A DNA stretch of 64,000 nt from contig JAAYBB010000045.1 in assembly GCA_012719075.1 (NCBI GenBank), positions 1 through 64,000 on the forward strand. Reading direction: 5' to 3'. The notes below the pieces were generated by a model. The model was not told the origin of the DNA, did not search any database, and saw only the letters and a list, made by a program, of their open reading frames with translations. Below are positions 1-64,000 of the stretch, piece by piece (the first letter of the stretch is position 1; every line of letters starts with the position of its first letter). The translations under genes and the position numbers were made by a program. The DNA is from Clostridiales bacterium (GTDB taxonomy: Bacteria; Bacillota; Clostridia; Oscillospirales; Feifaniaceae).

Positions 1-219
1 CGCCAACCAATAAACTTCTCTCCATAATCCTTACCTCCATACCCGCTTCGCGCACATCACAGGTCCCACCCGGATTCCTCCGGGAGGCCGCACCGGCGGG
101 GGACATGGAGTCGCCTCCCCACCCTGTCATGCTCGCTGTCGGGGCCGCCTATTCTACGGCGGGCGGTTCGCCTGTTTGTTTGTGCCGAAGCCCTTCGGCA
201 CGGGGCGCCTCGACAGGAT

Positions 220-960
220 TTATCTGTCGCGGAAGTTCTTCACTTCGAACTCCTTGAGGGTGTGCTCTCTCATGAAAGCAACGCTCTCCAGGGGCGTCAT
301 GCCCCAGTTGGTCGGGCAGGAGCTCATCAGCTCGATGAAGGAGAAGCCCTTGCCGTCCAGCTGATTCTGGAAGCCCTTCTGCAGGGCCTTCTTGGCCTTC
401 AGCACGCCGGCGGGGGAGTCGCAGGAGACGCGCTCAATGAACACGGGTGCGCCCAGCTGATTGAGCACTTCGCACATGTGCATCGGATAGCCGTGCTCGG
501 CAACGTTGCGGCCGTAGGGCGAGGTGGTGGCCTTCTGCCCGATCAGCGTGGTGGGGGCCATCTGGCCGCCGGTCATGCCGTAGGTCGAGTTGTTGACGAA
601 CACGATCGTGATGTTCTCACCGCGGTTGGCGGCATACATGATCTCGGCGATGCCGATGGAGGCCAGGTCGCCGTCGCCCTGATAGGTGAACACCACGGTG
701 TCCTTGGGGGCGCCGTGCTTGAGGCCGGTGGCAACGGCCGGCGCGCGGCCGTGGGGGGCGTTCATCTTGTCAAAGTCGAAGTAGCGGCTGCAGATGCAGC
801 AGCAGCCGACGCCGATGACGCAGACCGCCCGATCGAGCAGGTCCATCTCTTCGAGCACTTCGGCAACGCTCTTGGAGATCACTCCGTGGAAACAGCCGGG
901 GCAGAAGCCGCCGGTAAAGGGGGCCTGCAGGCCTTTTGTTCTGCTATAAATTTTTTCCAT
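220..960 (-). CDS. 2-oxoacid (2-ketoisovalerate-type):ferredoxin oxidoreductase, TPP-binding beta subunit
   Basis: ORF 246 aa; GFCPGCFHG start, conserved Cys, YQGDGDLASIG TPP-binding motif; adjacent to alpha subunit and ferredoxin. Confidence 0.9.
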   Translation of the reverse strand: MEKIYSRTKGLQAPFTGGFCPGCFHGVISKSVAEVLEEMDLLDRAVCVIGVGCCCICSRYFDFDKMNAPHGRAPAVATGLKHGAPKDTVVFTYQGDGDLASIGIAEIMYAANRGENITIVFVNNSTYGMTGGQMAPTTLIGQKATTSPYGRNVAEHGYPMHMCEVLNQLGAPVFIERVSCDSPAGVLKAKKALQKGFQNQLDGKGFSFIELMSSCPTNWGMTPLESVAFMREHTLKEFEVKNFRDR

Positions 961-974
961 TGGAAGTACCCTCC

Positions 975-2111
975 TTACTTCAAGTTCCTGACCGCTGCGA
1001 CAATCTCCTCGCGGCTGATGATGACGCCGCAGGAGCGCAGGCAGGTCGAAATCGGAATGGCGCCCTGAACCGCGTGCTCAACATCCTCGAGCATCTGGCC
1101 GGGGATGGACATCTCAACGTCCAGAATGTGCTTGATCTTCTTGGGGTCGAGGCTCTTGAACGCCGCGGTGGGGAAGGGGTTGACCAGGATGGGGCGCAGC
1201 AGGCCGGCCTTGATGCCCTCCTTGCGCAGCACGGCGATGGCGGCCTTGGAGACGCGGGCGGCGGTGCCGTAGGCGGCGATCACGATCTCGGCGTCGTCCA
1301 TCATATACTCTTCATACGCAACGTCCTTCTCGGCCCAGCGCTTGAACATGGCGGCCATAGAGCGGTTGGAGACCTCGCCCCGAACGCCGTAGTCGGCGCC
1401 GATGTCGCCGTAGCTCTTCATGAACTCCACATCGGCCTTGACGCGGCCGGCGCCGGAAGAGATTTCGACGTGCTTGCCGTCCGCGTGCTTGCCCTTGCCG
1501 ATGGTGATATAGTAATTGCGCTTGTCGCGGGCCTTCTCGATGTCCTCGTCGCTGACGAATTCGGGCAGCGAGACCGGCTCCATCATGGAGGCGATACAGC
1601 CGTCGGCCAGGATGCAGACGGGGTTGTGGTCGCGCTCGGCATAGTCAAAGGCCGTGTAGGTCATGTCAACCGCTTCCTGCACGGTGTGCGGGGCGAAGAC
1701 CAGCATTTTGAAGCCGCCGTTGCCCATGGCCTTGGTGGCCTGCCAATAGTCCTGCTGGGAGGGCTGGATCGAGCCGATGCCGGGGCCTCCGCGCATGACC
1801 GAGCAGAGCACCATCGGCAGCGCCGAGCCGGCGATATAGGACATGCCCTCGGACTTGAGCGCAACGCCGGGGCTGGAGGAGGAGGTCATCGCACGGGCGC
1901 CGCTGGCGGCCGCACCCATGACCATGTTGACCGAGGCAACCTCGGACTCACCCTGGCGGAAGCTAAAGCCGTCCACCTCGGGCGCCCTGCGGGCAAAGTA
2001 CTCGGGAATTTCGTTCTGAGGGGTGATCGGGTAACCGGAGAAGAAACGGCAGCCGCCTCTGATGGCAGCCTCAGCAATCGCTTCGCTGCCCTTCATGAAT
2101 TTTCTTTCCAT
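975..2111 (-). CDS. vorB: 2-oxoacid:ferredoxin oxidoreductase alpha subunit (VorB-like)
   Basis: ORF 378 aa; FFSGYPITPQNEIPEYFAR and TSSSSPGVALKSEG motifs of the family. Confidence 0.9.
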   Translation of the reverse strand: MERKFMKGSEAIAEAAIRGGCRFFSGYPITPQNEIPEYFARRAPEVDGFSFRQGESEVASVNMVMGAAASGARAMTSSSSPGVALKSEGMSYIAGSALPMVLCSVMRGGPGIGSIQPSQQDYWQATKAMGNGGFKMLVFAPHTVQEAVDMTYTAFDYAERDHNPVCILADGCIASMMEPVSLPEFVSDEDIEKARDKRNYYITIGKGKHADGKHVEISSGAGRVKADVEFMKSYGDIGADYGVRGEVSNRSMAAMFKRWAEKDVAYEEYMMDDAEIVIAAYGTAARVSKAAIAVLRKEGIKAGLLRPILVNPFPTAAFKSLDPKKIKHILDVEMSIPGQMLEDVEHAVQGAIPISTCLRSCGVIISREEIVAAVRNLK

Positions 2112-2125
2112 GGGTGTTTTCCTCC

Positions 2126-2365
2126 TTACTTATAAATCTCGATTGCCCCGTCCGGGCAAATGACGGCGCACATCTTGCAAGCGATGCAGGCATCCTGGTT
2201 CACAACCACTGCAAAATGATATCCGCTGGGATTGCTGGTGCTCCCAAGCGCCAAAACATCTTTCGGGCAGTTGGACACGCAGAGCTCGCAGGCCTTGCAG
2301 GTCACGCTGTTAATCTCCACTTTTGGCATAGCAACTTCTCTCCTTTTTTCATTTATATCAAGCAA
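2126..2365 (-). CDS. 4Fe-4S dicluster ferredoxin-like subunit
   Basis: Two clusters CKACELCVSNCP and CIACKMCAVICP; in operon with the oxidoreductase. Confidence 0.9.
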   Translation of the reverse strand: MLDINEKRREVAMPKVEINSVTCKACELCVSNCPKDVLALGSTSNPSGYHFAVVVNQDACIACKMCAVICPDGAIEIYK

Positions 2366-2390
2366 TGAGCCAAGTGGCCGCAGGTGCGGC

Positions 2391-3137
2391 TCATCTTGAC
2401 AGACCGCGTGGTCCCTCCGGAATCATCTTGCCCGGGTTGCGCAGCAGCCAGGGGTAGACGATGAAGATGTCGACCGGGATCAGGGGCTCCTCGATGCTGT
2501 CCTTGACGGCGTCATACAGCTCGCTGAGCACGCAGACATAGTCGATCGAAACCGAGTCGGCAATGATCTCCTTGAGCTTGTTGTTGCCTTCGATGACGTC
2601 CTGGGCAGTGGTCTCGAGGCCAAGGTTGGGGTTGCTGATGATGTTGACGTGGCGGATTCTCGACACCTTGGAGATCCTGTACAGGGTCTCGTTGATGCCG
2701 ATGGCATCCTTCGACCAGGGCCGATAGGTGTTGATGACAAAGAAGACCATGGTGTTCTCGTCGTTGAGCACGTGCGAGAACTGGCCGATCATGCGCGCAC
2801 CGGTGGCGTTGCCGCCGATGTCGAGCAGCACGTAGGTGTCGGGGTCGCGCAGTGTCTCGATGACGCCGGGCACCAGCGTCGGCGCATCCAGGTACTGCTT
2901 TTGGCTGTGCACAATAATGCCCTCCTGCTCCAGGAGTTCCGAAACGTCTCTGGAGCGGAAGAGGGGCTTGGTCTGGTCCATATCAAACAGGTGGACCGGG
3001 TTGTCGGCCACCTCGCCCATCTGCAGGGCAAAGTTGATGGCCAGTTCCGATTTGCCCGAGCCGGCCTCGCCGATGAAGACAAAGTTCTTCTTGCGTTTGA
3101 GCAGATCTCTGATGATCTCCTTGTGATCGTTTTGCAT
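2391..3137 (-). CDS. P-loop ATP-binding protein associated with the oxidoreductase operon
   Basis: FIGEAGSGKSELAINFALQMG Walker A, DMDQTKP segment; likely start at MQNDHKE (3137) within the longer ORF. Confidence 0.75.
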   Translation of the reverse strand: MQNDHKEIIRDLLKRKKNFVFIGEAGSGKSELAINFALQMGEVADNPVHLFDMDQTKPLFRSRDVSELLEQEGIIVHSQKQYLDAPTLVPGVIETLRDPDTYVLLDIGGNATGARMIGQFSHVLNDENTMVFFVINTYRPWSKDAIGINETLYRISKVSRIRHVNIISNPNLGLETTAQDVIEGNNKLKEIIADSVSIDYVCVLSELYDAVKDSIEEPLIPVDIFIVYPWLLRNPGKMIPEGPRGLSR

Positions 3138-3436
3138 ATGCTCTCCCCGTTCTCGAATGCGTGCCGGCTTGGCCAAAACGCGGGCCCCAGCGCGGCCGCA
3201 CCCGTTGTTTCAATATTGAGATTCAATTGAGCCGGATTAAAAATTCCAATTTATAGAAGCTGCTGTACGCAGTTCCGCCCCGAAGGCTTGCACAGGGCAA
3301 TGCGCACAGTACTACGCACGGGGATTTTCAAGCTCCGTGCGTCCTCATTGTTATCTGGCTGTGAGCAGCCGGCGGAAACGGCTGTTTTTAAGGTAAACCC
3401 CACGATTGACAGGCTGTTTTATCATGCCTAGTGTAA

Positions 3437-3466
3437 ATTATACTATAGGATTGTAAAGGATGTCAA
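3437..3466 (-). promoter_or_regulatory. sigma-A-like promoter driving the P-loop/oxidoreductase operon
   Basis: On the minus strand TTGACA - 18 nt - TATAAT, about 300 nt upstream of the P-loop gene start. Confidence 0.75.
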
Positions 3467-3585
3467 TCTACGCGCAGCGCGAATTCGCGAAAAATTAACC
3501 AAAAAAACAGGCCGTTTTTTTCCGCGGCTTCCCATTGGGCACCGATCGGACAAGAAATGGACGCAGGGCCGCGCTTGCCGGCCAC

Positions 3586-4521
3586 TCAATCCCGCAGCAG
3601 CTCGTGCAGCAGCGCGAGGTACCCCTGGGTGTCGCTCTCAACCGGGATGGCGCAGTTTGTGGGCTTGCGGGTAAAGCCGTAGTGATCCACGACCGTCCGG
3701 CCGCGGGTGCGGGCGCCTCGCAGCTCGATCTCCACGTTGAAGTCGCGCAGCGCGAACAGCTCGGGCCGGATGACAAAGGCCGCCGTCACGGCGTCGTAGA
3801 CCGGCGTGCCCTGCAGGCCCAGGCGCCCGGTCGAGACGCCGTAGGCGTGGCGCAGCAGCTCGGCCACGGCCGCCGCCCTGTGGCTCCCGATGCGGGCCAG
3901 GCCCTCGATGTCGGGCAGGCCCAGCATGGTCCGGTGGCAGATGTCGAGCGGGAACATGGTCAACTTGACGCCGCTGTCAAAGACCACCCGCGCGGCCTCG
4001 GGGTCGACGTAGATGTTGAACTCGGCCTGCAGCGTGGCGTTGCCGCCCACGACGGCGCCCCCCATGATGACCACCTCGCGCAGCAGCGCGGGCAGGTCGG
4101 GGTGGGCCAGAAAGGCCCGGCCGAGGTTGGTCAGCGGCCCGATGGCCACCAGCGTGATCTCGCCGGGGTGCTGCCGGGCCAGGCGGTAGAACAGCTCGCC
4201 GACCTCGCCGGGCTCGGCCCTCTTTGTCGGCGCCGGCAGCTCCAGCGGCCCCAGGCCCCGCCGGCCGTGGATGTCCTCGGCCGTCTCCAGCCGCTGCAGC
4301 AGCGGCTGCTCGGCCCCGGCGTAGACCGGGATGTCGGTCCGGCCGGCCAGCTCGGTCAGGCACAGGGCGTTGTGCAGCGTGCTCGCAAGCCCCACATTGC
4401 CCCCCACCGCCGCAATGGCCAGCAGGTCGATGTCGGGGCTGCCCATCAGCATCAGCATGGCGATGGCGTCGTCCACGCCCGGATCGGTGTCCAGAATGAC
4501 CTTCTTGCGCTTGTCGCTCAC
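3586..4521 (-). CDS. nucleoside hydrolase (inosine-uridine preferring family)
   Basis: KVILDTDPGVDDAIAMLML signature; IGPLTNLGRAF. Confidence 0.92.
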   Translation of the reverse strand: MSDKRKKVILDTDPGVDDAIAMLMLMGSPDIDLLAIAAVGGNVGLASTLHNALCLTELAGRTDIPVYAGAEQPLLQRLETAEDIHGRRGLGPLELPAPTKRAEPGEVGELFYRLARQHPGEITLVAIGPLTNLGRAFLAHPDLPALLREVVIMGGAVVGGNATLQAEFNIYVDPEAARVVFDSGVKLTMFPLDICHRTMLGLPDIEGLARIGSHRAAAVAELLRHAYGVSTGRLGLQGTPVYDAVTAAFVIRPELFALRDFNVEIELRGARTRGRTVVDHYGFTRKPTNCAIPVESDTQGYLALLHELLRD

Positions 4522-5477
4522 AGCGCGGGCACCTCCTTCGGATAGGTCTCAAAGGCGTCGCAGAGCAGGTCGATGAAGCCCTGCCGGTCCACCCCCATCA
4601 CGGCCCTGTGCCTGCGGGGCAGCCCCGAGAAGCCGCGCAGGTCGGTGATGATGGTGCCGTCGCAGAACTCCGAGTGGGTCTCCACCTCGATGTGGGTGTC
4701 CACCCACGTAAACAGTGCGGGCGCCAGCTCGTAGGCCACGGCGCAGGGGTCGTGCAGCGGCACCCCCACGACGCCGGCCTGGTGGTAGAGCTTGAAGAAG
4801 TCCAGCAGGTCGGCCGCCAGCTGCGCCGCGACGGTCGGGATGGCGCGAAAGCGCGCGATGTCCCGCTCCTCGATGTAGGCCTGGTGGGTGACGTCGAGCC
4901 CGCACATGACCACCTGCAGGCCGCTGCCGAAGACGGCGTTGGCGGCCTCGGGGTCGACCATGATGTTGAACTCGGCCGCGGCCGACCAGTTGCCGCCCAG
5001 CACGGCGCCGCCCATGATGGTGATGTGGTCGATCTTCTCGGTCAGGTCCGGCCGCGCCAGCAGCAGCCGGCCGAGGTTGGTCAGCGGGCCCAGCGCGATC
5101 AGCGTCACCTTCTCGCGCGCCCGCTCCAGCAGCTCGACCTGCAGGTCGAAGGCCCGCCTGGGCGAGGGCTCGATGAGCTTCTCGGGGAAGACCGGGCCGT
5201 CCAGCCCGGTCTCGCCGTGCACGTTCGGCGCGGTCATCAGCGGGCGCAGCAGCGGCCCTGCGGCCCCCTGCGCCACCGGCGCGCATTTGCCCAGCGCAGT
5301 CAGCACCCGGCGCGCGTTGACAAAGGTCTTGTCCAGCGTCTGATTGCCGGCCACCGTCGTGACGGCCAGCACCTCGAGCACCTCCGGACGGGCCAGGGCC
5401 AGGATCAGCGCAATGGCGTCGTCGTGCCCGGGGTCGCAGTCGATGATGACGGGTCTTGCCACAGGCATTCCCTCCAC
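4518..5477 (-). CDS. nucleoside hydrolase, second paralogue
   Basis: PVIIDCDPGHDDAIALILAL signature; 4-bp overlap with the downstream hydrolase gene. Confidence 0.92.
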   Translation of the reverse strand: MEGMPVARPVIIDCDPGHDDAIALILALARPEVLEVLAVTTVAGNQTLDKTFVNARRVLTALGKCAPVAQGAAGPLLRPLMTAPNVHGETGLDGPVFPEKLIEPSPRRAFDLQVELLERAREKVTLIALGPLTNLGRLLLARPDLTEKIDHITIMGGAVLGGNWSAAAEFNIMVDPEAANAVFGSGLQVVMCGLDVTHQAYIEERDIARFRAIPTVAAQLAADLLDFFKLYHQAGVVGVPLHDPCAVAYELAPALFTWVDTHIEVETHSEFCDGTIITDLRGFSGLPRRHRAVMGVDRQGFIDLLCDAFETYPKEVPAL

Positions 5478-5497
5478 TTCGTCGTGTTGAAAACGGT

Positions 5498-6436
5498 TCA
5501 GCCGCCCGAGGACTGCTTCTTCTTGCGGGTCTGCTGATAGGCGTAGGCGCTCAGCGCCAGGATGGTGCAGGCGTAGGGCATGGCCTCGATCAGCTCAAAC
5601 GGGATCGAGAGCGATTGCATCGAGTTGGACAGCGCCATCGTGAAGCCGAAAAAGATCGACGAGAGCATGCTGCCCACCGGCGTGCTGCGGCCCATGGCCT
5701 GCGCCGCCAGCGCGATGAAGCCGCGCCCGGCCGTCATGTCCCTGGCGAACCAGGAGACGTAGCCCATCGACATAAAGGCGCCGCCCATGGCCGCCAGCAC
5801 GCCCGAGAGCACATAGGCCAGGTACTTGACCCCCACCACGTTGATGCCCACCGAGTCGGCGGCGCCGGGGTTGAGCCCCACGCCGCGGATGCGCAGGCCC
5901 AGCGGCGTGCGGTAGAGGAAGAAGGCCAGCGCCGCCACCAGCGCAAAGGCCATGTACGTGACCACGTTCTGCCCCGAAAACACCGTGCCGACGACCGGGA
6001 TGTCCCGGATGACCGGGATGGAGACCGTGGGCAGCACATAGCTCTTCTGCGAGGCCGAGGTGCCGGGGCTGCCGGTCCAGACGTACATCAGAAAGACCGT
6101 GGCGTTGGAGCCGATGACGTTGATGGCCACGCCGGCCAGCGTGGCGTCGGTCTTGAGGTGCAGCACCAGGTAGGCCAGCAGCGCGCCCAGCAGCGCACCG
6201 ACCGCCAGCGCGGCCAGCAGCCCCGCCCAGGCGCCCCAGGAGGCGTTTTGGGTCATCGAGGAGACATAGACGCCTGTGAGTGCGGCAAAGAGCATGATGC
6301 CCTCCAGCCCCATGTTGAGGCAGCCGGCCTGGGACGCGATGGTGGCGCCCAGCGCCGCCAGCAGGATCGGGGTGGCCACGCGCAGGATCTGCGCCGCAAA
6401 GGCCACGTTGCCAACCGCTTCAAAAAAGGCCGACAT
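5498..6436 (-). CDS. ABC transporter permease (nucleoside/simple sugar type)
   Basis: 312 aa hydrophobic protein; AALGATIASQAGCLNMGLEGIMLFAAL motif. Confidence 0.9.
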   Translation of the reverse strand: MSAFFEAVGNVAFAAQILRVATPILLAALGATIASQAGCLNMGLEGIMLFAALTGVYVSSMTQNASWGAWAGLLAALAVGALLGALLAYLVLHLKTDATLAGVAINVIGSNATVFLMYVWTGSPGTSASQKSYVLPTVSIPVIRDIPVVGTVFSGQNVVTYMAFALVAALAFFLYRTPLGLRIRGVGLNPGAADSVGINVVGVKYLAYVLSGVLAAMGGAFMSMGYVSWFARDMTAGRGFIALAAQAMGRSTPVGSMLSSIFFGFTMALSNSMQSLSIPFELIEAMPYACTILALSAYAYQQTRKKKQSSGG

Positions 6437-7627
6437 CTAGGCCACCTCCTCTGCGACAATCGATTCCCGCGTGGCCTCTCTGACCACCATGCGGTGCCGC
6501 GTTTTGGCCAGGAAGCTCTCGGCCACCAGCAGCACGATCATGATGGCCTGGATGACCTTGACGATCTCCATCTGCACGCCGGTGCGGCGCATCATGATGT
6601 CGGCCCCGATGCGCAGGTAGGCCAGAAACAGCGCGGCCAGCGGCACGTGCCGCGGGTTGTTGCGGGCAAAGATGGCCACGATGACGCCGTCCCAGCCGTA
6701 GCCGGTCAGCGCGGCCCACTGAAAGCGCGTGAACATCGAGAGCATCTCGACGGCGCCCCCCATGCCGGCCACGACGCCCGAGAGCACCTGCGAGCCGATC
6801 ACGGCAAAGGCCACGTTGAGCCCGGTGTAGCGCGTGAAGTTCATGTTGGCGCCGGCCGCCCGCACCGAAAAGCCCCAGCGCGTCTTGTACATGAACAGGT
6901 AGGCCAGCAGGCAGACCGCCGCCGCCAGCACCACGCCGCCGGTGGTCAGCCGGTATTTGGCCACCACCTTGTCCAGCACGGCGGTCTTCTCAAACAGGTA
7001 GGAGACGATGGCGCCGGCGTCCTTGTCGCGGAAGTGGTTCTTGATCACGTACATCGAGACCGAGAAGCAGACGTAGTTGAGCATCAGCGAAATGACCAGC
7101 TCCGAGGCGTTCCAGCGGTACTTGAGCAGACCCGGGATGGCGCCGATCACGCCGCCGGCCAGCCCGGCCAGCAGGATGCAGAAAAAGGGGTGCAGCCCGT
7201 CTGGCAACTTGGTGGTGATGGCGGCCACGGCGGCCACCATGCCGCCGAAGAAGAAGATGCCCTCGGCCGTCAGGTTGAACTGCTGCGCCGAAAAGCAGAG
7301 GCTGATGGCGACGCCGGTGAAGACCAGCGGCAGCATGAGCTCCAGCACGTTGAAAAAGTAGCGCGGCGTCGTGGCGGGCCCGATGAACATGTAGCGCAGC
7401 GACTCCAGCGGGGTGTCGCTGACCGCAAAGATCACCAGCGCCGTGATCGCGATGCCGATCAGGATGGCCACCAGCATGCGGATCAGCTCAAAGCGGCTGT
7501 TGATGTCGCGCGGCGCGCCCAGTCCCCCGCCCTTGCCGGCCGGGCCCCTGTGCGGGTCCCTCTGCTGCTGTGCAGAGGGGTTCAGGGCCTCGTTGCCCGC
7601 GCTTTGCCCCGACAGGTCATGATGCAT
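6437..7627 (-). CDS. ABC transporter permease (nucleoside/simple sugar type)
   Basis: 396 aa; CFSAQQFNLTAEGIFFFGG motif; operon context. Confidence 0.9.
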   Translation of the reverse strand: MHHDLSGQSAGNEALNPSAQQQRDPHRGPAGKGGGLGAPRDINSRFELIRMLVAILIGIAITALVIFAVSDTPLESLRYMFIGPATTPRYFFNVLELMLPLVFTGVAISLCFSAQQFNLTAEGIFFFGGMVAAVAAITTKLPDGLHPFFCILLAGLAGGVIGAIPGLLKYRWNASELVISLMLNYVCFSVSMYVIKNHFRDKDAGAIVSYLFEKTAVLDKVVAKYRLTTGGVVLAAAVCLLAYLFMYKTRWGFSVRAAGANMNFTRYTGLNVAFAVIGSQVLSGVVAGMGGAVEMLSMFTRFQWAALTGYGWDGVIVAIFARNNPRHVPLAALFLAYLRIGADIMMRRTGVQMEIVKVIQAIMIVLLVAESFLAKTRHRMVVREATRESIVAEEVA

Positions 7628-9170
7628 GGACGGCCCCCTCCACTTCCTCGGGCGTCTGGCTCTTGACGCCCAGCATGTAGTAGCCCATCTCCTCTTCGGT
7701 CAACGCCCGCGTGTCGGCAAAGTAGGCCACGACCTTGCCGCCGTGCAGGATCACGATGCTGTCCGACAGCTCCAGCGCCTCGTTGAGGTCGGCCGTGATC
7801 AGCAGGATGGCCACCCCCGCGTCGCGCATCTCGACGATGCGGCGGCGGATGAACTCGGCCGCGCCCACGTCAATGCCGCGGGTGGGCTGGTCGGCCACCA
7901 GCAGCGTGGCCTCCTGCGACATCTCGCGGGCCACCACCACCTTCTGGATGTTGCCGCCCGACAGCATGCCCACGGTCTGGTCGGCCGAGGTGCACTTGAC
8001 GGTGTAGGCCCGCGCCAGCGCCTCCATGTCCCGGTCAATGGCGCGGTCCCTGAAGAGCAGTTTGCCGGTGTAGCGCGCATCCTCCACCTTGCCGGCCAGG
8101 ATGTTGAACTTGACGCTCTGGCTGCTGGCCACGCCGTAGACCATGCGGTCGGAGGGGATGTGGGCCATGCCCAGCTTGCGGGCCGCCCGGATGGGGCGGC
8201 CGAGCAGCTCGGTGCCGCGCAGCTTTGCGCTGCCGGCGCCCCCGCTGCGCAGGCCGGTGATCAGCTCCACCAGCTCGCGCTGGCCGTTGCCCTCGACCCC
8301 CGCAATGCAGAGGATCTCCCCGCGGCGCACGTCGAAGGAGACGCCGTCGATCATTTTTTTGCCCAGCTCGCTCCAGTACTCCACCCCCCGCACCGAGAGC
8401 TCCACGGCGCCCGGCGAGGCCGGCTCCTTCTCAATTTTGAGCACCACGTCCCGCCCCACCATCATGCGCGAGATGTCGCTCTTGGAGAGGCCCTCGAGCT
8501 CGTAGGTGCCCAGTGTGCGGCCGCCCCGCATGATGGTCACGCGGTTGCAGAGCGCCTTGACCTCGTCGAGCTTGTGCGAGATGAACAGGATCGTGTGCCC
8601 CGCGTCCCGCAGGTGCCGGAGCTCCTCAAACAGCTCCCTGGTCTCCTGCGAGGTCAGCACGGCGGTGGGCTCGTCGAGGATCAGGATCTCGGCGCCGCGC
8701 AGCAGCGCCTTGATGATCTCCACCCGCTGCTTGAGGCCGACCGAGATGTCGGCCACCAGCGCCGTCGGGTCCACCTCGAGGTTGTACTTCCTGCCCAGCT
8801 CCTCGGTCACGCGGCAGGCCGCCTCCCGGTCGATGAGGATGCCGCGGCGGGGCTCGTTGCCCAGCACGACGTTTTCGGCCACGGTCAGCCGGTCGACCAG
8901 CATGAAGTGCTGGTGGACCATGCCGATGCCCAGCTTGATGGCGGCGCTCGGGCTCTGGATCCGCACCGGCTCGCCCTTGACAAAAATGTCGCCCTGCTCG
9001 GGCTGCTCGAGCCCGAAGAGCACCTTCATCAGGGTGGACTTCCCGGCCCCGTTCTCGCCGCAGATGGCGTGGATCTCCCCCCGGTTGACCGAGATGCTCA
9101 CGTTGTCGTTGGCCAGGATGCCGTTTTCGTACACCTTGGTCAGGTGCTCCACCCGCAGAATTTCCTCCAA
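7617..9170 (-). CDS. ABC transporter ATP-binding protein, duplicated ATPase (nucleoside/sugar type)
   Basis: CGENGAGKSTLMKVLFG Walker A, two ATPase halves, LSGGNIQKVVVAREM. Confidence 0.93.
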   Translation of the reverse strand: MEEILRVEHLTKVYENGILANDNVSISVNRGEIHAICGENGAGKSTLMKVLFGLEQPEQGDIFVKGEPVRIQSPSAAIKLGIGMVHQHFMLVDRLTVAENVVLGNEPRRGILIDREAACRVTEELGRKYNLEVDPTALVADISVGLKQRVEIIKALLRGAEILILDEPTAVLTSQETRELFEELRHLRDAGHTILFISHKLDEVKALCNRVTIMRGGRTLGTYELEGLSKSDISRMMVGRDVVLKIEKEPASPGAVELSVRGVEYWSELGKKMIDGVSFDVRRGEILCIAGVEGNGQRELVELITGLRSGGAGSAKLRGTELLGRPIRAARKLGMAHIPSDRMVYGVASSQSVKFNILAGKVEDARYTGKLLFRDRAIDRDMEALARAYTVKCTSADQTVGMLSGGNIQKVVVAREMSQEATLLVADQPTRGIDVGAAEFIRRRIVEMRDAGVAILLITADLNEALELSDSIVILHGGKVVAYFADTRALTEEEMGYYMLGVKSQTPEEVEGAVHAS

Positions 9171-9373
9171 AACGAACTCACCCCTCCCCGCCGGCCAGGT
9201 CGGCCGGCCCCGTGGTCGTACGCGAACTCCCGTTTTATGCTTTATTCGGCTTGATTTTTACAAAATGCAAGGCCATTATAAAGCATTTCCGCCCGGCATT
9301 GCAATGCCGCGGCGGCAAAATCAGCCCCCGCCCCCGCCCCGCCGGGAGTTTTGTGCTTTTTCCCGTGCGTAAA

Positions 9374-9402
9374 TTGACTTGATCGGCAAAAAATGTTATG
9401 GT
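9374..9402 (+). promoter_or_regulatory. sigma-A-like promoter upstream of hpf
   Basis: TTGACT - 17 nt - TATGGT. Confidence 0.6.
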
Positions 9403-9501
9403 GTACTGTACTAGGATAGTCTCCATAAAGAGGCGGTCGGCCGGCCCTGCCGCTGGGGGCGGACCGGTCCGGCGCTCAAATCGAAGGAGAGATGCTGCGT
9501 T

Positions 9502-10020
9502 ATGGTTATCACGATCACCACCAAGAAGTTCAACCTGACCGACGAGCTGCGGGAGCGCATCGACAAAAAGCTGCAAAAGCTCGACCGCTACTTCCACACC
9601 GACGCCGAGGCCGCGGTCAGGCTGTACACCCAGCGGGCCACCGAGGTCGCCGAGGTCACCGTGCTGCACAACGGCATGCAGTTCCGCGCAGAGGGCCGCA
9701 CCGGCGAGATGTTCCACTCGGTCGAGGAGTCGGTCGAAAACCTCGAGCGCCAGCTGCGCAAGCACAAGACCCGCCTTGAAAAGCGCCTGCAGGGCGGCGC
9801 CTTCGACCACCTGCCGCCGGCCGGCGACGAGGCACCGGACGACTTTACGCTGATCAAGCAAAAGCGCTTTCAGCTCAAGCCCATGGACGCCGAGGAGGCC
9901 ATTTTGCAGATGAACCTGCTCGGGCACACCTTCTTCGTCTACCGCGACGTGCAGGACGAGGGGGTCTGCGTGGTCTACCGCCGCAGGGACGGCGGCTACG
10001 GACAGATCGTCGTGGAGTAG
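9502..10020 (+). CDS. hpf: long-form ribosome hibernation promoting factor (HPF/RaiA family)
   Basis: 172 aa; N-terminal sigma-54 modulation domain and C-terminal domain VIKQKRFQLKPMDAEEAILQMNLLGHTFFVYRD. Confidence 0.95.
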   Translation: MVITITTKKFNLTDELRERIDKKLQKLDRYFHTDAEAAVRLYTQRATEVAEVTVLHNGMQFRAEGRTGEMFHSVEESVENLERQLRKHKTRLEKRLQGGAFDHLPPAGDEAPDDFTLIKQKRFQLKPMDAEEAILQMNLLGHTFFVYRDVQDEGVCVVYRRRDGGYGQIVVE

Positions 10021-10277
10021 GCGGGCACTCCCCCTTCACAGGCGCCCCCGTCGCAACGAGCGCCCCGCCAAAGCCCGGCGCCGGCGCCTCCTCAAAGACA
10101 AGTGCTCCGGCACACCAGGAGAGACAAGCGCTTTTGAACTGGCCAAAAGCGGACCTGATCCAAAAGCGGGTCCGTTTTTTGATGGCCGCCCGCAAAAGCG
10201 CCCCACACGTAAAAGTGACCCATCAAAAAACCCAGGGTGTGCACGGTGAAAAACGCCCTGTTTGGAAGGGAGACCCC

Positions 10278-11423
10278 ATGGACCGTCTCACGCTGGTTGC
10301 CCCCTGCCTCTTCGGGCTGGAGCGCCTGATCAAAGAGGAGCTGACCGACCTCGGCTGCGAGGTGCTCGGGGCGCAGGACGGCCGGGTCCGCTTTGCCGGG
10401 ACCCTCGAGACCGTCGTCATGACCAACCTCTGGCTGCGCTGCGCCGAGCGGGTGCAGCTCGAGCTGGCGCAGTTCGAGGCGCCAACCTTCGACGCGCTGT
10501 TCGAGGGCGTCAAGGCCGTCGACTGGCCGGCCTTCGCCACCGCCGACAGCGCCATTGTCGTGACCGGCTCCTCGGTCCGCTCGGCCCTCTCCAGCCTCCC
10601 GGCCTGCCAGCGCATCGTCAAAAAGGCCATCGTGGACAAGCTGGGCGCCGCCCACGGGCTGACCCGCCTGCCCGAGACCGGCCCGGCGCTGCAGGTGCAG
10701 TTCTTTTTGCTCAAGGACCGGGCCTCCATCCTGCTGGACACCAGCGGCGCGCCGCTGCACAAGCGGGGCTACCGCCTTGAATCCGGCCTTGCGCCGCTGC
10801 GCGAGACGCTGGCCGCCGCGCTGGTACGGCTGTGCCGCTACCGCGGCGGCCAGGCCTTTGCCGACCCCCTGTGCGGCTCGGGCACCCTCGCGATCGAGGC
10901 GGCCATGCGGGCCACCCGCACCGCCCCCGGCCTGCGCCGCGCCTTTTTGTTCGAGCAGTACGGCTTTTTGCCCAAGGGGCTGCTGGTGCAGGCGCGGGAG
11001 CGCGCGCGGGCCGAGCTGCGCCCGGCCGAGGCCGACATCCTGGCCTGCGACATCGACCCCGCCATGCGGACGCTGACGCTGCAAAACGCCCGCCGGGCCG
11101 GCGTGGACCACTGCATGACCGTCGCCGAGGCGCCGCTGTCGGCCTTTGCGCCGGCCGCCGCGCGGGGCACGCTGATCTGCAACCCGCCCTACGGCGAGCG
11201 CATGTCGGAGCTGCGGGCCTGCGAGGCGCTCTACCGCGAGATGGGGCAGGTCTTTGACCGGCTGCCGGGCTGGGACTACGGCATTTTGACCTCGCACGAG
11301 GAGTTTGAGCGCCACTTCGGCCGGCCGGCCGACAAAAAAAGAAAGCTCTACAACGGTATGATTCGATGCGATTTTTACCAATACTATAAACATGTGCGCC
11401 AGGCGCAGGCGCCCCGGCCGTAG
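10278..11423 (+). CDS. THUMP-domain class I SAM-dependent RNA methyltransferase (RlmL/YpsC-like)
   Basis: ADPLCGSGTLAIEAA and LICNPPYGERM motifs; start at MDRLTLVAPCLFGLE. Confidence 0.92.
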   Translation: MDRLTLVAPCLFGLERLIKEELTDLGCEVLGAQDGRVRFAGTLETVVMTNLWLRCAERVQLELAQFEAPTFDALFEGVKAVDWPAFATADSAIVVTGSSVRSALSSLPACQRIVKKAIVDKLGAAHGLTRLPETGPALQVQFFLLKDRASILLDTSGAPLHKRGYRLESGLAPLRETLAAALVRLCRYRGGQAFADPLCGSGTLAIEAAMRATRTAPGLRRAFLFEQYGFLPKGLLVQARERARAELRPAEADILACDIDPAMRTLTLQNARRAGVDHCMTVAEAPLSAFAPAAARGTLICNPPYGERMSELRACEALYREMGQVFDRLPGWDYGILTSHEEFERHFGRPADKKRKLYNGMIRCDFYQYYKHVRQAQAPRP

Positions 11424-11582
11424 CCCCCGGCGCCGCTTTGCCGGCGCAGGTGCCGGGCGCTGTACGCCAGGCGCAGAGGGCCCGTCGCCCCGCTCTGGCG
11501 GCCGCGCCGCGCCCGTCGGCCGCGGCCCTCCCGGGGCGGCAAATTCGCCCAAAAGTTCAGGAAACATTCACAATTTAGCCCC

Positions 11583-11612
11583 TTGACAGCTCCGGACCCC
11601 CGGGGATACAAT
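11583..11612 (+). promoter_or_regulatory. groESL sigma-A promoter
   Basis: TTGACA - 18 nt - TACAAT. Confidence 0.85.
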
Positions 11613-11614
11613 GA

Positions 11615-13640
<2,026 letters not shown>

Positions 13641-13681
13641 ACAGGCGTCGCCCACCGGGCGCGCCAGGGGACATGGCATTC

Positions 13682-13711
13682 AAAAAAGCGGGCGTAGCGC
13701 CCGCTTTTTTG
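13682..13711 (+). terminator. groESL terminator copy 1
   Basis: aaaaaGCGGGCGtagCGCCCGCtttttt. Confidence 0.85.
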
Positions 13712-13823
13712 TGTCTTGCGTCTGTCGGCCCCCGGGGTACGCCTGCACCCTTGCCGCCGGCATGGGTGGAAACATGTGTTAAACAGGCGCCGCCCACCGG
13801 GTGCGCCAGGGGACATGGCATTC

Positions 13824-13853
13824 AAAAAAGCGGGCGTAGCGCCCGCTTTTTTT
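13824..13853 (+). terminator. groESL terminator copy 2
   Basis: Second copy of the same hairpin plus T-run. Confidence 0.85.
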
Positions 13854-14076
13854 GTGTCTTGCGTCTGTCGGCCCCCGGGGTACGTCTGCACCCTTGTCGC
13901 CGGCATGAGGGCCGGATGACCGCCAGGCCCGTGCGCCCGGACCGCTGGCGTGAGGCCGGAGCGTGAGGCTTTTTGAAAAGCGCCCTGCAGCCGGCCGCAC
14001 CGCCAGTCCGGTTTGCCCATCGCTCCCCGGCGGGGAGCCATCCCAGGGCCGCGATCAGCGCGGCTCCTTTTTCCCA

Positions 14077-14579
14077 ATTTCAATCCACTCCCTCCGTTAA
14101 GGGGGCGACATGCCTCGGTCCAAATTAACTGTATTAATATCCGATTTCAATCCACGCCCCCCGTGCGGGGAGCGACCCGCGACGAAAAGCACATCTGCCC
14201 CCTCCAGTTTATTTCAATCCCCGCACCCCGCGTGGGGTGCTACCGTTTAGGAAAACGCGCACAGTTTATCAGCGTAACGTTTCAATCCCCGTACTCCGCG
14301 TGGGGTGCGACCGCTGATAACAATATCTCCTGCGAGACTGGTTGTGTTTCAATCCACGCTCCCTATGTGGGGAGCGACCTCGTCGCCCTTCTCCCCATCA
14401 TCAACGTACCGCCGATTTCAATCCACGCTCCCCGTGTGAGCGACGTCCGCCCCGGGCATCCTACAGGGGACGCCCCAGCAATTCTAATCCCCGCACCCCG
14501 CGCGGGGTGCGACCGCCCAGCAGGGGGTGGGCCGCCTTCTGGCCGCGTTTCAATCCACGCGCCCAGCGTGAGGGCGTGT
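14077..14579 (-). CRISPR. degenerate orphan CRISPR array, type I-C-like repeats, 8 recognisable repeats
   Basis: 33-bp repeats (30 bp in one case) at 14077, 14144, 14211, 14279, 14346, 14415, 14481, 14547; period 66-69; unique spacers of 33-36 nt; consensus rtttcaatccacgcaccccgcgtggggtgcgac; reverse complement ends ATTGAAAY so crRNA would run on minus strand. Confidence 0.85.
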
Positions 14580-14802
14580 GCGCCAGGGCTGGACCCATGC
14601 GCCCGCGCCGGTGCACCGCCGCCTTGCGACGCGCGGCATATTGGCCTTTTTTAACCCCGTGTGCCGGCACCGCAGCTCGGTTTGCACATCCAGCGCAGGG
14701 CTTGTGCACCAGGGCCACACCCACACGCCTTCTGGCCGCGTTTCAATTCACGCGCCCAGCGTGGGGCGTGTGCGTCAGGGCTGGACCCATGCGCCCGCGC
14801 CG
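14533..14802. repeat. ~77-bp duplicated segment carrying a degenerate CRISPR-like repeat
   Basis: cgccttctggccgcgtttcaatYcacgcgcccagcgtg..gggcgtgtgcgYcagggctggacccatgcgcccgcgccg at 14533-14610 and 14726-14802. Confidence 0.85.
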
Positions 14803-14887
14803 CCGGCTCGCCGACTGCGTCCGGCCCCTCTCTGCACTGCTGAGCTCGGACCCATGCGCCCACGTGCGCCCCTGCCGCCGCGCGGCG

Positions 14888-15265
14888 CTACCGCGGCCGC
14901 GGTCCCATCTCCAGCAGTGTGCTGATGCGCTCGCGGATCCGAATCTGATCCTCCCTGGACAGCCTGCGGTAGCGCGTGATCAGCTCGGCCTCGGTCGGTG
15001 TAAAGGGCGCCGGCCCGTAAGGGTTGCGCAGGTCGGTCAGCCCAAGCAGGTAGTCGACGCTGCAGGAGAAGATGTCGGCCATGCGCACCAGCGTCTGCAG
15101 GCTGGGCTGGGTGTGCCCCTTTTCATACTTCGAAATCGCGCTCGGCTTCAGGTTCAGCAGCGCGGCAAGCTGCCCCTGCGTCATGTCACACGCCTCCCGC
15201 AGTGCGTATAGACGACCCTTGATGTCCAAACAGGACCCCCCTATTTCTAAACCGGATATCTGCAA
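14888..15265 (-). CDS. XRE-family helix-turn-helix transcriptional regulator
   Basis: LREACDMTQGQLAALLNLKPSAISKYEKGHTQPSLQTLVRMADIFSCSVDYLLG. Confidence 0.92.
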   Translation of the reverse strand: MQISGLEIGGSCLDIKGRLYALREACDMTQGQLAALLNLKPSAISKYEKGHTQPSLQTLVRMADIFSCSVDYLLGLTDLRNPYGPAPFTPTEAELITRYRRLSREDQIRIRERISTLLEMGPRPR

Positions 15266-15459
15266 GCATACCGCGCAACCGACCTTTGGCGATTATTCTG
15301 GTCTAATCCAGAATTTTTGCTGTTGATATTATCCTATCCAGACTGTATACTTGTCTAGATCAGGAATTTCCATGCCCTCCCCAGAGGCCTCCCCGCGCCG
15401 CTGTCCGCAGGTCGGAGAGCGGCGCGGGGACGTTTATCCCCTACGCCGCCGGCCGCCGG

Positions 15460-15488
15460 GTTGACAGCCCGCAAAATTGTGGTATACT
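15460..15488 (+). promoter_or_regulatory. sigma-A promoter for HD-domain gene
   Basis: TTGACA - 17 nt - TATACT. Confidence 0.8.
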
Positions 15489-15563
15489 ATGGGTTCCTTC
15501 CGCCGTGGGAGGAATTCGCCGCCCTTGCCATTTTTAATGATTCATATGTAAGGAGAACCTGTC

Positions 15564-16223
15564 ATGCTGACCTATGAGCGGGTCAAGAACGACCCCGCCG
15601 TCAACACCTATATCATCCAGGCCGACGAGGCCCTGCTGGCCCTCGGCTTTACCGAACACAGCCTTGCGCACGTCACCCGCACGGCCGAGACCGCCCACTA
15701 TATCCTGACCGCCCTCGGCCACCCGGCGCGGGAGGCCGAGCTGGCCCAGATCGCCGGCTACCTGCACGACATCGGCAACCTGGTCAACCGCGTGGGCCAT
15801 GCCCAGAGCGGCGCGCTGATGGCGCTGCCCATCCTCGAGCGGCTAGACGCCACGGCCGAGGAGGCCGCCGCCATCGTCAACGCCATCGGCAACCACGACG
15901 AGGGCGCGGCCGCCGCGACCACCCCCATCGCGGCCGCCCTGATCCTCGGCGACAAGGCCGACGTCCGCCGCAGCCGCGTGCGCAACAAGGACAAGGTCAC
16001 CTTCGACATCCACGACCGCGTCAACTACTCGGCCAAGCGCGCCTCGGTCAAAATCAACGAGGAGAAGACCTTAATCAAGCTCAAGCTGACCGTCGACACG
16101 CGCTACTGCAGCATCATGGACTACTTTGAGATCTTCCTCGGCCGGATGCTGCTCTGCCGCAAGGCGGCCGAGCGCCTGGACCTGCAGTTCAAGCTGATCA
16201 TCAACGAGCAGCAGCTGGTGTAG
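15564..16223 (+). CDS. HD-domain phosphohydrolase-like protein
   Basis: EHSLAHVTRTAETAHYI ... YLHDIGN ... GNHDEG. Confidence 0.85.
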   Translation: MLTYERVKNDPAVNTYIIQADEALLALGFTEHSLAHVTRTAETAHYILTALGHPAREAELAQIAGYLHDIGNLVNRVGHAQSGALMALPILERLDATAEEAAAIVNAIGNHDEGAAAATTPIAAALILGDKADVRRSRVRNKDKVTFDIHDRVNYSAKRASVKINEEKTLIKLKLTVDTRYCSIMDYFEIFLGRMLLCRKAAERLDLQFKLIINEQQLV

Positions 16224-16385
16224 CCCTCGGCGCAGGCAGAAACTTCCTGCGCCGATTTCTTTACTTTTGGCAAAATTCCACGTAAAATGAAGAACAAGGT
16301 ACAGCCGGGCCCGCACGGTCGGGTCCGGCTGTTTTGATTTTCGGGGGGCACAGCGCCCCCCACACCCGAAAGGCGAAGTGACCCC

Positions 16386-19300
16386 ATGAGCATGCAAAAC
16401 ACCCCTCAAAAGCCGGCCGCAGGGCGGCTTTTGCCCCTGCTGACCGCGCTGGCCATGCTGCTCTGCACGCCGCCGCTGGCCTCGGGCGCGCAGGGCGCGC
16501 GCATCGGCGAGACCCGCTACGGCACCACCCGCGAAATCGCGCCCGAGACCGATCTCGTGGTCGAGGTGCTGCAGGCGGGCGACGCCCGCCAGGCGGTCCA
16601 GTACATCCACTACCGGCCGGGCGGCGCGGTGCGCCCCGCGGTGGTCTACGGCAATCGGCTCTACGGGCGCTCGACCGCCGCCAAGCTCAGCGGCCTGCAA
16701 AACGAGAGCGGCCACCACGCCATGGCCGTCCTCAACGGCGACTTCTTCTCGAGCACCACCGGCCTGCCGCTGGGCATCGTCATCACCGAGGGCATCCTGC
16801 GCAGCAGCGGACAGGGGCAAAACGCCGTCGGCTTTTTCGAGGACGGCTCGGCCGTGATCGGCCTGCCGACGCTGGACATGGCGCTCTGCTCCCCCGCGGG
16901 CGACCTGCCCGACATCACGGTGCACCACCTCAACAAGCTGCGCACGGCGGCGGGCGGCGTCTACCTGCTGACCGGCGACTTCTCCGAGCAGACCCGCAAC
17001 AGCCGGCCGGGCAAAGACGTGATCCTGCGGGTGCTCGAGGGGGCCCCGCGCATCGGCCCCGAGGCCTCGGTGCAGCTGCAGGTGGAGGACATCATCGAGA
17101 CCGACATCTCGATGGCCATCCCCGAGGGCACGATGGTGCTGACGGCCGACGCCGACAGCGCCTTTTCGCACCTGCTCGAGCCCCTGTCGGTCGGCGACCT
17201 GCTGGAGCTGACCATCCGGCCGCAGGACGACCGCTGGAGCCGGGTGACCGAGGCGGTGGGCGCCGGCGACCTGCTGGTCGAGGAGGGCCGGCCGGCCACC
17301 TTCTTCAGCGACACCGCCATCGCCGGCACCAACCCGCGCACCGCCTTCGGCATCAGGGCCGACGGCAGCCTGATCTTCTACACGCTCGACGGGCGCAGGG
17401 CCTCCCACAGCGCCGGCGCCACGCTGGCCGCGCTCGCGGACGAGCTGGCCGCGCTGGGCTGCGAGACCGCCGTCAACCTCGACGGCGGCGGCTCCACCAC
17501 GCTGCTCGCACAGGCCCCCGGCACCCCCGAGGCCACGCTGGTCAACCGGCCGTCGGACGGCAGCCTGCGCAGCTGCGCCAACTTCATCATGCTGGTCAAC
17601 ACCGCTGCACCCGGCCAGGCGGCCGAGCGGCTGCACATCTCTCCCTACGACGCGCTGGTGCTGACCGGCGCGAGCATCCCGCTCTCGGCCACCGCCACCG
17701 ACCGCAACTACCACACGCTGGCGGTGCCCGCCGGCCTCTCCTTTTCGGTGGAGGGGGGCCAAGTGGACGGCGCCGGCCGCATGCGGGCGCCGGACAGCGC
17801 CGGCGAGGCCCTGATCCGGGTCGAGGGCGGCGGCGCCTTTGGCGAGGCGCCGGTCCGCTTCATTGAGACGCCCGACGCCCTCGATCTGCTGCTGCCCTCG
17901 GGCGAGGCCGTGTCGGCCATCCACCTGGCCAAGGGCGAGACCCTGCAGCTGACCCCCTACGCCACCTTCGGCGGCCGGGAGGTGCTGCTGTCAAACGACG
18001 CACTGCACTGGTCGGTCGAGGGCGCGGCCGCCACCGTCTCGGAGACGGGGCTGCTGACCGCGTCGGACAGCTCGGGCACCACCGGCGAGCTGTGCGTCTC
18101 GGCCGGGGCGCTGCAGCTGCAGATCCCGCTGCAAAACGGCGAGAGCGCCTACCAGGTCGAGGACTTTGAGGCCTTCGACAACGCCTTTGTCCGGGAGGCG
18201 GCGCCCGATGCACCGGAGGCCGAGCCAGTCTCCTCCGGCCCCGCGACCGACCTGAACGAGGTGCGCTGCGGCGCGGCCGCGCTGGCCGTGCAGTACGAGA
18301 CGACCTCGGACGCCGACGGGCTGCCGCTGCCGGTTGTGCTGGCGGCCAGGGAGCCCTACGCGCTCCGGAACGCGCCCGACTTCCTGCACCTCTTTGTGTC
18401 GCGGGACGCCCCCGACCTGTTGCTGCGCTTTGCCGACGCGCAGGGCGCAGAGCTGACCTCCCCGGTGGTCCGCGCCGAGGGCGAGGACCGGCTGCTGCCG
18501 GCCACGGCGCTGCGCCCGCAGGGCGCGGTGTCGCTGACCGGGGTGGTCATCGCCCCGACCGCCGAACAGCCGCTCTCGGGCCGCTTTGTGTTGGATCAGA
18601 TCACGGCCGGATTCGGGGAGCCCGCATCCGACCTGACACCGCCCGAGGTGGGCTACTTTGAGGCGCAGGAGCGCTTCCTGCCGGCCGCCGGCGAAGAGCA
18701 TCCGCTGCCCGACGGCTACGACCTCTCGGCCACCGTGGCCGACGACACCGGCGCGCCGGTCGAGGCCCTCACGCTGACGCTGGACGGGCAGCCCATCCCC
18801 TTTGACTACCGCCGCGCCACGCTGCGGCTGACCGCCCTCCTCCCGCAGCCCGAACCCGGGCTGCACCGACTGACCATTCTGGCCCGCGACGCCTTTGGCA
18901 ACCTCGGGCGCGGCACGCTGGAGCTGTGGGTCGAGGCGCAGGAAGGGGCCGAGCCCCGCTTTGCCGACCTGCAGGGCCACTGGGCCGAGGACTACGTCGC
19001 CTACCTCGCCGACAAGCACATCGTCGAGGGCGAGTCGGCCGAGGGCGGCCTCTTCCACTACCACCCCGACCGCAGCCTGACCCGGGCCGAGTTCTGCACC
19101 ATCCTGACCCGCTACCTCGGCCTCGACACCGACCTGTACGCGCAGACCGCGCTGCCCTTTGAGGACGGCGGGCAGATTGCCGACTGGGCCCTGCCCTACA
19201 TCCGGGCAATCTACGCCAGGGGGCTGATCAACGGGCGGGACCTCGGCGGCGGCCACGTGGCCTTCGACCCGGCCGCCCCCATCACGCGCGCCGAGATGAT

Positions 19301-19508
19301 GACCATCCTCGGCAAGACGCTGCCCAAGGGCTATCCGCAGCCGGCGCTGGCCTTCACCGACGGCGAGCAGGTGCCGGCCTGGGCGGCCCCCTATGTCAGC
19401 CTGCTGACCGGCATCGGCATCGTGGGCGGCTACCCCGACGGCAGCATCGGCGCCTCGGGGCTGGTGCTGCGCAGCGAGGCGGCCAAGGTGCTGGCCTGCA
19501 CGTATTAG
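16386..19508 (+). CDS. secreted phosphodiester glycosidase (NAGPA)-domain protein with C-terminal SLH domains
   Basis: 1040 aa; signal peptide-like N-terminus; NPRTAFGI, AVNLDGGGSTTLL; C-terminal FADLQGHWAEDYVAYL..., LTRAEFCTILTRYLG, ITRAEMMTILGKTL SLH motifs. Confidence 0.9.
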   Translation: MSMQNTPQKPAAGRLLPLLTALAMLLCTPPLASGAQGARIGETRYGTTREIAPETDLVVEVLQAGDARQAVQYIHYRPGGAVRPAVVYGNRLYGRSTAAKLSGLQNESGHHAMAVLNGDFFSSTTGLPLGIVITEGILRSSGQGQNAVGFFEDGSAVIGLPTLDMALCSPAGDLPDITVHHLNKLRTAAGGVYLLTGDFSEQTRNSRPGKDVILRVLEGAPRIGPEASVQLQVEDIIETDISMAIPEGTMVLTADADSAFSHLLEPLSVGDLLELTIRPQDDRWSRVTEAVGAGDLLVEEGRPATFFSDTAIAGTNPRTAFGIRADGSLIFYTLDGRRASHSAGATLAALADELAALGCETAVNLDGGGSTTLLAQAPGTPEATLVNRPSDGSLRSCANFIMLVNTAAPGQAAERLHISPYDALVLTGASIPLSATATDRNYHTLAVPAGLSFSVEGGQVDGAGRMRAPDSAGEALIRVEGGGAFGEAPVRFIETPDALDLLLPSGEAVSAIHLAKGETLQLTPYATFGGREVLLSNDALHWSVEGAAATVSETGLLTASDSSGTTGELCVSAGALQLQIPLQNGESAYQVEDFEAFDNAFVREAAPDAPEAEPVSSGPATDLNEVRCGAAALAVQYETTSDADGLPLPVVLAAREPYALRNAPDFLHLFVSRDAPDLLLRFADAQGAELTSPVVRAEGEDRLLPATALRPQGAVSLTGVVIAPTAEQPLSGRFVLDQITAGFGEPASDLTPPEVGYFEAQERFLPAAGEEHPLPDGYDLSATVADDTGAPVEALTLTLDGQPIPFDYRRATLRLTALLPQPEPGLHRLTILARDAFGNLGRGTLELWVEAQEGAEPRFADLQGHWAEDYVAYLADKHIVEGESAEGGLFHYHPDRSLTRAEFCTILTRYLGLDTDLYAQTALPFEDGGQIADWALPYIRAIYARGLINGRDLGGGHVAFDPAAPITRAEMMTILGKTLPKGYPQPALAFTDGEQVPAWAAPYVSLLTGIGIVGGYPDGSIGASGLVLRSEAAKVLACTY

Positions 19509-19534
19509 CGGTCTGTCCGTTCGCGAGGACTTTT

Positions 19535-19566
19535 GCGGGTGCTCGCCCCATGGGGCGAGCACCCGC
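19535..19566. repeat. perfect 32-bp palindrome
   Basis: GCGGGTGCTCGCCCCA|TGGGGCGAGCACCCGC, 16-bp arms, no spacer. Confidence 0.97.
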
Positions 19567-19723
19567 TTTGTCGGTGGCCCCTTGGGCGTGCCCGGGATGA
19601 GTATCGGCTCGACCGACAGGCCCTTGAGTTGGGCGGGCCACCCGAGGCTGACGTCCGGCTTGCCCGATGGCCCCCAAGGATGGGCCGGCACCAGATAAAG
19701 CGTCGCCTTACTCGCCGTTTTTC

Positions 19724-19848
19724 CCTGGATGCGCGGCTTGCGCCGCGACACCCCCAGCAAACGGGCCAAGGCTTTGGCCCAAATGGGCACCCGCCACAGG
19801 GCGGGATGCCCTGTCGGTGCCGCTCAAATAAGCGCGCTTATTTGAGCG
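19724..19848. repeat. multi-hairpin structured intergenic element, copy 1
   Basis: Four consecutive hairpins alignable to 44561-44688 (CGCGGC/GCCGCG; GGGCCAA/TTGGCCC; CCCGCC/GGCGGG; CGCTCAAATAAGCG/CGCTTATTTGAGCG). Confidence 0.85.
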
Positions 19849-19881
19849 ACGGCTTCACGGACCCCCGGCGCCGCCAACGTA

Positions 19882-19913
19882 CAACAGGCCCCAAGGAGCC
19901 TTGGGGCCTGTTG
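19882..19913. terminator. bidirectional terminator-like hairpin
   Basis: CAACAGGCCCCAAGG-ag-CCTTGGGGCCTGTTG. Confidence 0.6.
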
Positions 19914-20172
19914 CTATTGACAGAGAAACGCGTGGAAAAATCAGTTGTCTGAGCACCCGAAGGGTGCGGGTCCTGATTTTTCCACGCGTCTCCATCCGAT
20001 CCGCTTCGCGTCTGGAAGTGGGGACGTGCCGCCCGGGGCAGGCCCCTTGCGCATGGGCCCCTACCCAAATAAAACTGGATTTGTCGCTCCTATTGAGCGG
20101 CAAGACCTGCTCCGGGGACTATCCGACGGCGCATGCGCCCTTCCCGGAACCCCCGGGGCCCCGACCCCTGTC

Positions 20173-21642
20173 TTACGGGGTTCCGGCCCCCGACTGCTCC
20201 AGCATGGCCTGCTTGGTCTCCCAGAGCTTTCTCGACAGGTCGACATAGTAGCGGTGGGGGTTTTCAAAGCGCTTGACCTCGTCCCAGAGCGTGTCCTGCG
20301 AGGCGGCGCAGTGGGCGCGGATCTCCTCGAGCGCCGGCAGGTCGTAGCACAGCTTCCCCCGCTTGAAAACCTGCACCAACAGCTCCCTGGCCTCGAAGTT
20401 GGAGACCCGCTTTCTCTTCCAGGGGTACTCGGGGTCAAACAGCAGATAGGGCTTTTTGTCGTTGATGCGCTCGTCGTGGACGCAGAGCACGTCGGCGATG
20501 GCCTTGCCGTTGCGCCGGTCAAACAGCCGGTAGGGGCGCTTGAAGTGGGGGGTGGTGATCTTGCTCACGTTTTCGCTCACCTTGATCTTGGGGATGATCT
20601 CGCCCTCCTCCTCCACGGCCACCAGCTTGTACACGCCGCCCAGCACCGGCTCGTTTCGGGCCGTGATCAGGCGCTCGCCCACGCCGAAGTTGTCCACCGC
20701 GGCGCCCTGCAGGATGGTGTCCCTGATGATGTACTCGTCGAGCGAGTTGGAGGCCGTGATTTTGCAGTCGTTGAGCCCGGCCTCGTCCAGCATCCGGCGC
20801 GCCTGCTTGGAGAGGTAGGCGATGTCGCCCGAGTCGATGCGGATGCCCTTTGGGCGAAAGCCCCGCGGCAGGACCTCCTCCTGAAAGGCGCGGATGGCGT
20901 TGGGCAGGCCGCTCTCGAGCACGTTGTAGGTGTCCACCAGCAGTGTGGCGCTGTCTGGGTACTGGCGGGCGTAGGTGCGAAAGGCCTCGAGCTCCGAGTC
21001 GAACATCTGGACCCAGGCGTGGGACATGGTGCCCAGCGCCGGCACGCCGAACAGCTTCTCGGCCAGCGTGCAGGCCGAGCCGATGCAGCCCGCGATATAG
21101 GCCGCCCTGGCCCCGTAGATGGCGCTGGAATAGCCCTGCGCCCGCCGCGAGCCAAACTCCATGACCGTGCGCCCCCCGGCCGCGCGCACGATGCGGCTGG
21201 CCTTGGTGGCGATCAGCGTCTGGTGGTTGATGGTCAGCAGCAGCATGGTCTCGAGCAGGTGGGTCTGGATGGCCGGCCCGCGCACCGTCACGAGCGGCTC
21301 GTTCGGGAAGACCGCGGTCCCCTCCGGCACCGCCCACACGTCGCAGCAAAAGCGAAAGTCGGCCAGGTAGCGCAAAAAGCCCTCGTCAAAAATGCCCTTG
21401 GCGCGCAAAAAGGCGATGTCCTGCTCGGTGAAGCGCAGCGCCTGCAGGTAGCGGACCGCCTGCTCCAGCCCCGCGGCGATGCAGTAGCCCCCCTTTTCGG
21501 GCAGCGAGCGGAAGTAGAGATCAAAATAGGTGATGCGCTCCCCGAGCCCGTTTGCATAGTAGGCGTTGCCCATCGTCAGCTCGTAGAAGTCGCACAGCAG
21601 ACTCAGGTTGAGATCGGGGTGTTCCTCGTTTGGCACAGCCAT
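20173..21642 (-). CDS. pncB: nicotinate phosphoribosyltransferase
   Basis: LLCDFYELTMGNAYYANG; MEFGSRRAQGYSSAIYGARAAYIAGC. Confidence 0.95.
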   Translation of the reverse strand: MAVPNEEHPDLNLSLLCDFYELTMGNAYYANGLGERITYFDLYFRSLPEKGGYCIAAGLEQAVRYLQALRFTEQDIAFLRAKGIFDEGFLRYLADFRFCCDVWAVPEGTAVFPNEPLVTVRGPAIQTHLLETMLLLTINHQTLIATKASRIVRAAGGRTVMEFGSRRAQGYSSAIYGARAAYIAGCIGSACTLAEKLFGVPALGTMSHAWVQMFDSELEAFRTYARQYPDSATLLVDTYNVLESGLPNAIRAFQEEVLPRGFRPKGIRIDSGDIAYLSKQARRMLDEAGLNDCKITASNSLDEYIIRDTILQGAAVDNFGVGERLITARNEPVLGGVYKLVAVEEEGEIIPKIKVSENVSKITTPHFKRPYRLFDRRNGKAIADVLCVHDERINDKKPYLLFDPEYPWKRKRVSNFEARELLVQVFKRGKLCYDLPALEEIRAHCAASQDTLWDEVKRFENPHRYYVDLSRKLWETKQAMLEQSGAGTP

Positions 21643-21714
21643 GACGCGTAATCCTCCCAAAGTGGAGGCGCCGCCAGGGCGGCGCTCCCGTGGTTTTATT
21701 GTTGTCCTTTGCTT

Positions 21715-23301
21715 CTATTCAGGCAGCAGCGTGAGGTAGACGCCGCCGCCAAAGCGCTCAATCGATGCGGCCATGCGGCCGGCCGGGTCAAAAAAGGCGT
21801 CGCGCTCGCGGTCGTAGGTCACCGGGACCGCCTGCGAGAGGTCCCGCATCAGCAAAAAGGCGTCGTAGGCCTGCAGGTCGGTGTATTCGCCGTAGATGGC
21901 CCCCTGCCGCAGCGGCGTCACGTAGGGGACCCCGAGGTCCCGGCAGTGCGCCCGCAGCGCGCCGGTCAGCGCCCAGCGGCTCTCGGTCACGCCGTGCAGG
22001 TGCTCGTGCCACTCGTAGTTCTGGTCGGCCAGGTAGGTGGGCATCAGGCCCAGCACCCCCACCTGCCCCGCGCCCGCAACCTGCGGCAACGCCGCGGCGA
22101 TGGCCGCCACGGCCTGCGCGTCGTCTCGCGCGGTCTGCCGGTAGTCGCTGATCTCCGAGAGCGAGGCGGTCAAAAAGAGCAGCGCCACCAGCGCCGTGCC
22201 GCATCGCCTTGCCGGTTCGGCCGGCAGCAGGCGCAGCGCCGCGTCGCCCAGCAGCGCCAGCCCCGGCAGGCAGCAGCCCAGCGCGCGCAGCCCCACCCAG
22301 GGGTTTTGCACCACCAGAAAGGGGGCCATCGGCGCCAGCGTCAGCAGCAGCGCCGCGGGGAGCAGCGCGAACCCGGGCCGCTGTGGCGGACGGCCGCCCA
22401 GCAGGGCCAGTATCAGCAGCGGCACGGCCAGCAGCGGATAGAGCGGGTGGCGCCCCAGCAGGGGCAGCCCGCGCAGAAGGCCGCGCAGCGTCAGCAGCGG
22501 CACGGCTTTGAAGACCTGCCCCACCTGCCGCAGCAGCTCGGGCAGAAAGACCGAAAAGTAGGCCTGCCGGTCGGCACCGATCGGCAGGTAGAGGGCCCCG
22601 CGGCCGCCGTACAGAGCGCTGGGCCCCATCGCGGCGCAGAAGGCGCCGTACAGCGCATAGCAGGCGATCGGCAGCGCGACCGACAGCAGCCGCCCGGACC
22701 GCCGCTCCCCCCAAAACAGGCCGATCAGCGCCATCAGCGCGGCGGCCAGCACAAAGCACTGCTCGTAAAACCCCAGCGTGAGCAGGCAGCAGAGCGCCGC
22801 CGGCGCCAGCAGCCAGGGGCGCCTGCGCTCACCCTGCAGCGCGTGCAGCGTCAGCCACCCGCAGAGACCGGCCAGCAGCAGGCCGGGCAGGATGCGCGTG
22901 GAGGCCGAGAGCCAGTAAGTGGCCTCGAGGTTGGCCGGCAGCAGCAGGTAGATCAGCGCAAAGGCCCGGCCGGTGCCGAACAGCGCCTCAAACAGCCTGG
23001 CAAACACATAGGCCGACAGCGTGAACAGGCCGGCCGTCAGCAGCGTCGCGAGGTGCAGCCTTGGCCAGAAGCGAGACCAGAGGGCGATGTCCAGCAGCCC
23101 GGCCAGCGGTCTGGCCGCCAGCAGCCCGAGCCGCGAGACGGCATCGCCGAGGCCGCCCATGAGGTTGGCGTAGTTGAAGTACTGGATCGAGTCGTCCAGC
23201 AGCGGCTCATAGCGGGGGCCACAGGCCCAAAACCGCAGCAGCGCCAGGCCGAACAGGGCCGGCCAGTACAGCTGCGGAATGCGCGTTCGCCGTCCGTTCA
23301 A
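21715..23301 (-). CDS. polytopic membrane protein (possible GT-C-type glycosyltransferase)
   Basis: 528 aa with many hydrophobic segments; no catalytic motif confidently recognised. Confidence 0.6.
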   Translation of the reverse strand: MNGRRTRIPQLYWPALFGLALLRFWACGPRYEPLLDDSIQYFNYANLMGGLGDAVSRLGLLAARPLAGLLDIALWSRFWPRLHLATLLTAGLFTLSAYVFARLFEALFGTGRAFALIYLLLPANLEATYWLSASTRILPGLLLAGLCGWLTLHALQGERRRPWLLAPAALCCLLTLGFYEQCFVLAAALMALIGLFWGERRSGRLLSVALPIACYALYGAFCAAMGPSALYGGRGALYLPIGADRQAYFSVFLPELLRQVGQVFKAVPLLTLRGLLRGLPLLGRHPLYPLLAVPLLILALLGGRPPQRPGFALLPAALLLTLAPMAPFLVVQNPWVGLRALGCCLPGLALLGDAALRLLPAEPARRCGTALVALLFLTASLSEISDYRQTARDDAQAVAAIAAALPQVAGAGQVGVLGLMPTYLADQNYEWHEHLHGVTESRWALTGALRAHCRDLGVPYVTPLRQGAIYGEYTDLQAYDAFLLMRDLSQAVPVTYDRERDAFFDPAGRMAASIERFGGGVYLTLLPE

Positions 23302-23482
23302 GCTCTGTGGTCACCCCTTCGCTTTGGCGCAAATCCAGCTTATCATACCGCACGCAGGCCAAAAAGGCAAGGCGGGGGATGGGTCCGGGGGTCGCCCCCA
23401 CCCAGGTACAGGGGTGGGGGCGGTACAGAACGTGCCTGGTGTTACCGCATCGGGTAGCCGGTCTGCGCTGTCCGCAGGCCCA

Positions 23483-23785
23483 GTTTCCATCCTCGCATCC
23501 CGCGTGGGGTGCGACCGCTGCATGGATGGCAGCACGTGCCCGTATATACCGTTTCAATTCGCGCATCCCGCGTAGGGTACGACACGGCATAGATGGATGT
23601 CTTGCCGGCCGTAGTGGATTTCAATCCACGCACCCCGCGTGGGGTGCGACGCGGGCGTCCTCTCCGGGGCCATCGCGAGAAAGTTATTTCAATCCGCGCA
23701 CCCCGCATGGGGTGCGACCCGAACCCAGACAAACAGCGTCAGCGTCTGCCGTGCCCTCAATCTCCGCCCCTGTGAGGCGGGGGAG
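23483..23785 (-). CRISPR. second short orphan CRISPR array, type I-C-like
   Basis: 33-bp repeats at 23483, 23551, 23618, 23686 (period 67-68, spacers 34-35 nt); eroded fifth repeat in register at about 23754. Confidence 0.87.
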
Positions 23786-23928
23786 CTGCGCCGGCCGCGC
23801 GGCGGACAGGGGCAAGCCTCACGGAAGTATATTTATGCATGCATAGCTTCGGCTGCCCCACCCCCCTATCGAACAGGAATCGGCCCCGCAAAGGCGCCGC
23901 CGGCCTTGCAGACGAAAATCCCACCCGC

Positions 23929-24594
23929 CTACCCCAGTCCAAAGTGTGCGGCCAGCGCCGCAAGGGCCTCCTCGCGGGTGTCGGCTGCGGCATCCTCTCT
24001 GACCAGCGTAAAAAAGCCGCTGTTCTTCCAGCCGTCATAGACGTCCTGGCTGTTGACGGCGGCCAGGCAGGCCCTGAAATTCCGCATGGTCTTTTCGGGG
24101 TCCTTGGCCCGCCGGATCTGCGCGAGCAAAAACTGCTTGTCGGAGTCCTCGCGCTCGAAAAAACAGTCCACCGACATCGCCTGCGGCGAGAGCAGAATGG
24201 CGACCTGGCGATACCCCGCGATCTCCCGCAGCAGGTCGGCGGGGAGATTGGTGTCGACGATCACCTTCTGATGGGCCGAGAGGCGGATCAGCTCCGCGAC
24301 CTCAAAGCCGGCCATCTCGCGCGAGGTGCCCTCGATCCAGGCGGCATAGGCCTCGGGCGTCCTGTTCAGGAAGGCCTGCCAGTCGCCATGGGTCTTGAAA
24401 TAGGTCATGTTCGGCTGCTCTTCCGGCGTCGCGACCTGCATAAACGCATCGGCACCGTAGTTTTCCCCGCAGTGCAGCAGGCCATACCGCTCGGCCAGCA
24501 GCGCACACATGGTGGACTTCCCGGCGTAGGCGGTGCCGTTGATGAAGTACACGTTTTTCAAATAGTGCCTGAGGATGTTGCCCCTGATCTCCAC
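23929..24594 (-). CDS. P-loop kinase-like protein
   Basis: YFINGTAYAGKSTMCALLAERYG Walker A-like; probable GTG start at 24594 with upstream AAGGGG. Confidence 0.65.
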   Translation of the reverse strand: MEIRGNILRHYLKNVYFINGTAYAGKSTMCALLAERYGLLHCGENYGADAFMQVATPEEQPNMTYFKTHGDWQAFLNRTPEAYAAWIEGTSREMAGFEVAELIRLSAHQKVIVDTNLPADLLREIAGYRQVAILLSPQAMSVDCFFEREDSDKQFLLAQIRRAKDPEKTMRNFRACLAAVNSQDVYDGWKNSGFFTLVREDAAADTREEALAALAAHFGLG

Positions 24595-24703
24595 CGCGTG
24601 ACTCCCCTTCTCTGTTCCCAACCTCAAAAGCTGCCGCCGCCCTTTTGAGCATCGCCGCAGCACGCCGCTGCCCGAAAACCCGCCGGGTGCCGCTACGCCT
24701 TCG

Positions 24704-26146
24704 CTACAGCTTGCCGCTGATCGGCCGGGGCTCCACGCCCTGCGGGATGGGGCAGACATAGCCGCAAGGGCCCACCCGCTCCTCGAGCTCCCGCCGGGCC
24801 GCCTGCCGCAGTTCGGGGTTTTCAAACAGGTCGATGACGGCGCCGGCCATGACCTCGGCGGCGTAGAGCATGCCCTTGTGCGCCACCGAAGAGCAGCCCT
24901 GCGCCACGGTCTGCCAGGAGTGGCCGGGCGTCTCGGTGGCCTGGGTCACGGCGTTGATCTGCGCGGTCGGCGTGATCCAGCTGACGTCCCCGACGTCGGT
25001 GGAGCCCATCATCACGGCGTTCGAGGCAAAGTAGGGCACCAAAAAGTCGCCAAGCGCCTTGCCGGCGTTCTTTTTGAAGCAGTCGACCACGGCGGGGCCG
25101 CCCTCGCTGCCGTACTTGGCGATGTTGTCCTTTTTGCCGGGCGCCGTGCGGTTGTACTGCTCGGCCAGGTCCCACTCCTCCTGCGTGTAGTCGGGCAGCG
25201 GGACCGCCTGCATGTTCTCGTACAGCACCCGCTCCAGCGTGTTGTTCTGGATCAGGTTGGAGCAGGCCTTGACAAACTTGACCTCGAGCTCGGTCTGGGT
25301 CATCAGTGCGGCACCCCTGGCGATGTCGGTCACCCAGTTGAACACCTGCCCGGCCTGCCCGTTGCTCGGCGCGCGGCAGAGGTAGAGCACCTCGGCCTCG
25401 GGCTGCACCACGTTGGGGGAGAGCCCGCCGGCGTTGGTGATGGCGTAGTGGACGCGGGCCTCGGGGATGATGTGCTCGCGCATGAACTGCACGCCGATGT
25501 TGAGCAGCTCCACGGCGTCGAGCGCCGAGCGGCCGTTGTAGGGGTCGGCGGCCGCATGGGCCGAAACCCCTTTGAACCGGTAGGCCACCTGGATGTTGGC
25601 CAGCGAGCTGCCCGAGCTGACCATGTTGAGGGAGCCCGGGTGCCAGGTCACGGCGGCCTCCAGCCCGTTGAAGATGCCCTCGCGCGCCATGAAGGCCTTG
25701 CCCGAGCCGCCCTCCTCGCCGGGACAGCCGTAAAAGATCACCGTCCCCGGTCCCCCGCTGCGCTCAAGGTACTCGGCCACCGCGATTGCGGCGCCCAGCG
25801 CGCCGGCGCCCAGCAGGTTGTGGCCGCAGCCGTGCCCCGGGGCGCCCGGCTCGAGCGGCTCCTTGCCGGTCAGGCCGGACCTCTGGCTGAGCCCGAACAG
25901 CGCGTCGTACTCGCCCAGCAGCCCGATGACCGGCTCCCCGCTGCCAAAGCGCGCGCAAAAGGCGGTGCGCACCCCGCAGACGCCGGTCTGCACCTCAAAG
26001 CCGGCCTGCCGCAGCACGCGGCAGAGCGCCTCCACCGAGCGGTCCTCGACAAAGGCGGTCTCGGCATAGCCCCAGATCTCGTCGCTCAGCCCGGTCAGCA
26101 GATCGGCGCGGCTGTAAATGGTCTCGTGCACCCTTGACTTTGGCAT
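24704..26146 (-). CDS. M20-family amidohydrolase (AbgB-like)
   Basis: GLLGEYDALFG, GHGCGHNLLGAG, YGCPGEEGGSGKAFMA motifs; start MPKSRVHETI. Confidence 0.92.
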   Translation of the reverse strand: MPKSRVHETIYSRADLLTGLSDEIWGYAETAFVEDRSVEALCRVLRQAGFEVQTGVCGVRTAFCARFGSGEPVIGLLGEYDALFGLSQRSGLTGKEPLEPGAPGHGCGHNLLGAGALGAAIAVAEYLERSGGPGTVIFYGCPGEEGGSGKAFMAREGIFNGLEAAVTWHPGSLNMVSSGSSLANIQVAYRFKGVSAHAAADPYNGRSALDAVELLNIGVQFMREHIIPEARVHYAITNAGGLSPNVVQPEAEVLYLCRAPSNGQAGQVFNWVTDIARGAALMTQTELEVKFVKACSNLIQNNTLERVLYENMQAVPLPDYTQEEWDLAEQYNRTAPGKKDNIAKYGSEGGPAVVDCFKKNAGKALGDFLVPYFASNAVMMGSTDVGDVSWITPTAQINAVTQATETPGHSWQTVAQGCSSVAHKGMLYAAEVMAGAVIDLFENPELRQAARRELEERVGPCGYVCPIPQGVEPRPISGKL

Positions 26147-26310
26147 GGCATACTCCCTCCCGGCCTGTGGCCGCAGCGTACTTGTGTAAAAAAAGGCCCT
26201 GTGCGCCATTCGGCGCACAGGGCCTGAGGCGCGGGGGGCAAACCCCTCGCCCCGCGGGAGGCCCGCTCGCAGGTCTCCCGCCGGTCTTTCATGTTGTCCA
26301 AGGAGGGCCC

Positions 26311-27504
26311 TTACGCGCCGAAGGTCTCCTGGATGGCCTTGGCCATGCGGTCCATCAGCTCCACGATCAGGGACTTCGGGCAGGCCAGGTTGATGCGCTC
26401 GAAGCCGACGCCCTCGGGCCCGAAGATGTAGCCCTCGTCCAGCGCGACCTTGGCCTGCTTGCGCATACAGGCTTCGAGCTTGTCTTTGTCGGAACAGATC
26501 TTGTTGAAGTCGATCCAGCAGAGGTAGGTGCCCTCGAGGTCGGCCACGATGGCCTTGTCGCCCCAGGTCTTGGCGCAGAAGTCCTTGATGTACTTGTAGT
26601 TCTCGTAAATGTAGGCCAGGCAGGCCTCGAGCCAGTCCTCGCCCTCGTTCCAGGCGGTGCGGGCGGCCACCGGCGCAAAGTAGTTGGGGCTGGTGATGCC
26701 GTAGCGGAGCTGGATCGCGTCGAACTTGGCGCGCACGCCCTCGTCGGGGATCATGATGCAGGAGAGCTGCAGGCCGGCCAGGTTGAAGCTCTTGGAGGGG
26801 GCGTGCAGCACAGCGCAGTTCTTGGCGTACTCCTCGCCGAGACGGGCGTAGACAAAGTGCTCGTGGCCCGGCATGATGAGGTCGTAGTGGATCTCGTCGG
26901 AGATCATGAAGACGTTGTGTTTCAGGCAGATGTCGCCGATCTTGCGCAGCTCCTCCTCGGTGAAGACGCGGCCCACCGGGTTGTGGGGGTTGCTCATGAC
27001 AAAGGCGGTGCACTTGGGCGAGGAGGCCTTCCGCTCGAGCTCTTCAAAGTCGATGGAGTAGGCGCCGTCCTTGTAAATCAGCGGGGCGTTGTGCACGGTG
27101 CGGTGCTGCTTCTCGATCGAGTTGGTGAAGGGGTAGTAGACCGGGCGCTGGATCAGGATCTCGTCGCCCTCCTCGGTCATGGCCAGCAGCAGCAGGTTGA
27201 TGGCCGGGACCACGCCGGGCGTGTAGCGGAACCACTCCTGCTTGGCGTCCCAGTTGTGGCGGCGCTTGACCCAGCCCAGGTAGGCCGCAAAGAAGGCGGG
27301 ATCCAGGCCGGTGTAGCCGATTCTGCCGTGCTGCGCGGCCTCGACCAGCGCATCCACAACGGGGGGGGGCACCTGGAAGTCCATGTCCGCCACCCAGAAG
27401 GACAGCAGGTCGGGGGCGCCGAACAGGTTCTCCAGCATAAAGGGTTCCCACTTGGCCTGCCCGCGGCCGGCTCTGCTGACGACCTCGTCAAAATTGTACT
27501 TCAT
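26311..27504 (-). CDS. MalY/PatB-type PLP-dependent aminotransferase (beta-C-S lyase family)
   Basis: MKYNFDEVVSR, FWVADMDFQVPPPV, MISDEIHYDLI, APSKSFNLAGLQ. Confidence 0.93.
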   Translation of the reverse strand: MKYNFDEVVSRAGRGQAKWEPFMLENLFGAPDLLSFWVADMDFQVPPPVVDALVEAAQHGRIGYTGLDPAFFAAYLGWVKRRHNWDAKQEWFRYTPGVVPAINLLLLAMTEEGDEILIQRPVYYPFTNSIEKQHRTVHNAPLIYKDGAYSIDFEELERKASSPKCTAFVMSNPHNPVGRVFTEEELRKIGDICLKHNVFMISDEIHYDLIMPGHEHFVYARLGEEYAKNCAVLHAPSKSFNLAGLQLSCIMIPDEGVRAKFDAIQLRYGITSPNYFAPVAARTAWNEGEDWLEACLAYIYENYKYIKDFCAKTWGDKAIVADLEGTYLCWIDFNKICSDKDKLEACMRKQAKVALDEGYIFGPEGVGFERINLACPKSLIVELMDRMAKAIQETFGA

Positions 27505-27578
27505 GATTGTCCACATCTCCTTTTTCTTCTGTTGTTGTCTTGCTGGCCTTGGCGCAAAAAAGCGGCGCCCGCAGGGCG

Positions 27579-27953
27579 TCACTCGGCCGCAATCATCTCG
27601 ATTTCCACCATCGCGTCGCGCGGCAGGCGGGCCACCTCCACCGCCGCACGGGCGGGGAAGGGCTGGGCAAAGTAGCTGGCATACACCTCGTTCATGGCCG
27701 CAAAGTTGTTCATATCCTTTAAAAACACCGTGGTCTTCACCACATTGGCGAGCGACAGGCCGGCCGACTCCAGAATGGCCCTGCAATTCTCGATCGACTG
27801 CTTGGTCTGCTCCGAAATGCCCTGCGGAAAATTGCCGGTTGCGGGATCAATCGGAAGCTGCCCCGAAACAAAGACCAGTCCGGCCGCCCGGACCCCCTGC
27901 GAATAGGGGCCGATGGCGGCGGGCGCCTGCGCTGAAACTACTGGCTCTTTCAT
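27579..27953 (-). CDS. RidA family reactive intermediate deaminase
   Basis: APAAIGPYSQGVRAAGLVFVSGQLPIDPATG. Confidence 0.95.
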   Translation of the reverse strand: MKEPVVSAQAPAAIGPYSQGVRAAGLVFVSGQLPIDPATGNFPQGISEQTKQSIENCRAILESAGLSLANVVKTTVFLKDMNNFAAMNEVYASYFAQPFPARAAVEVARLPRDAMVEIEMIAAE

Positions 27954-28083
27954 AACCGTACTCCTTTCTCTCCGACCACGCGGGCTGTTTTACCCAAAAT
28001 TAGGGCTTGTAATATTTTATAGTTTACCACTTGGCGCCAGCCAAGACAAGCCGCATTTTAAGAATTTTGGCCACCTTGGGCGC

Positions 28084-29061
28084 TCAGCCGCCGACGCTGC
28101 CGCCGACCCCCGCCCGCTCGGCCCGCTCGAAAATGCGCCGCGCCGTCACGACGTCCATCACGCCCGAGCCGACGCCCTTGTAAACCGTGATGTCCTGCGC
28201 CGAGGCGCGCCCGCAGAGCCCGGCGATCAGGTGCCCCATCTCGAGGTCGAGGCGCTTGCCCTCGAGCAGGCCGCGGGCCCTGGGCTTCAGGATGTCCCCC
28301 GATTCGCTGAGCACGCCGTGCACCGTGTCGAAGACCAGCAGGTCGCAGCCGGCCACCAGTGCCTCGGGCAGCTCCTGCATCTCGGGCGTATAGCTGCCGA
28401 TGGCGTTGACATGCGTGCCCGGCCCCACCGCCTCCGCAGAGAAGAGCGGCTGCCTGGCGGTGGTCACGGTGGTGACGATCTGCGCCCCGCTGACCGCCGC
28501 CTCGGCCGAGGCGGCCGGGACCACCAGCAGTCCCCTACGGGTGCGCTGTGCGGCAAAGTCGACCCTTTTGGCCTCGTCGAGGTCGTACACCCGCACCTCT
28601 TCCAGCGTCGGCGCGGCCTCCAGCAGCGCGTCGAACTGGCAGGGGCCCTGCCCGCCGAGGCCGATCAGCGCGGCGGTCCTCGCCCCCTTGACGGCCAGCA
28701 GCTCGGTGGCCAGGCCGGCCGCCGCCGCCGTGCGCAGCTGGGTGAGGTAGGTGCCGTCCATCAGGCAGACGACCTCGCCGCTGCCCGGGTCCAGCAGGAC
28801 CATGGTGGCCGGCGTCACCGGCCGGCCCTGCGCCGGGTTGTGCGGAAAGAAGCCGACGATCTTGACGCCCAGCGCGCCGGCCTCCTCGGCGATGGCCGGC
28901 ATGAAGAGCACCTGCGCCTCCTGCCCGCTGACGTCCACGCTGCTGCGCAGCGGCACGGCGGCGCCGCCGGCCGTGTAGATGCGAAAGGCCTCGCGCTGCG
29001 CGTCAAAGGCGTCCCGCATCGAAAAGACCTGCCGCATGTCCTGTGTGGTCAGAATTCTCAT
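28084..29061 (-). CDS. ornithine cyclodeaminase / mu-crystallin family protein
   Basis: AALIGLGGQGPCQFDALLEAAPTLEEVRVYDLDE; start MRILTTQDMRQ. Confidence 0.92.
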   Translation of the reverse strand: MRILTTQDMRQVFSMRDAFDAQREAFRIYTAGGAAVPLRSSVDVSGQEAQVLFMPAIAEEAGALGVKIVGFFPHNPAQGRPVTPATMVLLDPGSGEVVCLMDGTYLTQLRTAAAAGLATELLAVKGARTAALIGLGGQGPCQFDALLEAAPTLEEVRVYDLDEAKRVDFAAQRTRRGLLVVPAASAEAAVSGAQIVTTVTTARQPLFSAEAVGPGTHVNAIGSYTPEMQELPEALVAGCDLLVFDTVHGVLSESGDILKPRARGLLEGKRLDLEMGHLIAGLCGRASAQDITVYKGVGSGVMDVVTARRIFERAERAGVGGSVGG

Positions 29062-29162
29062 GACCCATTCCCCCTTGTGCGTTTTGTATGAATACTTTTG
29101 GTGAATATTCATTTGATTTTAGTTGGTTTGTTTAGGTGGTTTAAAGGTGCGCAGCCTCCACG

Positions 29163-29600
29163 CCGGCGATGCTTGGGCAGGGGGTACTGCTGACAGTGGT
29201 ATGTGGGCAAACGCGCTTTGGCGGCGATGCTTGGGCCGGGAGCGCCGCCGAAGCCGGCATGTGGGGCACGCCATACCCTAGCCCCACATGGGCGGTATGC
29301 GGGCAGAGCGCGCTGTGGCGGAGATACCTGGGTCGGGGACACTGCTGACGGTGGCATGTGGTTCGGCGTGTTTCACTGGCCCCCCACTGACGGCATCTGG
29401 ACAGAGCGCGCTGTGGTACAGGTTAACGGGGTTCTTGCACCCACACCCAGCCTGCTATGACGGCGATTCTTGGGCCGGGAGCGCCGCCAAAGCCGGCATG
29501 CGAAGCACGCCATACCCAGCCCTGCGCTGACAGCACCCGGGCAGCGTGTGCTATTAAGATGAGGCGACTGGGGTTTTCGCACCCGCATCTAGTCCGGTGC
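29163..29600. repeat. degenerate tandem repeats with linker
   Basis: Recurring gcggcgatgcttgggccgggagcgccgcc-like units starting near 29163, 29221, 29318 and 29460; linker cggggttcttgcaccca / ctggggttttcgcaccc repeated. Confidence 0.75.
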
Positions 29601-29611
29601 GGCGCGCTTCA

Positions 29612-29767
29612 GCGGCCGCCCGTTTGGGGCCGGCGCCCGGCCCCAAACGCCGGCGGCCCCGGGCGGGAACCCGTGGGTTCCCCCCTGCGGCGGGAAATTC
29701 CCGCCGCAGGGGCGCCAAAGGCGCCGTCCGGGGCCGAAGGCACATGCGTTCGCATGTGGGCGGCCGC
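29612..29767 (+). ncRNA. candidate structured RNA/DNA element: five hairpins inside a 10-bp closing stem
   Basis: GCGGCCGCCC (29612-29621) pairs with GGGCGGCCGC (29758-29767); enclosed hairpins at 29622-29648, 29665-29682, 29683-29711, 29712-29725, 29741-29758; T-run after 29782. Confidence 0.5.
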
Positions 29768-30364
29768 AACCGGGCGCCGCGCTTTTTTAGTGTCATCCGA
29801 CACGCTCATGTTGTCCACAACCGCAGCTGTACGCCGGGCGCGCCACGATTTTTTAGCAGCACTTAATTTTGACCCGCAAGACTGCGATCAGCCCGTTGCA
29901 CGCTGGACAGGGTGCCATTTATTGGCCGTTTATTAACCTTTTCTCCCTCGCAGAGGGGAAAACAAACGCCACACTCCATGCCATGCGCATGTGAGAAGAC
30001 AGGATCTTGACACCCGAAAGGTCGACATCTCCCCGCTGAATGCACGTGTGTGCGCACGCGCCGCTCCGCGTGCCGGGCGCAGCTAACCTCGCCATGTTCC
30101 GCGATACATCACGATAGCTATTACGCATTCCACATATTGCATCCTGGCCGTCACGGGGAACCGTCGTGCAGTCGGTAACCACCTCATGCTCATGCGCTCA
30201 TGTGTGCATTCCTCTTTGTTGCATTAAGACGGTCCCGCGGCATCTATGGAGCTTGAGCCGGTTCCGCAGACTGTTTTTGTCCTATTTTGTCAATTTTTAA
30301 TGCCTCTGCTAAGACTCATTTTTAAATATGACAAATCAAGGCATATTGCAATATTTTCCCGCTA

Positions 30365-32161
30365 TCACTGCAGCTCGCAGTCCCGTTCGTAGTCCCACAG
30401 CTTGAGCGACAGCTCCCGCAGCTGCTCCACGTCCACCAGGTCGGGCGCGCCGCTCATGGGCTCGCTGGCGGTCTGTACCTTGGGGAAGGCAATCACGTTG
30501 CGGATGTTGTCCTCGCCGGCCAGCAGCATGACCAGCCGGTCAAGGCCGAAGGCCAGGCCGCCGTGCGGCGGCGTGCCGTACTGGAAGGCCTCGAGCAAAA
30601 ATCCAAAGCGGCGCTGCATCTGCTCCTCGGTAAAGCCCAGCAGCTGGAACATGCGGTTTTGCAGCTCGGTGTTGTAAATGCGGATGGAGCCGCCGCCCAG
30701 CTCGTAGCCGTTGAGCACGCAGTCGTAGGCCTTGGCCCGCACGCGCGCGGGATCGATGTCCAGCAGGTGCAGGTCCTCGTCCATCGGGGCCGTAAAGGGG
30801 TGGTGCACGGCCTGATAGCGGCCCTGCTCCTCATCGTACTCGAGCAGCGGGAAGTCGGTCACCCACATAAAGCGATAAAGGCCCTTTTCAATCAGGCCCA
30901 GCCGCCGGGCCACCTCGCAGCGCAGCGCGCCGAGGCTCTCAAGCACCACGATGTCCTTGGCGTCGGCCACCACCAGCACCACGTCGGAGGGCTCGGCGCC
31001 GACCGCCTGCAACAGGTCCGCCATCTGCTGCTCGCTCAGGAACTTGCCAAACGAGGAGGTGGTCTCCTCGCCCATGCGAATCCAGGCAAGGCCCTTGGCG
31101 CGGTAAGTCTTGACATACTCGCCCAGCGAATCGAGCTCCTTGCGGGTCAGCTTCGAAAAGCCGCCCTTGACGTTGATGGCCCGCACGCTTCCGCCGGCCT
31201 CCAGCGCGCTCTGGAAGACCGCAAAGCCGCAGCCGCGCAGGACTTCGCTGAGGTCGACCAGCTCGAGCTCAAAGCGCCGGTCGGGCTTGTCCGACCCAAA
31301 GCGGCGCATGGCCTCGGCATAGGTCATGCGCTCAAAGGGGATATCGACATCGACGCCCAGCACCTCTTTCCACACCCGCCTCAGCAACCCCTCGTTGATG
31401 GCCATCACGTCCTCGCGGTCGGCAAAGGACATCTCGAGGTCGATCTGCGTAAAGTCGGGCTGGCGGTCGGCGCGCAGGTCCTCGTCGCGGAAGCAGCGCG
31501 CAATCTGGATGTAGCGGTCAAAGCCCGCCACCATCAGAATCTGCTTGTAAATCTGCGGGGACTGCGGCAGCGCGTAAAACTTGCCGGGCTGCACGCGCGA
31601 GGGCACCAGGTAGTCCCGCGCCCCTTCGGGCGTGGACTTTTGCAGCATGGGGGTCTCCACCTCGATAAAGCCGTGCTCGGCAAAGTAGTCCCGCACGACC
31701 TTGTAGGTCTTGCTGCGCAGCAGGATGTTGCGGGCGGCGTCGGGCCGCCGCAAATCGAGGTAGCGGTACCGGAGCCGCAGCTCCTCGTTGACGTTGCTGT
31801 CCTCCACGATCTCAAACGGGGGCGTTTTGGCGGCCGAGAGGATGCGCAGCTCCTCGGCCAGGATCTCCACCTCGCCGGTCGGCATCTTGGGGTTGTGGGT
31901 CTCCCGCTCCCGCACCTGTCCGCGCACGGCCAGCACATACTCGCCGCGCACCGAAAAGGCCTTGTCGGCCAGCGCCCTGTCCTTTGATTCGTCAAATACA
32001 CACTGCACAAGGCCGCTGCGGTCTCGCAGGTCCACGAAGATCAGGCCGCCCAGATTGCGCACCCGCTGCACCCAACCGAACACCGTCGCCTCGCGCCCGA
32101 TGTCCGCCTTGCGAAATTCTCCGCAGTAGTTGGTTCTCTTCAGTCCCGCGATTGTCTCCAT
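30365..32161 (-). CDS. aspS: aspartyl-tRNA synthetase
   Basis: 598 aa; VFGWVQRVRNLGGLIFVDLRDRSG; GLAFGLDRLVMLLAG. Confidence 0.98.
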   Translation of the reverse strand: METIAGLKRTNYCGEFRKADIGREATVFGWVQRVRNLGGLIFVDLRDRSGLVQCVFDESKDRALADKAFSVRGEYVLAVRGQVRERETHNPKMPTGEVEILAEELRILSAAKTPPFEIVEDSNVNEELRLRYRYLDLRRPDAARNILLRSKTYKVVRDYFAEHGFIEVETPMLQKSTPEGARDYLVPSRVQPGKFYALPQSPQIYKQILMVAGFDRYIQIARCFRDEDLRADRQPDFTQIDLEMSFADREDVMAINEGLLRRVWKEVLGVDVDIPFERMTYAEAMRRFGSDKPDRRFELELVDLSEVLRGCGFAVFQSALEAGGSVRAINVKGGFSKLTRKELDSLGEYVKTYRAKGLAWIRMGEETTSSFGKFLSEQQMADLLQAVGAEPSDVVLVVADAKDIVVLESLGALRCEVARRLGLIEKGLYRFMWVTDFPLLEYDEEQGRYQAVHHPFTAPMDEDLHLLDIDPARVRAKAYDCVLNGYELGGGSIRIYNTELQNRMFQLLGFTEEQMQRRFGFLLEAFQYGTPPHGGLAFGLDRLVMLLAGEDNIRNVIAFPKVQTASEPMSGAPDLVDVEQLRELSLKLWDYERDCELQ

Positions 32162-32218
32162 AACCGACGCTTCCTTTCTAAACCTTCTAGATTCTACCCG
32201 CTAAAGTTGCCAGCCAGG

Positions 32219-33496
32219 TCAGGCGCCCACAAAGTAGTTCACCAGCTCCTGCAGCTCCACCTCGCAGCTCTGCCCGCTGGCCATGTCGCGCACCGCAACC
32301 TTGCCCGAGGCCACCTCGTTCCCGCCGATGATGGCGGCATAGCGGACCCCCAGCTTGCCGGCGTACTTCATCTGCGCCTTGACCGAGCGCCCCACGATGT
32401 CCTGCTCGGCCGAGAGGCCGGCACGGCGCAGCTCGGTCACCAGCCGGGTGGTCAGCGCCTCGGTGGCGGGTTCGGTGTCGGCCGAGCCGATATAAATGCC
32501 CACCGGCTCCGGCTTTGGGAACTGGTAGCCGGCCGCCTCAAGCGACATCAGCAGGCGCTCTATGCCGAGCCCAAAGCCGATGCCGGGCAGCGGGTCGCCG
32601 CCCAGCTCCTCGACCAGGCCGTCGTAGCGCCCGCCGCCGCAGACGGCGGACTGCGCGCCGATGTCGTCGCTGATGAACTCAAACACTGTGCGCCGGTAGT
32701 AGTCCAGCCCGCGCACGATGGTGGGGTCGATCTCAAACGGAATCTCCATGACCCGCAGGATTTCCTGCAGCGTCTCAAAGTGGGTGCGGCAGTCTCCGCA
32801 GAGGTAGTGGATGATCAGCGGCGCGCCGGCGGCGATGCCGGCGCAGATCTCGCTCTTGCAGTCGAAGATGCGCATGGGGTTTTTGTCCATGCGGGATTGA
32901 CAGGTGCCACACAGCTCGGCGCGGTGGCCCTCGAGATAGCCCAGCAGCGCCCGGCGGTACTCGGCGCGGCAGGTCGGGCAGCCAATGGAGTTGAGCTTGA
33001 GCAGCAGCCGCCCGGCCAGCCCAAAGCGACGGAAGGTCTCGTAGCCCACCAGGATCACCTCGGCGTCGGCCGAGGGCCGATCGGCGCCAAACAGCTCGAT
33101 GCCGAACTGGTGGAACTCGCGCTGGCGGCCGGCCTGCGGCTTTTCAGCGCGGTAGCAGCGATAGCTGTTGTAGTAGAGCTTGAGCGGCATGGCGCCGGCG
33201 TGCAGGCCGTTCTCGAGCATGGCGCGCACCACCGGAGAGGTGCCCTCGGGGCGCAGCGTCAGCGAGCGCCCGCCGGCGTCCTGCAGCGAGAACATCTCCT
33301 TTTGGACGATGTCGGTGGTGTCCCCCACGCCCCGCACAAAGAGCTCAGTGTTCTCCGCAATGGGGGTGCGAATTTCCTGGTATCCAAAATCGGCGGCCAG
33401 CTTGCGAATCACGGCCTCCACATGGTACCACTTGAAAACCTCCTCGGGCAGGATGTCTCTCATGCCCTTGGGCACTTGGATGCGCTCTGCTGCCAT
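32219..33496 (-). CDS. hisS: histidyl-tRNA synthetase
   Basis: VPKGMRDILPEEV, GLDYYRRTVFEF; start MAAERIQVPKG. Confidence 0.97.
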   Translation of the reverse strand: MAAERIQVPKGMRDILPEEVFKWYHVEAVIRKLAADFGYQEIRTPIAENTELFVRGVGDTTDIVQKEMFSLQDAGGRSLTLRPEGTSPVVRAMLENGLHAGAMPLKLYYNSYRCYRAEKPQAGRQREFHQFGIELFGADRPSADAEVILVGYETFRRFGLAGRLLLKLNSIGCPTCRAEYRRALLGYLEGHRAELCGTCQSRMDKNPMRIFDCKSEICAGIAAGAPLIIHYLCGDCRTHFETLQEILRVMEIPFEIDPTIVRGLDYYRRTVFEFISDDIGAQSAVCGGGRYDGLVEELGGDPLPGIGFGLGIERLLMSLEAAGYQFPKPEPVGIYIGSADTEPATEALTTRLVTELRRAGLSAEQDIVGRSVKAQMKYAGKLGVRYAAIIGGNEVASGKVAVRDMASGQSCEVELQELVNYFVGA

Positions 33497-33621
33497 GTTC
33501 GCGTTCCTCTCCTTCCACGTGGCCGATCGCCACGATTGACTTCGGGTTGCCGATTGCAAATATGTCATTTTGTCAACGTTTAAAGCCGCCCAGCTGAATA
33601 AGACATTGTTCGTCGGCCGGC

Positions 33622-34053
33622 TTAGGGGCGCGCCTTGGGGCTGGCGGCGTCCCGCTTGGGGTTGACGATGTCCCGCCAGGCCAGGTCTCCGCGGGCCAGC
33701 CCCTGGATCAGCACCTCGGCCGAGGCGACATTGGTGGCCACCGGGATGTTGTGCACATCGCACAGCCTAAGCAGCGCCTGCACGTCGGGCTCGTGCGGCT
33801 GGGCGGTCAGCGGGTCGCGGAAGAAGAGCAGCAGATCCAGCTCGTTGTAGGCAATCTTGGCGCCGATCTGCTGGTCGCCGCCCTGCGGCCCCGACAAAAA
33901 GCGGGTGATTTGCAGCCCGGTGGCCTCGGCGACCATGCGCCCGGTCGTGCCGGTGGCATAGAGCGCATGCTTGGCCAGCTCGCCGCAGTAGGCAATGCAG
34001 AACTGGATCATGAGCTCCTTCTTTTTATCGTGTGCGATCAGTGCAATGTTCAC
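33622..34053 (-). CDS. mgsA: methylglyoxal synthase
   Basis: (V)[33 protein letters not shown]. Confidence 0.97.
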
Positions 34054-34115
34054 AGCAATGCCCCATTTCAACACTGGAATGTGGAGGGATGACGGCCTCT
34101 ATTGCGCCCGTTTTG

Positions 34116-34853
34116 TCATATTCTAAGAGCAATTTGCTCGCCCTCGATGCGCGCCGCGATGTCGCGGAGCTGGCGCCCGGCCTGGCAGGCCGACTGAAAG
34201 ATCAGCGGCACGCCGGTGTTCTGCAGCGGGGTGACCGTCTTGTCCTCGAGCAGCGCACCCAGCAGCGGGAGCCCCAGCTTGTCCATGATGGCGTCGATGT
34301 CGGGCGCCGTGCCCTGCTCGATCAGCTCGGGGCGCACCCGGTTGACCACCAGCCGCAGCTCGGTCTCCGGCCGGCTGAGCGCCAGCACCAGCTTGCGCGC
34401 ATCCCGCAGCGCCATGGCCTCGGGCGTGGTGACCACCAGCGCCAGATCGGCGTCCTGCGTGAGCAGCCGCAGCTGCTCCGAGAGGCCGGCCGGGCAGTCC
34501 ACCACCACATAGTCAAAGCGGTTGGCCAGCAACCGCAAAATCGGGGGCACGGCGCGCAGGCCGCCGGGCTGCTCTTCCTTGGCCAGCGAGATGGGCAAAA
34601 ACCACAGCGGGTACTCGGTCGAAATCCGCCGGACGGCGTCGCTGAGCGGGCAGACGCCGCCGATGGCGTCCATCAGGTCGTAGATGGCCGCCCCCTCGAG
34701 CCCCAGGGTCAAATCCAAATTGCCAAGCGCCAGGTCGCCGTCCACCAGCAGCACCGACCGCTTTTTTTCGGCCAGTGCACCGGCCACCCCGCCCGATACG
34801 GTGGTCTTTCCAACGCCGCCCTTGCCCGACACCACAGCAATCAGTTTCCCCAT
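34116..34853 (-). CDS. minD: septum site-determining ATPase MinD
   Basis: VVSGKGGVGKTTVSGGVAGALA; LGLEGAAIYDLMDAI. Confidence 0.93.
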   Translation of the reverse strand: MGKLIAVVSGKGGVGKTTVSGGVAGALAEKKRSVLLVDGDLALGNLDLTLGLEGAAIYDLMDAIGGVCPLSDAVRRISTEYPLWFLPISLAKEEQPGGLRAVPPILRLLANRFDYVVVDCPAGLSEQLRLLTQDADLALVVTTPEAMALRDARKLVLALSRPETELRLVVNRVRPELIEQGTAPDIDAIMDKLGLPLLGALLEDKTVTPLQNTGVPLIFQSACQAGRQLRDIAARIEGEQIALRI

Positions 34854-35063
34854 AGGCGCCTCCCGTTGCTGTTTCTGTTCCTGCCATCATACCACAGCAA
34901 AACCGCCGCTGTAAAGCGGTTTTCGCGGCGCCCCGCGCGGCCGGCAGGGGCGGCTTTCGCCGGTGGGACGGCTGCAAAATCAGGCCGCTCGATCCGCAGG
35001 CGCCCGCGTGCGCGGGATTTTTCCTTCATTAGACGTATGCCCCAACCCGGCAACGCTTATGCC

Positions 35064-37142
35064 CTAGCCCAGCAGCTCCATCTCGCTTTGACCGGCGCCG
35101 TCCTGCGCGTCCTTGCCGCCGAAGTAGGCGTCGAGGATGGCTCTGGCCACCGGCGCCGTCGCATTGCCGCTTCCGCCGTGCTCGATGACCGCGACAATGG
35201 CGATCTCGGGGCTTTCAAAGGGGGCGTAGCAGGCGAACACGCCGTTGGCGGTGCCCGACGGCACCGACGCCGTGCCGGTCTTGCCGGCCACCTGCACCGG
35301 GTAGTCGCGAAAGACGCTGGAGGCCGTGCCGACCTCGGCCACCGACCGCATGCCCTGCTGCACGGCCCTGAGGGTTTCGGGGCTGACGGACAGCTGCTCC
35401 AGCACCACCGGCTCGGCCAGCTTGAGCCGGCCGCCGCCGCGGTAGTCGGTCACGCCGCGGATCAGCGTGGGCTGGTAGCGGGTGCCGCCGTTGGCGATGG
35501 TGGCGATGTAATTGCAGAGCTGGATCGGCGTGTAGAGGTGGTCGCTCTGGCCGATGTAGGCCTGGATGGTGTCGCCGTTGTACCAGCGCCGGGCCATCTG
35601 CTCCCGCTCCTCGGGGCCGGCCACCATGCCCTCGACCTCGCCGGTCAGCTCCACGCCGGTGCGCTGCCCCAGTCCGAAGGCGGTGGCCCAGTGCACCAGC
35701 GGGTCGATGTCGGTCAGCCGGCCGGTCTCATAAAAAAAATAGTTGCAGGAGTTCTGCAGCGCCTGGATGACATTCTGCGGGCCGTGGGTGGAGCCGTAGT
35801 CGGTGTAAATCCAGCAGCGCGGCAGGTAGGGCGCGTAGTAGGTGTACACGCCGCGGTCTACAATGATGGTCTTGGTGTCGATGGTGCCGCTCTCGAGCCC
35901 GGTCACGGCCGACACCATCTTGAAGACCGAGCCCGGCGCATAGGCGCCCGAGATCGCGCGGTTGAACAGCGGCCGGTCGGGGTCCTGCAGCATGTCGGCG
36001 TAGCGCGCGTTAAAGCTGCGCAGGTCGTAGGAGGGGTAGCTGGCCATGGCCAGGATCTGGCCGGTGTTGACCTCGATCACCACGACGCTGCCCACGGCGG
36101 CGTCGTATCCGGTCCCCTTTCCGGTGGCCTTGCCGCGGGCCGCGATGGCCGCAATGGTCTCGGCCAGCGCCGTCTCGGCGGCCGACTGCAGCGTGCTGTC
36201 GATCGACAGCAGCACGTTGTCGCCCGAGCGGGGCTCCTCGCGCACGGCCACGTCGGTGACCTTGCCAAAGATGCTCTGCTCCACCATCCGGCTGCCCGAG
36301 ACGCCGCGCAGCACCTCCTCCATGCTCTTTTCAATGCCGTCGATGCCCACGGTGTCCGAGAGCTGGTAGCCCTTTTCCAGGTACTCCGCGGCCTGCCCCT
36401 TGTAGATCGGCCCGACGCGGCCGAGGATGTGGGCGGCCAGCCCGGTCGTGTAGGCCCGCATCGGCACCACCACGATGTCGACGCCCTGGTAGAACTCCTG
36501 CCGCTCCTTGATGGCCGTGACCTTGGCCACGTCCACGCCGGTGCCGAAGGTAAAGGCGTTGAGGGCCGAAAAGTCCCGCTGCTCCATCTCGTAGCGCAGG
36601 CCGGCCAGGATGCGCTGCTCCCGCGGCGAGTAGTCCCCGAGGTCATAGTCTTTAATCAGGCGCGCCATGATCTGTTCGGGCGTGGACTCCTCCTGGAGCC
36701 CCTTGCGCTCGAGCAGCTTTTTGAGGCGCTCGGCCTGCAGCGTGCTGTCTTCGGCATCGGGCAAAAAGGCGTAGGGCGGCAGCGTTAGCGGCAGCGCGTC
36801 GGCAAAGGCCAGCTCCTCGCCGTCCAGCAGCGCCAGCAGCGACAGCAGGATGTCGTTTTGCGTGTCCTTGGGCAGCAAATAGGCGTCCAGCACCACCGAA
36901 AAGCCCATGCGGTTGACCACCAGCGCGCGGCCGTGCCGGTCGTAAATGCCGCCGCGAGGCGCCGGCACCGGCACCTCGCGGTAGATGCGCCGCTCGGTCT
37001 GCCTGCGGTACTCCTCGCCGTTGACGATCTGCAGGTTGGCCAGCCGGCCGGCGTAGAGCAGCGCAAACAGGACCACACAGACGCCGAGAAAGACGTAGCG
37101 GCCCAAAAAGGTGTCGTATAGCCGTTGCTCGCGGTTTACCAT
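35064..37142 (-). CDS. mrdA: penicillin-binding protein 2 (MrdA-type transpeptidase)
   Basis: YAPGSVFKMVSAVTGLE, AGKTGTASV; N-terminal TM segment. Confidence 0.94.
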   Translation of the reverse strand: MVNREQRLYDTFLGRYVFLGVCVVLFALLYAGRLANLQIVNGEEYRRQTERRIYREVPVPAPRGGIYDRHGRALVVNRMGFSVVLDAYLLPKDTQNDILLSLLALLDGEELAFADALPLTLPPYAFLPDAEDSTLQAERLKKLLERKGLQEESTPEQIMARLIKDYDLGDYSPREQRILAGLRYEMEQRDFSALNAFTFGTGVDVAKVTAIKERQEFYQGVDIVVVPMRAYTTGLAAHILGRVGPIYKGQAAEYLEKGYQLSDTVGIDGIEKSMEEVLRGVSGSRMVEQSIFGKVTDVAVREEPRSGDNVLLSIDSTLQSAAETALAETIAAIAARGKATGKGTGYDAAVGSVVVIEVNTGQILAMASYPSYDLRSFNARYADMLQDPDRPLFNRAISGAYAPGSVFKMVSAVTGLESGTIDTKTIIVDRGVYTYYAPYLPRCWIYTDYGSTHGPQNVIQALQNSCNYFFYETGRLTDIDPLVHWATAFGLGQRTGVELTGEVEGMVAGPEEREQMARRWYNGDTIQAYIGQSDHLYTPIQLCNYIATIANGGTRYQPTLIRGVTDYRGGGRLKLAEPVVLEQLSVSPETLRAVQQGMRSVAEVGTASSVFRDYPVQVAGKTGTASVPSGTANGVFACYAPFESPEIAIVAVIEHGGSGNATAPVARAILDAYFGGKDAQDGAGQSEMELLG

Positions 37143-37144
37143 CG

Positions 37145-37675
37145 CTAAGGTGTCACTCCATACTCGGGTCTGCCAAAGGCGCGGCCAAGCCTGCGCACGA
37201 TCAGGTAGAACAGCGGCAGGTAGGGCAGCGAGACCGCCGCCAGCCGAAGCTGCGCCAGGGCGGCCCCGCCGAAGCCGGCCAGGCTGAAGGTCACCAGCAG
37301 CCGCAGCAGCAGGTCGCCCGCAATCACCAGGCCGTGGGCCAGCCCGTACAGCGAGGCCGCCGAGGTCAGGCTCTGCAGGATCAGCGTGCGCGCCAGGTAG
37401 CCCGCCGCATAGCCGGCCAGCATTAAGATCAGCGCCGTGCGGCCGAAGACGGCCGAGGCGGTCACGTCGATGCAGTAGCCGGTCAGCAGCCCAAAGAGGG
37501 CGCCGGTCTGCTCCCCCTCAAACATGGCCACGCAGACCGTGGCCGCGTAGGTCATCAGCGGTATGGTGCCCAAAATGTGCAGTCGCGCGAACAGCGTGGT
37601 CTGCAGCACCGCCACCGCCACCGCCAGCAGGCCGTATGCGGCCAGCGAGGCGGCCCGGTTCTCGTCCGCCATCAC
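37145..37675 (-). CDS. mreD: rod shape-determining protein MreD
   Basis: Small polytopic protein between mreC and PBP2 genes. Confidence 0.88.
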   Translation of the reverse strand: MMADENRAASLAAYGLLAVAVAVLQTTLFARLHILGTIPLMTYAATVCVAMFEGEQTGALFGLLTGYCIDVTASAVFGRTALILMLAGYAAGYLARTLILQSLTSAASLYGLAHGLVIAGDLLLRLLVTFSLAGFGGAALAQLRLAAVSLPYLPLFYLIVRRLGRAFGRPEYGVTP

Positions 37676-38526
37676 GGCTCACCCCCCGCCCATTCGGCCT
37701 GCGGCGCGACAAAGGACTTGATGACCATCACATACCGGATGTTGGCAAAGTCGACGGCCGGCCGGACCACGGCATAGCTCGAGATGTTGTGGGCCTCGGG
37801 CTGCACCTCGACCACGGTGCCGATGACCAGTCCCGACGGAAAGAGCCCCCCGAGCCCCGAGGTCTCCACGCTGTCGCCGGGCGCCGCCGAGCCCTCGCCG
37901 GGCAGGTAGTTGACCCGGCAGAGCCCCTGCGTGTGCAGCTGCGCATCGCTCTCGAGCACCCCCATGTCCCGCGTGCGGGAGACCACCGCGCCGATCGGGG
38001 TGATCTCGTCGATGATGGCGGTCACCTTGGCGTAAGTCAGCCCCACCTCGGTCACGAGGCCGGCCAGCCCCTCGGGCGTGGTGACGGCGTCGTAGCGCTG
38101 CAGGCCGTCGGCGCTGCCCTTGTCGATCGTAAAGGTGTAAAACAGGCTGTCGGGGTCCCGCGCGATCACCCGGGCATAGGCGTATTCGTAGCGGGCCTCC
38201 TGCTCCAGCACGCCGGCAAACTCGCGCAGGTTCTCGTTCTCCTGCTTGTAGCGGTCGTAGTCGCGCAGCTGCTGCTCGAGCTCGAGCACGCGGGCGTTCA
38301 GCCGCTCGTTCTCCTCGATCAGGGCCCGGTGCTCGGTGAAGTAGGACAGCTTGTCGGTCACGAAGTAGGTCGCCGCCGTCACCCCGCGCTGCAGCGGCGT
38401 CAGGATGGCCCCCACCACGCTGCGCACCGGCCCGGCCTCGCCGCTCTGGCGGGTGCTGTACATGGCGATCAACAGCAGCAGCGCCGCAAGGCCGACGGCC
38501 AGCAGGCTCTTTTTGTCGATCCTGCC
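37672..38526 (-). CDS. mreC: rod shape-determining protein MreC
   Basis: N-terminal TM, coiled coil, ARVIARDPDSLFYTFTIDKGSADGLQRYDAV. Confidence 0.93.
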   Translation of the reverse strand, partial: GRIDKKSLLAVGLAALLLLIAMYSTRQSGEAGPVRSVVGAILTPLQRGVTAATYFVTDKLSYFTEHRALIEENERLNARVLELEQQLRDYDRYKQENENLREFAGVLEQEARYEYAYARVIARDPDSLFYTFTIDKGSADGLQRYDAVTTPEGLAGLVTEVGLTYAKVTAIIDEITPIGAVVSRTRDMGVLESDAQLHTQGLCRVNYLPGEGSAAPGDSVETSGLGGLFPSGLVIGTVVEVQPEAHNISSYAVVRPAVDFANIRYVMVIKSFVAPQAEWAGGEP

Positions 38527-38612
38527 CATGTGCAGACCCCCTTTGCGCGAAATGCCGACAACAATCGCCTTTTGTCGCATATGCTGATTGCTTTTTGTAA
38601 TATTTGATCGAA

Positions 38613-39203
38613 TTATAACAAATCGATGCCGAAGTGCACCCGCAGCAGCTCGGAAAAGCGGCAGAGCGGAAAGCCCATCACGGCAAAGTAGTCCCCCTCG
38701 ATGCGGCGCACCATCGTGGCCGCAAGGCCCTGGATGCCGTAGCCCCCGGCCTTGTCAAAGGGCTCGCCCGAGGCGATGTAGCGCGCGATCTCGCCCGGCG
38801 TCAGGTCGCGGAAAAAGACCCGGGTGACGACGCAGTCGACCGCCTGCCGCCCGCCGCCGATCAGCGCGATGCCGGTGTACACCTCGTGCGCGCGGCCCGA
38901 GAGCCGGCCCAGCATGTCGGCGGCCTGCGCCGCGTCCCGCGGCTTGCCCAGCAGCGCGCCCTCCAGCACCACCACGGTGTCGCTGCCGATCACGACGGCC
39001 CCGTCGCCGGACTGCACAACCGAGGCCGCCTTGCCCAGCGCCAGCCGCTCGACCAGCTGCTGCGGCGTGTCGGCCGTGACTGAATCCTCGTCAAAGTCGG
39101 GCGGACGGACGGTGAGGTCCAGCCCCAGCCCCTGAAGCAATGCCTGCCGCCTGGGCGAGCGGCTGGCCAGCACAAAGCGTGGACGCAGGACAAAACACCC
39201 CAT
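38613..39203 (-). CDS. maf: Maf-family nucleotide pyrophosphatase
   Basis: FVLASRSPRRQALLQGLGL; GSDTVVVLEG. Confidence 0.95.
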   Translation of the reverse strand: MGCFVLRPRFVLASRSPRRQALLQGLGLDLTVRPPDFDEDSVTADTPQQLVERLALGKAASVVQSGDGAVVIGSDTVVVLEGALLGKPRDAAQAADMLGRLSGRAHEVYTGIALIGGGRQAVDCVVTRVFFRDLTPGEIARYIASGEPFDKAGGYGIQGLAATMVRRIEGDYFAVMGFPLCRFSELLRVHFGIDLL

Positions 39204-39252
39204 TTTTCGTAAACTTTCGATCCCATATTACAAATAGTAATGATTTTTCGCC

Positions 39253-39522
39253 TTAAAACCACTTGCGCCAGCTGTAAAAGGCCAGCGCCATGCCGAGGAT
39301 GGTGCCGATGTTCAGGTGGACGCTCAGGCCAAAGGTCAGCCGCACCACCGAGAGGTCCAGCGTCAGCGGCGCGCCGCCGCCGATGCCGAAGGTGTGTCCG
39401 TAGGAGAGCCAGGACAGGCCCTCCACGCCGTGGGTGAGGTCGGCCAGAAAGGCGCCGATCACGACGCCGCAGAGCATCAGCAGCAGGATGGTCAGGGTCT
39501 GGCTGCCCTTTGTCTTGGCCAC
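39253..39522 (-). CDS. DUF4321-type small membrane protein
   Basis: 89 aa, two hydrophobic segments; located next to maf as commonly seen. Confidence 0.75.
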   Translation of the reverse strand: MAKTKGSQTLTILLLMLCGVVIGAFLADLTHGVEGLSWLSYGHTFGIGGGAPLTLDLSVVRLTFGLSVHLNIGTILGMALAFYSWRKWF

Positions 39523-39978
39523 TCAGTCACCCCCCTCCTGGCCGCCCTTGCCGGTCGAGCCAAAGCCGCCGCAGCCGCGCACCGTGTCCCCGAGCGCCCC
39601 GACCCGCACCGGCTCGGCCGGCGCACAGGCCATCAGGACCAGCTGCGCGATGCGGTCGCCCGGCGCGATGTCGTAGTCCTGCGCCCCCAGGTTGACCAGC
39701 GCCACCCCGACCTCGCCGCGGTAGTCGCTGTCGATCACGCCAACGCCGTTGGCCAGCGTGACGCCCTGCCGGGCCGCCAGCCCGCTGCGGGCAAAGAGCA
39801 GCCCCACGCAGCCCTGCGGGATGGCCAGGCACAGCCCGGTCGGGACAATGGCGCGCCCGCCGGCCGGCAGCCTCAGCGGCGCCGCCAGCGCGGCGCAGAG
39901 GTCAAGCCCGGCCGCGCCCTCAGTGGCCCTCTCGGGCGGCCGCGCGTGGGGCGAGGTCAGGACATAGGGCAGCTGCAT
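39523..39978 (-). CDS. dut: dUTP diphosphatase
   Basis: ATEGAAGLDLCAAL, ARSGLAARQGVTLANGVGVIDSDYRGE, GFGSTGKGG. Confidence 0.95.
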   Translation of the reverse strand: MQLPYVLTSPHARPPERATEGAAGLDLCAALAAPLRLPAGGRAIVPTGLCLAIPQGCVGLLFARSGLAARQGVTLANGVGVIDSDYRGEVGVALVNLGAQDYDIAPGDRIAQLVLMACAPAEPVRVGALGDTVRGCGGFGSTGKGGQEGGD

Positions 39979-40240
39979 CGCAGGGTCTCCCTCCGCAGAA
40001 TTTTTCACAGGATCTTTCACTGGGCCTTTCACAGGGGGCCTTTGTCCGCCTGCACAACGCGTGGGCGCGCGCTTAGCTGATTAAACACCGTCGGCAAAAA
40101 AAGTCTTTGTCTGCCCGCACAGCGCATACATTCTGTATGGGGGCCCGATCGACGAAAAATGCACGCCCCGGGCGCTGCGGCCCGCGCGGACCGAAGCGGG
40201 CCCCCGGGGCGCTGCGCCGCCCTGCGCCGGCGCGGGCGAT

Positions 40241-40588
40241 CTAGTCCCTGTGCTCGCTGCGCAGCGCCCGCAGCTCCTGCTCGAGCGACGACGCCCGCCG
40301 CCGCTGCTCGTCCAGTTCGCCGCGCAGCTTGTTCATGTCCTCGAGGTAGCCCTGCAGCTGTACCCGCAGGTTGTTGGCCACCTCTTCGGCCTTGATTTTC
40401 TCGTCGCAGAACTGAAAGGCCGTGTAGATGCCCGCCATCGTGACCGAGGCGCGCGGATTGCGCTCCAGCAGCGCCCGCATCGAGTGGTCGACCAGTTTGG
40501 CCACCTTCTCGACCTGCTCCTCGCGCTCGTCGGTCACGACGATATAGGGGGTGTCCAGCACCCGTACGGTGTATCGCTCGCTCATCAA
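40241..40588 (-). CDS. zapA: cell division protein ZapA
   Basis: YTVRVLDTPYIVVTDEREEQVEKVAKLVD ... coiled-coil tail. Confidence 0.85.
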   Translation of the reverse strand: MMSERYTVRVLDTPYIVVTDEREEQVEKVAKLVDHSMRALLERNPRASVTMAGIYTAFQFCDEKIKAEEVANNLRVQLQGYLEDMNKLRGELDEQRRRASSLEQELRALRSEHRD

Positions 40589-40688
40589 ACTCTCCCTTTC
40601 GGCCTTCGGCCCGTTTGCCCGGCTGTCCTCTTTATTTTTCTCGATTAAAGCCCTGTACGTCGCGCACGCCGGGTCCCCGCGGGACCCG

Positions 40689-42254
40689 CTAGCTGTGCAG
40701 CTCGGCCTTGCTGTACTCGTTGGCCGACACCGTGGAGTCCCCCTGCGGCGGATCGGTCACATAGCTGCGCACCGGGATGACCGTGTACCACTCGGCGATG
40801 GGCAGCATCGGGAGCTGCTGGGCCAGGATGTCCTGCACGTCCCGCATCAGCGAGTTGCGCCGCCCCGGCAGCGGCTCGTAGAAGGCCTCGTAGAGCTTGT
40901 CGCTGAGCGCCGCGTTGTGGTAGCCGGTGAAGTTGAGCTGCCCGTCGATGGCCACGCGGTGCAGGATGGCCTCGGCATAGGGGCCCTGGTAGCCGCCGTA
41001 GAGCGTCATCTCAAAGTCCCCCTGCGTGAAGACGGTCTCCTGCCACTCGTTGAAGTCCATCGGAATGACCGTGACCTCCACGCCCACCTCGTCGAGGTTG
41101 CGCTTGAGGATGGCGGCGATCTCGACATAGGGCTCGGCGTCGTAGACCTTGAGCGTCGCGCGGACATAGTTTCCGTCCTCGCCCTTGTCGTACTTGGAGG
41201 CCAGCTGCTCCACCGCCTTGGCGGGGTTGTGGGCCGGCACCACCGCCGTGGCCGAGAGGGCGTCCTGGAACAGCGGCGAGATGAAGCTGTAGGAGGCCGC
41301 GCCCACCCCGCGCATGCCCTCCTGCAGGATGGCCTCGCGGTCGACGGCCTGCGCGATGGCGCGGCGCAGCTGGGGATTGTCCTTAAACAGCGCGCTCTGC
41401 TCGTTGAAGCAGAGCAGGATGCGCGTGGCGTCGTCGATTTTGAACAGGTTGACCTCGCGCTTTTCCTCCTGCTGCTGGACGGCCGAGAGCGGCAGCCCGG
41501 TGGTCAGCGCCTCGAGCTCGCCGCGGTCGAAGGCGGCCCTGGCCTCGGCCGCGCTGGGGTAGAGCTGAAACAGGATGCGCTGAATTTTCGGGGTGCCGCC
41601 GAAGTAGTCGCTGTTGCGCTCCAGCACCACGCGCTCCCCCTCCACCCGCTCCACAAAGCGGAAGGGGCCGGTCCCGACCGGCGTCGTGGCGGCCTCGGCC
41701 GTCAGCCAGTCGCGCCCCTCGTAGAGGTGCTTTGGCAGGATGCAGGCCCCGTCCTCGGTCAGCGTGTAGATAAAGAAGGGGCTGGGCTTGGCGAACTCGA
41801 TCTCCAGCCGCGAGGAGTCGGCCGCGCGGACGCTCCGCACGTCCGCGAACTGGCTGGCCAGCAGGCCCTGCTGGGTCCTGATGGCCTGATAGGTCCACTC
41901 GGCGTCGTAGGCGGTGCAGAGCTCGCCGTCGTGCCACTTGACCGCGCGGCGGAAGGTGAGGGTCAGCCGCGTGCAGTCCTCGTTGTATTCATATAGTTCG
42001 GCGAGGTCGGGGATGACCTGCCCCGCCGCATTGAGCTTGAGCGCCTTTGAAAAGAGGTTCTCCGAGATGGGCTCGGCCCCCTCGTAGACCGCCACCGGAT
42101 TGAAGGTATAGGGCAGGCTGAGCGTCGGCAGGCGCAGCATGCGGTCCCGCAGCACGGCCTCGGGCGGCGCCGCCTCCTTGCTCCCGCAGGCGGCAAGGCC
42201 CGCCAGCAGCAGGGCCGCAAGCAGGGCCGACAGGCGCTTGGCAATGTGTCGCAT
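40689..42254 (-). CDS. peptide/nickel-type ABC transporter substrate-binding lipoprotein
   Basis: Lipobox LLLAGLAACGSK; LTFRRAVKWHDGE family motif. Confidence 0.93.
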   Translation of the reverse strand: MRHIAKRLSALLAALLLAGLAACGSKEAAPPEAVLRDRMLRLPTLSLPYTFNPVAVYEGAEPISENLFSKALKLNAAGQVIPDLAELYEYNEDCTRLTLTFRRAVKWHDGELCTAYDAEWTYQAIRTQQGLLASQFADVRSVRAADSSRLEIEFAKPSPFFIYTLTEDGACILPKHLYEGRDWLTAEAATTPVGTGPFRFVERVEGERVVLERNSDYFGGTPKIQRILFQLYPSAAEARAAFDRGELEALTTGLPLSAVQQQEEKREVNLFKIDDATRILLCFNEQSALFKDNPQLRRAIAQAVDREAILQEGMRGVGAASYSFISPLFQDALSATAVVPAHNPAKAVEQLASKYDKGEDGNYVRATLKVYDAEPYVEIAAILKRNLDEVGVEVTVIPMDFNEWQETVFTQGDFEMTLYGGYQGPYAEAILHRVAIDGQLNFTGYHNAALSDKLYEAFYEPLPGRRNSLMRDVQDILAQQLPMLPIAEWYTVIPVRSYVTDPPQGDSTVSANEYSKAELHS

Positions 42255-42425
42255 GGAATCCTGGTCTCCCCTCATCACCGGGCGGACCTGCCCCGGTTCC
42301 GATGCTTCATTCTACTATAAAAAGAAAGCGCTGTAAATGCAAAACATTGATTGGGCACACAATGTTTGATATGATAGGGGCATCGCTGAACCCCCCAAAA
42401 CACCCCTTTAAAGGAGCGGATTGCC

Positions 42426-43664
42426 TTGCCCGATCTGTCCACTCTCACGCTGGCCTGCTCGGCGCTGGCGGCGCTGTTTTCGCTGTCGGCGCTGCTGCTG
42501 GCGCGGCGGGCGGCCGACCAGGCGCGCCGCGCGGCCGAGGCGCAGGCCCGCAGCCAGGCCGAGCTGCAGGGCGCCCTCTCGGCGCAGCAGCCGGCCTGGA
42601 GCCGCCAGGACCAGCGCCTGCAGGAGCTGACCGCGCAGGTCGCCCAGGGGCAGTCCATGCTGCAGCAGTCGGTCATCGCGCAGCTGTCGGCGCTGGAGCA
42701 GCGCATGGCCCAGTTTACCCAGCAGAACGAGCGCCAGCTCGAGCAGATGCGCAGCACCGTGGACGAGCGGCTGCAAAAGACGCTCGAGGAGCGGCTTGGG
42801 CAGTCCTTCCGCACCGTCTCGAGCCAGCTCGAGCAGGTGCACCGCGGCATCGGCGAGATGCAGCGCCTGGCCGTCGGCGTCGACGATCTGCGCAAAGTGC
42901 TCGGCAACGTCAAGACCCGCGGCATCTGGGGCGAGTACCAGCTCTCGGCCATTTTGGAGCAGATCCTCTCGCCCGAGCAGTACGCCTGCAACGTCGCCCC
43001 CAACCCCGCCGGCCGCGAGACCGTGGAGTTCGCCATCCGGCTGCCCGGCGACGGCGACCGGCCGGTCTACCTGCCCATCGACGCCAAGTTCCCGCTCGAC
43101 GGCTACGCCGAGCTCGTGGCCGCCGCCGAGGAGGGGGACGCCAGACGGGTGGCCGCGGCCACCTCGGCGCTGACCGCGCGGCTGCGCAGCTTTGCCCGAG
43201 ACGTGCGCGACAAGTACATCCACCCGCCCTACACCACCGACTTTGCCATTTTGTTTTTGCCCACCGAGGCCCTGTATGCCGAGGTGGTCAAGCTGGGCCT
43301 GGTCGACGCGCTGCAGCGCGAGTACAAGGTCAGCATCGCCGGCCCCACCACGATGGGGGCGCTGCTCAACAGCCTGCAGATGGGCTTTCGCACGCTGACG
43401 ATCCAGCAGCGCTCGGCCGAGGTCTGGCGGGTGCTCTCGGCCGCCAAGGCCGAGTTCGCCAAGTTCGGCGAGGTGCTCGAGGGCGTGCGCAAGCGCCTCT
43501 CGGCGGCCGACCGCGACCTCGAGCGGCTGGTGGGCACCCGCACCAACGTCATCAACCGCGCGCTGCGCGGCGTTGAGACGCTGGCCGAGGAGGGCGCCGC
43601 CCCGGCCCTGGAGGACTATGTTCCGCCGGCCGACCGCGAGGCCGAGGACCCCGCGGTGTGCTGA
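42426..43664 (+). CDS. rmuC: RmuC family DNA recombination protein
   Basis: IWGEYQLSAILEQIL, LPIDAKFPLDGY, TDFAILFLPTEALYAEV. Confidence 0.95.
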   Translation: MPDLSTLTLACSALAALFSLSALLLARRAADQARRAAEAQARSQAELQGALSAQQPAWSRQDQRLQELTAQVAQGQSMLQQSVIAQLSALEQRMAQFTQQNERQLEQMRSTVDERLQKTLEERLGQSFRTVSSQLEQVHRGIGEMQRLAVGVDDLRKVLGNVKTRGIWGEYQLSAILEQILSPEQYACNVAPNPAGRETVEFAIRLPGDGDRPVYLPIDAKFPLDGYAELVAAAEEGDARRVAAATSALTARLRSFARDVRDKYIHPPYTTDFAILFLPTEALYAEVVKLGLVDALQREYKVSIAGPTTMGALLNSLQMGFRTLTIQQRSAEVWRVLSAAKAEFAKFGEVLEGVRKRLSAADRDLERLVGTRTNVINRALRGVETLAEEGAAPALEDYVPPADREAEDPAVC

Positions 43665-43728
43665 GCCCGCCGGCCCCGCCACGCTGCCACTTCATTAAAT
43701 TCAGTATAGAGGAGAAAGGAGCATCTCG

Positions 43729-44370
43729 ATGGACAAAAACACCGCCAAAATGGGCGCCCTGAAGGTCAAGCGCGCCGCCAAGGCCCTGAAGGACAACAAC
43801 TTTGAGGTCATTGTCGTCGAGCGGCGCGACGAGGTCATCCCGGCGCTGCAGAAGCTGATTAAGCCGGAGGACACCGTCTCGGTGGGCGGCTCGATGACGC
43901 TGTTTGAAACCGGCGTGATCGACTGGCTGCGCACCTGCGGCTGCACGCTGTACGACCGCTACGCGCCCGGCCTCACGCCCGAGCAGATCGGCGAGGTCTT
44001 CCGCAAGGCCTTCACCTGCGACGTCTACCTCACCTCCACCAACGCGCTGACGCTGGATGGGGAGCTGGTCAACGTCGACGGCAACGGCAACCGCGTCGCG
44101 GCCATGATCTTCGGGCCGAAGAGCGTCGTGGTGGTGGCCGGCGCCAACAAGATCGTGCCCGACCTCGAGGCCGCCATGCTGCGCATCAACGAGTGCGCCG
44201 CCCCCGCCAACAACATCCGGCTGAACACCGGCAACCCCTGCACCGTCTCGGGCAGCTGCATGGACTGCGCCTCCAAGGGCCGCATCTGCCGCTACACCAC
44301 CGTGATCGGGCCGCAGAACAGCTCCGGCCGCATCAAGGTCATCCTGGTGGAGGAGGAGCTGGGGTACTAA
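43729..44370 (+). CDS. LUD-domain lactate utilization protein (LutC-like)
   Basis: SVGGSMTLFETGVIDWLR; TSTNALTLDGELVNVDGNGNRVAAMIFGPKSVVVVAG. Confidence 0.9.
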   Translation: MDKNTAKMGALKVKRAAKALKDNNFEVIVVERRDEVIPALQKLIKPEDTVSVGGSMTLFETGVIDWLRTCGCTLYDRYAPGLTPEQIGEVFRKAFTCDVYLTSTNALTLDGELVNVDGNGNRVAAMIFGPKSVVVVAGANKIVPDLEAAMLRINECAAPANNIRLNTGNPCTVSGSCMDCASKGRICRYTTVIGPQNSSGRIKVILVEEELGY

Positions 44371-44382
44371 GAGCTGAAGGCT

Positions 44383-44892
44383 CCAGGGGGTACCCGTACC
44401 CCCTGGATACGGGCGCCGAATCCGGACGGGTTCTCGCTCGATACCCCCCTCGCGTTCGCACAGCTCACGCGGTCGCCGGCGACCTGCGCCGGCGGGTCGG
44501 GGTGCCCTCCGGCGAAGTGAATTCGCCTCCGGGCAGATTTGGTCCGGGGGTACCCGTACCCCCTGGATACGGGCGCTAACGCGCCCGATACCCCCGGCAA
44601 ACGGGGCAAGGCTTTGCCCCGTTTGGATGATCGCCATAAGGCGATACGTCTTGGTGGTGTCGTTCAAATAAGTGCGCTTATTTGAACGAAGAGTTAGTCC
44701 AGGGGGGACTTTGTTCCCCCTAGATACGAAACCGCTTTGCGGTTTCGATACCCCCCTCGCGTTCGCACAGCTCACGCGGTCGCCGGCGAAGTGAATTCGC
44801 CTTCGGGCGGATTTGGTCCAGGGTACCCGCCACAGGACGGGATGCCTTTTGGGTGTCGTTTCAAAGTACGTGTACTTAATGATTAAAACGGC
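44383..44892. repeat. modular multi-hairpin mosaic element (modules A-B-A-C-A-B-C')
   Basis: tccaggggg..ccccctgg-atac-hairpin-gatac modules at 44383, 44543, 44698; repeated gatacccccctcgcgttcgcacagctcacgcggtcgccggcg at about 44440 and 44748; C module at 44591-44688 and eroded at 44820-44888. Confidence 0.88.
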
Positions 44893-44999
44893 TATTTATC
44901 TGGCTATTTATCTAATGAAGGAAATGACGGAATGGTATGGCGTCCCGGCGCCTTTACGGTCATTTCGCCCGTCATTTCGCCATGCTTGATTCACCGGTG

Positions 45000-46169
45000 T
45001 TACAGGCGGACGCCCGGGAGGGGCGGCTCGCCCCTCTCCGGCTCGCCCCCCTCCGGCCCCTCGCGGTGACGTCGCCCCAGGATGGGGCCCAGCCGCGCCG
45101 GCGACGGGAGGTTCTGCGCCGCCGCGCGGCCGAGCGAGACCAGCGCCTCCCACACCATCCGCCTGATCCTGGGGTCGCTCTCCGAGATCGAGTTGAACAG
45201 CGCCAGGATGTTGCCGGTCCAGTTCTCGCCAAACTGCGAGAGCGTCTCCACGTTGACCCGCAGCAGGATGTCGTACAGCGCATCGATCAGCGCCTCGCGC
45301 TCCTGCGCGGTGGAGTTTTCAATCCAGCTGCGCAGCGTGCCGCTGACATAGCGGCTGCTGCCCGAGACCCGGTCGGTGGTCAGCAGCCCCAAAGGGCCCA
45401 CCTGCCAGTTGTGCAGGATGTGCTGAAAAAAGCCCGCGCCGCGGCAGCGGACCACCTCGTAGTTCTCCTCGTGCTCAAACAGCATGCCGACGATCGAGGA
45501 CTGCGGCACATAGGTGCGGATGCGGTCGCGCACGGCCTGATAGGCCGCGCCGCGCATCAGCTCCCGGCTGAAGCCAGGGCCGTCGTTGTTGTAGACCTCC
45601 ACAATGTTTTGCCGGATCTCCCCATCGCAGAAGGCCGCCGCATAGACGGCCAGGTTGCCGCCCTTGGAGTGTCCGCCCAGCCGCATCGGGCGGTCGCGCG
45701 GGGCGCCGTTCAGGTACGCCACGGCGCGCAGCTGGGCCGGCAGCGGCGACAGGAAGCACATGTTCAGGTCCTCTTTCCAGGCCGCAAAGCTGTCGTCGGT
45801 ACCGCGGAAGACCACAAAGTCGCTGCCGTCGTCCAGCGCACAGGTCATGGCCGCAAACTGAATTTCCTCGCGCGGCGAGGTGACGCTCACGCAGCGCTCG
45901 ACCGCCATGCCCCCGAAGCGCGCACTGCTGGCCGCGAGGTAGAGCAGGCGCGCGTCTTCGTAGTGGTTGAAAAAGCGCGGCCACTCCGCCTGGTGCCGCA
46001 GCAGCTCGGCGGCCGCCAGCGGAAAGGGCTGCCGCTCACGCTCCCCGAGCACCCGCTCAAACGGCAGCGCAAAGAGCAGGCAGAGCAGCACGTTGTCGGC
46101 GCTGTTGAACGGAAACTGGCGGAGGTGCCGGTCCCCGTTTGCCGTCAGGTATTCAAATAGGCTTGCCAC
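45000..46169 (-). CDS. DUF2974/Mbeg1-like alpha/beta hydrolase (lipase-like)
   Basis: VVFRGTDDSFAAWKEDLNMCF, RLGGHSKGGNLAVYAAAFC, YNNDGPGF; GTG start at 46169 preceded by GGAGGG. Confidence 0.88.
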   Translation of the reverse strand: MASLFEYLTANGDRHLRQFPFNSADNVLLCLLFALPFERVLGERERQPFPLAAAELLRHQAEWPRFFNHYEDARLLYLAASSARFGGMAVERCVSVTSPREEIQFAAMTCALDDGSDFVVFRGTDDSFAAWKEDLNMCFLSPLPAQLRAVAYLNGAPRDRPMRLGGHSKGGNLAVYAAAFCDGEIRQNIVEVYNNDGPGFSRELMRGAAYQAVRDRIRTYVPQSSIVGMLFEHEENYEVVRCRGAGFFQHILHNWQVGPLGLLTTDRVSGSSRYVSGTLRSWIENSTAQEREALIDALYDILLRVNVETLSQFGENWTGNILALFNSISESDPRIRRMVWEALVSLGRAAAQNLPSPARLGPILGRRHREGPEGGEPERGEPPLPGVRL

Positions 46170-46334
46170 GCTCTTCCCTCCGTCTGTCACCGATGTCTGC
46201 GCAGGCGCCGCCCTGCCCGCGGGGGCGCCGCCGGGGCGGGTGCTGTCAATGCGCCTGCGCTTTCCCGGCCACCCCTCAACGGGCCCGCCGGGGCCAGGGC
46301 GGCAACGCCCACAGCGAGCATCATTTGCCTGGGG

Positions 46335-46368
46335 CACAGTACGCTAGTATTTACAGTACGCGAGTATT
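46335..46368. repeat. 17-bp tandem direct repeat
   Basis: acagtacgctagtattt / acagtacgcgagtattt. Confidence 0.95.
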
Positions 46369-46991
46369 TAAAAAAGGGTTCGGTCCATCAGGAAGCCTCA
46401 GCGGTCGTTTCAACGCCGTCTCAAGCCCGCCGTCCATACCCTTATGGCCACCATTCCACAGTATGCCACCATTGGAGTTTGATGAAATAAGGACGGGCGC
46501 TGTTCCCGATCCCTTGCCTTTTCTCACATCAACACCCGTCCGCACGGCCGCTCCCCCGCCCTGCGCGCACCGCAGGGCGGCGCACCCACGCAGGGGGCCC
46601 TTTGACCCAATATACCCCCCTTCTGTGTCAATTTTGTGGTGCGGCGCCCTTTTTTTGCGCAGTTTGTCCGCCATTTAGGGACAACTTGACGCCTCGTGCA
46701 AGGCCCCCCGCCCACGGCTCCACGCCGGCCGCCGGCCGCGGAGCGCCCTCTCGCCCCCGCCTGCCGCAAGCCCCTTTACCAGGCACAAACATTGCCGTCC
46801 GGGGTGCCGGCGCGGCCCGTCTTCGGCACCCGCCCGTGATCCATGGGTAAATTTTACTGGTTTATTCTAGATTTTTTTATTTGTTGCTATTTTTTAAATT
46901 GTGCGGTAATATGCTAGTTATACTGGCCTGTCAAATCGACCCTGCCTGTTGAACCCGCGAAAACTTCAATGATGACCGAGGAGGCCCGCAC

Positions 46992-48170
46992 ATGAGAAAC
47001 CTTGTAAAGACCGCCCTGCTGTTGGCGCTGGCCGCAAGTCTGCTGTTGTTTGCCTCGTGCACGCCCTCCGGCCAGGGCGGCGACGAGGGCCCCATCCTGA
47101 TCGGGCACGCGGTTGCGCTGACCGGCGGCTCCGCGCTGTGGGGACAGTCTGAGAAAAATGCGCTCGAGATGGAGATTAAAGAAATCAACGCGGCCGGCGG
47201 CGTGCTGGGCCGCGAGCTCAAACTGATCGCCTACGACACCAAGGCCGACCAGGCCGAGGCGGTCAACGTGGCCAACCGCCTGGTGGCCGACGGCGTGGTG
47301 GCCGTGATCGGGCCGGCCCAGTCGGGCGTCGGCATCGCGGCCTCGGCCATCTTTGAAGACGCCGGGATCCCCATGATCGCCACCACCGCCACCAACGAGA
47401 AGCTGACGGTGCCCGAGGGCAGCGACGAGCCGCTGCAGTACATCTTCAGAACCTGCTTCATCGACCCTTACCAGGGCGACGTGGCGGCCACCTTTGCGCT
47501 GAAGGACCTGGGGCTGACCAAGGCCGGCATCCTCAAGGATGTGGGCTCCGACTACTCGACCTACCTGGCCAGCTACTTTGAAAGCACCTTCAAGGCCGGC
47601 GGCGGCACCATCGTGGCCAACGAGTCCTTCCGCACCGAGGAGCTCGAGTACAAGGCCCAGCTGTCCAAGATCAAGGAGGCCGGCGCCGAGCTGCTCTTTA
47701 TCCCCACCATGCAGAAGGAGGCCGGCCTGGCCATGAAGCAGGCCCGCGAGCTGGGCATGGACTGCGTGTTCCTCGGCGGCGACGGCTGGGCCAGCGTGGA
47801 GCTGGTGGAGCTGGGCGGCGAGGCGACCGAGGGCGCCTACTTTGTCAACATCGCCAGCCTGGCCGACCCGACCATTGCCGACTGGGTTGAAAGCTACCGC
47901 GCCGCCTATGGCCGCGATCCGGTCATGCCCAACCCGGTGCTGGCGGTGGACGGCCTGCGCGTGGTCGCGGCCGCCATTGAGGCGGTGGGCGGCACCGAGG
48001 ACCGGGCCGCCATTGCCGAGTGGATTGCAAACTGCAAGGACGTCCCGGTGCTGACCGGCACGCTGACCTTTGATCCGGCCACCCACAACCCCGTCGGCAA
48101 GGCGGCGGTCATCGAGCGGGTCGAGGACGGCCAGTTTGTCTTCTACCAGAACATTTCGGCCAAATCCTGA
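46992..48170 (+). CDS. livK: branched-chain amino acid-type ABC transporter substrate-binding protein
   Basis: Lipobox SLLLFASCTPS; IGHAVALTGGSALWGQSEKNALEM. Confidence 0.92.
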   Translation: MRNLVKTALLLALAASLLLFASCTPSGQGGDEGPILIGHAVALTGGSALWGQSEKNALEMEIKEINAAGGVLGRELKLIAYDTKADQAEAVNVANRLVADGVVAVIGPAQSGVGIAASAIFEDAGIPMIATTATNEKLTVPEGSDEPLQYIFRTCFIDPYQGDVAATFALKDLGLTKAGILKDVGSDYSTYLASYFESTFKAGGGTIVANESFRTEELEYKAQLSKIKEAGAELLFIPTMQKEAGLAMKQARELGMDCVFLGGDGWASVELVELGGEATEGAYFVNIASLADPTIADWVESYRAAYGRDPVMPNPVLAVDGLRVVAAAIEAVGGTEDRAAIAEWIANCKDVPVLTGTLTFDPATHNPVGKAAVIERVEDGQFVFYQNISAKS

Positions 48171-48225
48171 CCCTGCGGCCGGCCGACATACGAATTCCCC
48201 GTCCAAGCAGCCCTGAGCCTCAAGG

Positions 48226-48258
48226 AAAACCCGGGCGGTTTCGGCCGCCCGGGTTTTT
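48226..48258 (+). terminator. intra-operon terminator after livK
   Basis: AAAACCCGGGCGGtttcggCCGCCCGGGTTTTT. Confidence 0.85.
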
Positions 48259-48260
48259 AG

Positions 48261-48417
48261 TCCATATTGATTTCCCCCGTCCATTATTGATTGTTCCCAA
48301 GCCATCTTGATTGTTCCCGGTCCATCTTGATTTTCCCGGCCCATCTTGGATTTTCTCCGGTCTATCTTGATTTTTCCCCCGCATTTTCATGTCCCCCAGG
48401 TCCACTGTGTTTTTTCG
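48261..48417. repeat. ~20-bp degenerate minisatellite (about 7-8 units)
   Basis: tccatcttgattttcccgg-like units at 48261, 48280, 48302, 48321, 48340, 48361, 48382, 48401. Confidence 0.88.
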
Positions 48418-48533
48418 TTTGGGGGTTCCCGCTTCGACCCCTGTGGCCTTGGGATCTCCCGCTTTGATTTGCCCCGGTTCGGGGTTCCCGATTCAGGGCT
48501 CCCCACCTTGATCTTCGGGTTTGCCGATTTTAA

Positions 48534-48578
48534 TTTGCCCCTGCCCTTTGCCCCTGCCCTTTGCCCCTGCCCTTTGCC
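48534..48578. repeat. 13-bp perfect tandem repeat, 3.5 copies
   Basis: (tttgcccctgccc)x3 + tttgcc. Confidence 0.97.
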
Positions 48579-48618
48579 AAAGGGCGCAACATCTTGACGA
48601 CCAAAAGGAGCCGCGCGC

Positions 48619-49518
48619 ATGGAAGGACTTGTTCTCAAGCTGCCGCTGGCGTTTCAAACGCTTGTCACGGGCCTCGCCATCGGCGGCATCTACGCGCTGA
48701 TGGCGGTGGGCTACTCGCTGATCTTCAGCATTCTGAACTTCAGCAACTTCGCCTACGGCATGGTCATCATGCTGGCCTCCTTCCTCGGCTACTTCGCCAT
48801 GAGCGGGCTGGGGCTCGGGCTGGGCCCCGCGCTGCTGTGCGCGATGCTGGGCGCCGCGCTGCTGAGCTTTTTGAACGAGCGCGTGGCCTACAGCTCGCTG
48901 CGCAGGCGGCGCGCGCCGCCGCTCTACTTCATGATCAGCGCCATGGGCACCTCCATCTTTTTGGAGAACATGGTCTACGCCACGATCGGCTCCCGCTACA
49001 ACGCCTACCCCGAGCTCTTTGCCGTCCCCACGCTGAACATCTTCGGGGCCTCGATCGGCAAGATGGACCTCTTTGCCATGGTCTTCTCGGTGCTGGCCAT
49101 CTCGGCGCTGACCTTCTTCATCCACCACACCCGCCTGGGCATCGCGATCCGGGGCGCCTCCTACGACGCCTCGATGGCCGAGCTCAACGGCGTCAGCCTC
49201 GATTGGCTGATCGGGACGGTCTTTGCGCTGGCCGGGCTGTTTGCCGGCCTCTCGGGCGTCTTTCTCGGCATCAAGTACATGGCCTACCCCAACATGGGCT
49301 GGATCACCAACAAGGCCTACATCGCCGCCGTGATCGGGGGGCTCGGCAGCCTGCCGGGCGCCGTGGCGGGCGGCTTTCTGCTGGGGGTGCTCGAGACCTT
49401 TGTCTCGGTCTACCTCTCCTCCACGCTGCGCGACGTCTTCAGCTTCAGCCTGCTGATTTTGTTCCTGGTGCTGATGCCCTCCGGCCTGTTCGGCAAGACG
49501 CTGGAGGAAAAGGTGTAA
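48619..49518 (+). CDS. livH: branched-chain amino acid-type ABC permease LivH
   Basis: LAIGGIYALMAVGYSLIFSILNFSNFAYG. Confidence 0.95.
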   Translation: MEGLVLKLPLAFQTLVTGLAIGGIYALMAVGYSLIFSILNFSNFAYGMVIMLASFLGYFAMSGLGLGLGPALLCAMLGAALLSFLNERVAYSSLRRRRAPPLYFMISAMGTSIFLENMVYATIGSRYNAYPELFAVPTLNIFGASIGKMDLFAMVFSVLAISALTFFIHHTRLGIAIRGASYDASMAELNGVSLDWLIGTVFALAGLFAGLSGVFLGIKYMAYPNMGWITNKAYIAAVIGGLGSLPGAVAGGFLLGVLETFVSVYLSSTLRDVFSFSLLILFLVLMPSGLFGKTLEEKV

Positions 49519-49560
49519 CACGCGCGGCCGCCACCCAAATCCACGCAAGCGGAGGGAGCC

Positions 49561-50418
49561 ATGACCTACTTAAAAGGCATCGCCATCCTGGCCATGATCA
49601 ACGCCATCTCGGCGGTCGGACTCGCGGTCTTCACGGGCTTTACCGGCATGATGTCGCTGGGGCACGCCGCCTTTATGGCGGTGGGCGCCTACACCTGCGC
49701 CATCGCCACCAAGACCTTCGGCCTGCCCTTTTTGCTGGCGCTGCCGCTGGCCGGCCTGGTCGCGGGGCTCTCGAGCCTGCTGATCGGCATCCCCACGCTG
49801 CGCGCCAACCTGCGCAGCGACTACTTCACGATCGCCACGCTGGGCTTTGGCGAGGCCATGCGGGTGCTGCTTGAAAACCTGACCATCACCAACGGCGCGC
49901 GGGGCATGGCGGGGCTCAAAAACCACTCCACCTTCGGCGTGACGCTGGCGGTGCTGGTGCTGGTGATCTTCTTTGCCAAGAACTTTGTCTTCTCGCGCTA
50001 CGGCCGCATGGCCATTGCCATTCGCGAGGACCCGGTGGCGGCCGAGCTCTCGGGCATCGGCCTGTTTCCGGTCCGGCTGCGCTCGATGTTCTTCAGCGCC
50101 GTCTGCGCCGGCATCGGCGGCGCGCTGATGGCCCACCACATCCGCTTTATCCAGCCCAGCATGTTCACGGGCGTCCAGTCCACGCTGCTGACCGCCACCG
50201 TGGTGGCGGGCGGCATGGGCAGCCTGACCGGCCCGGTGCTGGCGGCCTTCCTGTTCGCCTTTGTGCCCGAGCTGCTGCGGGTGGCCGACATGTGGCGGCT
50301 GGTGGCCTACGGCGCGCTGCTGGTGGCCATCATCGTGCTGCGCCCGCAGGGCCTCATGGGCTACCGCGAGCTCTCGCTGCGCCGCCCGTCCGGGAGGAGG
50401 AGGGCCCCCAATGGCTGA
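49561..50418 (+). CDS. livM: branched-chain amino acid-type ABC permease LivM
   Basis: GFTGMMSLGHAAFMAVGAYT. Confidence 0.95.
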   Translation: MTYLKGIAILAMINAISAVGLAVFTGFTGMMSLGHAAFMAVGAYTCAIATKTFGLPFLLALPLAGLVAGLSSLLIGIPTLRANLRSDYFTIATLGFGEAMRVLLENLTITNGARGMAGLKNHSTFGVTLAVLVLVIFFAKNFVFSRYGRMAIAIREDPVAAELSGIGLFPVRLRSMFFSAVCAGIGGALMAHHIRFIQPSMFTGVQSTLLTATVVAGGMGSLTGPVLAAFLFAFVPELLRVADMWRLVAYGALLVAIIVLRPQGLMGYRELSLRRPSGRRRAPNG

Positions 50419-51205
50419 CTTTTTGGACATCCGGGGGCTGACCAAGCACTTTGGCGGCATCCTGGCGGTCGAGGACCTCTCGCTCTCGGTGGCGCAGGGC
50501 ACCGTGCTGGGCATCATCGGGCCCAACGGCGCCGGCAAGACCACCGTCTTCAACCTGATCACCGGCGTCTACCCGCCGTCGGAGGGGGAGCTGCTGCTCG
50601 AGGGGCAGTCGCTGGCCGGCCTGCCCCCCCACACCATCGTGCAGCGCGGCGTGGCCCGCACCTTCCAGAACATCCGGCTCTTCCGCAACCTCACGGTGCG
50701 GCAGAACATCGTCACGGCCCTCGACCTGCGGCAGAAGCCCTACTCGCTCGCGCAGGCCCTGCTGTGTAACCCGCCCTTTGTCGAGAGCCCGGTCAAGGCC
50801 GGTGAGCGGGCGCTGCGGGAGCGGGCGATGACCTACCTCGAGCTGGTGGGCATCGAAGCCCAGGCCGACCGGCGGGCCGACAACCTGCCCTACGGCCTGC
50901 AGCGCAAGCTGGAGCTGGCCCGCGCGCTGGCCCTGGAGCCCAAGCTGCTGCTGCTGGACGAGCCGGCCGCCGGCATGAACCCCGACGAATCGATGGAGCT
51001 CTGCGCGCTGATCCGCTCGATCCAGCGGCAGCTGTCGCTGACCGTGCTGGTCATCGAGCACCACATGGACCTGGTCATGGAGCTCTGCGACCGCCTCTGC
51101 GTGCTGAGCTTCGGCAAAAAGCTGGCCGAGGGCACGCCGGCCGAGATCCAGTCCGATCCGGCCGTGCTCAAGGCCTATCTGGGGGAGGGGTGGGTCCGTG
51201 CTTGA
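50411..51205 (+). CDS. livG: branched-chain amino acid-type ABC ATPase LivG
   Basis: GLTKHFGGILAVEDLSL, IGPNGAGKTTVFNLITG. Confidence 0.96.
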   Translation: MADFLDIRGLTKHFGGILAVEDLSLSVAQGTVLGIIGPNGAGKTTVFNLITGVYPPSEGELLLEGQSLAGLPPHTIVQRGVARTFQNIRLFRNLTVRQNIVTALDLRQKPYSLAQALLCNPPFVESPVKAGERALRERAMTYLELVGIEAQADRRADNLPYGLQRKLELARALALEPKLLLLDEPAAGMNPDESMELCALIRSIQRQLSLTVLVIEHHMDLVMELCDRLCVLSFGKKLAEGTPAEIQSDPAVLKAYLGEGWVRA

Positions 51206-51926
51206 CGTCGATTGCATCTCGGTCTGCTACGGGCAGATCCGGGCGCTGCGCCGGGTGTCGCTGAAGGTGCCCCGCGGCAGCGTGGTCTCGCTGGTGGGGG
51301 CCAACGGCGCCGGCAAGTCCACGCTGATGATGACCATCGCGGGCGCGCTGCGCCCCACAGAGGGCCGCATCGCCTTCGACGGCCGGCCGCTGCCGGCCGG
51401 GCCGCACCGCGTGGTGGCGGCCGGCATCAGCCTGGTGCCCGAGCGCAGGCGGCTGTACGCCAACCTCACGGTGCGGGAGAATCTGCTGATGGGGGCCCAC
51501 CTGCGGCGGGACCGCGAGGGCATCCACGCCGACATCGACCGGCTGTGCGGGCTGTTCCCGATCCTCAAAGAGCGCTTTTCGCAGTATGCCGGCACCCTCT
51601 CGGGCGGCGAGCAGCAGATGGTGGCCATCGCCCGCGGGCTCATGAGCCGCCCCGCGCTGCTGCTGATGGATGAGCCCTCGCTGGGGCTGGCGCCGCTGAT
51701 CACGCGGCAGGTCTTCTCGATCATCGCCGATCTGCGAAGGCAGGGCACCACGATCCTGCTGGCCGAGCAAAACGCCCACCAGTCGCTCGAGATCTCCGAC
51801 TACGCCTATGTGCTCGAGTCGGGCGAGGTGGTGCTCGAGGGCAGCGGCCAGGTCCTGCTGAACGATGTGCGCATGCAGGAGTCCTACCTGGGCATCCGCA
51901 AAAAAAATGGGCGCCCCGTCCGATAA
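51198..51926 (+). CDS. livF: branched-chain amino acid-type ABC ATPase LivF
   Basis: VCYGQIRALRRVSL, VGANGAGKSTLMMTIAG, LSGGEQQMVAIARGLM. Confidence 0.96.
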   Translation: MLDVDCISVCYGQIRALRRVSLKVPRGSVVSLVGANGAGKSTLMMTIAGALRPTEGRIAFDGRPLPAGPHRVVAAGISLVPERRRLYANLTVRENLLMGAHLRRDREGIHADIDRLCGLFPILKERFSQYAGTLSGGEQQMVAIARGLMSRPALLLMDEPSLGLAPLITRQVFSIIADLRRQGTTILLAEQNAHQSLEISDYAYVLESGEVVLEGSGQVLLNDVRMQESYLGIRKKNGRPVR

Positions 51927-51936
51927 AATCACGGCC

Positions 51937-51974
51937 GTCCCCGCGTTTTGTCAAAACGCGGGGACGCTTTTTTT
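51937..51974 (+). terminator. liv operon terminator
   Basis: GTCCCCGCGTTTTgtcAAAACGCGGGGACgcttttttt. Confidence 0.9.
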
Positions 51975-52064
51975 GCGGCGCCGCCGCGCCGTTTTGGAGG
52001 CCGATTTGTCGCACGGACGTTTGCGTGAACGCCCGTCTTCCAAATGAACCCACCCAAATTTCCG

Positions 52065-52094
52065 TGTATAGGCAATTCAAAGCTGCGGATAATA
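52065..52094 (+). promoter_or_regulatory. candidate forespore (sigma-G/F-like) promoter of spoVT
   Basis: TGTATA - 17 nt - GATAATA, close to the TGNATA/CATNNTA consensus. Confidence 0.5.
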
Positions 52095-52151
52095 CTGGTG
52101 TCAACAAAACGATGTTTTTGACAGCTGAACACCGCAGGAGGGTTAAAACAG

Positions 52152-52688
52152 ATGAAAGCGACAGGAATTGTGCGGCGCATCGACGATCTCGGCCGCGTGG
52201 TCATCCCGAAGGAGATCCGCCGGACCATGCGCATCCGCGAGGGTGAGCCGCTGGAGATTTATACCGACCGCGACGGTGAGGTCATCTTTAAGAAGTATTC
52301 CCCGGTGGGCGAGCTGATCACCGTGGCGACCGGCTGCGCCGAGGCGCTCTCCAAGACCTCGGGGCACGCCGTGCTGGTCTGCGACCGGGACACGGTCATC
52401 GTGGCGGCCGGCATCGGCAAGAAGGAGCTCGAGGGCAAGATCATCGGCGCCGAGTACGAGACCCTGATGGAGGCGCGGCAGACCGCCGCGCGTGCCTCGG
52501 GCCGGCGGCTTCCCGTCGTCATCGAGGACCAGCCCCGCTCCGAGCCGCTGGTGGCGGCCCCGATCATCGCCGACGGCGACATCATCGGCTCGGTGGTGCT
52601 GCTGGGCGAGGCGGCCTCGGCCGGCGAGCTGGAGATCAAGCTCACGCTGACGGCGGCGGCCTTTTTGGCCAAGCAGCTCGAGCACTGA
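52152..52688 (+). CDS. spoVT: stage V sporulation protein T
   Basis: MKATGIVRRIDDLGRVVIPKEIRRTMRIREGEPLEIYTDRDGEVIFKKYSPVGEL. Confidence 0.97.
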   Translation: MKATGIVRRIDDLGRVVIPKEIRRTMRIREGEPLEIYTDRDGEVIFKKYSPVGELITVATGCAEALSKTSGHAVLVCDRDTVIVAAGIGKKELEGKIIGAEYETLMEARQTAARASGRRLPVVIEDQPRSEPLVAAPIIADGDIIGSVVLLGEAASAGELEIKLTLTAAAFLAKQLEH

Positions 52689-52827
52689 GCGCGGCGCCCC
52701 GCGGGGCGGCCGCTGCGGCGGATTTTTTCGCGCAAAAGCCCGGCGCGGGCGGCTTTCCGCCGAAATGGGCTTGCATTGCCCCCGAAACTATGCTAAAATT
52801 GTGTGAGTTAATCGTATGGGAGAAGAT

Positions 52828-52853
52828 GAAAGAGTGGGTGTCCCCACTCTTTC
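52828..52853 (+). promoter_or_regulatory. rimP leader hairpin
   Basis: GAAAGAGTGGG tgtc CCCACTCTTTC, 11-bp stem in the leader upstream of the likely TTG start. Confidence 0.65.
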
Positions 52854-52899
52854 GTTTCTGTGGGGCGCCCTGTGCGCCCAACCCCGGGGAGGGTTGTCT

Positions 52900-53478
52900 T
52901 TGAAGAGCAGGGACGACATCGCCGCGGCGGCCCACCGGCTGGCGCAGCCCATTGCGCAGGCGCAGCAGGTGGCGCTGTGGGAGGTCGAATTTGTGCAGGA
53001 GGGCGGGCTCGACATCCTGCGCTTTGTGTTGGACGGCCTGCCCGGGCAGGCGGTCGACCTCGACCGCTGCGAGGCCTTCAGCCGCGCCGTCGAGGCCGAG
53101 CTCGACCGCGCCGACCCGATTGAGCAGTCCTACTGCCTCGAGGTCTCCTCGGCCGGCCTCACCCGCCGGCTGAGCCGCCCCGAGCACTTTGAGGCCCACC
53201 TGGGCGACCGGCTGGACATCCAGCTCGCCGGCCGCCTCGGGGAGGCCGGCGCGGAGTCCTTCGCACGGCTGCAGTTCGACGTCTGCGACGCGCAGCTGCC
53301 GGTGGACGTCACGCGCTTTGAGGCCACGCTGAGGGGCCGGGAGCCGCAGGGCGCGTTGCGGCTCGAGGACGACCTCGGCCGGGCCTTTACGCTGCCGGCC
53401 GACCGGGTGCAGCGGGTCTCGCTGGCCCTGTGCTGGCCGCCCAAGGGCAACGGCCGCCGGAAGCGGGAAAAAAAATGA
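52900..53478 (+). CDS. rimP: ribosome maturation factor RimP
   Basis: Operon position before nusA; VSSAGLTRRLSRPEHF motif; likely TTG start at 52900 with upstream GGGGAGGG, in frame with the longer ORF. Confidence 0.88.
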   Translation: MKSRDDIAAAAHRLAQPIAQAQQVALWEVEFVQEGGLDILRFVLDGLPGQAVDLDRCEAFSRAVEAELDRADPIEQSYCLEVSSAGLTRRLSRPEHFEAHLGDRLDIQLAGRLGEAGAESFARLQFDVCDAQLPVDVTRFEATLRGREPQGALRLEDDLGRAFTLPADRVQRVSLALCWPPKGNGRRKREKK

Positions 53479-53602
53479 GGACAAGGCCCCCCCTCGCCGC
53501 GGCGCAGCGGCACGGACCTTGGAAACTGCATCCCGCCCGCCGCCCTATCGACTTTGCCTGTGAAAAATATCGGGGCCGCCGAGCGCCCCGCGCAACCAGG
53601 AG

Positions 53603-54658
53603 TTGGAGACCATGGATTACAGCGAGCTGTTTGACGCCCTAGAGGAGCTGGAGCGGGAGCGCGGCATCCCCAAGGAGTACATGTTGACCAAAATCGAGGC
53701 CGGCCTGCTGTCGGCGCTGCGCAAGGACACCAGCGGCGGGGAGAGCCTGGCCGTCGTGATCGACGAGGACAACCGGGAGATCCACCTGATCACCCGCCGC
53801 AACGTCGTCGAGGAGGTGGAGACCCCCGGTCTTGAGCTGACGCTTGAGGAGGCGCGGGCCATCAACCCCAAGTACGCCGTCGGCGACGTCGTGGAGGAGG
53901 AAATCGACCCCCACACCTTCGGCCGCATCTCGGCGCAAAACGCCAAGCAGGTCATCATCCAGGGCATCCGCGAGTACGAGCGGGACATGATCTACAACGA
54001 GTACCAGAGCAAGCAGTACGAGATCTTGAACTGCCGCGTGGCACGGGTGGACCGCCGCGGCGCGGCGCTCGAGGTCGGCAAGACCGAGGTCTACCTGGTC
54101 AACAGCGAGCAGATCCCCGGCGAGGTCCTGCGCGAGGGCATGCGCATCAAGGTCTACGTCGTCGAGGTGCGCAACTCGACCAAGGGCCCGCAGATCATGA
54201 TTTCGCGCACCCACCCCGGGCTGGTGCGCCGCCTGTTTGAGATGGAGGTCCCCGAAATTGCCGAGGGCATTGTGGAGATCAAGTCCATCGCCAGAGAGGC
54301 CGGCTTCCGCAGCAAGGTGGCGGTGTGGTCGGAGGACTCAAACGTCGACTCCATCGGCGCCTGTATCGGCCCGCGCCGCAGCCGGGTATCGGCCATCGTG
54401 GACGAGCTGCGCGGCGAGAAGATCGACATCATCCAGTGGCACGAGGAGCCCGCACAGTACATCGCCGAGGCGCTCTCCCCGGCCGACGTGCTGGAGGTCC
54501 GCATCCTCGACGACTATATCTGTCAGGTGTCGGTGCCCGACGACCAGCTCTCGCTGGCCATCGGCAAGGAGGGGCAGAACGTCCGCCTGGCCGCCAAGCT
54601 GACCGGCTGGAAAATCGACATCAAGCCCGCCTCGGCCGGCGTCGGCAGCTCCGACTAG
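53603..54658 (+). CDS. nusA: transcription termination/antitermination factor NusA
   Basis: S1 and KH domains; [27 protein letters not shown]. Confidence 0.97.
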
Positions 54659-54710
54659 GGGCCGCCGCGGCGCTTCGAAAACACTTTGAATTTGGGACGG
54701 TAATGCAACG

Positions 54711-55019
54711 TTGAGTGTCAAGAAAACACCCCTTCGCATGTGTGTCTCCTGCGGGGAGATGCGCTCCAAAAAAGAGCTGCTGCGCCTGGTCCGCACGCCC
54801 GAGGGCGAGATCGAGCTGGACCTTGGCGGGCGCAAAAACGGCCGGGGCGCGTATATTTGTAAGTGTAAGGACTGCTTCGACCGGCTGCCCAAGTCGGGCA
54901 GGCGAATTGAAAAGGCCTTTGGCTGCGCACTGCCCGAGGCCGTGCTGTTGCGGCTTGGAGAGGAGTTTTCGCATGGAGAACCGGAGCTCGAAGGCCCTCT
55001 CCCTGCTGGGCCTCGCTAA
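54711..55019 (+). CDS. YlxR family RNA-binding protein (DUF448)
   Basis: TPLRMCVSCGEMRSKKELLRLVRTPEG; TTG start. Confidence 0.92.
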   Translation: MSVKKTPLRMCVSCGEMRSKKELLRLVRTPEGEIELDLGGRKNGRGAYICKCKDCFDRLPKSGRRIEKAFGCALPEAVLLRLGEEFSHGEPELEGPLPAGPR

Positions 55020-55329
55020 GCGCGCCGGTGCGGCGGCGGGCGGCACCGAGGGGGTTCGCTCCCTCTGCCGGTCGGGCAAGGCCCGCCTGGTGCTGCTGGC
55101 GGCCGACGCCTCCGACAACGCGAGAAAGCGCATCCTCGACTGTTGCGCCCACTACGGGGTCCCGCTGATCGGCCTGGCGGTGGGCATGCGGGAGCTGGGG
55201 CATGCGATTGGAATGGGAGAAGCGGCGGCGGCGGCCGTCGGCGACAGGGGCCTGGCGGACGCCATCCGCAGGCAGCTTGAGCGGGAGACGCCCGCCACGG
55301 AAGTCCACAGCGGACCTTTGGAAGAATGA
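54973..55329 (+). CDS. L7Ae/YlxQ family ribosomal-associated protein
   Basis: KALSLLGLAKRAGAAAGGTEGV; overlaps ylxR end; operon context. Confidence 0.9.
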   Translation: MENRSSKALSLLGLAKRAGAAAGGTEGVRSLCRSGKARLVLLAADASDNARKRILDCCAHYGVPLIGLAVGMRELGHAIGMGEAAAAAVGDRGLADAIRRQLERETPATEVHSGPLEE

Positions 55330-55344
55330 GGGGGTTGACATCAG

Positions 55345-58296
55345 ATGGCAGCAAAATACCGTGTACATGAGGTCGCAAAGGACTTCGAGGTCACCAACAA
55401 ATACGTGCTCGACCTGCTGACCGAACTGGGCGGCGAGCCAAAAAATCACATGACGGCGCTCGAGGAAAACGAGCTGAACTACCTGTTCGACCGCATTTCA
55501 AAAGAGCGGTCGGTCAAGTCCTTCGAGCCCTTTTTCAGGGCCGGAGAGGAGAAGCGCACCCGCAGCGAGGCCGCCCGCGTGGCCAGGGAGCAAAAGGCGC
55601 GCGAGGAGGCCTTAAAGCGCGAGGAGGAGGGCCGCAAGTCGGCCGCCAAGGAGGCCGCGGCCACGCGGCAGCGCGTGCGTGAAGAGGCGGCCGCCGCCCT
55701 CGCCAAGAAGCGGGGGCCGACGCCGGAGGCGCCCGAGGCGCGCCCCGAGGCCGAGGCAGCCCCGGTTCAGGCGCCCCCGGCGCAGGAGGCCCTGGCCCGG
55801 GAGGCCCCCGCGGCACAGCGCCCACAGCCCGAGCGGCGCCCCGCAGAGGCGCCGGCCAGGGAGTCCGCCCCCACGGGGCGCAGCCCGGCGCCCGGCGAGG
55901 CCCGCCCGGCGGCGCCGCAGTCAAGGCCCGCTCCGCAGCCGAGGCCGGAGCAGGCCGCACAGCGGCCCGCGGAGGGCCAGCGGCCCCCACAGCAGGGCCA
56001 GCGCCCGCCGCAGGACCAGCGCCCGCCCCAGCAGGGGCAGCGCCCGCCGCAGGGACAGCGGCCTCCGCAGCAGGGGCAGCGCCCGCCACAGGGACAGCGG
56101 CCTCCGCAGCAGCCGGGGACGCGGCCCGCACAGGGTGCGCAGCGTCCCGCAGGGCAGCCCGGTGCGCGGCCCGGACAGCCGCAGGGCGCGCGTCCGGGGC
56201 AGCCGGCCAGGCCCGGCGCACAGCAGCAGGGCCGCCCACCACAGCGCCCGCCGCAGGGGGCAAAGCCCGCGCAGCCCGCGCGGCAGGCCCCGGCCGGCCC
56301 GCAGCAGACCACCCGCCGCGAAGGTGTGCGGGTGGTGGACACCCGCGCCGGCAACGTCGATTTGGCCAAGTTCGACGAGCGCTACGACCAGATGACGCCC
56401 GAGCGCGCCCGCAACCTGGGCGGCGGCAAGGCCAAGGTCGGCCGGCGGGGGGGCCAGCGCCCGACCCAGCACCAGCGCTCCTCCTTTAAAAAGGTCGAGA
56501 CCGAGGCCGAGAAGCTCAAGCGCCTCGAGCTGGAGAAGGCCAGGAAGGCCCCGCTGCAGATCCAGATTCCCGACGAGATCACGGTCAGCGAGCTGGCCAC
56601 CCGCCTCAAAAAGACCACGGCCGACGTCATTAAAAAGTTCTTTATGCTGGGCACCGCGCTGCAGGCGGCCGACGTCGTCGACTTTGAGACCGCGGCGCTG
56701 GTGGCCGAGGAGTTCAAGGCCCTCTACACCCGCGAGGTGGTGGTCACCATCGAGGAGCGCCTGATCGACGAGCGCGAGGACCGCGAGGAGGACCTGCTGC
56801 CCCGCGACCCCGTCGTGGTGGTCATGGGCCACGTCGACCACGGCAAGACCTCGCTGCTCGACGCCATCCGCAACACCCGCGTCACGGCCGGCGAGGCCGG
56901 CGGCATCACCCAGCACATCGGCGCCTACAAGGTCGCGGCCGGGGAGCGGCAGATCGCCTTCCTCGACACCCCCGGCCACGCCGCCTTCACCTCGATGCGG
57001 GCGCGCGGCGCCAATGTGACCGACATCGCCATTCTGGTCATCGCGGCCGACGACGGCATCATGCCGCAGACGGTCGAGGCCATCAACCACGCCCGGGCGG
57101 CCGAGGTCGCCATCATCGTGGCCATCAATAAAATCGATAAGCCGCAGGCCAACGTCGAGCGCGTCAAGCAGGAGCTGACCGAGTACGGCATCGTGCCCGA
57201 GGAGTGGGGCGGCGACACGGTCTGCGTGCCGGTCTCGGCCCAGACCAGGGAGGGCGTCGACACGCTGCTCGAGATGGTGCTGCTGACGGCCGACATGCTG
57301 GAGCTGCGGGCCAACCCCACCCGCCGCGGCACCGGCACCGTCGTGGAGGCCGAGCTCGACAAGGGGCGGGGCCCGGTGGCCACGCTGCTGGTCCAAAACG
57401 GCACGCTTCGCACCGGCGACGTCATCATCGCCGGCACGGCCGTGGGGCGCGTGCGCGCCATGACCGACGACCGGGGCCAAAAGATCGAGTCGGCCGGCCC
57501 CTCGACGCCGGTGGAGGTCATCGGCCTGGCCGAGGTCCCGCAGGCCGGCGACACCTTCCATGCCGTCGACGACGAGAAGATGGCCAGGGAGCTGGCCGAG
57601 CAGCGCCGCATCGAAGAGCGGGCCGCCCAGGCCCAGCGCTCAAAGGTGTCGCTCGACGACCTGTTCAGCCAGATTCAGCAGGGCGAGGTCAAGGACCTCA
57701 ACCTGATTGTCAAGGCCGACGTCCAGGGCTCGGCCGAGGCGGTCAAGGCCTCGCTCGAGAAGCTCTCGAACGAGGAGGTCCACGTGCGGGTCATCCACGA
57801 CGGCGTCGGGGCCATCAACAGCTCCGACCTCATGCTGGCCGAGGCCAGCAACGCCATCGTGATCGGCTTTAACGTGCGGCCCGACAACCTGATCCGCGAC
57901 GACGCCTCCACGCGCGGCATCGACATCCGCACCTACCGCATCATCTACGAGTGCATCGAGGAGATCGAGGCGGCCATGCAGGGCATGCTGGCGCCCAAGT
58001 ACCGCGAGGTGGTGCTGGGCAGCGCCGAGGTCCGCCAGGTCTTCCGCGTGTCGGGCGTCGGCACCATCGCCGGCTGCTACGTCAAAGACGGCAAAATCCA
58101 GCGCAACAGCCTGGTGCGGGTGCTGCGCGACAGCGTGGTCATCGCCGAGACCAAGCTGGATTCGCTGCGCCGCTTCAAGGACGACGTGCGCGAGGTGGCC
58201 GAGGGCTACGAGTGCGGCATCGGCCTCGAGCGCTTCAACGACGTCAAGGAGGGCGACGTGATCGAGGCCTATATCATGGAGGAGTACCGGCCGTAA
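55345..58296 (+). CDS. infB: translation initiation factor IF-2
   Basis: [38 protein letters not shown]; Pro/Gln-rich N-terminal repeats. Confidence 0.98.
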
Positions 58297-58302
58297 GAAA
58301 AG

Positions 58303-58453
58303 TCCAGGGGGCACACGCACCCCTTTCCGGATACGCCGCCGCCCGAGGCGGCTGGCGGCTGCACCCTTGGGACGGGGCCTGCTTTCCCAATCAGGTATCC
58401 TCCTGTCCGCCGGTTCTTTATAAGGTCGCGGCCGCAGGCCGCGACCTTATAAA
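58303..58453. repeat. diverged multi-hairpin element in infB-rbfA gap
   Basis: tccaggggg...acccctttccggatac plus GCCGCC/GGCGGC hairpin, then 17-bp perfect stem TTTATAAGGTCGCGGCC gca GGCCGCGACCTTATAAA (58417-58453). Confidence 0.7.
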
Positions 58454-58602
58454 AGCGATGGTGAAGCCGGCAGCCCATCCAGGCAAAGAATATGCCTCAG
58501 GGATGCGAACCCAACCCAAGGCAAGTCCCCAGACCCAAAAGCACCGCCACTAAAAAATCTACACTACTTCCTGTATCCCTCTGCCGAGAGGAGGAGAGCC
58601 AC

Positions 58603-58965
58603 ATGGCAAAGCACCGCACCGACCGCATCAACGAGGAGGTGCTCCGCGAGCTGTCCGAGATCATCCGCGCGCTCAAGGACCCCCGCATTCCCGTGATGAC
58701 CAGCGTGGTCAAGGTCACGGTGACCCCCGACCTCAAGTTTGCAAAGGCCTATGTCAGCGTGATGGGCGACCCGGCGGCCCAGGAGGACTGCCTCAAGGGG
58801 CTGCGCTCGGCCGGCGGCTTTATTCGCCGCGAGATCGGCCGCCGCGTCAACCTGCGCAACACGCCCGAGTTTCAGTTTGTGCTCGACGACTCGGTGGCCT
58901 ACGGTGCCCGCATTGCGCAGGTGCTGCAGACGCTCGAAGAGCCGCAGGACAAGCCGGCCGACTGA
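58603..58965 (+). CDS. rbfA: ribosome-binding factor A
   Basis: DRINEEVLRELSEIIRALKDPRI; VMGDPAAQEDCLKGL. Confidence 0.96.
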   Translation: MAKHRTDRINEEVLRELSEIIRALKDPRIPVMTSVVKVTVTPDLKFAKAYVSVMGDPAAQEDCLKGLRSAGGFIRREIGRRVNLRNTPEFQFVLDDSVAYGARIAQVLQTLEEPQDKPAD

Positions 58966-59046
58966 CGGCCGCTCAAAAAGCAGGGGCGCCTCTCCTGCTT
59001 TCAGCCTGTCAAAAAACCAACGGCTTTTGACGGGCGCGGCTTGTGC

Positions 59047-59260
59047 ACTGTGACGCCCCGCCGCCCTTTGGGATATGCCCCGCAAACCCCGCCCGGGGAA
59101 GAGGCGCGGCCCCTGCGCTGTGCCGCCCTTTTGGGGTGTGCCCCGCAAAACCCCGCCCGGGGGAGAGGAGCGGCCCGTGTACTGTGCTGTTCTGCCTTCC
59201 TTTTGGGATATGCCCCGCGCAGTTCCGCCCAGAGGGAGGCGGCGGCCTGCCCGGCCGTTG
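59047..59260. repeat. degenerate tandem repeat, about 3 units
   Basis: ccctttgggatatgccccgcaaaccccgcccgggg-like units anchored at 59067, 59130, 59212. Confidence 0.8.
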
Positions 59261-59322
59261 CCACGCCGCCGGCACCGGCCGTCCTCCCCGCCCGCCGGGG
59301 TAAACCGCCTTTTTCGACCGGC

Positions 59323-59352
59323 AAAAGCAGGGGATTTTCCCCTGCTTTTTTT
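59323..59352 (+). terminator. terminator between rbfA and nrnA
   Basis: aaaAGCAGGGGattttCCCCTGCTttttttt. Confidence 0.8.
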
Positions 59353-59422
59353 GCGAAGCGGCCATTTTTATGGTATGATAATATATTCTTGGGTAAATTA
59401 CTGTAGAGGAGCCTATACATCT

Positions 59423-60424
59423 ATGCACACCGACCCGACCGTGACCTTTGGACAAAGCACCGAATCGGCGGCGCCGATCCTGGCGGCGGCCGACTACCTG
59501 TGCCGCCACGACGACTTTCTAATCCTCTGCCACCAGAAGCCGGACGGCGACACGATCGGCAGCGCCTACGCGCTGCGCGAGGCGCTGCTGCAGATGGGCA
59601 AGCGCGCGCAGGTGGCCTGCAGCGACCCCTTTACGCCGCGCTACAGCTTCATCACGGGCGGCGAGCACGAGCCGCGGCGCAACTTTACGCCCAAGGGCTA
59701 CATCACGGTCGACGTGGCCGACACCTCGCTGCTCGGCGACAAGCTCGAGCACCTGGCCGCCAACATCGACCTGGCCATCGACCACCACCCCAGCTTTACA
59801 AACTTCGGCCGCCTCAACGCCTGCTATCCCCACGCCGCGGCGGCGGGCGAAATTGTCTGCCACCTGATCCGGGCGCTGCCGGTCCGCTTCACCGAGTCCA
59901 TCGGCATCGCCCTCTATACCGCCATCGCGACCGACACCGGCTGCTTCCGCTACGCCAACACCAGCCCCAGCGCCCTGCGCATGGCGGCCGACCTGCAGGC
60001 GGCGGGCGTGGACATCTACGCGCTCAACTACCGCCTCTTCATGCTCAGGTCCAAAACCCGCATGCAGCTGGAGGCCCGCATCGTGGAGACCGCCCACTTC
60101 TACCACGACAACCGGATTGCGGTGGCCGTGGTGCCGCTCTCGATCCATGACGAGCTGCGGGTCACCGAGGACGACCTCGACGACCTGGGCACGCTGATGC
60201 GCTGCATCGAGGGCGTCGAGGTGGGGGTGCTGCTCCGGGAGACCCCCTCCGGCAGCTACCGCGTCTCGCTGCGCTCCTCAGACAAGGTCAACTCCTCCGA
60301 GATCGCCCGCACGTTCGGCGGCGGCGGACACCGCCGCGCGGCCGGCTGCCTGATGTACGGCCCGGCCGAGGCCGCCGAAGCCCGCCTGGTCGACGAGATC
60401 CTGCGGGCCTTTGATCCGGCATGA
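59423..60424 (+). CDS. nrnA: DHH/DHHA1 phosphoesterase (NrnA-type oligoribonuclease/pAp phosphatase)
   Basis: CHQKPDGDTIGSAYAL, AIDHHPSFTNFG, FGGGGHRRAAG. Confidence 0.93.
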   Translation: MHTDPTVTFGQSTESAAPILAAADYLCRHDDFLILCHQKPDGDTIGSAYALREALLQMGKRAQVACSDPFTPRYSFITGGEHEPRRNFTPKGYITVDVADTSLLGDKLEHLAANIDLAIDHHPSFTNFGRLNACYPHAAAAGEIVCHLIRALPVRFTESIGIALYTAIATDTGCFRYANTSPSALRMAADLQAAGVDIYALNYRLFMLRSKTRMQLEARIVETAHFYHDNRIAVAVVPLSIHDELRVTEDDLDDLGTLMRCIEGVEVGVLLRETPSGSYRVSLRSSDKVNSSEIARTFGGGGHRRAAGCLMYGPAEAAEARLVDEILRAFDPA

Positions 60425-61308
60425 CCGGCATCCTGTTGCTCGACAAGGCCCCCGGCATCTCCTCGCAGCGGGCGGTGCACGAGGTGCAGCGCCTCTGCGG
60501 CGCCGCAAAGGCGGGGCACGGCGGCACGCTCGACCCCATGGCGGGCGGGCTGCTGCCCATCCTGCTGGGCAGCGCCACCAAGCTCAGCCGCTTTCTGCTG
60601 GAGGGTGACAAGGGCTACCGGGCCGAGCTGCTGCTCGGGCAGGTGACCGACAGCTACGACACCACCGGCCGGGTGCTGGAGCGCCGCCCGGTCGCCGTGA
60701 CGGCCGAGGCGTTTGAACAGGCCCTCGCCGCCTTCCGCGGCGAGATTCTGCAGGTGCCGCCGATGTACTCGGCGCTGTCGGTGGACGGCGAGCGGCTGTA
60801 CAAGCTGGCCCGCCGCGGCGAACAGGTCGAGCGCGCCGCGCGGCCGGTCACGATCCACCGGCTCGAGCTGCTGCTGCTGGAGGGCGAGCGCGCCGTCATC
60901 GAGGTCGACTGCTCCAAGGGCACCTACATCCGCTCGCTGATCCACGACCTCGGCGCCGCCCTGGGCTGCGGCGCCTGCATGAGCGGCCTGACCCGCACGA
61001 TGGCGGCCGGCTTCTCCCTGGCGCAGGCGCATACGGTCGAGGCGCTGACGCAGGCCGCCGCACAGGGCGCGCTGCCCGACCTGCTCATCCGGCCCGAGGC
61101 GCTGTTTGCGCAGCTGCCCGCCCTCTCCCCCGCCCCCTTCTTTTGCAAGCTGCTGCGGGACGGCCTGCGGGTGCTGCAGCGCAAGCTGGGCAGCGACATC
61201 GCCGCGGGCGGCATGGCCCGCCTCTACGTCGACGGCGAATTTTTCGGCCTGCTGGGCGAGGGGCCGGCCGACGAGGGCTCGGCCCTATTCCTGATTTGGA
61301 GAGCGTGA
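60421..61308 (+). CDS. truB: tRNA pseudouridine(55) synthase
   Basis: GILLLDKAPGISSQRAV; GHGGTLDPMAGGLLPILLG. Confidence 0.97.
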   Translation: MTGILLLDKAPGISSQRAVHEVQRLCGAAKAGHGGTLDPMAGGLLPILLGSATKLSRFLLEGDKGYRAELLLGQVTDSYDTTGRVLERRPVAVTAEAFEQALAAFRGEILQVPPMYSALSVDGERLYKLARRGEQVERAARPVTIHRLELLLLEGERAVIEVDCSKGTYIRSLIHDLGAALGCGACMSGLTRTMAAGFSLAQAHTVEALTQAAAQGALPDLLIRPEALFAQLPALSPAPFFCKLLRDGLRVLQRKLGSDIAAGGMARLYVDGEFFGLLGEGPADEGSALFLIWRA

Positions 61309-61312
61309 TGCT

Positions 61313-62254
61313 ATGCATGTTACCCATATTGACCGCCACCGCCCCACCGGCCCCTGCGTGGTCTGCGTCGGCAACTTCGACGGGGTCCACCTCGGCCACC
61401 AGCGGCTGCTGGCCAAGACGGCCGCGCGCGCGGCGCCCGGCCGCCTGGCCACCGTCTACACCTTTTCGCGCCACCCGACCACACAGCTCACGGGGGCGCC
61501 CCCCGCGCGGCTGATCACCACCAACGCCGAACGGCTGGGCATCTTCGCGAACTTTGGCATCGAAGAGGTCGTGATGGATCCCTTCCGGCCGGCGCTGGCC
61601 GGCATGGAGCCGGCCGACTTCTTCCGCGACATCCTGCTCGACCGCCTGCGGGCGGCCGAGATCGTCTGCGGCACCGAGTACCGCTTCGGGGCGCGGGGGG
61701 CCGGCGACGCCGCGCTGATGGCCCGGCTGTGCGCGCAGCACGGCGTCGTGCTGCACACGATCCCCCCCGTCACCGACGGGGGGCGCATGATCAGCTCGAC
61801 CTGGATCCGCGAGCGGGTGCTGCAGGGGGACGTGCAGGCGGCTGAGCGGCTGATGGGCCGCCCCTTTGCACTGCTGGCCGAGGTCTGTCACGGGGCGCAG
61901 CTCGGGCGACGGCTGGGGTTCCCCACGATCAACCAGCGCTTTCCGGCGCTCAAGCTGATCCCGCACCCGGGGGTCTACGCCACCCGGCTGGAGATCGACG
62001 GCACCTCTTACATCGGCGCCACCAGCGTGGGCACCCGCCCCACCGTAAACGGCGAGGACCTGCGCGCCGAGACCCACATCCTCGGCTACGAGGGCGACCT
62101 GTACGGCCGCTTTCTCAAGCTGGAATTTTTGCGCTACCTGCGCGAGGAGCTGCGCTTTGCCTCGCTCGACGACCTCAGCGCCCAGCTCCGGCTGGACGCC
62201 CGGCGGGCCGCAGAGGCCGCCGCCGCACAATCTGTCCTGGGGAGGGATGCCTGA
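61313..62254 (+). CDS. ribF: bifunctional riboflavin kinase/FAD synthetase
   Basis: VVCVGNFDGVHLGHQRLL; RRLGFPTIN. Confidence 0.96.
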   Translation: MHVTHIDRHRPTGPCVVCVGNFDGVHLGHQRLLAKTAARAAPGRLATVYTFSRHPTTQLTGAPPARLITTNAERLGIFANFGIEEVVMDPFRPALAGMEPADFFRDILLDRLRAAEIVCGTEYRFGARGAGDAALMARLCAQHGVVLHTIPPVTDGGRMISSTWIRERVLQGDVQAAERLMGRPFALLAEVCHGAQLGRRLGFPTINQRFPALKLIPHPGVYATRLEIDGTSYIGATSVGTRPTVNGEDLRAETHILGYEGDLYGRFLKLEFLRYLREELRFASLDDLSAQLRLDARRAAEAAAAQSVLGRDA

Positions 62255-63102
62255 TGAAGCACCGATCACGCCTGCTGGCCGTCCTGCTGCCGATGCTGCT
62301 GCTCTGCGGCTGCGGCGGGCAGGCCGAGGAGCCCCTTTCCTTTGAGGGGGAGTACACGACCGACTACGCCGCGCTGCAGGGCGCGCTGCGGCTGGAGCTG
62401 CCGGCCGGCGCAAGCGCCGTACCCGTCGACCTCGAGGCGCTGCGGGAGGCCCACGGCCTGCCGGCGCTGCAAGCGCTCACGGCCCTGCGGTCGGGGGACG
62501 TTCTGCAGTACGACCTGAGCTTTGCCCCCGAGGCCCCGCGCGAGCAGATGGCGCTGGCCATGCAGGCGCTGTTTGAGAATGCGCCGGCCGATGTGCAGAC
62601 GGTCAGCTGCCGCCTGCTGCTGGAGGACACCGTGGCGCTGCAGAGCCGGCTCGAACGCGCCCCGGAGGGCGACCCCTCGGAGCTGCGGCGCATCAGCTAT
62701 GAGAACACGCTGCCCGTGCTCAAGGCCCGCGCGGCCGACGCGCGCCTGACCGGCCTGCTGATGGAGCTGGTCCGGCCCGACCTGCCGGCCGCCGACCTCA
62801 TGGTGCAGCACAGCCTGCTGCCGGGCACCCTGCTGCTGCAGGTCAACACCGACAGCGCCGTCGACCCCGCGCTGCTGGAGGGCTGGCGGGCCGGCCTGCT
62901 GCGCGGACTCGAGGACCGCGACCTCGGCGGGCCCTTTGACCGGCTGGTGCTGCAGCTGTACGTGGGCAGCCGGCTGTACCACGAGTCGGTCCACCTGCAG
63001 GGCGAGGGCTGGCTGCCCGAGGGCACCGACTGGATGAACCCCCCGACCGCGGCCACGCCGCCCTGGTTTGCCGCGGATGCGGCCGAGGCGCCGGCCGCGT
63101 GA
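62254..63102 (+). CDS. uncharacterised lipoprotein
   Basis: Lipobox LLPMLLLCGCGG; start overlaps ribF stop. Confidence 0.7.
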   Translation: MKHRSRLLAVLLPMLLLCGCGGQAEEPLSFEGEYTTDYAALQGALRLELPAGASAVPVDLEALREAHGLPALQALTALRSGDVLQYDLSFAPEAPREQMALAMQALFENAPADVQTVSCRLLLEDTVALQSRLERAPEGDPSELRRISYENTLPVLKARAADARLTGLLMELVRPDLPAADLMVQHSLLPGTLLLQVNTDSAVDPALLEGWRAGLLRGLEDRDLGGPFDRLVLQLYVGSRLYHESVHLQGEGWLPEGTDWMNPPTAATPPWFAADAAEAPAA

Positions 63103-63141
63103 CGGCCCCGGCGTGTGCACGACAACGATACAACTGAACTG

Positions 63142-63177
63142 AAAAAGAGCCCGGCGGAATATCCGCCGGGCTCTTTT
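63142..63177. terminator. bidirectional terminator between convergent genes
   Basis: aaaaAGAGCCCGGCGGAatatCCGCCGGGCTCTtttg. Confidence 0.85.
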
Positions 63178-63213
63178 GCCTTGTCTCCTCGGATGTATTC
63201 GTCCGCGCGCCGC

Positions 63214-64000
63214 TCAGCCGGCCACGGGCTGCACCGCCGGCAGGATGCCGTCCTCGCGGTCAAACTTCTCGATCTCCTTGGGGGAGCTCTTCATGGCGGC
63301 CAGCATGAGGATCAGGTCGATGATGGCCAGCGCCGTCAGCCCGTAGAAGACCGGGATATAGGAGTTGAAATGGGCCTGCACAAAGTTGGAAATCGGCACG
63401 CCCAGCGCCGAGCCCAGGCTCATGAAGGGCTGGCAGACGCCGTACACCCGCGTGTACTCCTTGTTGCCGAACAGCTGCACGGTCATGTAGGGCAGCTGCA
63501 TGGTCGAAATGGCGTGGGCCAGGCCAAACCAGGCCGCAAAGGCATAGGCCATGGGCTTTGCGGTCGTGAAGATCAGCAGGAGCGGCGAGACCGCCATCAT
63601 CAGTGTGATGAAAATGGTGCCGATCTTGAGCCCAAAGGTGTCGTAGATCTTGCCCAGGATGACCTTGCCAAACACCAGGACGCCCATCATCATCGAAAAG
63701 ATGGAGGCGGCAAAGGCGCGCTCAAATCCAATGTCGGTCATGTGGTTGATGATGTTGTAGTTGAGCGCCATCGAGGAAAACTGGGAGCAGAACAGGCCGC
63801 CCGCATAGAACCAAAAGGTCTTGGAGCGGAAGGCCTGGGTCCGCGAGATGCCGCTCTTGGGGCCGGTGGCGACCTGCACGCCCTGCTTGACCTTTTCGGC
63901 GCCGTAGGGCAGCAGCCCCATCTCCTCGGGCGTCTCGCGGAGCAGGAAGAGGATGGCCGGGACCGTGATGACCAAGAAGGCGACGGCCAGCACCTGGAAG
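63214..64000 (-). CDS. MFS transporter, C-terminal part (runs off window)
   Basis: Polytopic; RETPEEMGLLPYG resembles OFA-type MFS proteins. Confidence 0.85.
   Translation of the reverse strand, partial: FQVLAVAFLVITVPAILFLLRETPEEMGLLPYGAEKVKQGVQVATGPKSGISRTQAFRSKTFWFYAGGLFCSQFSSMALNYNIINHMTDIGFERAFAASIFSMMMGVLVFGKVILGKIYDTFGLKIGTIFITLMMAVSPLLLIFTTAKPMAYAFAAWFGLAHAISTMQLPYMTVQLFGNKEYTRVYGVCQPFMSLGSALGVPISNFVQAHFNSYIPVFYGLTALAIIDLILMLAAMKSSPKEIEKFDREDGILPAVQPVAG

Follow-up and report, generated by a model that had tools for sequence, protein, structure and literature searches.

Group IIC introns insert beside intrinsic terminator hairpins and are not known to duplicate the hairpin. Insertion sequences of the IS1182 family are reported to include members that target hairpins or palindromes and terminators; IS1272 and TnSha1 reportedly delete or replace the target hairpin instead of duplicating it, whilst pathway b, as proposed by Wan et al., has joining occur at a cruciform's 5' feet, with duplication of the stem-loop as the predicted result (PMC4923244, PMC5678879). 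A different kind of system is represented by BOX and RUP in Streptococcus pneumoniae. These are small, modular, folded intergenic repeats, found nested or clustered, for which mobilisation in trans has been suggested (PMC3049150). In this paper, we examine a hairpin-rich segment that, in our judgement, probably belongs to a family of small mobile repeats found across the order, built as a chain of four or five hairpins with near-invariant linkers, whose relatives would be mobilised by IS1182-type enzymes at terminators and whose copies here are older and lack the corresponding ends. The family appears to be undescribed, and not to be a known RNA; in the open-access literature, neither the motif string nor a description of repeats of this kind turned up (subscription journals fell outside this coverage).

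The window, by which we mean the whole 64,000-nucleotide stretch of DNA that was analysed, contains two copies of the segment that a first-pass annotation had aligned over about 125 nt (19724-19848 with 44561-44688), and direct comparison reproduces both the alignment and the four hairpins, in identical order in the two copies. Both are Type-A units on the + strand. Copy 1 (19723-19849) is truncated at its 5' side, where CCCTGG is all that is left of hairpin 0; copy 2 (44544-44689), which includes 44561-44688, is full-length and retains this fifth, 5' hairpin (CCGGGGGTACCCGTACCCCCTGG, 44544-44566). Hairpin 1 is CGCGGC-TTGC-GCCGCG in copy 1 (19732-19747) and CGGGCG-CTAACG-CGCCCG in copy 2 (44570-44587), its sequence being replaced throughout as the annotation had described, with the conserved linkers GGATAC and GATACCCCC to either side in copy 2. 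In hairpin 2 (GGGCCAA-GGCT-TTGGCCC at 19763-19780; CAAACGGGGCAA-GGCT-TTGCCCCGTTTG at 44598-44625) the pair C19766-G19777 is replaced by G44606-C44617. Hairpin 3 (GGGCA-CCCGCC-ACAG-GGCGGG-A-TGCCC at 19785-19811; ATCGCC-ATAA-GGCGAT at 44630-44645) shows the replaced pairs CCCGCC/GGCGGG versus ATCGCC/GGCGAT, and hairpin 4 (CGCTCAAATAAG-CGCG-CTTATTTGAGCG at 19821-19848; CGTTCAAATAAG-TGCG-CTTATTTGAACG at 44661-44688) a C-G pair replaced by T-A. The remaining compensatory changes that had been listed are present too.

At the second locus, several units form a mosaic of about 500 bp (44383-44890), all on the + strand and in the order B, A, B, deleted A. It comprises a Type-B unit (44383-44538: hairpin 0 CCAGGGGGTACCCGTACCCCCTGG, GGATAC-hairpin 1-GATACCCCCC, then the TCGCGTTCGC.. 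and CGGCGAAGTGAATTCGCC hairpins), copy 2, a second Type-B unit (44699-44822: CCAGGGGGGACTTTGTTCCCCCTAGATAC-hairpin 1-GATACCCCCC..) and a Type-A remnant (CCAGGGTACCCGCCACAGGACGGGATGCC..., 44822-44886) without hairpins 1 and 2. On the 3' side of copy 1 lies a remnant of a larger composite element (19858-20010, +), recognised from the module map and from matches to a 1.1-kb composite; it holds a GGACCCCCGGCGCC arm, a AACAGGCCCCAAG/CTTGGGGCCTGTT hairpin (19883-19912), the hp6 hairpin (19935-19982) and a tail motif (19990-20010). The neighbouring genes are convergent at both loci: an SLH/phosphodiester glycosidase gene and a nicotinate phosphoribosyltransferase gene at copy 1, a LUD-domain gene and an Mbeg1-like gene at copy 2. 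Other repeats are found elsewhere in the window. CRISPR-like arrays at 14074-14766 and 23478-23718 (GTTTCAATCCACGCACCCCGCGTGGGGTGCGAC, with a spacing of about 67 nt) have repeats only 65-90% identical to one another, unlike normal arrays, and their stems also seem rewritten; a 101-nt direct repeat occupies 13610-13852, its copies 97% identical and 142 nt apart; and tandem-like repeats of about 20 nt (CCATCTTGATTTTCCCGG) lie at 48249-48388, downstream of a periplasmic-binding-protein gene.

The annotation had proposed a search for further copies in the genome and its relatives, and many more than two exist. This genome (1.88 Mb in 92 contigs) holds about 20 further relatives; about 18 other matches reach E <= 1e-8 or better, and several are broken at contig ends, as is expected for repeats. 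In the module map, Type-A units run in the order hairpin 0 (CCAGGGGGTACCCGTACCCCCTGG), GGATAC-hairpin 1-GATACCCCCGG, hairpin 2, hairpin 3, TGTCGGTG and hairpin 4, and Type-B units have the hairpin 0 and hairpin 1 frame in common with them, followed by TCGCGTTCGC.. and GGCGAAGTGAATTCGCC hairpins. Outside the window, Type-A is nested in composites of about 0.5-1.1 kb made of further hairpins with inverted halves. The composites of about 0.9-1.1 kb on contigs C83 (5976-7029) and C59 (3289-4176) (loci L047 and L050) each form one long branched hairpin with ends AAGGTCGCGGCC, and parts of them recur at about 30 places in the genome. A sibling composite without Type-A (contig C59, 11275-11328) has an intact CCGGGGGGTATTGCGAGACCCCCCGG hairpin where others hold Type-A, so that Type-A seems to have inserted into the hairpin loop region there.

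Both window copies fold far more strongly than shuffled sequences, on either strand (z -4.6 to -7.7). The significance of covariation was tested on an alignment of 20 sequences with this genome left out, rather than on the two window copies. In this alignment the linkers CCCCCTGGATAC and GATACCCCC are invariant and the stems highly variable, with double changes in 21 of the 34 pairs; paired cells amount to 95.7%, against 74.3% when shuffled. The covariation score of 0.536 compares with 0.142 (sd 0.015) for shuffled sequences, and none of 500 shuffles reached it. As kinship of the sequences inflates the shuffle test, the more telling control is that of slid registers, in which the score always stays below 0.24. 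Hairpin 1 alone offers 55 distinct outer arms, which pair at 89% compared with 49% when the arms are shuffled (maximum 56%). The idea that folding is kept whilst stem sequence is replaced, drawn at first from two copies, therefore extends to copies from other organisms; the original observation was right yet understated. A covariance model built without this genome finds 44381-44534 (52.8 bits, E 4e-14), 44542-44645 (47 bits, E 2e-12), 44697-44814 (39.2 bits, E 4e-10) and 19721-19848 (17.6 bits, E 9e-4), all on the + strand, and it is on this model and the shared linkers that the family membership of the window copies rests. The consensus frame reads CCAGGGGG/CCCCCTGG, GGATAC-hairpin 1-GATACCCCC, hairpin 3, GG(T/G)CG(T/G)GG and hairpin 4.

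Strong covariation is what would be seen if the unit were a structured functional RNA, acting in 3'-UTRs or between cistrons on mRNA stability or termination and also spreading, with selection on the fold of the transcript; the first-pass annotation had named an RNA as one of two possibilities. A search of the window copies against Rfam 15, however, gave no family at gathering score or at lax thresholds, and 44340-44900 gave nothing credible at E up to 10. The annotation had recognised no named family; there is none in Rfam, and a tie to a known insertion-element family exists only loosely, in that the relatives carry IS1182-type ends. In a strand-neutral scan of 305 distinct hairpins, mismatches comprise 38 A.C and 8 G.T, and so do not show the G.U excess expected of + strand RNA; G.U intermediates are few even in an RNAalifold-guided alignment. 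The scan is no clean test, as several of the A.C cells are a single conserved C.A near the apex of hairpin 1, present in two families (L113/L145 and L072/L115) whose stems are otherwise unrelated; on the other strand this would be a G.T wobble. The mismatch types give no support for selection on a + strand RNA. Near-perfect stems with few G.T intermediates, rewritten whole, could also arise if folding were a functionless by-product of palindrome-restoring repair (intrastrand template switching). Such an origin is compatible with a mobile element, but repair alone leaves unexplained the conservation of linkers and hairpin order across families, and we think it unlikely.

Hairpin 2 is without counterpart in the relatives read, and a first DNA pattern anchored on it found nothing outside this genome. 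Short matches to a 551-nt query, run against 295 genomes of the order, fell at hairpin 0 in other families, where the same frame could be read out with unrelated stems. The pattern CCCCCTGGATAC-N6-36-GATACCCCC occurs in 10 of the 295 genomes, with no matches to a reversed-pattern control, and in GTDB species genomes, among the matches listed, it is found almost only in Oscillospiraceae-like genomes; the carriers are at least Angelakisella massiliensis (with many copies), Flavonifractor, Pseudoflavonifractor, Agathobaculum, Butyricicoccus, Sporobacter and several MAGs. With the covariance model, 18/295 genomes of the order are positive and the occurrence is patchy: this genome's own family has seven further members, and neither the model nor a 124-nt consensus matched any of them. 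Plasmid and phage nucleotide searches were negative. A Type-A element does lie at 145-284 of an IMG/VR contig from a putative phage (L246), a possible vehicle between hosts. In A. massiliensis (L214, L185 and L199) there are tandem arrays of up to ten element units of about 150 nt; in the inner units hairpin 4 has no 3' arm and the tail is absent, with the junction CATGTCC|CTCTGAGTGTGCC, and the last unit alone is complete.

Units lie near or just past stop codons, many of them starting 0-5 nt after, and are mostly co-oriented with the upstream gene; the left neighbour is on the same strand at 70 of the 101 other loci with one called, by gene calls that are crude. Between purH and purD, this genome and several of the Flavonifractor group carry copies that start 0-4 nt, or a few bases more, past the stop codon of purH; these reflect one old insertion, shared and retained, or else several insertions at a single site. 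Such positions, and the fact that the unit remains within the transcript after insertion, speak for a functional RNA. Against this, the co-orientation is explained by terminator targeting (see below), the unit is missing from most genomes of the order, including seven members of the same family, and the tandem arrays resemble selfish DNA more. A selected transcript fold is, in our view, quite unlikely. The conserved folding most likely reflects constraint at the level of DNA, be it hairpin or cruciform recognition or palindrome-restoring repair, possibly with a 3'-UTR role in addition.

Evidence for mobility comes from the relatives. In Angelakisella and its relatives, the unit sits inside an element of about 200 nt (182-209 nt) with imperfect inverted-repeat ends of about 16 nt (in Angelakisella and related MAGs, left GAGCGTGTCGAAAAA, right TTTTTC(T/G)ACAGTCTG). 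The ends are flanked by direct repeats of 12-38 bp, exact or nearly so, each a complete stem-loop, giving the layout upstream gene sequence, stem-loop, element, stem-loop and, as a rule, a T-rich stretch; that is, the elements are co-oriented at intrinsic terminators. The whole terminator stem-loop is duplicated at 15 of the 24 copies with junctions set by their ends, or 15 of the 18 assessable single copies once six with another array unit or a contig end at the left are set aside. In A. massiliensis, the occupied rny site reads GGGACCGCTTCGGCGGTCCCTT-element-GGGACCGCTTCGGCGGTCCCTT-TTTTT, whilst the orthologous site in a MAG of a sister species has a single AAAGGACCGCTTCGGCGATCCTTTTT terminator and no element. 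Both IS1182-type ends and a hairpin-length target change are seen among the relatives tested for them (Angelakisella, bin54, CASFXA and G087). With ends that match those of IS1182-family IS, duplication of whole terminators and an empty site in a sister species, the relatives are, to judge from their sequences, IS1182-type miniature elements that duplicate terminator hairpins. An IS1182-family transposase acting in trans would cut the extruded terminator hairpin at its feet, and the hairpin would then be copied during gap repair. A complete terminator would be rebuilt downstream and insertion would thus do little harm, a plausible low-harm route for a mobile element. The annotation's other suggestion, a structure-recognised DNA repeat, comes close to what these inverted-repeat ends and terminator-hairpin duplications show, but an RNA does not, the relatives being transposing elements.

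The reported preference of IS1182-family members for palindromes and terminators led us to examine their transposases (NF033551). Two transposase remnants, in an Agathobaculum-group genome and the bin54 MAG, share the right terminus of the elements (CTCGACAGGCTGA and CTGACAGTCTGA) with a hairpin adjoining. IS1182 copies with matching ends occur on a Subdoligranulum plasmid (3' part only), a T. melissae (Thermocaproicibacter) plasmid, a viral contig and in E. faecium. Like ends of the Oscillospiraceae and viral-contig copies agree with those of the elements at 11-15 of 16 positions (13-15 of 16 in the best pairs), and those of the E. faecium copy at 14/16 on the right and only 10/16 on the left. 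The E. faecium copy has an exact 27-bp terminator-hairpin duplication on both flanks; the Thermocaproicibacter and viral-contig copies lie between two different hairpins, so that duplication does not accompany every IS1182 copy. The present element copies look like natural products of pathway b of Wan et al. Within Angelakisella, an IS1182-like IS present in eight copies was rejected as direct partner, its ends being different. No intact IS1182 copy with the exact ends of the elements was found there, and the exact 3' end of the elements was found on no non-element copy apart from one chance coding match.

The window copies begin at CCAGGGGG and stop after hairpin 4. No IS1182-type ends (TGTCGAAAAA-type) were seen at these or at the other copies tested in this genome, no flanking terminator-hairpin direct repeat at the two window loci and ten other loci of the genome, and no IS1182 transposase (PF13751, PF05598) in the draft assembly, which is 92.8% complete and has contigs broken at repeats. 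The mechanism for the window copies is therefore carried over from the relatives and could differ from theirs. We infer that the window copies are degenerate, mosaic, older members of the family, now frozen or spreading at gene 3' ends. The core is kept even where IS1182 ends are missing, for example at purH-purD, a pattern not expected of a mere passenger. It is possible, although doubtful, that the core chain of hairpins is a module under selection of its own and recognised by its structure, with stems free and linkers fixed, which has IS1182-type ends in some lineages only and elsewhere, this genome included, moves or persists by another, as yet undescribed, structure-dependent route into the hairpin loops of other repeats and directly past stop codons.

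On the reading that we prefer, a mobile repeat family with IS1182-mobilised relatives, strong covariation of the kind usually taken as evidence of RNA is tied to mobile DNA repeats, which calls for caution in covariation-based RNA discovery. The relatives provide many clean natural cases of target duplication of an entire terminator hairpin, and with them a direct test of the structure-dependent transposition model for the IS1182 family, in repeats carried by several gut Oscillospirales genera.

Compared with known systems, the repeats resemble REP/BIME sequences as mosaics of palindromes at gene 3' ends, and their intergenic chains could be taken for BIME-like repeats that a RAYT transposase (HUH, Y1) moves by acting on hairpins in single-stranded DNA. 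No Y1 transposase was found in this genome, however, although the controls were detected. Inverted-repeat ends and target duplications of hairpin length, both present in the relatives, are not known to result from IS200/IS605-type transposition; spread by RAYT is very improbable. Group IIC introns differ in that no intron or reverse-transcriptase features are seen in the elements. The likeness to BOX and RUP is that of small, modular, strongly folded intergenic repeats that nest and cluster, but here the stems are rewritten and the linkers fixed across families, and the target duplications are entire terminators; no sequence relation between them is known. Among the closest systems are the IS1182-family IS (IS1272, TnSha1 and the E. 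faecium IS), together with the miniature derivatives expected of them, whose inverted-repeat ends CAGnCTGTnGAAAAA match those of the relatives and whose terminator or palindrome target is, as in the relatives, chosen by structure. The window copies differ from these in being without ends altogether, and the elements in having no transposase gene, a length of about 200 nt and a conserved hairpin-chain core.
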